Shown here piece by piece: positions 1 to 38,452 of a stretch of DNA of 38,452 bases; positions within the stretch are counted from its first letter, which is position 1; each line of letters starts with the position of its first letter. The position numbers and the translations under genes are program-made. Below the pieces are notes generated by a model. It made no database searches, had not been told where the DNA came from, and saw only the letters and a program-made list of their open reading frames with translations. The DNA comes from Thermoleophilia bacterium (lineage in GTDB: Bacteria > Actinomycetota > Thermoleophilia > Gaiellales > Gaiellaceae), in NCBI GenBank assembly GCA_023382435.1, contig JAHDVS010000024.1, forward strand, positions 1 to 38,452. The letters run 5' to 3'.

Positions 1-10
1 GCCAGTAAAC

Positions 11-38
11 AAAAGGCCCCGCTGAGCGGGGCCTTTTC
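11..38. terminator. Bidirectional intrinsic terminator
   Basis: A perfect 12-bp stem (AAAAGGCCCCGC / GCGGGGCCTTTT) with a TGA loop. The A-run and T-run flanks give a U-tract on both strands, so it can end the minus-strand initiator tRNA transcript and any plus-strand transcript entering from the left. Confidence 0.9.
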
Positions 39-40
39 AG

Positions 41-114
41 TAGCGGGGGCAGGATTTGAACCTGCGACCTCCGGGTTATGAGCCCGGCGAGCTACCTGAC
101 TGCTCCACCCCGCG
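41..114 (-). tRNA. Initiator tRNA-Met (CAT)
   Basis: The reverse complement folds as a 74-nt cloverleaf with anticodon CAT in the loop CTCATAA. Three consecutive G-C pairs in the anticodon stem (CCGGG/CCCGG) and a C1:U72 mismatch at the end of the acceptor stem mark it as the initiator rather than an elongator or Ile tRNA. CCA is not encoded: CTG follows the discriminator A. The terminator at 11-38 lies directly downstream. Confidence 0.95.
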
Positions 115-133
115 GCGTGTCTCACAGTATAGC

Positions 134-139
134 TACGAT
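134..139 (+). promoter_or_regulatory. -10 box (TACGAT), probable leaderless promoter
   Basis: TACGAT matches TANNNT and ends 6 nt before the GTG at 146, so transcription should begin at or next to the start codon. No Shine-Dalgarno sequence is present. It lies behind the 5' end of the divergent initiator tRNA. Confidence 0.55.
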
Positions 140-145
140 CGGCGC

Positions 146-469
146 GTGCCCTGGTGGACGATCGTGGCGGCATGCGCGTCCGGTGCGGCCGTGCTCGTGG
201 CGGCCGCCGTGGTGGTGCGCTCCGGGATCGTCCTGTCGCGCGCCGCGCGGGGGCTCGGTGAGGCGCTCGAGGCCGAGCTCGAACGGATCGAGCGGGCCGG
301 CGAGGCGCTAGCGCGCCGCGGTGAGAGCGGCGCCGAACGGAGCCGGCACCTCCAGGAGCGGCTGACCGCGCTGGCGGAGTCGCGACAGCGGCTCGACGTG
401 CTCGCGTGGGCGCTCGGGGACGTCCGCGGCGCCGTGCGCGCGGCGCGGCTCGTGCGGCTGCTCTCGTGA
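146..469 (+). CDS. Small membrane-anchored coiled-coil protein
   Basis: A 107-residue protein of unknown function. One hydrophobic segment (about residues 5-27) is followed by an Ala/Glu/Arg-rich helix with heptad character (about 30-95), so it is probably an inner-membrane protein with a cytoplasmic coiled coil. The frame stays open upstream into the initiator tRNA, but the GTG at 146 sits 6 nt after a TACGAT -10 box and avoids overlapping the tRNA, so I place the start there. Its TGA overlaps the GTG of ppx (GTGA), implying translational coupling. I do not recognise the family, and the coupling to polyphosphate metabolism is the only functional hint. Confidence 0.7.
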   Translation: MPWWTIVAACASGAAVLVAAAVVVRSGIVLSRAARGLGEALEAELERIERAGEALARRGESGAERSRHLQERLTALAESRQRLDVLAWALGDVRGAVRAARLVRLLS

Positions 470-1374
470 CCCGGGTCGCCGTCGTCGATCTCGGCACTAA
501 CTCGACGCGGCTGCTCGTCGCGGACGTCGACGGCGACCGGCTCGAGGAGGTCGAGCGTCGGCTCGCGATCACGCGGCTCGGCGAGGGCGTCGATGCCGAC
601 CGGGTGCTCCTGCCGGAGGCGATCGCCCGGGTCGCCGCCTGCCTCGAGGGCTACCGGGACGCGATCGACGAGCTCGGCGCCGGGCGCGCGCTCGCCTACG
701 CGACGAGCGCCGTCCGGGACGCGGCCAACGGCGAGGCGTTCCTCGGCGATGTCGGCCGCGCGTTCGGGCTCGAGACGCGGCTGCTCTCCGGTGAGGAGGA
801 GGCGGGCCTGACGTTCCGCGGGGCGACCCACGGCCGCACGCTCGACGGGCTGACCGCTGTCGTCGACCTCGGCGGCGGCTCGACCGAGATCGCGCTCGGC
901 GACTCGGCCGGCATCCGCTTCTCGACGAGCCTCGACATCGGCTGCGTCCGCCTGACGGAGCGGTTCGCGTGCGACGACCCGCTCGGAACGTGCGAGCGCG
1001 AGGCGCTCGTCGTCTCGCTTCGCTCCCTGCTCCTCGAGCACGTTCCCGCCGACCCGCTCCCCCGTCGCGGGATCGCCGTTGCCGGCACCGCAACGACGCT
1101 CGCGACGCTTCACCTCGGCCTGCCCGCGGAGGATCCGACCCTCGTCCACGGGCACCTCGTGCCGACCCGCTGGCTCTTCCGCGAGGCGGGAAGGCTGGCC
1201 GCCACCCCGGTCGACGAGTTGCGCGACCGGCCGGGCCTGATGCCCGAGCGGGCGCCGGTGATCGGCGCGGGGGCGCTCGCGCTCGCGGAGATCGCAGGCT
1301 TCTTCGAGCTTCCCGAGCTCGAAGTCTCCGAGCGGGACATCCTCCACGGCGTCGTGCTCGAGCTCGCCGCGTAG
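466..1374 (+). CDS. ppx: Exopolyphosphatase (Ppx/GppA family)
   Basis: A 302-residue cytoplasmic enzyme of the ASKHA fold that removes terminal phosphate from inorganic polyphosphate, or from pppGpp in GppA-like members. The phosphate-1 loop DLGTNSTRLLV is near residues 8-18, followed by YATSAVRDA, RLLSGEEEAGLTFRGA, the phosphate-2 loop VVDLGGGSTEIALG and the adenosine-region motif GTATTLATL. The length matches the short two-domain actinobacterial form, without the C-terminal HD-like extension of E. coli Ppx. GTG 466 is preferred because it overlaps the previous stop and begins just before the conserved first strand. In other actinobacteria ppx sits beside DUF501; here DUF501 is about 22 kb away. 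Confidence 0.93.
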   Translation: MTRVAVVDLGTNSTRLLVADVDGDRLEEVERRLAITRLGEGVDADRVLLPEAIARVAACLEGYRDAIDELGAGRALAYATSAVRDAANGEAFLGDVGRAFGLETRLLSGEEEAGLTFRGATHGRTLDGLTAVVDLGGGSTEIALGDSAGIRFSTSLDIGCVRLTERFACDDPLGTCEREALVVSLRSLLLEHVPADPLPRRGIAVAGTATTLATLHLGLPAEDPTLVHGHLVPTRWLFREAGRLAATPVDELRDRPGLMPERAPVIGAGALALAEIAGFFELPELEVSERDILHGVVLELAA

Positions 1375-1416
1375 AGCGGCCGAAGGCAACGACGCGTCCG
1401 CGCGCGAGTGGTATCG

Positions 1417-1422
1417 TAGACT
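1417..1422 (+). promoter_or_regulatory. Possible -10 box (TAGACT) for the gene at 1483
   Basis: TAGACT places the transcription start near 1429, inside the inverted repeat at 1420-1441. No convincing -35 is visible. A second TANNNT (TATCGT, 1412-1417) is an alternative. Confidence 0.4.
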
Positions 1423-1441
1423 TGTTGCGAACGTAACAAGT
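1420..1441. promoter_or_regulatory. Inverted repeat, possible operator
   Basis: Perfect 7-bp arms ACTTGTT / AACAAGT are separated by GCGAACGT. The element covers the predicted start of transcription for the 68-residue membrane protein at 1483, as expected for a repressor operator. The arms are AT-rich against a GC-rich background, which makes chance formation less likely. Confidence 0.45.
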
Positions 1442-1469
1442 GCGTTGGACGCACAAAGCTTGAGCGACG

Positions 1470-1478
1470 AAAGGAGGT
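1470..1478 (+). promoter_or_regulatory. Near-perfect Shine-Dalgarno sequence
   Basis: AAAGGAGGT lies 4 nt before ATG 1483. It matches the 16S anti-SD across nine bases and stands out in a window where most first genes have no SD at all. Confidence 0.8.
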
Positions 1479-1482
1479 CGCG

Positions 1483-1689
1483 ATGGGCATCAAGGAGACG
1501 GCGGTCTTCGTCGTCGGCGCCGTGCTGATCGTCGTCGGTTCGCTGGCGGCGACGGGCCACGTGACGCCCGCCCGTGGGATGCGCGCCACCGCGGAGACGC
1601 TCCGGCCGCAGGGGATCGCCGCGGTCGGACTGGGCGCCGTGGTCGCGCTGATGGGGTTCCTGATGCTGTTCGGGCTCGTCAGCCCGTAG
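1483..1689 (+). CDS. Small two-helix membrane protein
   Basis: A 68-residue protein of unknown function. Two hydrophobic segments (about residues 7-25 and 45-65) flank a short basic/polar loop near residues 28-42, giving a hairpin topology. The ATG is fixed by the strong ribosome-binding site. It is a monocistronic unit between ppx and tRNA-Leu. The efficient translation signal and the inverted repeat at the promoter suggest a regulated, abundant small membrane protein; that is inference. Confidence 0.75.
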   Translation: MGIKETAVFVVGAVLIVVGSLAATGHVTPARGMRATAETLRPQGIAAVGLGAVVALMGFLMLFGLVSP

Positions 1690-1711
1690 CTTCGCTCGGA
1701 TCCGGCACCGA

Positions 1712-1795
1712 TGCCGGGGGCGGGATTCGAACCCGCACGCCCCGAGGGGCAGAGGATTTTAAGTCCCCCGCGGCTACCAGTTACGCCACCCCGGC
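1712..1795 (-). tRNA. tRNA-Leu (TAA)
   Basis: The reverse complement forms an 84-nt class II tRNA. The acceptor GCCGGGG pairs with CCCCGGC plus discriminator A, the anticodon loop CTTAAAA gives TAA, and a long variable arm (TGCCCCTCGGGGCG) precedes the T arm GCGGGTTCGAATCCCGC. CCA is not encoded. Confidence 0.95.
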
Positions 1796-1825
1796 CGAGC
1801 GAATTATGACGCCCGCGGGCGGGGC

Positions 1826-2524
1826 TCAGGAAGCGCCGGGCACCATCGACTCGAGCGGCAACCGCTCGGGGCCCTTGTAGCGGTAGAGCTCGACGAACGT
1901 GTCGGTCGCCTTCGCGTCGAAGCCGGGGCACGTCGCAAGGTGCGTCCACGCGCTCAAGGCCACTTTGCCCCCGAGACCGGGCAGCGGCGCCACGATGATC
2001 CCCTTGCGGTCCGACTGCTCGTACCAGGTGCGGATAGCAGCGACGGTCGCGTCCGGCACCCCGTCGCCGTACTGCACCGCGATCCCGCCGTGCTCGAGCG
2101 AGTGGAGCAAATGTCGCTCCCCGGGAGGCTCGTCGTAGATGTTCCAGATCGCAGGCTGCGCGTCGTGCGGGCCGCTCGTCGGCGGGAACGAGTTGTACTC
2201 GAAGCCCTCCTCGAGTTTGTCGACGTGCTGACGTCCCTGGGAGGGGAACGTCTCCTGGGCGCACCCGGCGTCGGCGATCGCCGACGCGTCGGTGCCGCCG
2301 AGCGTGGTCGCGAGCACGACCGCGACGACGACCGCGGCAACCGCCGCCGCGGCGCCAATCAGGGCGAGCCGTGTCCCGCGCCCCCCGCGCGTGCCGGACG
2401 GCGCAGCCGACTCGCGCGGAGCGCGCGCCTCGCGCTGCGTGCCGGCCGCCGGCCCCGACCGCTCCTTCGGCGCCTGCACCGGGCGCGGCGGCGGAGGCGT
2501 TTTCGGCTTCTTGCGCTTGTCCAC
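1826..2524 (-). CDS. DUF3105 membrane-anchored extracytoplasmic protein
   Basis: A 232-residue protein. A basic, Pro-rich cytoplasmic N-terminus (about 1-50) is followed by one transmembrane segment (about 52-75) and an exported domain. The exported part carries the DUF3105 signatures YNSFPPTSGPHD and HSLEHGGIAVQY, with conserved histidines that could bind metal. The family is common in actinobacteria and its biochemical role is not established. The GTG start is supported by a TACCCT box 6 nt upstream. It stands alone beside tRNA-Leu and downstream of dinG on the same strand, with 12 nt between them. Confidence 0.85.
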   Translation of the reverse strand: MDKRKKPKTPPPPRPVQAPKERSGPAAGTQREARAPRESAAPSGTRGGRGTRLALIGAAAAVAAVVVAVVLATTLGGTDASAIADAGCAQETFPSQGRQHVDKLEEGFEYNSFPPTSGPHDAQPAIWNIYDEPPGERHLLHSLEHGGIAVQYGDGVPDATVAAIRTWYEQSDRKGIIVAPLPGLGGKVALSAWTHLATCPGFDAKATDTFVELYRYKGPERLPLESMVPGAS

Positions 2525-2530
2525 GCGCGC

Positions 2531-2536
2531 AGGGTA
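2531..2536 (-). promoter_or_regulatory. -10 box (TACCCT), probable leaderless promoter
   Basis: On the minus strand TACCCT is followed by 6 nt and the GTG at 2524. No SD is present, so the transcript probably starts at the codon. Confidence 0.5.
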
Positions 2537-4423
2537 TCAGCCTGTCTCGCCGGTTCCCCGCGCGAGGAACTCGGCCACCTCCCCCCGGTCTGCCACCACC
2601 GGGCAGCGCGGCAGGGCCGCGAGGAACAGGCGCCCGTACGCGCGCGTGTGGATCCGGGCGTCGAGGATCGCGACCACGCCGCGATCGTCCCGGGTGCGGA
2701 TCAGGCGACCGAAGCCCTGGCGAAGCGCGAGCACCGCGGCCGGGAGGCTGTAGCCGTGGAACCAGTCGCCGCCCTCCGCGGCGATCCGCTCGCAGCGGGC
2801 CTGGACGAGTGGGTCGTCGGGCGGCGCGAACGGGAGCTTCTCGACCACGAGCAGAGACAGCGACTCGCCGGGCACGTCGACCCCCTGCCAGAACGTCTGC
2901 GTCGCGACCAGCACCGTCTCGACTTCGGTGCGAAAGCGCTCGAGCAGACGCTCGCGCGGCGCGTCACCCTGCCTCAGCACCGGGTACGGCAGACGCGCCT
3001 CGATTCTTCCGGCGAGCGCGTCGAGCGACCGATACGAGGTGGTCAGCACGAGCGCCCGTCCGCGCGACAGCTCGCAGAGGGCCACGATCTCGTCGGCAAG
3101 GCGCTCGTACGCGCCCGGCGCGCGCGGCTCGGGCAGGCCCCTCGGTACGTAGACGAGCGCCTGGGTGGCATAGTCGAACGGGGAGTCGAGCACCAGCTCG
3201 CGGGCGCCGTCGAGCCCGAGCCGGGCGCGCAGGAACGGGGTCTCGAGCGTCGCCGAGACGAGCACCGCCGTCAGCCCGGTCTCCCAGAGGGCTTCCCTCA
3301 GCACCGCCGACACGTCCACGGGCGCCCACGCGAGCGCGCCCGGCTCGGCCCATGAGACCCGATCCGGGTCGAGCTCGAGGCAGGCCTCGACATCGTCCAT
3401 CGCCCCGAGCGCGCGGCGGGAGAGCGCGTCACCCTCCTCCCCGCTCCCCGCGAGCTCCTCGGCGAGCGCCCCCAGGAGCTCCGTCAGCTCCGCGGCCCGG
3501 TCGAGCGCCCGGTCGACGTCCCCGGGGCCGAGCCGCCGGCGGCCGGAGCGCGGCTCGAGCACCGAGACGAGCGATCGACCCGCGCGCTCGAGCTCCCTGA
3601 GCGCGCGGACGGGCGGCAACGCCCCACGCGCCCGCGCCGCCCGCTCGACGTCGCGGGCGAGACGGATGAGACCAGCCTGAGTGACGCGACCGCCGAACCA
3701 CGAGGCGGCTGCGTCCTCGAGCCGGTGCGCCTCGTCGAAGACGACCGCGTCGTGCTCGGGCAGAACGGCCACGTCTCCACCCCTGGCGCGCACGGCGGCG
3801 TCGGCGAGATAGAGCGCATGGTTCGTGACGACGAGCTCCGCGTCCGCGGCCCGCGCCCGCGCCGCCTCGGAGAAGCAGAAGCTGCGCGCGGGGCAGCGCC
3901 GCCCGAGACAGCGGTCTCCCCCGACGGCCAGCTCGGCCCACAGCGACGGGCGCGGCTCGAACGGAAGCTCGGCCCGATCGCCCGTCTCGGTCGTCTCGAG
4001 CCAGCCCCGCAGCTCCTCGTACTGCGTCGCGTCCTCGGGAGCGCGAAACAGCGCCCCGGCCGAGCCGCCGAGCAGCGCGAGCCCGTCCAGGCTGTGGCGG
4101 CACAGGTAGTTCTCGCGCCCCTTCAGCAGCGCGTGGTCGACGTCGCGGCCCAGCGCGGCCGCGGCCACGGGCAGGTCATGAACGGCCAGCTGCTCCTGGA
4201 GCGCCTTCGTCGCGGTCGCGACGACGACCCGCCGTCCCGAGGCCAGCGCCGGAACCAGGTAGGCGAGGCTCTTGCCCGTGCCGGTGCCCGCCTCGGCGAG
4301 CAGGTGGTCGCCGCGCTCGAGCGCGTCGGCGACCGCCCGGGCGAGCGCGGCCTGCTCCGCGCGCGGCTCGAACGCGGCCAGGACCCGCTCCAGGCGCCCG
4401 CCCGGCCCGAAGACATCGTCCAC
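2537..4423 (-). CDS. dinG: DinG/XPD-type ATP-dependent DNA helicase
   Basis: A 628-residue superfamily 2 helicase for 5'-3' unwinding in DNA repair. Walker A AEAGTGTGK is at residues 43-51, and the DEAH box (VVFDEAH) is near 227-233. Four cysteines expected to hold a 4Fe-4S cluster lie at about 108, 172, 177 and 183. The C-terminal motif VI is QGFGRLIRTRDDRG. The length fits the actinobacterial DinG/YoaA-like group, with no N-terminal exonuclease domain. I start at GTG 4423 because TAGCCT lies 7 nt upstream; an ATG at 4459 would add 12 residues but would run across the divergent promoter. Confidence 0.93.
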   Translation of the reverse strand: MDDVFGPGGRLERVLAAFEPRAEQAALARAVADALERGDHLLAEAGTGTGKSLAYLVPALASGRRVVVATATKALQEQLAVHDLPVAAAALGRDVDHALLKGRENYLCRHSLDGLALLGGSAGALFRAPEDATQYEELRGWLETTETGDRAELPFEPRPSLWAELAVGGDRCLGRRCPARSFCFSEAARARAADAELVVTNHALYLADAAVRARGGDVAVLPEHDAVVFDEAHRLEDAAASWFGGRVTQAGLIRLARDVERAARARGALPPVRALRELERAGRSLVSVLEPRSGRRRLGPGDVDRALDRAAELTELLGALAEELAGSGEEGDALSRRALGAMDDVEACLELDPDRVSWAEPGALAWAPVDVSAVLREALWETGLTAVLVSATLETPFLRARLGLDGARELVLDSPFDYATQALVYVPRGLPEPRAPGAYERLADEIVALCELSRGRALVLTTSYRSLDALAGRIEARLPYPVLRQGDAPRERLLERFRTEVETVLVATQTFWQGVDVPGESLSLLVVEKLPFAPPDDPLVQARCERIAAEGGDWFHGYSLPAAVLALRQGFGRLIRTRDDRGVVAILDARIHTRAYGRLFLAALPRCPVVADRGEVAEFLARGTGETG

Positions 4424-4430
4424 GTTACGG

Positions 4431-4436
4431 AGGCTA
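4431..4436 (-). promoter_or_regulatory. -10 box (TAGCCT) for dinG
   Basis: Seven nucleotides before GTG 4423 on the minus strand, with no SD between. Together with the plus-strand box at 4455 it makes a compact divergent promoter in a 44-bp intergenic region. Confidence 0.5.
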
Positions 4437-4454
4437 GACGATCGCGTCCGGACG

Positions 4455-4460
4455 TACACT
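4455..4460 (+). promoter_or_regulatory. -10 box (TACACT), probable leaderless promoter
   Basis: TACACT is followed by exactly 7 nt and the GTG at 4468. Confidence 0.55.
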
Positions 4461-4467
4461 GGCGCCG

Positions 4468-4965
4468 GTGCTCATCCCCCGCATCGGCGCGATCTTCCTC
4501 CTGATCGGCTACGGGTTCGCGCTCGCCCAGGTCGGACGGCTGATGTACGTCGTCGCGAGCGAGGGCTTCTCGAGCTGGGCCGGGGTCGCGATCCTGCTCG
4601 TGCCCGTGGGGGCGCTCGGGCTCGTGTCGTCGCTGCTCGTGATGTGGCGCAAGCCGCTCGGGGTACGGCTCGCGTGGCCGTTCTGCGCGCTCCTCGTCGT
4701 CGTCGCCGTGATCACGTTCTTCGAGCTGCCGCCCGTCGGGGCCTTCCTCGACGACTACGAACGAGCTTCGCTCGAGCGCGGCGTCGACGTGCCCCCCTAC
4801 CAGGCCGACCGCGGGGTCACCGAGGAGGAGTACATCGAGAGCCAGATCAGCGACGTCCGCAGCCAGGGCGCGCTCGGGTCGGTCGCGGCCGTCGTCGTGT
4901 ACGGCGCCACCGTGCTCCGCGGCTCCCGCTCCAGGCCGAAGCAGCCGAAGCCCGCGAAGGCCTGA
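4468..4965 (+). CDS. Integral membrane protein, unknown function
   Basis: A 165-residue protein with three hydrophobic segments in the first half (about residues 5-28, 37-58 and 68-90). A polar, acidic loop follows (about 95-130), then a weak fourth hydrophobic stretch (about 135-150) and a Lys/Pro-rich tail. I do not recognise the family. The start is decided by the -10 box 7 nt upstream. It is divergent from dinG and followed after 70 nt by rmuC, which has its own promoter, so it may be monocistronic. Confidence 0.75.
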   Translation: MLIPRIGAIFLLIGYGFALAQVGRLMYVVASEGFSSWAGVAILLVPVGALGLVSSLLVMWRKPLGVRLAWPFCALLVVVAVITFFELPPVGAFLDDYERASLERGVDVPPYQADRGVTEEEYIESQISDVRSQGALGSVAAVVVYGATVLRGSRSRPKQPKPAKA

Positions 4966-4999
4966 CGCCGCCCCGGGCAGATCCGTCCGGCACCGCCGC

Positions 5000-5005
5000 T
5001 ACTCT
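5000..5005 (+). promoter_or_regulatory. -10 box (TACTCT) for rmuC
   Basis: TACTCT predicts a start near 5012. This leaves a short leader containing the SD sequence GGAAAGGAG (5018-5026) before GTG 5036, so rmuC has a conventional led transcript, unlike its neighbours. Confidence 0.5.
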
Positions 5006-5035
5006 TGCCTGCCCCACGGAAAGGAGCCGGTAGCG

Positions 5036-6253
5036 GTGGAGATCGTCCTGCTCGTCGCGGGCCTCGCGGCCGGCGCGGTCGCAGCCTGGCTCGCCGCGAG
5101 GCCGCGCCTGGCGCGCCTGGAAACCGAGCTCGAGCACGAACGCCGGGCTGCGGCCACCGAAGCGCAGCGCCAGGAGCTGCTCCAGTCGGCGCTGAGGACG
5201 GTGTCCGCGGACGCGCTCCGGGAGCTCCAGCGCGACGCGCGTGACGATCTCGAGCAGCGCCAGCAGGCGATCCAGCGGATGGTTGCGCCGCTCAAGGAGT
5301 CGCTCGACAAGGTCGACACCGAGGTGCGCGAGCTCGAGAAGTCCCGCGGCGAGGCGTACGGCGACCTCCGCTCCCAGCTCGGGTCGCTCGCGGAGACGCA
5401 GGAGCGCCTGCGAGCCGAGACATCGAGCCTCGTCACCGCGCTGCGCGCACCCGCCGTCCGCGGGCGCTGGGGCGAGATCCAGCTTCGCCGCGTCGTCGAG
5501 GCCGCGGGCATGCTCCCGTACTGCGACTTCACCGAGCAGGTTGTCGCCGGGGCCGACGACCGGCTGCTCAGACCCGATCTCGTGGTGCGCCTGCCGGGCT
5601 CCAAGCACGTGATCGTGGACGCGAAGACACCGCTCGCCGCCTACCTGGAGGCCCTCGACGCCGCCGACGAGGAAACGCAGCGCGCCCGGCTGCGAGACCA
5701 CGCACGCCAGGTCCGCGAGCACGTCGGAAAGCTCAGCCAGAAGGCCTACTGGGCGCAGTTCGAGTCCGCCCCCGACTTCGTCGTGCTGTTCATCCCCGGA
5801 GACCCGTTCTTCGCCGCGGCGCTCGACCAGGACCCGTCCCTCCAGGAGGACGCATGGCGCCAGCGCATCATCCTCGCCACCCCGAGCACCCTGATCGGCC
5901 TGCTCTTCATCGTCGCGTACGGCTGGCGGCAGGAGAAGGTCGCCGAGAGCGCGCGCGCGGTGAGCGCACTCGGCTCGGAGCTGCACGAGCGCCTGCGCAC
6001 GCTCGCCGGGCACTTCATCAAGCTCGGGCGCAGCCTCGACACCGCGGTTGGCGCCTACAACGACGCGACCGGCTCCCTGGAGCGGCGCGTGCTCGTGACC
6101 GCACGGCGCTTCTCCGAGCTCGGAGTCCCCACGATCCAGGAGCTCCCCGAGCCAGAGCCGATCGAGCGCGCGACCCGCGTTCTCGAGGCGCCCGAGCTGA
6201 CCGAGGGCGGCCGGTCGATCGACCTCGGCCCGCGCGAGCGCGACGCAGCCTGA
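5036..6253 (+). CDS. rmuC: DNA recombination protein RmuC
   Basis: A 405-residue RmuC family protein. The family is linked to limiting recombination at inverted repeats and contains a predicted PD-(D/E)XK-like nuclease core. An N-terminal membrane helix (residues 2-20) leads into a long coiled coil (about 22-125). The core holds RGRWGEIQLRRVVEAAGM, then DAKTPLAAYLEAL with the catalytic-type Asp and Lys, then FIPGDPFF. The length agrees with actinobacterial members. The GTG start follows an SD (GGAAAGGAG) spaced 9 nt away. DinG, the AddAB-like pair and Nth lie within 10 kb, giving a loose repair neighbourhood. Confidence 0.93.
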   Translation: MEIVLLVAGLAAGAVAAWLAARPRLARLETELEHERRAAATEAQRQELLQSALRTVSADALRELQRDARDDLEQRQQAIQRMVAPLKESLDKVDTEVRELEKSRGEAYGDLRSQLGSLAETQERLRAETSSLVTALRAPAVRGRWGEIQLRRVVEAAGMLPYCDFTEQVVAGADDRLLRPDLVVRLPGSKHVIVDAKTPLAAYLEALDAADEETQRARLRDHARQVREHVGKLSQKAYWAQFESAPDFVVLFIPGDPFFAAALDQDPSLQEDAWRQRIILATPSTLIGLLFIVAYGWRQEKVAESARAVSALGSELHERLRTLAGHFIKLGRSLDTAVGAYNDATGSLERRVLVTARRFSELGVPTIQELPEPEPIERATRVLEAPELTEGGRSIDLGPRERDAA

Positions 6254-6293
6254 CCGCCTCCGCCGTGCCCGCACGGTCGGAAGAATCCGGCGG

Positions 6294-6299
6294 TAGGCT
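6294..6299 (+). promoter_or_regulatory. -10 box (TAGGCT) for trxB
   Basis: A TANNNT element in the 98-bp gap between rmuC and trxB. It predicts a leader of about 45 nt carrying GAGAAAGGG upstream of GTG 6352. No clear -35 is seen. Confidence 0.4.
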
Positions 6300-6351
6300 G
6301 CGTTTGCACCCGTGACGACCACCGTCGGACAACAACGAGAAAGGGCTCGAC

Positions 6352-7335
6352 GTGACCGCTGGCAACGTACGTGACGTGATCATCCTCGGTGGCGGCCCCG
6401 CCGGCTACACCGCGGCGCTGTACACGGCGCGCGCCAACATGCAGCCGCTCGTGATCGAGGGTGTGGCCTGGGGCGGCCAGCTGATGATCACGAGCGACGT
6501 CGAGAACTACCCTGGTTACCCCGACGGCGTGCTGGGCCCCGAGATGATGCAGGACTTCCGTCGCCAGGCGGAGCGCTTCGGAGCGGAGCTCGTCACCGAC
6601 GACGCCACCCGCGTCGATCTCTCCTCCTCACCGTTCCGGGTCTGGATCGGCGACGAGGAGCACCGCGCCCGCACCGTGATCGTCGCCACCGGCGCGACCG
6701 CCCGTCAGCTCGGCCTCGACTCGGAGCGGGCGCTCCAGGGTCGCGGCGTCTCCTACTGCGCGGTCTGCGACGCCGCGTTCTTCCGCGACCAGACCGTCGT
6801 CGTCGCCGGCGGCGGCGACTCCGCGCTCGAGGAGGCGACGTTCCTGACGAAGTTCGCGTCGAAGGTGTCGATCGTCCATCGCCGCAGCGAGTTCCGCGCC
6901 TCGCCGATCGTGGTCGACCGCGCCCGCGCAAACGAGAAGATCGAGCTCGTCCTCGACTCGGTCGTCGCCGAGGTGCTCGGCATCGACGAGGGCCGGGTGA
7001 CCGGTGTCGTGGTCGAGAACGTCGAGACGGGTGAGCGAACGACGCTGCCCGCCGACGGCCTGTTCGTGGCGATCGGCCACGACCCGACGATCGCGCTCGT
7101 ACGCGACCAGCTCGAACTCGACCAGGCCGGCTACATCGTCACGCGGGGCAAGTCGACGGCCACGAGCGTCCCCGGGGTGTTCGCTGCCGGAGACGTCCAG
7201 GATCACGTGTACCGCCAGGCGGTGACAGCCGCCGCCTCCGGTTGCCAGGCGGCGCTCGACGCGGAGCGCTATCTCGCGGCGCTCGACACCGGCGAGAGCA
7301 CGGCAGGCGCCCCCGAGGCGTCCCGGGCCTCGTAG
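6352..7335 (+). CDS. trxB: Thioredoxin reductase
   Basis: A 327-residue flavoprotein that transfers electrons from NADPH through FAD and a redox disulfide to thioredoxin in the cytosol. The FAD-binding loop GGGPAGYTAALYTARAN is at residues 13-29, the redox-active CAVCD is at 136-140 (C136, C139), and the NADPH loop GGGDSALEEA follows. The C-terminal FAD motif is VFAAGDVQDHVYRQ. No thioredoxin gene is adjacent. The 3' end overlaps the convergent small gene at 7269-7607 by 67 bp. Confidence 0.96.
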   Translation: MTAGNVRDVIILGGGPAGYTAALYTARANMQPLVIEGVAWGGQLMITSDVENYPGYPDGVLGPEMMQDFRRQAERFGAELVTDDATRVDLSSSPFRVWIGDEEHRARTVIVATGATARQLGLDSERALQGRGVSYCAVCDAAFFRDQTVVVAGGGDSALEEATFLTKFASKVSIVHRRSEFRASPIVVDRARANEKIELVLDSVVAEVLGIDEGRVTGVVVENVETGERTTLPADGLFVAIGHDPTIALVRDQLELDQAGYIVTRGKSTATSVPGVFAAGDVQDHVYRQAVTAAASGCQAALDAERYLAALDTGESTAGAPEASRAS

Positions 7336-7607
7336 AGCCGCGCCTCCACCCACGCCTGGAGCTTCTCGACCGCGGCCAGATCCGCCTGCGCCGAGGCGAT
7401 CTCCACGAGCTCGGCGGCGCCGCCGGGAGCCCCGAGCAGCCCCAGCGCCTGGAGCCGGGCCACGGTGTCGGGAGACAACGCTAACCGCGCCTCGTGCTCG
7501 AGCGCCGCCTCGCGCAGCCTGCGGCGGGCCCGCTCGACCCGCGCGGCGAGCGCCGCGGCCTCGGCTGCGAGCGAGTCCGCGTAGACAGCCAGGTCGACGG
7601 AGCGCAT
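7269..7607 (-). CDS. Small coiled-coil protein, unknown function
   Basis: A 112-residue, Ala/Glu/Arg-rich, largely helical cytoplasmic protein. Helices at about residues 8-40 and 65-90 have heptad character, and the C-terminal 20 residues look disordered. No family is recognised. The ATG at 7607 sits 6 nt after a TACGCT box, which supports both the gene and its start. The last 67 bp run antisense into the 3' end of trxB, so either the true protein is shorter in effect or the two transcripts overlap. Confidence 0.6.
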   Translation of the reverse strand: MRSVDLAVYADSLAAEAAALAARVERARRRLREAALEHEARLALSPDTVARLQALGLLGAPGGAAELVEIASAQADLAAVEKLQAWVEARLYEARDASGAPAVLSPVSSAAR

Positions 7608-7613
7608 GCCCCG

Positions 7614-7619
7614 AGCGTA
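7614..7619 (-). promoter_or_regulatory. -10 box (TACGCT), probable leaderless promoter
   Basis: On the minus strand TACGCT ends 6 nt before ATG 7607. It lies in the 67-bp gap after nth on the same strand. Confidence 0.5.
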
Positions 7620-7674
7620 CGCGCGTCTCCGTGGCGGGGCGCGCGCGATTCGTGCCGCGACCGTCGCCGAAGCG

Positions 7675-8355
7675 TCAGGAAACGGAACGCACACGGCTCG
7701 CCGGGCAGATGTCGGCGAGCACGCACTCCGCGCAGGCCGGTGCACGGGCGCGGCAGACGCGCCGCCCGTGCCAGATGAAGAGGTGCGGCAGACGCCCCCA
7801 GTCCTCACGAGGCACGAGCCGCTGCAGATCCAGCTCGATCCGCCCGGGGTCGTCGTGGCGCGTCAGACCGAGACGCTGGGAAAGCCGGCGCACGTGCGTG
7901 TCGACGACGATGCCCTGAACCGCGCCCCGCTCGGCCGCGACGACGTTCGCGGTTTTGCGACCGACGCCCGGAAGTCGTGTCAGCTCCTCGAGCTCGAGCG
8001 GCACCTCGCCGCCGAAATCCTCGACGATCGCGCGCATCGCGCCCTTCAGGTTGCGGGCCTTCTGGCGGTAGGTGCCCGTCGCACGGATGTCCTCCTCGAG
8101 CCGCTCGAGCGGAACGGCCAGGTAGTCCTCGGGACGACGGTAGGCCCGAAACAGCGACCCGGTGACCCGATTGACCGTGACGTCCGTGGTCTGCGCGGAG
8201 AGCATCGTCGCCACGAGCAGCTCGAGGTCCGTGCGGAAGCGCAGCGCGATCCCGGCGTCCGGGTGGGCTGAAGCGAGCCGCTCCAGGATCGGCCCGATGC
8301 GCGCCGCGCGCCGCCCGACGCGGCGCCGCGCTTCGTGGACGTAGCTCGGGGCCAC
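7675..8355 (-). CDS. nth: Endonuclease III (Fe-S DNA glycosylase/AP lyase)
   Basis: A 226-residue base-excision repair enzyme that removes oxidised pyrimidines and nicks at the abasic site. The helix-hairpin-helix is LPGVGRKTANVV, with catalytic Lys near 134; catalytic Asp 152 is in VVDTHVRR. The C-terminal 4Fe-4S loop is C-x6-C-x2-C-x5-C (C201, C208, C211, C217). All catalytic and cluster residues are present. GTG 8355 begins 4 nt after the stop of the AddA-like gene, so it is the last gene of that operon. A longer upstream frame exists but would run through the helicase gene. Confidence 0.95.
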   Translation of the reverse strand: MAPSYVHEARRRVGRRAARIGPILERLASAHPDAGIALRFRTDLELLVATMLSAQTTDVTVNRVTGSLFRAYRRPEDYLAVPLERLEEDIRATGTYRQKARNLKGAMRAIVEDFGGEVPLELEELTRLPGVGRKTANVVAAERGAVQGIVVDTHVRRLSQRLGLTRHDDPGRIELDLQRLVPREDWGRLPHLFIWHGRRVCRARAPACAECVLADICPASRVRSVS

Positions 8356-8359
8356 GCCG

Positions 8360-11300
8360 CTACACCGTGGCGGCCAGCGGGGCCCCGGCGGACCCGCCGG
8401 GGCGCACGGACAGACGCGGGCCGGCGCAGACCCGGTCGAGCGCGGGACAGCCGGCGCAGACGAGCTCGCCCGGCGTCGGCTCGAAGCGCCCCGACCGGAT
8501 CGAGTCGACCGCCTCGCCAAGCTCCGTCTCGAGCGTCGGGAGATCGCCGCGGCCGAGGACCGCCGCCACGACGTCCTCCGGGCGCTCCAGGAAGACGTAG
8601 GCGACCTCGACCTCCTCCGCCCCGGCCCGCAGCGCCGCGAGCGCGTAGACGAGCCTCTGGAGGCGGTAGTCGCCCTCGACGATCTCCGCCGGCGCCCCCT
8701 CGCCGAGCCGGTGCGTCTTGTAGTCGACGACGAGGGTCAGGGGGCCGTCTCGGGCGATCACGTCGAAGCGCCCGTGCACGAGCACGCCGTCGTGCTCGAA
8801 CGCGAAAGGCCGCTCGACGCCACGCTGCGGGAGCCCGGCCAGCCGGCGCGCCAGCGCCGAGCCGTGCCACGCGTCGACGAGCGAGCGGACGCGCTCCAGG
8901 TCGGCGGGCGTCGCGTGCGGGTAGCGAGCGCGAGCCAGGTCGGAAGCCTGCGGGGGCGGGACGCCCGCCTCCAGGATCGCATGGACGGCGTCTCCGAGCT
9001 CGGTGGCCGCGAGCCCCTCGGCGGCATCCTCGACGATCTCACGAGCCTCCGAGACGCCGGCGATCCGCTCGACGTAGTAGCGGTACGGGCAGCGCGCGTA
9101 CAGCGCGAGCGCACTGTAGGAGAGGCGCCGCACGGCGCGTGCGGGCGGGGCGGGCACGGGCGGCAGGTCGGGCAGCTCGAACACGGGCGCGGCCGGCGGT
9201 GCCTGCCCGGGCTGGAACAGCTCCAGCTGCTGGTCTGCGGCTGGTTCCGCGGGCGCGAGCGCGGCCGGCAGGGACCGCTCGACGCGCATGAGCACGCGCG
9301 CCCCGTTGCAGTCGAGCTCCACCGGCCCGTCCGCCTCGGTATCGGCGCCGAGGCGCTCGAGCACCCAGCCGATCGGTGTGCGCTCGGACCCGGGACGATC
9401 CGGATCGAGAGCGCCCGAGACGATCAGCCGATCGATCGCCCGGGTCATGGCGACGTAGTAGAGCCGGCGGCTCTCCTGCTCCTGCGCGGCGCGCTCAGCC
9501 TCCCGCACGCGGTCGTAGCCGAGCACACCGACCCGCTTGCCCGACACCGGGTCGGCGACCCGGAAGCCGAGCCGGCCGTCGGGCAGGCACAGGATCTCGT
9601 CCGCCGCCGCGGGGGCCCCCATCCGGCCGGCGTCGCAGACCACGACGACGCGGAACTCGAGCCCCTTGGCCGCGTGGATCGTGAGCAGCCGCACGGCCCG
9701 CGCGCCCTCGTCCTCGGCGACCGCCTCGACCTCGCGTGCGCCCGCCGCCTCCTGGTCGCGGACGAAGCGAACGAACCCCTCGAGATCGGGGCCCCGCAGC
9801 TCTTCGTACGAGCGCGCCAGCCGGGCGAGCTTGCGGAGGTTCGCGTAACGCCGCCGCCCGTCCCAGCGGGCGAGCACGGCGAGGTCGTAGTCGTGCTCGG
9901 CGACGATCCGCTCGCAGAGGCGCTCGAGCCCGGCGGAGGCGGAGAGCGTGCAGAGGCGGTCGTAGCGCTGACGGAACGCCTCCACGAGCCGGTGGTCGCG
10001 CTCGGAGAGCCCCGGGGGCGGCTGCCGCTCGAGCCCGGTGAACAGCGGGCCCCGGCTCGCATAGCGCAGGAGCGCGAGCGCGTCGTTCGACACGCCGACG
10101 AGTGGGGAGGCGAGCACGGTGACGAGCGCCTCGTCGTCGTAGCGGTTCTGGAGCAGGCGCAGGTAGGCGAGCAGGTCGACGACCTGCTGCTGGCCGAAGT
10201 AGCCTCGCCCGGTTGCGCGGAGGGTCGGCAACCCCTGTTCGCGCAGCGCCTCCTCGTACTGCTCTGCGCTCGTGCCCGCCGCGAACAAGAGGACGATCTC
10301 GCCGGGCTCGCAGGCGCCCTCGTCCACGAGGCCGCGCACTCGTCGGGCGACATGCAGCGCTTCGGCGCGACGCCAGTGGGTGCCGCTGCCCCGGAACGCG
10401 GCCTTGTCGGTGACGAGCAGCTCGACCGCCGGCTCGACCGAGGAGTCGGGGAACCGCCCGGCGGCCTCGAGGGGCTGGAAGCTAGGGCCGAAGCCCGACG
10501 CGAAAACATGATTGACGACGGCGAGCACCTCGGGACGGGAGCGGTAGTTGCGGGTCAGCGCGAGCACGCCGGCGCTTCGAGCACGCCGCTCGCGGAACAC
10601 GTCGACGTCGGCGTGACGGAAGCGGTAGATCGACTGGAACTCGTCGCCGACGAAGAACAGGTCGGCGCCATCGCCGGCCACGAGGTCGATCAGCTCGCAC
10701 TGGAGACGATTCGTGTCCTGGAACTCGTCGACGAGCAGGACGCGGAAGCGAAACCGCGTGCGCTCGCGCACGGTCGCGTCCGCGCGCAGCAGATCGCGGG
10801 CGGCGAGCTGGAGGTCCTCGAAATCGAGCGCGGACTCGCGGTCCTTGGCGGCCCGGTAGGCCCGGTCGAACAGGCCCAGCAGCTCCTCGAGCAGCGCGCG
10901 ATCGCGGGTCGCCAGCTCCTCGAGGTTCGGCTCCCCCGGCCCGGGCTCCGCGACCGCCACGTCGGAGCCCTCGAGCGGCAGCTCGAGCGGCAGCCCTGCG
11001 GAGCGCAGCCGCCCGTGCACGGCGGTCAGCATGCTCGCGAGCCCGCGGGCACCGTACGTCTCGAGCAGCCGCAGTCGCTCGGGCTCCCGATCCGAGCACA
11101 GCTCCGCAAGCGCCGACTGGAACGCTGCGGCGCGCAGCACGGCCGCCTGGCTCTCGTCGAGGACGCGGAAGCGCGGGTCGAGCCCGGCCTCGAACGGGTG
11201 CGCGCGCAGCAACCGCGCGCAGAACCCGTGGATGGTCGACACCCACGCCCGATCGAGGTCACGGGCGAGGTCTCGGCGTCCCCCCTCGCGCAGGCGGCGG

Positions 11301-11533
11301 CGGATCCGCTCGCGCAGCTCACCGGCGGCCCGTTCCGTGTACGTGATCACGAGCACCGAGTCGATCCCCAGCCCGCGGTCGACCACGGCCCGTACGAAGC
11401 GCTCGACGAGCACCGTCGTCTTGCCGGTGCCTGCGCCCGCGGACACGAATACGACCCCGTCCGCGCCGATCGCGGCGAGCTGCTCGGGATTGACGAGCGG
11501 CGCGCCCACCTGCCCACCGTTCTCCCCCGTCAT
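8360..11533 (-). CDS. addA: AddA-like UvrD-family helicase with RecB-type nuclease
   Basis: A 1057-residue helicase-nuclease for end resection of double-strand breaks. Superfamily 1 motifs are complete: Walker A SAGAGTGKTT (31-40), VLLVDEFQDTNR, FVGDEFQSIYRFRHAD, LTIHAAKGLEF and YYVAMTRAIDRL. The C-terminal PD-(D/E)XK domain has His 851, Asp 924, Asp 937, Lys 939 (VVDYKTH) and Gln 959. Cysteines at 815, 1026, 1029 and 1036 bracket it as in Fe-S-stapled nucleases. The ATG overlaps the stop of the AddB-like gene (ATGA), and nth follows. In the mycobacterial AdnAB alternative both subunits have helicase domains; the partner here does not, so AddAB-like is the better name. Confidence 0.9.
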   Translation of the reverse strand: MTGENGGQVGAPLVNPEQLAAIGADGVVFVSAGAGTGKTTVLVERFVRAVVDRGLGIDSVLVITYTERAAGELRERIRRRLREGGRRDLARDLDRAWVSTIHGFCARLLRAHPFEAGLDPRFRVLDESQAAVLRAAAFQSALAELCSDREPERLRLLETYGARGLASMLTAVHGRLRSAGLPLELPLEGSDVAVAEPGPGEPNLEELATRDRALLEELLGLFDRAYRAAKDRESALDFEDLQLAARDLLRADATVRERTRFRFRVLLVDEFQDTNRLQCELIDLVAGDGADLFFVGDEFQSIYRFRHADVDVFRERRARSAGVLALTRNYRSRPEVLAVVNHVFASGFGPSFQPLEAAGRFPDSSVEPAVELLVTDKAAFRGSGTHWRRAEALHVARRVRGLVDEGACEPGEIVLLFAAGTSAEQYEEALREQGLPTLRATGRGYFGQQQVVDLLAYLRLLQNRYDDEALVTVLASPLVGVSNDALALLRYASRGPLFTGLERQPPPGLSERDHRLVEAFRQRYDRLCTLSASAGLERLCERIVAEHDYDLAVLARWDGRRRYANLRKLARLARSYEELRGPDLEGFVRFVRDQEAAGAREVEAVAEDEGARAVRLLTIHAAKGLEFRVVVVCDAGRMGAPAAADEILCLPDGRLGFRVADPVSGKRVGVLGYDRVREAERAAQEQESRRLYYVAMTRAIDRLIVSGALDPDRPGSERTPIGWVLERLGADTEADGPVELDCNGARVLMRVERSLPAALAPAEPAADQQLELFQPGQAPPAAPVFELPDLPPVPAPPARAVRRLSYSALALYARCPYRYYVERIAGVSEAREIVEDAAEGLAATELGDAVHAILEAGVPPPQASDLARARYPHATPADLERVRSLVDAWHGSALARRLAGLPQRGVERPFAFEHDGVLVHGRFDVIARDGPLTLVVDYKTHRLGEGAPAEIVEGDYRLQRLVYALAALRAGAEEVEVAYVFLERPEDVVAAVLGRGDLPTLETELGEAVDSIRSGRFEPTPGELVCAGCPALDRVCAGPRLSVRPGGSAGAPLAATV

Positions 11534-14457
11534 GCGCGGGCGACCCGACACATCGACCACAGCTCACACCAGGACGGGCAGCCGTCGGCGTAGCGGGGGT
11601 CGTGGCGCACGTCCCCGGCCCGGATGCGCGCCGCCGCCCCCCGGGCCCACCCGGCGGCCCGCTCGACCAGCCCCCAGAACGCCTCCTCGTCGAGGTAGTC
11701 GCGGGGCGCGAGCCCGGGAAGATCATCCCGAGCCTCGGCACGCAGGAGCCCGCGCGCCTCGCGCTCCCCGGAGAGGGAGCGATACAGCCCCCCGAGCGGC
11801 TCGATCCCGCAGAGATCGCGCAGGGCAAGCACGTACAGCGGCATCTGGAGGCGGCTGTCGGACTCGATCCGGGCAGCCGAGTGCGCGGCACCCGACTTGT
11901 AGTCCTGGACGATTCCGCGCGCGGAGAACGGATCGACGTCGATCCGATCGATCTTGCCGCTGACGGTGAAGCCGCCCAGCTCGAGCCCGCGCTGGAGCTC
12001 GGGTGCCGCCCGGTCGGTGCCGAACGAGACCTCGAAACGTCGCGGCACGAGCGGGAGACCGAGCTCGACGTCCCGCCGGACGAACTGCTCGAGATCGCGA
12101 GCGAGCGTCCCGCCCAGCTCGAGCAGCGCGACCTCCTGGTAGTCGGCCCGGAGGTGGCTTCGGATTGCGTCCTCGAGGCACTCGCGCAGGAACTCGATCG
12201 CCTCCTCGACCCGGCCGGGGTCGACGGTGTCGGTGCCGAAGCGACGGGGCAGACCGTCGAAGAAACGGTGCAGAACAGCGTGGGCGACCTGGCCGCGGAG
12301 TCGAGCGTCGATCTCCGCGTCGATGCGCCTGGGATTGACGACGCGCTCCACGAACCACATCGACGAGCAGTCGAGCATGCGCTCCAGCTCCGTCGCGGAG
12401 AAGCGGCCCGTGGCGGCAAGCCGGTCGACCACGGCTGTGCTCTCGAGCTGCGTCGGGCGCGAGAACGCGGCGAGGGCCCGCTCGATCTGACGCTCCCATC
12501 CCCCCGCCCGGGCGAGCGAGCGTGCGGCCGGCTCGTCCGTCGCGGCCAGCGCGGCGACGGCGCGCACGCGCTCGCGGGCGGTCGGGGCGAGGTGGAGCTC
12601 CCAGGTCACGTCCGAGAGCGAGCGCCGCCGGGTCGCGCGCTCCACCTCCTCCGGCGCGAAGCGGGAGCGGACCTCGTCCCAGAACGGGCTCGGCTCGAGC
12701 GAACGGCCGTCGTCGGTCGCGGCCTCGCGAACGAGGTAGAGCCGCCGCCACGGCCGCGTGCACGCCGTGTAGAACAGGTAACGGTCGAGCGCGGTCCGGT
12801 CGGGGCGCACGAGTCGCCGGCGGGGACGGTTCTGCTCCTCGAGCGCCCGGAGGCGCTCGTCGGGGAGAAACGGGGATTCCACGGCGCGGCGTGGCAGCAC
12901 GCCCTCTTCGAGACCGAGCACGAACACGACGCCGAAGCGCCTCGTGCGCGCCCGCAGCAGGTCGAGCACGACGACCCGTCCGGGCTCGCGGGCACGAGTG
13001 GAGACGGTCGTCTGCTCGAGCGCCGCGACGAGCTCGTCCTGCCCGGCGCGGCCGCCGAGCGCCTCCCAGGCCTGCAGCTCGTCGAGCAGGGTGCCGACGG
13101 CCTCGCCGACCCGCAGGTCGAGTTCGAGCGGCTCCGCGACCGCCGGCGCGTCCGGGTTCCAGGCGGCGCGGAGCATCGTCCGGCAGAGCGCGCGCACCGC
13201 CTCGGCGGGCGTCCCGGGGCCCCGCAGCAGCTCCAGTGCGGGTAGCGAATGGCCGAGCAGGCGCAGCGCCTCGGCCTCGACCCGGGCGGGCTCGGAGACG
13301 GCGCGGCCTCGCAGCCGCCCCTCGACGAAGTCCGAGCGGTGACGCGGCAGGGCCGAGTAGCGCGAGCGCAGGAACGTGAACAGGTCTGCCCGCGTGCCGT
13401 CGAGCCAGGCAAACCGCAGGATGCCGAGGAGCGCGCGCCCCAGCGCGGTCCGCCCCAGCCGCAGCGGCCCGTCCACGGCGTAGGGGATGCCGAGCGCGCC
13501 GAACACCGTCTCGAGGGGAGCGCGCACGCGCTCGACCGACGGCACGACGACGGCGATCTGGTCGGCCGGCTCGCCGGCTCGCAGCAGCGCGAGGATCTCG
13601 CCGCCGACGAGCTCGAGCGCCGCCCGGGCCCCGGAGCCCTCGAGAAAGCGGACGGCACCGTCGAGCGGCGGCGGCTCGCGCTCGCCGTCCTGGAACAGCT
13701 CACGCTCGAGGTGCGCCAGCGCGGGCGTGTCGTACCAGGAGCGGGCGGGCAGCTCGTCGATCCTGTCGCCCGCGAGCGCCGCCAGGTCACCGGCGACACG
13801 CTCGAGCGCCTCGAACACAGGCCGTCCGGGCTCGTAGGGCAGCGCAACGCACACGTCGCCGCGGGCGGCGACGGCCTCGAGGAGCGCCCACCTCGAGCCG
13901 GAGAGATCGTCGAAGCCGTACACGAACACCGGTGACCCGTCCCACGCGTCGAGGCTGCCGGCCACGAGCGCCGCGGCGCTGCTCGCTCGCAGCTCGGGAT
14001 CCCACAGCGCGAGCCGATCGAGCTCGCTCCGGTAGGCGCGGTAGAGCAGGCCGAGCTCACCGTCCACCTCCGCGGGCTCGATCAGGCCCGCCTCGAGCAC
14101 GGCGATCGCGTCCCCGAGCGAGTCGGCGAAGCCGCGGAACCGCGCTGAGCGTGCCAGGGGCCCGGTCTCGGTGTCCGCGACCAGATCGGCGAGGAGTAGA
14201 GCCCGCTGGGCGCGACCGAGGGCGGGCCGCCCGGGCCCCGCCCCCCGGACGATGCGCTCGACGAGGTCGTCGAACGTGCCGATCGCGCCGCCGATGAGCG
14301 CGGGGACGCGGGTCAGGAGCTCGCGCTCGGTCCGCTCGACCTCGTCCCGGTCGGGCACGACGAGGAAGGGCTCCCGGTCGAGTGCGGCGAGATATCGATC
14401 GAGTAGGCTGGCAACCTTGCCGGCGTTCGCCGGGCCGACGAGCAGAGCCAGCGGCAC
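11530..14457 (-). CDS. addB: AddB-like subunit with PD-(D/E)XK nuclease
   Basis: A 975-residue partner of the AddA-like helicase. The N-terminus carries a P-loop remnant GPANAGKV (8-15) in which the Ser/Thr after Lys is Val. The middle has AddB/RexB-type VFVLGLEEGVLP and a TACTRPWRRLYLV segment, but no recognisable DExx box. The C-terminal nuclease is intact: His near 726, Asp 837 (SGKIDRID), Asp 852 and Lys 854 (VQDYKSG), and Gln 871. Four cysteines (697, 960, 964, 970) fit an Fe-S staple. It is the first gene of the operon. GTG 14457 is preceded by TAGGAT 6 nt upstream, so the operon mRNA is probably leaderless. Confidence 0.85.
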   Translation of the reverse strand: MPLALLVGPANAGKVASLLDRYLAALDREPFLVVPDRDEVERTERELLTRVPALIGGAIGTFDDLVERIVRGAGPGRPALGRAQRALLLADLVADTETGPLARSARFRGFADSLGDAIAVLEAGLIEPAEVDGELGLLYRAYRSELDRLALWDPELRASSAAALVAGSLDAWDGSPVFVYGFDDLSGSRWALLEAVAARGDVCVALPYEPGRPVFEALERVAGDLAALAGDRIDELPARSWYDTPALAHLERELFQDGEREPPPLDGAVRFLEGSGARAALELVGGEILALLRAGEPADQIAVVVPSVERVRAPLETVFGALGIPYAVDGPLRLGRTALGRALLGILRFAWLDGTRADLFTFLRSRYSALPRHRSDFVEGRLRGRAVSEPARVEAEALRLLGHSLPALELLRGPGTPAEAVRALCRTMLRAAWNPDAPAVAEPLELDLRVGEAVGTLLDELQAWEALGGRAGQDELVAALEQTTVSTRAREPGRVVVLDLLRARTRRFGVVFVLGLEEGVLPRRAVESPFLPDERLRALEEQNRPRRRLVRPDRTALDRYLFYTACTRPWRRLYLVREAATDDGRSLEPSPFWDEVRSRFAPEEVERATRRRSLSDVTWELHLAPTARERVRAVAALAATDEPAARSLARAGGWERQIERALAAFSRPTQLESTAVVDRLAATGRFSATELERMLDCSSMWFVERVVNPRRIDAEIDARLRGQVAHAVLHRFFDGLPRRFGTDTVDPGRVEEAIEFLRECLEDAIRSHLRADYQEVALLELGGTLARDLEQFVRRDVELGLPLVPRRFEVSFGTDRAAPELQRGLELGGFTVSGKIDRIDVDPFSARGIVQDYKSGAAHSAARIESDSRLQMPLYVLALRDLCGIEPLGGLYRSLSGEREARGLLRAEARDDLPGLAPRDYLDEEAFWGLVERAAGWARGAAARIRAGDVRHDPRYADGCPSWCELWSMCRVARA

Positions 14458-14463
14458 CGCCGT

Positions 14464-14469
14464 ATCCTA
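14464..14469 (-). promoter_or_regulatory. -10 box (TAGGAT) for the addB-addA-nth operon
   Basis: On the minus strand TAGGAT is followed by 6 nt (ACGGCG) and the GTG at 14457, with no SD. Confidence 0.55.
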
Positions 14470-14531
14470 GCGGGCGCTCCCGACGGTTCCGCCCGTGCAA
14501 CAGCTCATGTTCTTCCGCCCTGAGAGCGCGA

Positions 14532-14560
14532 GCGGCGCAGGAACATTGTCCCTGCGCCGC
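14532..14560 (-). terminator. Strong hairpin, probable terminator of the zinc-ribbon gene
   Basis: A perfect 10-bp stem GCGGCGCAGG / CCTGCGCCGC with a 9-nt loop, 11 nt beyond the stop at 14572. There is no U-tract, as is frequent in high-GC actinobacteria, so its termination activity is inferred from position and stem strength. Confidence 0.5.
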
Positions 14561-14571
14561 CGGATGGAGCT

Positions 14572-14766
14572 CTACGCCGCGGTCTTCGGCCGGCGCCCGC
14601 GGCGCGCCGCCGCGCGGCCCGGCATCGTGCCGGCGCAGTCGTCACAGAGATCCGCGGCCTTCGCGCCCCGGCGCGCGTCGGAATAGGTGAGGCGAAGGAT
14701 TGCGCCTCTTCCCTCCCCGACTTCCTTCCCACAGCTATCGCACACAAGCACCGTCTTTCTCGCCAT
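14572..14766 (-). CDS. Small zinc-ribbon protein with AT-hook-like tail
   Basis: A 64-residue protein. Two Cys pairs, CDSCGKE (near 9-15) and CDDCAG (near 41-46), form a four-Cys zinc ribbon around a short hydrophobic beta region. The basic tail AARRGRRPK resembles the GRP core of AT-hooks and the RGR motif used by the actinobacterial nucleoid protein Lsr2. ATG 14766 follows GGGAGG by 7 nt. The upstream region is AT-richer than the surroundings, with GATAAT and TATCAT candidates. DNA or RNA binding is inference; I know no characterised member. Confidence 0.75.
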   Translation of the reverse strand: MARKTVLVCDSCGKEVGEGRGAILRLTYSDARRGAKAADLCDDCAGTMPGRAAARRGRRPKTAA

Positions 14767-14789
14767 TCTCTGCCTCCCACACGACTGGA

Positions 14790-14809
14790 ATTATCAGAGC
14801 CGGATGATA
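14790..14809 (-). promoter_or_regulatory. Promoter region of the zinc-ribbon gene
   Basis: On the minus strand TATCAT (14804-14809) and GATAAT (14790-14795) are both good -10 candidates. Either leaves a leader carrying the GGGAGG SD. The 171-bp gap 14767-14937 is clearly AT-richer than flanking DNA, and I see no other gene or stable RNA in it. Confidence 0.4.
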
Positions 14810-14937
14810 GACGAAAAGATGGACATAACTAGACGCTCCGGTAAGGCTCACTGACGCTGGAAAGCCCTGCTCAATCTGCGACCGGCTCCCGGACAGGCAT
14901 ATTCCGGCGCGAACACGGGCGTAGACGGACGTTCGAT

Positions 14938-15207
14938 TCAGGCCGCGATCTTCGCGGCGATCTCGCGCTCGAGACGCTCGTCGGCGCGCGCCCGCGTGAT
15001 GATCGCCTGCTGCGGGCCGAACACCACCCGCGTGCGGGCGGTCCGCGCCTCGTTCCACAACGCCTTGATCCGCTCGCCGAGCTGCCTGGCCTCCGCGCTC
15101 TTGTCCGGGTCATGGGCGATCGAGAGCTCGTGCCACAGCCGCGTGCGCCGCTCCGTGAGCTCGTCGAGCTCGAGCTTGATCTCATGAAGTGTCCTTGGCT
15201 CCTTCAT
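14938..15207 (-). CDS. Small helical coiled-coil protein (DUF2630-like)
   Basis: An 89-residue, highly charged helical protein. One amphipathic helix pair (about 5-60) contains a LxxIKLELDELTERRTRLWHEL-type pattern with Trp residues in each half. The C-terminus is Arg/Glu/Ala-rich. It resembles short actinobacterial DUF2630 proteins by pattern only, and its function is unknown. The ATG at 15207 is chosen; an in-frame GTG at 15231 would add 8 residues. Neither has an SD or an obvious -10 box, so the start is uncertain. It is divergent from the isocitrate dehydrogenase-like gene. Confidence 0.65.
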   Translation of the reverse strand: MKEPRTLHEIKLELDELTERRTRLWHELSIAHDPDKSAEARQLGERIKALWNEARTARTRVVFGPQQAIITRARADERLEREIAAKIAA

Positions 15208-15267
15208 CACCGGAAAAAACGTCCCGGACACCGCCGGTATTCCGCACTACGGAAGGTCGGCGGCGCG

Positions 15268-15273
15268 TAGACT
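15268..15273 (+). promoter_or_regulatory. -10 box (TAGACT), probable leaderless promoter
   Basis: TAGACT is followed by 7 nt and the GTG at 15281. Confidence 0.55.
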
Positions 15274-15280
15274 GGCGGCG

Positions 15281-16363
15281 GTGAACGAGCGGACGATCGT
15301 GATCCTCGAGGGGGATGAGACCGGGCAGGAGCTGCTCGAGGAGGCCCTGCGCGTGCTCGCTGCCGACGTGATCTCGGTCGAGATCGAGTTTCCCCGCTAC
15401 GACATCTCGCTCGAGTCGCGCCGGCGGACGGGCAACGCGATCGTGCACGACGCCGCGCGGGCGATCGTCACGGCGGGGCTCGGCCTGAAGGCCGCCACCG
15501 TGACGCCCGAGGGCGCGGGCGACATCGGCAGCCCGAACCGCATCCTGCGCGAGGAGATCGGCGCCAGCGTGATCGTCCGCACGGGGCGCCGGATTCCCGG
15601 GGTCGCGCCGATCGGAGGCGTCCACGCGCCGATCTCGGTGGTGCGAATGGCCGTCGGGGACGCCTACGGGGCGCGGGAGTGGCGCGAGGGCGAAGGCGAC
15701 GACGAGATCGCTTGCCGGACCGAGCGGATCGAGCGCCGCGTCTGCCGGGCCGTGGCCGAGTTCTCGTTCCGCCACGCAACGAGGATGCGCGCGAAGGTGT
15801 TCGGCGGCCCCAAGTACACGGTCAGCCCCGTGTACGAGGGGATGCTGAAGGAGGAGATGGACGCGGCGGCGGCCCGCCATCCCGAGGTCGTCTACGAGCC
15901 GCAGTTGATCGACGCTACGTTCGCGCTCCTGCTCGCCTCCGCGGGCGACCCGCTCGTGATCCCGGCGCTCAACCGCGACGGGGACATCCTCAGCGATTTC
16001 GTGCTGCCGCTGTTCGGCTCGATCGCCGGAGCGGAGTCGCTCGTCGTCGCTTTCCGGGACGATTACACGCCGAGCGCGATCCTGGCCGAGGCCGCGCACG
16101 GGACCGCCCCCGCGCTCTACGGCAAGAACGTCGCGAACCCGCTCGCGATGATCCTGGCGAGCGCGGCCCTGCTCTCGCATATGTCCGACCAGGCCGCGCA
16201 GACGGCCGGGCGCGCCGTCCGCGAAGCCAGCCTCGAGGCGATCGCCGGCGGTGTGCGGACAGCCGACCTCGGCGGCCACGCGTCGACCACGGAGTTCACC
16301 GACGAGGTGATCAACCGCACCAGGCAGAAGCTCGAGGTCTGGTCGACGCTCGCCGAGATGTGA
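15281..16363 (+). CDS. icd: Isocitrate dehydrogenase-like enzyme (IDH/IPMDH family)
   Basis: A 360-residue beta-decarboxylating dehydrogenase. The substrate loop S84-x-N86-x3-R90-x9-R100 reproduces the E. coli isocitrate dehydrogenase pattern (S113, N115, R119, R129) rather than the isopropylmalate pattern, so isocitrate to 2-oxoglutarate is the likely reaction. The metal-binding segment NRDGDILSDFVLP and the Lys of GGPKYTVSP are in place. The cofactor loop HGTAPALYGKNVANP carries neither the NAD-type Asp nor the usual NADP Lys-Tyr pair, so cofactor choice is open. Its TGA overlaps the GTG of an MFS transporter. Other family substrates cannot be excluded. Confidence 0.8.
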   Translation: MNERTIVILEGDETGQELLEEALRVLAADVISVEIEFPRYDISLESRRRTGNAIVHDAARAIVTAGLGLKAATVTPEGAGDIGSPNRILREEIGASVIVRTGRRIPGVAPIGGVHAPISVVRMAVGDAYGAREWREGEGDDEIACRTERIERRVCRAVAEFSFRHATRMRAKVFGGPKYTVSPVYEGMLKEEMDAAAARHPEVVYEPQLIDATFALLLASAGDPLVIPALNRDGDILSDFVLPLFGSIAGAESLVVAFRDDYTPSAILAEAAHGTAPALYGKNVANPLAMILASAALLSHMSDQAAQTAGRAVREASLEAIAGGVRTADLGGHASTTEFTDEVINRTRQKLEVWSTLAEM

Positions 16364-17622
16364 CCCGCGCCGGGGGCGCCCTGCGAGGCCTCGATCCGAT
16401 GCTGCCGCGGGCTGTGTGGACGCTCGAGGCGGGCGTGCTCGTCAACTCGTTCGGCACCGGGATCCTCGTCGCGTTCCTCGTCATCTACCTCCACAACGTG
16501 CGCGGCTTCCCGCTCGGCACGTCGGGTCTCGTGATCGCCGCGATCGGCATGGCGGGGCTCGTGTTCGCGCCGCTGTTCGGTCTCGTCGTCGACCGGGTCG
16601 GATCGCGGCGTACCCTGGCCGCGTCCCTCGTGCTGGCCGCGGCCGGGCATGGGCTGTTCGCGCTCGTCACGGAGCCGTGGCACGCGTTCCTGATTGCGGC
16701 GCTCGCGGGCGCCGGCAGCGGAGCGTTCTGGACGTCCCAGCCGAACCTGCTCGCGGGCCTCGCGCCGGTGGAGCGCCGCCACACCGCGTACGCGGTGCAG
16801 CGGAGCGCCTACGCGCTCGGGATCGGCCTCGGCGGCTTCGCGGGCGGCCTGATCGCGACGACCTCGCGGCCCGGGTCGTTCACGACGCTGTTCCTCGTCT
16901 GCGCGGCCTCGAACCTCCTCTTCCTCGCCGTGCTCACCGCGGTCCCGGACGCGCCGCCGCCCGCGCGTGCCGCGGATGGGTCGCGCCAGCGTGGCAGCTA
17001 CCGGGAGGTGCTGCGCCACCGCCCGTTCATGGGGATCGTGTTCCTCAACTTCCTGCTCGTCTCGGTCGGCTACACGCAGCTCGAGCTCCTGCCCGTGTTC
17101 GCCAAGAACGAGGCGGGGGTGAGCGAGCGGGCGATCGGGCTCGTGTTTCTGACGAGCGCCATCGTGCTCGTCACGTGCCAGCTGCCGGTCGCGCGTCTGC
17201 TCGAGGGCCGGTCGCGGCTGCGCGCGCTCGCCCTGATGCCCATGATCTGGGCGGTCGCGTGGCTCGTTGTCGAGTCAGGCGGCGTCTGGCTCGAGGCGAC
17301 CGGGGCGGCGCTCGTGTTCGGTGCCGCCGCCGCGGTGTTCGGCTTCGGAGAGTGCTTCCACGGGCCCACGCAGGGACCGCTCGTGGCCGATCTGGCGCCG
17401 GAGCACCTGCGCGGCCGCTACTGGGCGCTCTCCTCGAACTCCTGGGATCTCGGCTACATCGCGGGGCCGGCAGCCGGAGGATTCCTGCTCGCCGCGGAGC
17501 CGCTCGCGCTCTTTCCGCTGGCGGCGTTTCTCTGCCTCGTCGCCGCCGGTGTCGCGCTCGCGCTCGACCGGCGAATCCCCGTTCAGCTCCGCCTCACACC
17601 CGGCGGCCACCCCGCGCTCTGA
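16360..17622 (+). CDS. Major facilitator superfamily transporter
   Basis: A 420-residue membrane protein with about 12 hydrophobic segments in two six-helix halves. The loop between helices 2 and 3 has the MFS motif A form FGLVVDRVGSRR. A polar central loop near residues 195-215 separates the halves. It resembles drug/proton antiporters of the DHA1 kind, but the substrate cannot be read from sequence. The start GTG 16360 overlaps the dehydrogenase stop (GTGA), so the two are probably cotranslated. An open frame extends upstream through the dehydrogenase gene, but it is a shadow and not a fusion. It ends 9 bp from the convergent ferredoxin gene. Confidence 0.9.
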   Translation: MTRAGGALRGLDPMLPRAVWTLEAGVLVNSFGTGILVAFLVIYLHNVRGFPLGTSGLVIAAIGMAGLVFAPLFGLVVDRVGSRRTLAASLVLAAAGHGLFALVTEPWHAFLIAALAGAGSGAFWTSQPNLLAGLAPVERRHTAYAVQRSAYALGIGLGGFAGGLIATTSRPGSFTTLFLVCAASNLLFLAVLTAVPDAPPPARAADGSRQRGSYREVLRHRPFMGIVFLNFLLVSVGYTQLELLPVFAKNEAGVSERAIGLVFLTSAIVLVTCQLPVARLLEGRSRLRALALMPMIWAVAWLVVESGGVWLEATGAALVFGAAAAVFGFGECFHGPTQGPLVADLAPEHLRGRYWALSSNSWDLGYIAGPAAGGFLLAAEPLALFPLAAFLCLVAAGVALALDRRIPVQLRLTPGGHPAL

Positions 17623-17631
17623 GCCGGTGCC

Positions 17632-17943
17632 CTACCGGGACTCGAGCGGCGGGTTGCGGACGTCGTGCTCGGTCGCGTACGCCTCCGCCAGCTCGTTCAC
17701 GCGCTCCATCCCCTCCGGAAACGCGTAATTGACCTCCACGAACGCACTCCACTTCTCCGGCAGCGCGTCCTCCGGGAAGATCGCCTCCACCGGGCACTCC
17801 GGCTCGCACGCACCACAATCGATGCACTCCTCCGGATCGATCACGAGCAACCGATCGCCCTCGTGAATGCAGTCCACCGGACACACGTCCACACACGAGC
17901 GATCCTTGATGTCGATACAGGGCTCAGCGATGATGTACGTCAT
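17632..17943 (-). CDS. fdxA: Seven-iron ferredoxin
   Basis: A 103-residue electron carrier of the FdxA type. Cys 9, 17 and 50 fit the 3Fe-4S cluster, and Cys 21, 40, 43 and 46 fit the 4Fe-4S cluster. The [13 protein letters not shown] and [17 protein letters not shown] segments are classical, with an additional Cys 25. The acidic C-terminal half (about 60-103) with its EKW region is typical of actinobacterial FdxA. ATG 17943 lies 8 nt from a TACACT box. It is a single-gene unit. Confidence 0.96.
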
Positions 17944-17951
17944 AGGCCGGG

Positions 17952-17957
17952 AGTGTA
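17952..17957 (-). promoter_or_regulatory. -10 box (TACACT) for fdxA
   Basis: On the minus strand TACACT is followed by 8 nt and ATG 17943, giving a leader of zero to two bases. Confidence 0.55.
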
Positions 17958-17983
17958 ACGGGTCGATCGGGCACGCCGAGCGG

Positions 17984-18292
17984 CTACCCGACCAGCTCCT
18001 CGACGAGCTCGCCTGCCCGCTCGGCGAGGGCCGAGCGGGCGACGACGCGGTCGAAGCCGGCCGCTCTCGCGCGGCGCAGCCCGTCCGTGTCCGTGTGGTT
18101 CGTGAAGCCGAGAATCGGCGTGTCCGGGTAGGCGTCCGCGACCTCGTCGGGATCGACGCGGGCGATGTCGACGATCACGAGGTCGGGCGGGTCGATGCTC
18201 TCCGTGCTGACGAGCTTGTGGCTCGTGCCGAGGAGGGCGTCGAGCTTACCGCGGAAGAACAGATCGACGCCTGCAACCAGGATCGTCGCCAC
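17984..18292 (-). CDS. Stand-alone receiver-like protein, degenerate
   Basis: A 102-residue single domain with the alternating strand/helix pattern of CheY. Strand 1 is ATILVAGVD, where the usual acidic pair is reduced to one Asp. Strand 3 is [11 protein letters not shown], with a candidate phospho-acceptor Asp. Strand 4 is TPILGFTNH, with a Thr at the switch position. Strand 5 is VVARSAL, where the conserved Lys is Arg. It is probably a pseudo-receiver acting by protein contact. GTG 18292 is chosen because TATCTT lies 7 nt upstream; a TTG at 18301 would overlap that box. No kinase or output-domain partner is adjacent. Confidence 0.7.
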
Positions 18293-18299
18293 GATGGTC

Positions 18300-18305
18300 A
18301 AGATA
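18300..18305 (-). promoter_or_regulatory. -10 box (TATCTT) for the receiver-like gene
   Basis: On the minus strand TATCTT is followed by 7 nt (GACCATC) and GTG 18292, which decides the start against the in-frame TTG at 18301. Confidence 0.5.
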
Positions 18306-18366
18306 TCACCCTTCCCCCGCCGGGAACAGCAACGGGTGAGCAGCGCGGGCGAAGTGGCGCCAGGCG

Positions 18367-19065
18367 TCAGCCCAGGCCGAGGAAGTCGCGAGCTCGGCTG
18401 ACGCCGACGTTCAGCCACCAGAAGCGGTCGAAGAACAGCAGGAGCCCGACACCGACGAGGATCAGGCCGCTCGCGACCCGCACGGCCGTGTAGTGGTCGC
18501 GCAGCCAGCGGGAGGCGCTCATCACCCGACCGAAGCCGACGCCGAGCAGGAGGAAGGGGACGGCGAGCCCGAGCGAGTAGACGGCGAGGAGCACCGACCC
18601 CTTCCAGGCGGTGCTCGCGTCGCCGGCGAGCAGCAGGATCGAACCGAGCACCGGGCCGACGCAGGGGGCGGCGCAGACCGCGAAGGCGCTGCCGAGCAGC
18701 AGCCCGGAGCCGCGTCCGCGGGCGCGCTCGAGCAGCCCGGGCGCGGCGAGCCGCTCGAGGTACGGGAGCGGCAGCAGCCCCATCAGCCCGAAGCCGAGCA
18801 CGACGATCACGAGCCCCGCGATCTGCGGCACGAGCCGCCGGTCGCCGCCGACCACGCCGAGGCTAGCGATCGCGGTTCCGAGCGCGACGAAGACGACGGT
18901 GAAACCGACCACGAACGGCAGGCTCGCCAGGAGCACGCGCCGGCCGCCGACGCCGGGCTGCGTGCCAGACACGGCGGACAGGTAGCCCGGCACGAGCGGC
19001 AGAACGCACGGGGTCACGAACGAGAGAAGGCCTGCCACGAATGCGAGCGGGATCTTCGCGTCCAC
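18367..19065 (-). CDS. ccdA: Cytochrome c biogenesis thiol transporter CcdA
   Basis: A 232-residue six-helix membrane protein of the CcdA/DsbD-beta family, which passes electrons from cytosolic thioredoxin across the membrane to extracytoplasmic thiol proteins. The paired redox cysteines are in LLSFVTPCVLPLVPGYLS (C20) and AVCAAPCVGPVLGS. The length is standard. It starts at GTG 19065, 6 nt after the CcmH-like stop, and is the last gene of a tlpA-ccmH-ccdA group, where it would reduce the TlpA-like protein. Confidence 0.92.
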   Translation of the reverse strand: MDAKIPLAFVAGLLSFVTPCVLPLVPGYLSAVSGTQPGVGGRRVLLASLPFVVGFTVVFVALGTAIASLGVVGGDRRLVPQIAGLVIVVLGFGLMGLLPLPYLERLAAPGLLERARGRGSGLLLGSAFAVCAAPCVGPVLGSILLLAGDASTAWKGSVLLAVYSLGLAVPFLLLGVGFGRVMSASRWLRDHYTAVRVASGLILVGVGLLLFFDRFWWLNVGVSRARDFLGLG

Positions 19066-19071
19066 CGTCGC

Positions 19072-19542
19072 CTACCCGTCGAAGCGGGCGAGCTCCTCGT
19101 CGAGACGCCGCTCGAGCTCCGGATCGAGCCTCCCGCTGGGCTCCCCGGGAGGGTCGCCCGGGGCAGCCCGGCCGGTACCGCGCGTCCAGCGCCAGGCAAG
19201 CGCGCCCACCACGCCGGCGGCGGCGACGAGCCCGGCGAGGGGTAGCACCCAGGCGATCAGGTTGAAGCCGGACTTCGGCGGCGCGTTCAGCACGGCCTCG
19301 CCGAACTGGTCGACGAGCGCGTCCTTGATCTGCGTCTTCGTGTCCCCGGCCGCGATCCGCTCGCTGATGAACTCGCGCATGCGCTCGGCGATCGGCGAGT
19401 CGGAGAGCTCGAGCGTGGTCTTGCAGGTCGGGCAGGTCACCTCGCCCTCGAGCTCGGCGAGCGTCGGGCTCTGCTCGCTCGCGAGTGCCGGCGCGGCGAG
19501 CAGCAGCGCGACCGCGAGCGCGACGAGGACGGCGCGGGTCAC
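19072..19542 (-). CDS. ccmH: CcmH-like cytochrome c maturation protein
   Basis: A 156-residue protein with an N-terminal signal peptide or anchor (about 4-22). The CcmH-type redox motif CPTC (C37, C40) lies before LELSDSPIAERMREFI, and a C-terminal transmembrane helix (about 95-120) is followed by an acidic cytoplasmic tail. In System I cytochrome c maturation it keeps the apocytochrome haem-binding cysteines reduced. GTG 19542 overlaps the stop of the TlpA-like gene (GTGA). No CcmF, ResB or CcsA is in the window. Confidence 0.88.
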   Translation of the reverse strand: MTRAVLVALAVALLLAAPALASEQSPTLAELEGEVTCPTCKTTLELSDSPIAERMREFISERIAAGDTKTQIKDALVDQFGEAVLNAPPKSGFNLIAWVLPLAGLVAAAGVVGALAWRWTRGTGRAAPGDPPGEPSGRLDPELERRLDEELARFDG

Positions 19543-20090
19543 GGCGAGAGAGCGAGCCGGATGTTCGCCTCGAGCGCCTCGGCATCGATCTCCGCGGGCA
19601 CGCGGCTCACGATCCGCCCCTCCGCGTCGACGAAATACGTCTCGGGGAAGCCGGTGATCCCGAAGCGCCCGAGCGTCTCGCCCGGACCGTCGTGGACGTT
19701 CGGGTAGGTGATCTGGTAGCGCTCGACGAACGCGCGCGCGTCGCCGAGGAAGTCCTGGGCGTTCACGCCGAGGAAGGCGACGCCCCGGTCGCCCCACCGC
19801 TGCGATGCCTCCTCGAGCAGCGGCGCCTCGTTGCGGCAGGGCACGCACCAGGAGGCCCAGAAGTTGACCACGACGACCTGCCCCCTGTAGGAGGCGAGGT
19901 CGATCTCGCCGTCGCCCCCGAGCAGGGGCAGTATCAGCTCGGGCGCGGGCGGCCGCTCGCCGTCGTCGGCGGCGGCGGCGACATTACGCCCCTCGGCGTT
20001 GGCCGCGAGCCGCCAGCCGAGCAGGCCGAGCAAGAGCGCGATCACGCAGACGGCGCCGATCTGCAGGCCGAGCTTGGCGCGGCGAGGCAT
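19539..20090 (-). CDS. TlpA/ResA-like thiol-disulfide oxidoreductase
   Basis: A 183-residue membrane-anchored thioredoxin-fold protein. A transmembrane helix (about 8-28) is followed by a thioredoxin domain with active site WCVPC (C82, C85) in NFWASWCVPCRNEAP and the cis-Pro segment ITGFPETYFVD. It likely reduces apocytochrome or CcmH cysteines outside the membrane, receiving electrons through CcdA encoded two genes downstream. The ATG is 10 nt from a TACCCT box, so it may have its own promoter in the 27-bp gap after the L,D-transpeptidase. Confidence 0.92.
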   Translation of the reverse strand: MPRRAKLGLQIGAVCVIALLLGLLGWRLAANAEGRNVAAAADDGERPPAPELILPLLGGDGEIDLASYRGQVVVVNFWASWCVPCRNEAPLLEEASQRWGDRGVAFLGVNAQDFLGDARAFVERYQITYPNVHDGPGETLGRFGITGFPETYFVDAEGRIVSRVPAEIDAEALEANIRLALSP

Positions 20091-20100
20091 TCCGAGGGAA

Positions 20101-20106
20101 AGGGTA
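20101..20106 (-). promoter_or_regulatory. Possible -10 box (TACCCT) for tlpA-ccmH-ccdA
   Basis: On the minus strand TACCCT ends 10 nt before ATG 20090, predicting a leader of about three bases. Confidence 0.4.
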
Positions 20107-20117
20107 GCCGCGCGCCG

Positions 20118-21146
20118 TCAGGCCTTGACGATGAAGACCGGGGTTCCGATCTCGACGTGCTCGAACAGCCACTCGGCGTCGCGAATCAGCATGCGGATGC
20201 AGCCGTGGGAGGCCGAGTAGCCGATCGAGGCCGAGTCCGGGGTGCCGTGGATTCCGACGTACTGCGCGGAGAGGCCCATCCAGCGCGTGCCGAGCGGGTT
20301 TCCGGGCCCGGGCGGGACCGGCTTGTCGTCCTTCGCCCACGGGGACGGGGGCGGGTACCACCACGGGTTCCTCCACTTCGCCTCGACGTGGAAGCGCCCG
20401 AGCGGTGTCGGGTACGAGGCCTGGCCGGTGGCGACCCGAAACTGGCGCTTCAGCCGCTCGCCGTTGTAGAGGAACAGGCGCTTCGACTCGCGCCTGATCA
20501 CGACCACGGGGCCGAAGCTCGAGGAAGTCAGCCTGGGCCGGAGCACCTTGCCTTCGAGGTTGAGCGGTCCCCGCGTTCCGGTGCGGAGCGCCCGCACGAT
20601 CGCTGCCGTCATCGCGGAGCGCCCCAGGCGGAACCCGTCACGCGGCTTCGTGATCCTGGGCGCCAGCTTCACGAGGCGTACCCTCGAGTCGACTGCCGCC
20701 CTCGAGTACCTCGCGTTGAGCCCGGCGACGTACGCCCGCACGGTCTTGCCCCTGACGGCGACGACCAGGTCGATGGCGCTGCCGGGTACCGCGGCGAGCG
20801 CTTTACCGATCGCGCCGTCCACGTACGCCTTGGCACCGAGCCGCTCGGGGGTGGCGGTCCAGCGCCTGCGCCCGTGGCTGAAGGCGAGCGGCTCCGCGAA
20901 CGCGGCCTCGACGAGAACTTTCGCCTCGTCGGCGGTCAGGCCGCCGACGTCGAGACCGGCGATCGTGACGCCGGCTGGAACGAGAGTGGACGGGTCGCCG
21001 GGAGGGTCGGTGTCGGGCGGCGGCTCGACGGGCGGAGGTGGCGGCTCGTCCGCCGCGCCGCTCGGCGCGAGGACGGCGCCGGACGCGGACGCGACGCCCA
21101 CGAGCAGTACGGCCAGCGCGAGCAGGGGGAGAAACCGTCTCAGCAC
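20118..21146 (-). CDS. L,D-transpeptidase (YkuD domain) with PG_binding_4-like region
   Basis: A 342-residue exported cell-wall enzyme expected to form 3-3 peptidoglycan cross-links or attach proteins to the wall. The signal peptide or anchor (about 3-24) precedes a Pro-rich linker (35-55) and a VanW-associated PG_binding_4-like region (about 60-190). The YkuD domain ends in HGTPDSASIGYSASHGCIRM, with catalytic Cys and both histidines. GTG 21146 overlaps the end of the glycerophosphodiesterase gene by 7 bp, so the two are coupled. Confidence 0.92.
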   Translation of the reverse strand: MLRRFLPLLALAVLLVGVASASGAVLAPSGAADEPPPPPVEPPPDTDPPGDPSTLVPAGVTIAGLDVGGLTADEAKVLVEAAFAEPLAFSHGRRRWTATPERLGAKAYVDGAIGKALAAVPGSAIDLVVAVRGKTVRAYVAGLNARYSRAAVDSRVRLVKLAPRITKPRDGFRLGRSAMTAAIVRALRTGTRGPLNLEGKVLRPRLTSSSFGPVVVIRRESKRLFLYNGERLKRQFRVATGQASYPTPLGRFHVEAKWRNPWWYPPPSPWAKDDKPVPPGPGNPLGTRWMGLSAQYVGIHGTPDSASIGYSASHGCIRMLIRDAEWLFEHVEIGTPVFIVKA

Positions 21147-21871
21147 GACTCCCGATGGTAGCCGTCGCGGAAGATCCGCGGATCGTTCGAGATCACTCCG
21201 TCGACGCCCGCCTCGAGAACGCGTTCGAGCAGCCCCGGATCGTCGACGGTCCAGGCGAACACGCGCACGCCGCGACGGTGGCAGCGCTCGACGACCGCGG
21301 GGGAGAGCACGGAGAAGTGGAGCATCGCGAACGATGCCGCCGCCGCCTCCACCATGCCCGCGATCCGATGCGGCAGCGCCCGCCGCAGGGCCGCGGCGCC
21401 GGCGCTGACGAGCGGTGCGAGCACGCGACGCTCCGCGAGGCCCCGGCGGTCCCACGGGTAGGAGATCCCGGTGCGCAGAGCCGGCTCACTCGCCCGGAGC
21501 GCGCGCAGACTCGCGGGGAAGAACGAGCATGCGATCGTCCGCTCGACGAGACCGTGTCGTGCGAGCGCCGCCACGATCTCTCCTTCGCGGCCGTGCCACT
21601 TGAGATCGAGGGCGACGCCGACGTGCGGGGGGGCCTCGCGGGCGAGGAAGGCGAGCGCCTCGTCGAGCGTCGGGGCGGCCGGCGGGACCTCCTCGCGCGA
21701 GTGGGCGAGCACGAGCCTCCCATCGGGAGCGGCGACGACGTCGAACTCGACGAGATCGACGTCGTGCTCGAGGGCGGCCGCCAGCGAGGCGATCGTGTTC
21801 TCCGGGGCGAGCGCGGCCGCGCCCCGGTGCCCGACGCGCAGGTACGCGAGCCCGCTCCGGGGGAGGATCAT
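21140..21871 (-). CDS. Glycerophosphodiester phosphodiesterase
   Basis: A 243-residue TIM-barrel enzyme that releases glycerol 3-phosphate from glycerophosphodiesters produced in lipid or teichoic-acid turnover. The N-terminal GHRGAAALAPENT and the metal ligands in VEFDVVAAPDGRLVLAHS are present. The second catalytic His is followed by Ser instead of the usual Asp. VFAWTVDDPGLLERVLEAG and GVISNDP near the end are typical. No signal peptide is seen, so it is probably cytosolic. It is the first gene of the coupled pair with the L,D-transpeptidase; no -10 box fits its ATG well. Confidence 0.9.
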   Translation of the reverse strand: MILPRSGLAYLRVGHRGAAALAPENTIASLAAALEHDVDLVEFDVVAAPDGRLVLAHSREEVPPAAPTLDEALAFLAREAPPHVGVALDLKWHGREGEIVAALARHGLVERTIACSFFPASLRALRASEPALRTGISYPWDRRGLAERRVLAPLVSAGAAALRRALPHRIAGMVEAAAASFAMLHFSVLSPAVVERCHRRGVRVFAWTVDDPGLLERVLEAGVDGVISNDPRIFRDGYHRESC

Positions 21872-21945
21872 CCGGGTAGCTTGACCGATCCCACGGGCGC
21901 TTCGTGTTGCATCAGCGGGCGCGAGTCGCGAGAATGACAGGTTGC

Positions 21946-22188
21946 ATGGCCGCCAGCCTCCCGCGCAGGCGCCCCGAGGAGGGCGCGCACCCCCCGATCG
22001 GTGACCCGCTCACCGTCCATCGGGCCTTCCGGGCCCATCGCCACAAACGACTGGTTCGGATCGAGCACCGGCGCGAGCTGAAGCACGCGCGCCGGCGGTT
22101 CTGGATCCTCGTCGGCACGCTCTTCGTGGTCGCGGTCTTCCTGAGCGTGACGATCTGGGAGCAGATCCAGTCGATGTTCGGGATCTGA
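21946..22188 (+). CDS. Small tail-anchored membrane protein
   Basis: An 80-residue protein. A basic, His/Arg-rich N-terminal half precedes one transmembrane segment at about residues 52-73. It is probably cytoplasmic with a C-terminal membrane anchor. The family is unknown. ATG 21946 is chosen; in-frame ATGs at 21934 and 21904 are alternatives, and none has a clear SD or -10 box. The next gene starts 5 nt after its stop, so the two form an operon divergent from the glycerophosphodiesterase. Confidence 0.6.
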   Translation: MAASLPRRRPEEGAHPPIGDPLTVHRAFRAHRHKRLVRIEHRRELKHARRRFWILVGTLFVVAVFLSVTIWEQIQSMFGI

Positions 22189-22193
22189 GCACG

Positions 22194-22622
22194 ATGAGCG
22201 AGCCACGCCGGCCCAGCGTTCCAAGCCTTGCCCGCCCCGGGGAGGCGCTCACCTGGCTGGCCGGGGTGATCCTGGCGGTGAGCGCGTTCACCGGCTGGTA
22301 CTCGTTTGAGGGCCAGCTGTTCACGGTGTCCGTGTTGGGCTGGCACACGGGGACGCTCGGTAAGCTCGTGCTGTTCGCCGGGCTGGCGGTGCTCCTGCTG
22401 CTCGTGCTCGGCGCGACGGGGCTCGAGTTGCCGGCGCAGCTGCCGGCCGGAGGCGTGGTGGCCGGGCTCGGCGGGCTCGCCACGGTCTTCGTCCTGATCC
22501 GGCTGATCGACATCCCCGACCGGTTCGCGGGCACCGGGCGGGGGATCGGGATCTGGATCAGCCTGCTCGCGGGCCTGCTCGTCGTCGTCGCGGGCCTGCT
22601 GAAGGCCAGCGACGAGCTCTGA
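22194..22622 (+). CDS. Four-helix membrane protein, unknown function
   Basis: A 142-residue protein with four hydrophobic segments (about 17-38, 55-75, 85-105 and 118-138) and a short polar N-terminus. No family is recognised. Aromatic and Gly residues follow helix 1 in AFTGWYSFEG, a pattern seen in many actinobacterial small membrane proteins. It is coupled to the upstream tail-anchored gene. The last 65 bp overlap the convergent PAP2 phosphatase gene. Confidence 0.75.
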   Translation: MSEPRRPSVPSLARPGEALTWLAGVILAVSAFTGWYSFEGQLFTVSVLGWHTGTLGKLVLFAGLAVLLLLVLGATGLELPAQLPAGGVVAGLGGLATVFVLIRLIDIPDRFAGTGRGIGIWISLLAGLLVVVAGLLKASDEL

Positions 22623-23109
22623 GCACCGCCGTGGCCGCGGCCACGGCCGCGCCGATCCCGGCCCCGGCGAGCACGTCCGTGGGATAGTGGACGCCCCCGT
22701 AGACCCGCGAGAACCCGATCGCGAGCGCGAGTAGCGCGAGCGCGAGCGCCGCACGGGGCAGGATGAGGGCGAGCAGGATCGCGCCGGCGGCGCTGGTGGC
22801 CGCATGCCCGGAGGGGAAGGAGGCCCCGACCGTGGCTCCCATGAGCGCGTCGACACCCGGCACGGCCTCGAAGGGCCGCGGGCGCTGGACGAGCACCTTG
22901 ATAGCGAGAGTCACGAGATCGGCCGTCCAGACGCACGCGGCCGTGGCAGCGAGCACTGGCAGCACCGAGACCCGGGCGCGGCGGGCGACGAGCGGCGCGA
23001 TCGCGATCCAGGCCAGCCCGGCGAAGCCGGCGAATCCGAGCGCGACGCAGACGGCGTCGAACGGGCCCGTGCGGTGCTCGGCGAGCCACAGGACGGCGTC
23101 ACGGTCCAC
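22558..23109 (-). CDS. PAP2-family membrane phosphatase
   Basis: A 183-residue integral membrane acid phosphatase, probably acting on phosphatidic acid or undecaprenyl pyrophosphate at the outer face of the membrane. The three-part active site is complete: KVLVQRPRP, SFPSGHA and SRVYGGVHYPTDVLAG. Five to six hydrophobic segments are visible, and the C-terminus is Arg/Pro-rich. The GTG start lies 4 nt after the stop of the preceding small membrane gene. The 3' end overlaps the convergent gene by 65 bp. Confidence 0.92.
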   Translation of the reverse strand: MDRDAVLWLAEHRTGPFDAVCVALGFAGFAGLAWIAIAPLVARRARVSVLPVLAATAACVWTADLVTLAIKVLVQRPRPFEAVPGVDALMGATVGASFPSGHAATSAAGAILLALILPRAALALALLALAIGFSRVYGGVHYPTDVLAGAGIGAAVAAATAVLRARRWPSAGPRRRRAGPRAG

Positions 23110-23113
23110 CGCC

Positions 23114-23380
23114 CTAGGGCTCGGTGACCGTGACCGTGACCGCCGGACCGATCGTGGCGGGGACGAGCGTCCTCACGATCGTCTGCTCCCCACCCGGCTT
23201 CGGGGCGTCCTCGAGCGCCCGGCCGACCACGAGTCCGGCGAAGAAGACGATCGCCGCGACGATCAGCCCGGCCGCGGCAGCGATGGTGGCCCTCCTGCCG
23301 CGGCGCCGTCGCGGCGGGGGCCTGCGCTCCCGTCGCGGCGGCGGCTGCCCGACGTCGGGCCCGTGCGCACTCCCCTCCAC
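23114..23380 (-). CDS. Small single-pass membrane protein
   Basis: An 88-residue protein. A Pro/Arg-rich cytoplasmic N-terminus (about 10-30) is followed by one transmembrane helix (about 32-53) and a short external tail ending in a Thr/Val-rich stretch (AVTVTVTEP). Function is unknown. The GTG start is 8 nt from a TAGAAT box that overlaps the previous stop codon. It is followed by the PAP2 gene with a 4-nt gap, so the two are probably cotranscribed. Confidence 0.7.
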   Translation of the reverse strand: MEGSAHGPDVGQPPPRRERRPPPRRRRGRRATIAAAAGLIVAAIVFFAGLVVGRALEDAPKPGGEQTIVRTLVPATIGPAVTVTVTEP

Positions 23381-23388
23381 GGCAGCGG

Positions 23389-23394
23389 ATTCTA
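23389..23394 (-). promoter_or_regulatory. -10 box (TAGAAT) overlapping a stop codon
   Basis: On the minus strand the TAG stop of the gene ending at 23392 forms the first half of TAGAAT, followed by 8 nt and GTG 23380. Confidence 0.5.
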
Positions 23395-23706
23395 CGGACC
23401 GAAGTCGAGCGCCCTGCGCGCGTAGGCATCGAAGGCCGCGTCCAGGACGAGCGCGGCGTCGCGGACGCCGGCGCGAGCGCCCGGCGGGACCCGCTCCGCG
23501 ACCAGCTCACGCACCCAGTCCTCGGCGCCCGGGTGCGCAGCGGCGAGCTGCTCGAGCGTGAAGTGCTGCCCGATCCGCCGGCGTAGCTCGTCGGCGACGG
23601 CGTCGACGAGATCGAGCAGCTGATCGTGGCGGGCGGGCTCGGCGGCCTCCGCGGCGAGCCGCCGGCGGCCATCCTCCCACTGGTGGCGCGCGCTCCAGAC
23701 CGTCAA
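23392..23706 (-). CDS. Small helical protein coupled to DUF501, TTG start
   Basis: A 104-residue, mostly helical cytoplasmic protein beginning with a Trp-rich segment (WSARHQWEDGRRR). Charged helices follow, including DLVDAVADELRRRIGQHFTLEQL. No family is recognised. TTG 23706 is preferred because it overlaps the DUF501 stop (TTGA), matching the coupling seen between other genes in this operon. It is the last gene of the mfd-to-DUF501 run before a new promoter. Confidence 0.7.
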   Translation of the reverse strand: MTVWSARHQWEDGRRRLAAEAAEPARHDQLLDLVDAVADELRRRIGQHFTLEQLAAAHPGAEDWVRELVAERVPPGARAGVRDAALVLDAAFDAYARRALDFGP

Positions 23707-24170
23707 GCGGGCTCCCGGGAGGCACAGCGCGCGTCGGGGCACCAGGGCTCTCCCACCTCGGCGAGGATCCGCTCCCCGAGCTCGTAGCCGCGGCGAGCGA
23801 GAGCGAAGGCGACGTGGGCGTGCAGGCATTTGAGCCGCGCGGGGTTACGGCTGCCGGCGATGCCGACGTCGAGTTCGGGACGGAGCCGCCGCTGGTCGCG
23901 GTCGGCGGCGCTGAGGCTTGCCGCAAGCGCCGGGTCGGTCGCGGCTAGCGCGGAGAAGCGTGCGACGCCGCCAGCCGCCTCGAGCCGCGACACGGCGGCC
24001 ACGAGCCACGGGCAGCTCAGCCAGAACTGGGTCGGGAACGGTGTCCCATCGGCCGTGCGCGGCTCCTGCTCCGTGACCACGGGACAACCGTGCGGGCAGC
24101 GCGCCGCCACGCGGCGGAAGGCGCGCACGGGCCGCCCGAGCTGACGTTCGACTTGCCCACGGTCGTCCAT
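23703..24170 (-). CDS. DUF501 family protein
   Basis: A 155-residue DUF501 protein. Signatures are CPHGCPVV near the N-terminus, PTQFWLSCPWLVAAVSRLE in the middle, and GIAGSRNPARLKCLHAHVAF with several conserved Cys and His residues, so a metal site is plausible. Biochemical function is unknown. In most actinobacteria it lies between ftsB and ppx; here it follows ftsB by 4 nt but ppx is elsewhere. ATG 24170 is chosen over a longer frame, which would run into ftsB. Confidence 0.9.
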   Translation of the reverse strand: MDDRGQVERQLGRPVRAFRRVAARCPHGCPVVTEQEPRTADGTPFPTQFWLSCPWLVAAVSRLEAAGGVARFSALAATDPALAASLSAADRDQRRLRPELDVGIAGSRNPARLKCLHAHVAFALARRGYELGERILAEVGEPWCPDARCASREPA

Positions 24171-24174
24171 GCGC

Positions 24175-24483
24175 TCATCGTACGTGGGCGCGCTTCCACC
24201 GCTCGATCCCCTTGACGATGTAAAGCGTCTCGCCGGGGCGGACGAGGCCGATGCGGCGAGCTTCCCGCTCGATGAACGCATCGGTAGCCGCGTAGGCGAC
24301 GCGACGCTCGAGTGTCGCGTGGTGCGCCGCGAGCGCCGCGCGCTCCACCTTCGCGCCCGCCACGGCGTCGCGTGCGTCGAGGTACGCCCTCACCGGCTGA
24401 ACGTAGGCGACTGCGATCGCGCAGATCACCGCGACGCCGAGCCAGCGAGCGACGAGGGAGGTTCGGAGGGGGCGTCGGCGCAC
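24175..24483 (-). CDS. ftsB: FtsB/DivIC-like septum formation initiator
   Basis: A 102-residue bitopic division protein. A short basic cytoplasmic N-terminus and one transmembrane helix (about 10-28) precede an external coiled coil (about 30-65). The conserved patch EREARRIGLVRPGETLYIV, characteristic of FtsB/DivIC, follows. It would join the FtsQLB complex at the septum. GTG 24483 has GAGG about 8 nt upstream. Its position after eno and pyk and before DUF501 matches the actinobacterial arrangement with pyk added. Confidence 0.88.
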   Translation of the reverse strand: MRRRPLRTSLVARWLGVAVICAIAVAYVQPVRAYLDARDAVAGAKVERAALAAHHATLERRVAYAATDAFIEREARRIGLVRPGETLYIVKGIERWKRAHVR

Positions 24484-24532
24484 GGACTTGCCTCGTTCGA
24501 CGTCGGGCCCCGCGCCTCCTACCCGGGGCGGG

Positions 24533-29109
<4,577 letters not shown>

Positions 29110-29113
<4 letters not shown>

Positions 29114-32100
29114 GCGGCGACCCGCAGGGCGAGGACCGCTTCGACGAGGCCGAGCGCCCCGGGGAGGTCATCGGAGCGGATCCCGAGCTCGCGGCGTGCG
29201 CTCGAGTAGACGGCGGTCGGCGCGAGTGTCCGTAGCGCCAGGAGCTCGGTGGAGCCGAGCACGACCGGCCCGAGTGCGGCCTTGCCGCCGCGCAGGACGA
29301 GGTAGTCGCCGCCGAGACGAGCCAGCTTCAGCTTCGCCTCCTGGATCTGGAAGAGGCGCTCGACGGGCTCGGGCAGGGGGCCGAAGCGATCCGCCGTGCC
29401 GGCATGCAGCTCCCGCAGCTCGTCCTCTGTTTCCGACAGCGAGATCCTCCGGTGGAGGTCGATCTTGGCGGCCTCGGCGGCGATGTACGCGGCGGGGACG
29501 TACGCGTCCACGTGCGCGTCGACCCGGACGGGGCGCGCGATGCCGCGGCCGGCCCCGGTGAGCTCGGCGACCGCCTCGGCAAGCAGCTCGACGTACAGCT
29601 CGAATCCGATCGCGGCGACGTGGCCGGACTGCTCGGCTCCGAGCAGGGAGCCGGCGCCGCGCAGCTCGAGGTCGCGCATGGCGATCTGGAAGCCGGCGCC
29701 GAGCTCGGTGTGGTCGGCGAGGGTCGCAAGCCGCGAGCGCGCTTCCGCCGTGAGGTCGGCGGCCTCGGGGTAGAACAGGTAGGCGTGGGCGACCGCGTCG
29801 CTGCGTCCGACGCGCCCGCGGATCTGGTAGAGCTGGGCGAGCCCGAGCGTGTCGGCGCGCTCGACGACGAGCGTGTTGGCCTGCGGGATGTCGAGCCCGG
29901 ACTCGATGATGGTGGTGGAGACGAGGACGTCGGCGTCGCCGCGCACGAAGGCGAGCATCCGCTCCTCGAGCTCGCGCTCCCCGAGCTGGCCGTGAGCGAC
30001 GAGGAACCGCAGCTCCGGGCAGATCTGCCGCAGCTTCTCGGCGCGGTCCTCGATCGTCTCGACCCGGTTGTGCAGGTAGAAGGACTGGCCGCCGCGCTCG
30101 CGCTCCCGAACGAGCGCGAGTCGCGTGAGCTCCTCGTCGTACTCGCCGACGTGGGTGCGAATGGGGCGGCGACCGTGGGGTGGAGTCTCGATCACGCTGA
30201 TGTCCCGGAGCCCCGCGAGCGACATGTGGAGCGTCCTGGGGATCGGGGTGGCGGAAAGGGAGAGCACGTCGACTTCGAGGCGAAGCTGGCGCAGGAGCTC
30301 CTTCTGCGCGACCCCGAAGCGTTGCTCCTCGTCGACGATCACGAGGCCGAGACTCCTCGGCACGACATCGCGGGAGAGGACGCGGTGGGTTCCGATCAGG
30401 ATGTCCACGGTGCCGGCCGCGAAGGCGGACAGGACTGCCTTCACCTCGGCCGGCCTGCGAAAGCGCGACACCATCTCGACGTTCACGGGCAGGTCGCGAT
30501 ACCGCTCCCGGAACGTGTTCCAGTGCTGTTGGGCGAGCACCGTGGTGGGAGCGAGCAGCAGCGCCTGGCGCCCGTTCGCGACGGCAACGAAGGCCGCCCG
30601 GACGGCGACTTCGGTCTTGCCGAACCCCACGTCGCCGCAGACCAGACGATCCATCGGCCTGGGCGACTCGAGATCCTCCTTGACCGCCTCGATGGCGCGC
30701 CGCTGGTCGGGCGTCTCCTCCCAGGGAAACGAGGCTTCGAGCTGCTCGACGAGCTCGCCGTCGACGTCGTAGGGGGTCCCCTCGGCGCGCTGACGCTGCG
30801 CATAGAGGGCCAGCAGCTCGCCGGCGAGCTCGTGTGCGCCCGCCCGGGCGCGGGCCTTGATGTTCTGCCACGCCTTGCCACCGAGTTTCGAGAGCGCGGG
30901 CGCGGTTGCGTCGGCGCCGACGTAGCGGGAGACCTTGCCGATCTGCTCGTGCGGCACGTAGAGGCGGTCGTCGCCGCGGAACGCGAGGAACAGGTAGTCG
31001 CGGGTGACGCCAGCGACCGTCTTCGTCTCGAATCCCAGCAGCCGGCCGATGCCGTGGTCCTCGTGGACGACGTGGTCGCCGATGCGCAGGTCGGCGAACG
31101 TCTGGAGGGCCCGGCCGAGGCGAGCGTCCGCGCGCGGCGGACGTTTTCGAAACACCTGCGTGTCGGGCAGGAGGACGAGTCGAAGCTCCCGCGACACGAA
31201 GCCCCGCCGCGCGGGGGCGACGGCGAAGCTGAGTCCCGGGTCAGCGGGCAGCGGCTCCCCGGGATCGAGCAGGCTCGCCTCGATCTTGCGGAGCAGCGCG
31301 CGGGTGCGCAACGCCTCGCCGCGGTGCGCGAACGTGACGACGACCCGGTTGCCGGAGCGCACGAACCCGGCCAGCTCGTTCTCGGCCTCGGCGAGGCCCC
31401 GGGCGGCGATCGCGGGTCGCTGGGCCTCGAACGCGAGCGGCTGGCCGACTGGCAGGGAGTCGAGCTCGACGGCGGTCGGGAGCGGCTGCTCCCGACCGAG
31501 CTCCTCACGCCAGATCTCGCGCACGCGAGCTGGTTCCCAGACGAGGTCGGCGCCCGGGAGCGGCGCGACGAGATCATCGGGCTCGGCGGCGGCCGCATCG
31601 AGCGAGCGCTCCGCGGCCGGGTAGATGACCGCTTCGGCGAGCGGGTGCAAAGTCCGCTGGGTGAACGGCGAGAAGGCGCGGATCGTCTCGATCTGATCGC
31701 CGTAGAGCTCGATCCGCACGGGCTCGCGCCCGGTCGTGCGGAACACGTCGACGATGCCGCCGCGAACGGCGAACTGCCCTCGCTCCTCGACCCGCTCGAC
31801 CCGCTCGTAGCCGGCCAGCGAGAGCCGCTCGGCCAGCGCTCCGGCCCCGGGCTCGTCCCCGGTTGCGATCCGGATCGCCTCGGCACGCTGCCCCTCCGGG
31901 GGAAGCCCCTGGGCAAGGCCGAGCGCGGAGGCGCACACGAGGCCTCCCCCACCGTGCACGGCGAGTGCTCGGGCACGCTCGCCGACGAGGTGGGGCGGCG
32001 GCGCGAGGCCACTTTCGAACGTGACGCCCCGCGACGCGAGCAGCCCCACGCGCTCCGCGCCCACGTACCAGCCGGCGGCGTCGGCCACGTCCCGGGCGTC

Positions 32101-32322
32101 GGCGTCCTCCGGCAGGAGGCAGACGAGACCGCGCCCCGGCGTGGTGAGCCAACGGGCCGCGAGCAGCACCGGCACCAGCGGCTCCGAGACACGAGCCCGG
32201 GCGGCCGGCCCGGCAGCGAGAAGCTCCCCGAGCCGATCGGTTGCGGCCAGCTCGAGCGCGAGTGCCCGCAGCGGCGCGGCCACCGCGTCAGCCTCCTCCT
32301 CGTGGCGGTGCTCGGGGTCCAT
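29110..32322 (-). CDS. mfd: Transcription-repair coupling factor Mfd
   Basis: A 1070-residue DNA translocase that removes stalled RNA polymerase at lesions and recruits UvrA. The N-terminal UvrB-like modules (about 1-360) are followed by the CarD-like polymerase-binding domain (RIGDHVVHEDHGIGRLLGFE, about 410-480). The RecG-like motor has Walker A CGDVGFGKTEVA, the DEEQ box VIVDEEQRFGV, SATPIPRTLHMSL and QIRGRVGRS, and a TRCF C-terminal domain closes the protein. The length is slightly short for the family. It has an ATG start without SD, and a TAGGAT box lies 33 nt upstream. Confidence 0.97.
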
Positions 32323-32355
32323 CGCGATCGGCGGAACACCCGTCCCGCCCCGCCA

Positions 32356-32361
32356 ATCCTA
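32356..32361 (-). promoter_or_regulatory. Possible -10 box (TAGGAT) for the mfd operon
   Basis: On the minus strand it predicts a leader of about 26 nt before ATG 32322. The 137-bp gap after pth holds no other gene that I can see. Confidence 0.4.
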
Positions 32362-32459
32362 GCCCGGCGGCGGGGCACCCCAACCCACCACCCGCTTTCC
32401 AGCGTAGCGGCGAGGGACGCGCGTGTGTGAAGCTGGCTGTGACGCCTTGCGCGCGGGAG

Positions 32460-33062
32460 TCAAACGCGTTCGTTGAACCGCTGCCGGGCGGCGTCGACGC
32501 CTTCCCGCGCGATCGATTCGACCGCGTCGGCTGCGCGCGCGACGATCCCGTCCAGGTCGACCTCGGGCGGGAACGGCGATAGCACGAAGTCGGCGACCGG
32601 CCGGCGGTCACCCCGCTCGGGTCGCCCGACGCCGATCCTCAGGCGCATGAACTCGCCGCTGCCGAGATGCCCGACGAGCGAGCGCAGCCCGTTGTGACCG
32701 GCCAGCCCACCGCCGAGGCGCACCTGCAGCCGGCCGATGTCGAGATCGACATCGTCGTGGACGACGAGTAGCGCGGACAGCGGCAGCTTGTAGAAGCGCA
32801 CGGCCGCGGCCACGCTGCGCCCGGACTCGTTCATGTAGGTCTCCGGCTCGAGGAGAACGACGCGCCGGCCGTCCACCCGCAGGTCGGCCACGCGCCCGGA
32901 GAACCGCGACCGGAAGCTCGCGCTGTGGCGCCGGGCCAGCTCGTCGGCGACGAGGAAGCCCGCGTTGTGGCGGGTGAGCCGGTATCCGGGGCCCGGATTT
33001 CCGAGCCCGGCCACGAGCAGGTCGAGGGTGGACAGCGCCTCGCCCCGGCGGAGCAGGCGCAC
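32460..33062 (-). CDS. pth: Peptidyl-tRNA hydrolase
   Basis: A 200-residue enzyme that recycles peptidyl-tRNA released from ribosomes. The core begins VAGLGNPGPGYRLTRHNAGF, with the conserved Asn and catalytic His (H32). LEPETYMNESG, VVHDDVDLDIG with the catalytic Asp, and GLAGHNGLRS are all present. About 10 residues precede the usual N-terminus. The GTG start lies 3 nt after the rplY stop, the standard rplY-pth pairing. Confidence 0.96.
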   Translation of the reverse strand: MRLLRRGEALSTLDLLVAGLGNPGPGYRLTRHNAGFLVADELARRHSASFRSRFSGRVADLRVDGRRVVLLEPETYMNESGRSVAAAVRFYKLPLSALLVVHDDVDLDIGRLQVRLGGGLAGHNGLRSLVGHLGSGEFMRLRIGVGRPERGDRRPVADFVLSPFPPEVDLDGIVARAADAVESIAREGVDAARQRFNERV

Positions 33063-33065
33063 CGG

Positions 33066-33731
33066 CTACTCGGCGGCGTCGGCCTCGGACTCCGCCTCGG
33101 CCTCCGCCTCGTCGCCCTCCTCGCCCTCCTCGCCCACGACCGCCTCCTCCTCTTCCGGAAGCGCGGCGCGGCGCGGCATGGCGACCGCGGCGAGGACGAT
33201 CTCGCCGTCGTCGAGGATCGTCGCGCCTTCCGGCGCGACCAGCTGGCTGACCTGAAGGCTGTCGCCGATCACGAGTGCCGACACGTCGTGCTCGATCCGG
33301 TCGGGCATCTCCATCGGGAGCGCCTCGACCGTGACCTCGCGCACCATCTGGGTGAGGACGCCGCCAAACGTGGTCCCCTCGGGGGTGCCGACGAGCTCCA
33401 CGGCGACCTGCGACTGGATCAGGCGATCGAGCCGGACCTCGTGCAGATCGATGTGCACGAGCGTCGAGCGCAGCGGGTCGAGCTGGTAGTCCTTGAGCAC
33501 CGCATGGTGGGCCTTCTGCTGGCCTTCGATCACGACATCGAGGATCTGGTGCATCCCGTGCGCACCGCCGAGGGCGCGCCGCAGCTCTCGCTCTGTGACG
33601 CAGAACGAGCGCGGCTGCCCGCTGCCGTAGAGAACGCCAGGCACGAGCCCGTCGCGCCGGAGTCGCCGCGCGTCGCGGCTGCCGCGGCTCTCCCGCTCCT
33701 GCACCTCGAGTCTGACTCGTCCGCCGGCCAT
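33066..33731 (-). CDS. rplY: Ribosomal protein bL25 (CTC form)
   Basis: A 221-residue large-subunit protein that binds 5S rRNA. The N-terminal L25 domain (about 5-95) has GSRDARRLRRDGLVPGVLYG. A TL5-type beta domain (about 100-190) and a very acidic tail of about 30 residues follow. The order rplY-pth is conserved widely. ATG 33731 has no SD but follows a TACACT box by 10 nt, pointing to a leader of about 3 nt. A longer frame upstream runs into the divergent cupin gene and is rejected. Confidence 0.94.
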   Translation of the reverse strand: MAGGRVRLEVQERESRGSRDARRLRRDGLVPGVLYGSGQPRSFCVTERELRRALGGAHGMHQILDVVIEGQQKAHHAVLKDYQLDPLRSTLVHIDLHEVRLDRLIQSQVAVELVGTPEGTTFGGVLTQMVREVTVEALPMEMPDRIEHDVSALVIGDSLQVSQLVAPEGATILDDGEIVLAAVAMPRRAALPEEEEAVVGEEGEEGDEAEAEAESEADAAE

Positions 33732-33741
33732 ACCGGGCGGC

Positions 33742-33747
33742 AGTGTA
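33742..33747 (-). promoter_or_regulatory. -10 box (TACACT) for rplY-pth
   Basis: On the minus strand TACACT ends 10 nt before ATG 33731. This separate promoter fits the break between prs and rplY made by the opposite-strand module. Confidence 0.5.
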
Positions 33748-33788
33748 GCCAAACGGCGCCGCGCGGCGCACGGGAAGGCGCGATCGGC

Positions 33789-33794
33789 GATGAT
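33789..33794 (+). promoter_or_regulatory. Possible -10 box (GATGAT) for the cupin gene
   Basis: GATGAT differs from TANNNT at the first base and is followed by 6 nt and GTG 33801, the same geometry as the other leaderless candidates. Confidence 0.3.
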
Positions 33795-33800
33795 CCACCC

Positions 33801-34247
33801 GTGACCGACCATCGCGGTGCCGCGGGGCGGGCATGGCGACTCGCCCGCCTCGGGGAGATCCCGGCGCTGCCGCCGACCGACGAGCGGTCGTTCTGGAGCT
33901 CTTGGACCGCGGATCCCACATTCCCCGACGGCTGGCATTCGGTTGGCCGTCACCTCGGGATCAACGCGTTCGGGGTGAACGCGAAGGAAGCCGACGCCGG
34001 CCAGGAGCTCGTCGCACGGCACGCGGAGTCGGAGTTCGCCGCCCAGCAGGAGCTGTACATCCTCGTCCGGGGCCGAGCCCGGTTCACCTGCGAACGGCAG
34101 GAGCTCGAGCTCGGACCCGGTGACATGCTTCTCGTCGAGCCGGACGTCGTGCGGGCCGCCATCGCCCTCGAGACTCCGACCGCGATCGTCTGCGTCGGCG
34201 GCGTCCCGGGCGAGGGCTACCGATCGCCCGACTGGAACGCCGGTTAG
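33801..34247 (+). CDS. Cupin-domain protein
   Basis: A 148-residue protein with a single cupin barrel in the C-terminal half (about 65-135). AQQELYILVRGRARFTCERQ and LELGPGDMLLVEPDVVRAAIA mark the two cupin motifs. The first motif lacks the usual HxH pair, so metal binding is doubtful. The N-terminal 60 residues contain WRLARLGEIPALPPTDE and FWSSWT. Substrate and role are unknown. It lies upstream of khtT-khtU on the same strand, but a hairpin separates them. Confidence 0.8.
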   Translation: MTDHRGAAGRAWRLARLGEIPALPPTDERSFWSSWTADPTFPDGWHSVGRHLGINAFGVNAKEADAGQELVARHAESEFAAQQELYILVRGRARFTCERQELELGPGDMLLVEPDVVRAAIALETPTAIVCVGGVPGEGYRSPDWNAG

Positions 34248-34262
34248 CCTCGCCGCTCTTGG

Positions 34263-34285
34263 GGAGCCGGGATGCCGCCGGCTCC
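34263..34285 (+). terminator. Hairpin after the cupin gene, possible terminator
   Basis: A perfect 8-bp stem GGAGCCGG / CCGGCTCC with a 7-nt loop, 15 nt after the cupin stop. No U-tract follows, so activity is uncertain. Confidence 0.4.
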
Positions 34286-34305
34286 GGCGCCTGCAACAAT
34301 GACGC

Positions 34306-34794
34306 ATGGCCACGGTCGTCGAAACCCCGCTTCCGGGAATCGGGGTGCGCTACGAGTTCACGACGGACGGCGGCGACCGGATCGGGGTGATCGTCCACCG
34401 TAGCGGCCGGCGGGATCTGCTCGTGTACGACCGCGACGATCCCGACTCCTGCCGCGCGGTCCGGGCGCTCGACGATGACGACGCGCGCACGCTCGTCGAC
34501 CTGCTCGGGGGCTCGGAGGTGGCGGAGCGACTCGACGTGGCGCTGCGCCAGTCGGTCGAGGGGCTCGTGCTCGAGTGGGTCGAGCTCGGACGCGACTCGC
34601 TCGCCGCCGGACGTACGCTGGCCGAGATCGGCCTGCGCAAGCGAACCGGCGCGTCCGTCGTCGCGGTCGTGCGGGACGGCGAGACGGTGCCGTCGCCGCG
34701 GGCCGACTTCCGGCTCGCAGCGGGCGACACCGCCGTCGTCGTCGGGTCCGCCGACGCGATCATGGAGGCGCTCGAGCTGCTCCGGCGTGGCTGA
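34306..34794 (+). CDS. khtT: KhtT-like regulatory subunit of a K+/H+ antiporter
   Basis: A 162-residue cytoplasmic protein matching KhtT in size and layout. The N-terminal domain has LPGIGVRYEF and IVHRSGRRDLLVYDRDDPD (about 8-50), and a C-terminal RCK_C domain (about 85-160) contains LAAGDTAVVVGSADAIMEALE. In Bacillus, KhtT gates KhtU in response to pH and c-di-AMP, and the same role is expected here by family knowledge. Its last 8 bp overlap the antiporter gene, so the two subunits are probably made together. A weak AACAAT box lies 5 nt before the ATG. Confidence 0.88.
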   Translation: MATVVETPLPGIGVRYEFTTDGGDRIGVIVHRSGRRDLLVYDRDDPDSCRAVRALDDDDARTLVDLLGGSEVAERLDVALRQSVEGLVLEWVELGRDSLAAGRTLAEIGLRKRTGASVVAVVRDGETVPSPRADFRLAAGDTAVVVGSADAIMEALELLRRG

Positions 34795-35986
34795 CCCGCT
34801 CCCCCTGGGAGCGGGAGCCGAGGGTGTCGGAGCGGCCCTCCTCGAGCTCGGGCTCGTGGCGGCGGTACTTGCCGTGCTCGCCCGGCTCGCGCTTCGCAGC
34901 GGGTTCTCCCCCGTCCCGCTGTATCTCGTCGCCGGCCTGGTTCTCGGCGCGGTACACCCACCGGCGCTGTCAGCCGAGTTCATCGACCTGGGCGTCCAGA
35001 TCGGGGTCGTGCTGCTGCTGCTCATGCTGGGCCTCGAGTACTCGGGAGAGGAGCTGATCGAGAACCTGCGCTCCGGTCTCGCGGCGGGCGCGGTCGATTT
35101 CGGGCTCAACTTCACGCCGGGGCTCGTGGCCGGCTTCGCCCTCGGCTGGGACTGGCGCGCAGCGATCCTGCTCGGCGGCGTCACCTACATCTCGTCATCC
35201 GGGATCGTCGCGAAGGTGCTCACCGATCTCGGCCGGCTCGGCAATCGCGAGACCCCGGCTGTGCTCTCGATCCTCGTGCTCGAGGACCTGGTGATGGCGT
35301 TCTACCTCCCGCTCGTGGCGGTGCTCCTCACCGGCGCCGGCGTCGCGGCGGCACTCGGCTCGGTCGCCATCGCGGTTGCGGCGGCCGCGCTCGCCCTGTT
35401 CGCGGCGGTGCGCTTCCACCGCGTGCTCTCCCGCGTCGTGTCCCACGCGAGCGACGAGGCGCTACTGCTGACAGTGCTCGCGATCGTGCTCGTCGTCGCC
35501 GGAGGAGCCGAAGCGCTCAGCGTGTCCGCCGCGGTGGGCGCGTTCCTGGTCGGGATCGCCTTGTCCGAGCAGGTCGCGCACCGCGCCGCCCAGCTCGTGT
35601 CACCGCTCCGGGACGTCTTCGCGGCGGTCTTCTTCGTGTTCTTCGGGCTGCAGGTCGACAGCTCGAAGCTCCCGGGCGTGGCCGCGGTCGCGGCGGCGCT
35701 CGCGGTCGCCACCGCCGTCACGAAGTTCGTGACCGGCCGCTGGGCGGCGCGGAGGATCGGCGTCGGTCCCCGTGGCCGTCTCCGCGCCGGGGCCGCGCTG
35801 ATCGCCCGCGGGGAGTTCTCGATCGTGATCGCAGGCCTGGGCGTGGCAGCCGGCGTCGAGGCGACGCTCGGCCCGCTCTCGGCCGCCTACGTGATCGCGC
35901 TCGCGGTCGCGGGCCCCGTGCTCGCGCGCTTCGCCGAGCGACTCGACCGCCCCCCGTGGCGCCGCGAGGCAAGCGCTCGCCCGTAG
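34787..35986 (+). CDS. khtU: CPA2-family cation/proton antiporter (KhtU-like)
   Basis: A 399-residue membrane protein with about 12-13 hydrophobic segments. The CPA2 core includes VPLYLVAGLVLG and LLLLMLGLEYSGEEL near the N-terminus, TYISSSGIVAKVL, SILVLEDLVMAFYLP with the ion-binding acidic pair region, and FFVFFGLQVD. There is no C-terminal TrkA-N or RCK domain, consistent with KhtT acting as a separate regulator. The start GTG 34787 lies inside khtT. The likely role is potassium efflux in exchange for protons. The gene ends 10 bp from the convergent prs. Confidence 0.9.
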   Translation: MADPLPLGAGAEGVGAALLELGLVAAVLAVLARLALRSGFSPVPLYLVAGLVLGAVHPPALSAEFIDLGVQIGVVLLLLMLGLEYSGEELIENLRSGLAAGAVDFGLNFTPGLVAGFALGWDWRAAILLGGVTYISSSGIVAKVLTDLGRLGNRETPAVLSILVLEDLVMAFYLPLVAVLLTGAGVAAALGSVAIAVAAAALALFAAVRFHRVLSRVVSHASDEALLLTVLAIVLVVAGGAEALSVSAAVGAFLVGIALSEQVAHRAAQLVSPLRDVFAAVFFVFFGLQVDSSKLPGVAAVAAALAVATAVTKFVTGRWAARRIGVGPRGRLRAGAALIARGEFSIVIAGLGVAAGVEATLGPLSAAYVIALAVAGPVLARFAERLDRPPWRREASARP

Positions 35987-35996
35987 CCGGGCACCG

Positions 35997-37049
35997 TTAG
36001 AAGAGCTGGTTTTGTCCGGCGAAGATCGCCGACACGGATTCCTCGGCGAAGACGTTCTGGATCGAGCGGGCGAGGATCGGCGACACCGGGAGCACGGTCA
36101 GCTTTTCCGGGCGGTTGATGGGGTCGACGGGAACGGTGTCGGTGACGACCAGCTCGACGAGCTCGCTTGCGCCGAGCCGAGCCAGCGCGTCCCCCGGGAA
36201 CAGCCCGTGGGTGGCACACGCGTAGACGGCGCTCGCGCCCGCCTCGCGCAGCGCCCGCGCGCCGGCAAGCAGGGTGCCACCCGTGACGATCAGGTCGTCG
36301 CCCATGATCGCGATCTTCCCGTTCACATCGCCGATCACCTCGGTGACCGCCGCGACGTCGTGGGTCGGGCGGGTCTTGTTGAGGATCGCGAGGCCGCTCT
36401 CGAGCATCTCCCCGAACCGCCGCGCCATCTTCGCCCGCCCCGGATCCGGCGACACGGAGACGACGTGCTCGCCGTACAGGCCCTTGTCGCGGAAGTACTG
36501 GGCAAACAGGGGCAACCCGGTCATGTGGTCGACGGGGATCCGGAAGAACCCCTGGATCTGGCCGGCGTGGAGGTCCATCGTGAGCACCCGGTCGACGCCC
36601 GCGCTCTGGAGCAGCTCGGCCACGAGCTTCGCCGTGATCGGCTCGCGAGGCGCGGACTTCTTGTCCTGGCGCGAGTACGGAAACCAGGGCAGAACCGCGG
36701 TGATCCGGTGCGCGGACGCGAGCTTGGCCCCGTCGATCATCACGAGCAGCTCCACGAGCTGGTCGTTCGTGCCCGCACCGGCCGGTGACTGCACGATGAA
36801 CACATCAGCGCCGCGGATCGACTCGAGGTAGCGGCAGTACGTCTCTCCGTTCGCGAACGTCTTCAGCTCGACCTCGCCCAGCTCGAGCCCGAGCTCCTCG
36901 GCGATCCGAGACGCGAGCTCCGGGTTCGAGCGGCCCGAAAACAGCATCAGCCGGGGCGTCGGGGTACGCTCGAGCCAGCGGCCCCGCGCCTCGGCGGGAC
37001 GCGGCCCGTCGAGCCCCGCGAGCCCGGGCAGCATGGTCAACTCAGTCAC
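35997..37049 (-). CDS. prs: Ribose-phosphate pyrophosphokinase (PRPP synthetase)
   Basis: A 350-residue enzyme making PRPP from ribose 5-phosphate and ATP. Core motifs LMLFSGRSNPELA, FPYSRQDKKSAPREPITAKL, MDLHAGQIQGFF and the catalytic-loop Lys/Arg in LNKTRPTHDVA are present. Three features are unusual. About 33 residues precede the normal start. SPDPGRAKMARRF replaces the usual SPDxGG form. The PRPP loop reads DDLIVTGGT, with Val (about 255) where Prs enzymes usually have Asp. GTG 37049 overlaps the glmU stop by 8 bp and follows GGGGGAGAG; a GTG at 37064 would add five residues. Confidence 0.93.
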   Translation of the reverse strand: MTELTMLPGLAGLDGPRPAEARGRWLERTPTPRLMLFSGRSNPELASRIAEELGLELGEVELKTFANGETYCRYLESIRGADVFIVQSPAGAGTNDQLVELLVMIDGAKLASAHRITAVLPWFPYSRQDKKSAPREPITAKLVAELLQSAGVDRVLTMDLHAGQIQGFFRIPVDHMTGLPLFAQYFRDKGLYGEHVVSVSPDPGRAKMARRFGEMLESGLAILNKTRPTHDVAAVTEVIGDVNGKIAIMGDDLIVTGGTLLAGARALREAGASAVYACATHGLFPGDALARLGASELVELVVTDTVPVDPINRPEKLTVLPVSPILARSIQNVFAEESVSAIFAGQNQLF

Positions 37050-38382
37050 GCCGCTCTCCCCCACGGTACCCCTCCTTCGTCACCTGCCGCGCACGCGCGA
37101 TCGCCAGAGATCCCGGCGGCACATCCTCCGTGATCGTGGATCCCGCCGCGACCCAGGCGCCGTCCCCGATCTCGACGGGGGCGACGAACACATTGTGGCT
37201 GCCGGTGTGGACGTCGCGCCCGATCACCGTGCGCTGCTTGCCCTCGCCCAGCTCGGGCCGGTAGTTCGCGGTGATCGCCCCCGCGCCGATGTTGGTGCCC
37301 GCGCCGATCTCCGCATCCCCGATGTAGGAGAGGTGGGGCACCTTCGCGCCCTCGCCGATCACCGAGCCCTTCACCTCCACGAACGTCCCTGCCTTCGCTC
37401 CCTCGCGCAACGTCGCCCCCGGCCGCAGGTAGCAGAACGGCCCCACGAGCGCACGTGGGCCGATCTCGGCGTCGAGAGCGACGGCGTGCGGCCCGACCTC
37501 GGCGCCGGCTGCCACCCGCGTCCGGCCGCGGAGCATCGTGAACGGGTGGATGACCGCGTCCGGCTCGATCACGACGCCGGGCTCGATCCAGGTTGTCGCG
37601 GGATCGACGACCGTCACACCGGCCAGCATGTGCCCCTCGAGAATCCGGTCGCGCAGGACAGCGGCCGCCCGCGCGAGCTCGACGCGCGTGTTCACGCCCT
37701 CCACCGCGGCGGGGTCGGGCGCCTTCGACACGCAGGCCGTCCCGCCGGCCGCCGCGAGGTGGCTGACGGCATCGGTCAGGTAGAGCTCACCCTGCGCGTT
37801 GCGCGGCTCGAGCCGCTCGATCGCGTCCCAGAGCTGCGGCACCCGGAACACGTAGATCGACGAGTTGACCTCGCGGATCGCCAGCTCGGTCGCGCCCGCG
37901 TCCGGCGCCTCGACGATCGCAGCAAGCCTCCCGGACTGGTCCCTCACGATCCGCCCGTAGCTACCCGCGTCGGCCGGCTCGAACGACAGCGCGGTCACGG
38001 TCGCGCCCGCAGCGCGATGCTCGGCGACGAGGCTCTCGAGCAGATCCGACGTCAGAAGCGGCGTGTCGCCGGCGAGCACGAGCACGTCGCCCTCGAAGCT
38101 GCCGAGCGCGCCGCGCGCGGCGGCGACGGCGTCACCCGTTCCGCGCGGCTGCTCCTGGACTGCGAGCGCCACGCCGGGCGGAAGCGTGTGTTCGAGCCCG
38201 GCCCGCGTGCCGGGCGAGCAGACGACGACGAACGGGGACGCTCCGACCGGGCCGGCGGCCGCGAGAACCCAGTCGAGCAGCCGCCTGCCAAGCAGGAGGT
38301 GCAGGTGCTTGGGCCTGCTCGACCTCATCCTGGTGCCGAGGCCGCCAGCCATGACGATGGCTGCGAGTGGCGTGGTCGTCAT
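37042..38382 (-). CDS. glmU: Bifunctional UDP-GlcNAc pyrophosphorylase / GlcN-1-P acetyltransferase
   Basis: A 446-residue enzyme that acetylates glucosamine 1-phosphate and then forms UDP-GlcNAc for peptidoglycan. The N-terminal nucleotidyltransferase begins AAIVMAGGLGTRMRSSRPKH, a slight variant of the LAAGxGTRM form, and contains QEQPRGTGDAV. The C-terminal left-handed beta-helix (about 250-446) has hexapeptide repeats, AGTFVEVKGSVIGEG, SYIGDAEIGAGTNIGAG with the Asn of the acetyl-CoA site, and GSHNVFVAPVEIG. No SD precedes the ATG. tRNA-Gln ends 13 nt upstream and prs overlaps downstream. Confidence 0.95.
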   Translation of the reverse strand: MTTTPLAAIVMAGGLGTRMRSSRPKHLHLLLGRRLLDWVLAAAGPVGASPFVVVCSPGTRAGLEHTLPPGVALAVQEQPRGTGDAVAAARGALGSFEGDVLVLAGDTPLLTSDLLESLVAEHRAAGATVTALSFEPADAGSYGRIVRDQSGRLAAIVEAPDAGATELAIREVNSSIYVFRVPQLWDAIERLEPRNAQGELYLTDAVSHLAAAGGTACVSKAPDPAAVEGVNTRVELARAAAVLRDRILEGHMLAGVTVVDPATTWIEPGVVIEPDAVIHPFTMLRGRTRVAAGAEVGPHAVALDAEIGPRALVGPFCYLRPGATLREGAKAGTFVEVKGSVIGEGAKVPHLSYIGDAEIGAGTNIGAGAITANYRPELGEGKQRTVIGRDVHTGSHNVFVAPVEIGDGAWVAAGSTITEDVPPGSLAIARARQVTKEGYRGGERRD

Positions 38383-38395
38383 CGGAGGGAGGTCA

Positions 38396-38452
38396 TGGCT
38401 GGGGCGGGAGGATTCGAACCTCCGGTCACGGGACCAAAACCCGCTGCCTTAC
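38396..38452 (-). tRNA. tRNA-Gln (TTG), cut by the window end
   Basis: The 57 nt visible cover the D-arm remainder, the anticodon arm GCGGG-TTTTGGT-CCCGT (anticodon TTG, reading CAA), the T arm GGAGGTTCGAATCCTCC, and the acceptor 3' strand with an encoded CCA. The first 18 or so nt lie outside the window. CCA is encoded here, unlike in the other two tRNAs. Confidence 0.93.

Follow-up and report, generated by a model that had tools for sequence, protein, structure and literature searches.

Helicase-nucleases of the AddAB type follow a plan in which a single motor is combined with two nuclease domains (PMC4824097), and the work on AddAB and AdnAB assigns a single Fe-S cluster to the subunit responsible for cutting the 5'-ended strand and asks why. 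In the available passages of PMC7430649, iron-staple domains are termed rare and AddB is given as the first example; there, and in the available parts of PMC7311471 and PMC4176176, a structural role is ascribed to the AddB staple, which is said to be required for DNA-end binding. According to the accessible text of PMC3466216, zinc replaces the cluster in a related DUF3799 nuclease. Fusions of UvrD with a Cas4-like nuclease are also known, in defence settings (PMC5704561, available passages).

The window analyzed here, a stretch of 38,452 nucleotides, carries on the minus strand an addB-like gene (11530..14457) and, downstream of it with a 4-base overlap, an addA-like gene (8360..11533). The pair derives from a Thermoleophilia-like actinobacterium; among the matches listed, a named relative with 57% identity is a Thermoleophilia MAG (L177). 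The Bacillus gene order is likewise addB-addA, and the adjacency of the two genes is retained in relatives of the window pair. The AddA open reading frame (ORF) extends over 8360-11560 (minus strand) and encodes 1066 aa from a GTG; the ATG at 11533, giving an ATGA overlap with the AddB stop, is the likelier start. AddA consists of a UvrD-type motor, with the motifs AGAGTGKT and LLVDEFQD, and a C-terminal RecB-family nuclease, in the domain order PF00580, PF13361, PF12705; the last of these (PDDEXK_1, 97.8 bits for the whole protein) covers ORF residues 812-1041 (8438..9127, minus strand). AddB (975 aa) combines a helicase-like N-terminus, in which a vestigial GPANAGKV is seen, with a C-terminal RecB-family nuclease (PF12705, 92.8 bits, residues 685-971; 11545..12405, minus strand), apart from which only a sub-threshold trace of UvrD_C was detected.

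These features place the pair with AddAB: one subunit has a motor and a nuclease, the other a staple-bearing nuclease but no working motor, and the genes are adjacent. B. subtilis AddAB (3u44, 4cej) likewise has one UvrD-type motor, two RecB-family nucleases and the AddB staple, and its chains are the closest solved proteins to the window AddA (3u44_A, 201 bits) and AddB (3u44_B, 31.6 bits). Mycobacterial AdnAB (7sjr, 6ppu) also has two nucleases but bears motors in both subunits, whereas a motif search of the window AddB for Walker B gave no match, so the pair lacks the double set of motor motifs that marks AdnAB. Given that both proteins score below the cut-offs of the NCBIfam equivalogs for the Gram-positive enzymes (TIGR02785, 324.9 against 707.65 for AddA; TIGR02773, 63.4 against 903.7 for AddB), the pair is of the AddAB type but belongs to another branch than those equivalogs.

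Several other repair-related genes were noted in the window. Following addA on the same strand is an endonuclease III-like gene (7675-8520, minus strand) with an HhH-GPD domain and the cluster motif C-x6-C-x2-C-x5-C, and in the same-order loci L050-L058 and L063-L069 an nth-like ORF also adjoins addA on the same strand, so that addB, addA and nth seem to form an operon devoted to DNA repair by Fe-S proteins. A DinG/XPD-like helicase (PF13307; 2537-4459, minus strand) has cysteines C120, C184, C189 and C195, the spacing of which we take to be that of an XPD/DinG-like Fe-S cluster, and an Mfd-like gene is located at 29110-32322. Elsewhere in the same genome, two weaker PDDEXK_1 matches were found (C23:29240-29590 and C35:27938-28285); neither region matched the AddA or AddB models.

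The nuclease domain of AddA contains Cys824 (9089..9091), followed some 210 residues later by a C-x2-C-x6-C triad formed by Cys1035 (8456..8458), Cys1038 (8447..8449) and Cys1045 (8426..8428), all encoded on the minus strand and proposed here as ligands 1 to 4. These cysteines bracket the catalytic residues H860 (8981-8983), D933 (8762-8764), the D946-Y-K948 motif (8717..8725) and Q968 (8657-8659), likewise on the minus strand. The earlier note had described the same arrangement around a complete nuclease site as Cys 815 and C1026-x2-C-x6-C1036; its numbers are 9 lower because they were counted from the ATG at 11533 rather than from the GTG at 11560. RecB motifs together with four conserved cysteines spanning the domain make up the iron-staple signature, which AddA thus shares with Bad/DNA2, Cas4 and EXO5 (PMC7430649 and PMC3466216, available passages), although these are single-chain enzymes with one staple each. 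The signature in AddB, which the earlier note had placed at Cys 697 and C960-x3-C-x5-C970 around the second nuclease site, was found as written and with unchanged numbering: the proposed first ligand Cys697 is encoded at 12367..12369, and the triad Cys960/964/970 at 11578-11580, 11566-11568 and 11548-11550 (minus strand). The catalytic residues are complete in the nucleases of both subunits, and in each the first cysteine precedes the domain core and the triad closes it.

The earlier note had regarded a lack of conservation in orthologues as fatal to an AddA-side cluster, and the reverse was found. Among 31 same-order rows, the window included, C824, C1035, C1038 and C1045 are cysteine in 30/30, 28/28, 27/28 and 28/28 ungapped rows, the lone exception being a glycine at the second triad position in L030. 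In an alignment of 20 sequences, chosen for bearing the cysteines, all four are invariant beside the H/E/G/D/D/K/Q/Y residues. On the AddB side, C960, C964 and C970 are cysteine in 25/25 same-order rows and C697 in all four rows that reach it, the other 21 loci ending before this position. Conservation of this kind in both subunits is therefore not due to chance. Neither of two additional cysteines in the AddB domain looks like a core ligand: C760 (12178-12180, minus strand) is present in 24/24 ungapped near relatives, with no equivalent in the alignment of further families of the class, and C883 is cysteine in only 2/25 same-order rows.

B. subtilis AddA (3u44_A, 1232 aa) ends about 7 residues past the last aligned nuclease strand and thus lacks the C-terminal triad, and it has no cysteine at the position of the first ligand (in a weak second alignment stretch), whereas the window AddA has all four. 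A 2025 review (PMC11981726), in the passage available, states that B. subtilis AddA holds the FeS cluster and cites the AddAB paper for it, whereas PMC7430649, which in its available part refers to the AddB work as its own, places the cluster in AddB. The B. subtilis AddA sequence, having no triad, agrees with the latter account, and the passage in PMC11981726 appears to mislabel AddB as AddA. Apart from this passage, we found no report of a four-cysteine staple in AddA or AdnB in the open-licence literature, as far as its accessible text goes. In mycobacterial AdnAB, the AddB-side subunit AdnA has the staple set (a first cysteine and CANCPVRSSC), and the solved AdnB, over the part of its nuclease that was aligned, shows none of these cysteines, in contrast to the four of the window AddA.

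Models of the nuclease domains were obtained from 11 sequences for AddA (mean pLDDT 79.9) and from 9 sequences for AddB (mean pLDDT 80.0). Given that a sequence search of the PDB with the AddA nuclease domain alone yielded no match, a fold search was used. The AddA domain is predicted to fold like the nucleases of AdnA and AddB, the best match being AdnA 7sjr_A (Z 17.7, 227 aligned at rmsd 3.3, with model 1-247 on chain residues 781-1037) and the next AddB 4cej_B (Z 15.1, rmsd 4.2, 240 aligned); 3l0a (Z 14.8, rmsd 5.1, 213 aligned) and RecBCD are weaker matches. Bacillus AddA chains match the same model in Foldseek, with 4ceh_A in the first row, and the AddB model matches AddB 4cej_B (Z 23.9, rmsd 3.5, 299 aligned). 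Because C25 and C246 of the AddA model correspond to proposed ligands 1 and 4, the AdnA match spans the staple region of AdnA, as judged from AdnA cysteines read from the alignment; the AdnA cluster is an Fe-S cluster. The tail that holds C1035, C1038 and C1045 was modeled with low confidence (pLDDT about 50).

The spread of the AddA set was followed in loci chosen for their resemblance to the window AddA, with 60 from the class, 40 from the phylum and a further 80 named ones that came out of a genome-contig scan, so the fractions that follow are not unbiased frequencies. Only loci with both a motor and a nuclease were retained in the tables; the named set represents 80 of 557 confirmed places; most of these 80 are plain UvrD-type helicases, and the nuclease-bearing members were tabulated. 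L179 (contig ending before the triad) and L181 (unusable motif call) were left out before the motor tree was made, L093 (contig edge) was left out of the co-variation test, and the AddB proteins of L087 and L093 were left out of the pair table; L139 and L184 were scored as four-cysteine by reading alignments, and AddB states were assigned by regular expression for most rows and by reading the tails for the rest.

Among the 110 aligned AddA/AdnB-type nuclease domains of the listed loci, unfiltered by cysteine content, 66 have all four cysteines, 41 have none and only 3 are partial (one stray cysteine each in L091 and L150, and the contig end in L093); the active-site residues H, D, D and K occur in 110/110 and the Q in 107/110. 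With L093 excluded, the full set occurs in 35/47 pairs and 8/10 solos of the class and in 11/30 pairs and 2/2 solos of the phylum; among the named loci listed, it occurs in 4/12 pairs and 6/8 solos. Of the listed gene pairs in which both subunits could be read (n=88), 47 are complete on both sides, 30 have the set in the AddB-side subunit only, 2 in the AddA-side subunit only and 9 in neither. A rule by which a pair always keeps at least one staple was considered and is refuted by these 9 pairs. Pairs with two staple sets are widely distributed: they were found throughout the class, elsewhere among the actinobacteria, in Planctomycetota and in Bacillota, and in pairs of both the AddAB and the AdnAB type. 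Among the matches listed, each subunit carries the set in the named pairs L178 (Aquicultor), L180 (Planctomycetota), L187 (Tissierellia) and L189 (Thermoflavimicrobium dichotomicum).

Variation on the AddB side takes other forms. The AddB-like proteins of L062, L082, L106, L142, L146 and L175 have three of the four staple cysteines and lack the last one, with the sequence ending in WR in L062, L082 and L106; L062 and L082 are the two pairs with the AddA-side set only, and their WR stands where the last cysteine is expected. In the AdnA-like partners encoded at L140:3268-6363 and L161:8928-11972, the nuclease DxK is lost and the four cysteines are retained, as would be expected if the AddB-side staple served structure or the holding of DNA. 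A transfer of the cluster from AddB to AddA in some lineages was also considered, following a first regular-expression search that hinted at loss in AddB of family f10, and was rejected when the alignment revealed the AddB cysteines with a longer spacing. In family f11, single ORFs that match both AddB and AddA were observed (L089:2945-10240, 2432 aa; L100:4790-12349, 2520 aa); these are apparent addB-addA fusions in which the AddA-side four-cysteine set is kept.

UvrD-Cas4 fusions resemble the window AddA in being single chains with both a UvrD-type motor and a RecB/Cas4-like Fe-S nuclease; as described in the available passages of PMC5704561, they are stand-alone or located near defence genes, whereas the window addA is paired with addB. 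UvrD-Cas4-like proteins with a motor and a four-cysteine nuclease were observed in nine loci (L095, L096, L098, L160, L145, L188, L193, L196 and L197); their motors group apart from the AddA-type motors, and an adjoining AddB-like partner was undetected. The motor of the window AddA does not group with the solos but sits with the AddA-type motors on a starred branch of the tree, and the protein, which has an AddB partner, does not belong with the UvrD-Cas4 fusions of the pfam12705 branch.

In a tree of the motor part, which includes no nuclease columns, the four-cysteine state changes 9 times, and the first cysteine and the C-terminal triad co-vary in 7/7 independent pairs (sign test, p 0.0156). 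Where distant cysteines are all present or all absent but the active site persists, ligation of one metal center is the best explanation, and the sequence comparison hence argues for the binding of one shared metal cluster by the four cysteines of AddA. The window pair is probably a DSB-resecting helicase-nuclease of the AddAB type, with one motor and two RecB-family nucleases that each have a four-cysteine metal staple of their own, most likely [4Fe-4S]; we infer the identity of the metal, the heterodimer, the strand assignment and the structural role of the cluster. Under this model, AddA would pull the complex along the 3'-ended strand and its nuclease would cut that strand, with the AddB nuclease cutting the 5'-ended one, and each cluster would link the C-terminal tail with the helix in front of the nuclease core, thereby maintaining the shape of the nuclease domain and of its DNA channel.

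The earlier note had seen in the pair an intermediate design between AddAB and AdnAB, with one motor, two nucleases and possibly two clusters. The presence of two nucleases, both with a conserved four-cysteine signature, is supported, but one motor with two nucleases is the standard AddAB design. L140, L157, L161 and L162 are pairs of the AdnAB type, with Walker A and Walker B in both subunits, and they have the cysteines in both; in L157, the AddA-side protein resembles AdnB (6ppu_B, 350 bits), whereas the score of its partner against AdnA 7sjr_A, 130 bits, is slightly under that against PcrA (141). Single-staple pairs are also found in both types. The number of staples varies within AddAB and AdnAB alike and is therefore no marker of a transition between them.

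Given that a RecB-like nuclease with the same four-cysteine layout holds zinc in the crystal 3L0A (PMC3466216, available passage), and that this structure is among the fold matches of the AddA model, the AddA site could bind zinc or another metal, leaving AddB as the only Fe-S subunit. We consider this unlikely because the nearest matches of the model are instead AdnA and AddB, the latter with an Fe-S cluster according to the available part of PMC7430649, and the spacing in the AddA tail resembles that of other Fe-S members. A role of the AddA cysteines in shutting off the nuclease in response to redox state or oxygen, in place of a structural one, would suit their all-or-none presence next to a retained active site, as expected of an accessory control device; it appears very unlikely given that in human DNA2, which has the same kind of staple, redox control is independent of the cluster and the role of the cluster is structural (PMC7311471, available passages). 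The many AddA-side domains with an intact active site and none of the four cysteines (41/110) count against the necessity of the staple, and since the AddA proteins of L059-L061, from the same taxonomic order as the window, lack all four, the staple is dispensable for the fold.

The same three orthologs, together with the best fold match of the AddA domain being AdnA, an AddB-side protein, could be taken to indicate that the AddA nuclease is a foreign module whose cysteines were acquired by a domain swap from an AddB-like or Cas4-like nuclease. This origin is very unlikely in our view, given that in a tree of the nuclease core made with the cysteines removed, AddA-side domains form one group whether or not they have the set, and 36/37 AddB-side domains fall apart from them, the deepest split being weak (67). 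A recent import of the set from AddB is therefore unlikely. The cysteines stand at the same four positions as in AddB, AdnA and Cas4-like nucleases, for which reason a double-stapled ancestor followed by repeated loss in the motor subunit is the preferred scenario, the unrooted trees being compatible with either loss or gain. It is quite possible, if a little short of probable, that the common ancestor of AddAB and AdnAB was stapled in both nucleases and that Bacillus AddA and mycobacterial AdnB are derived forms that lost the motor-side cluster, in several independent events that each removed the whole set and spared the active site.

Together, these observations suggest that the motor-side staple has been switched on and off repeatedly in evolution and that the double-stapled form is widespread. 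Under the scenario of repeated loss, the motor-side cluster would be a removable module, and its loss a natural experiment on the function of iron staples. Since nature provides a large set of enzymes in which both, one or neither of the staple sets is complete and the AddA-side active site is kept, it becomes testable whether the cluster generally stabilizes the fold, contributes to the DNA channel or exerts control. For Thermoleophilia-type AddAB, the double-staple reading predicts about 8 Fe per heterodimer, and it would broaden the view, drawn from model organisms, of which subunit may carry the cluster.
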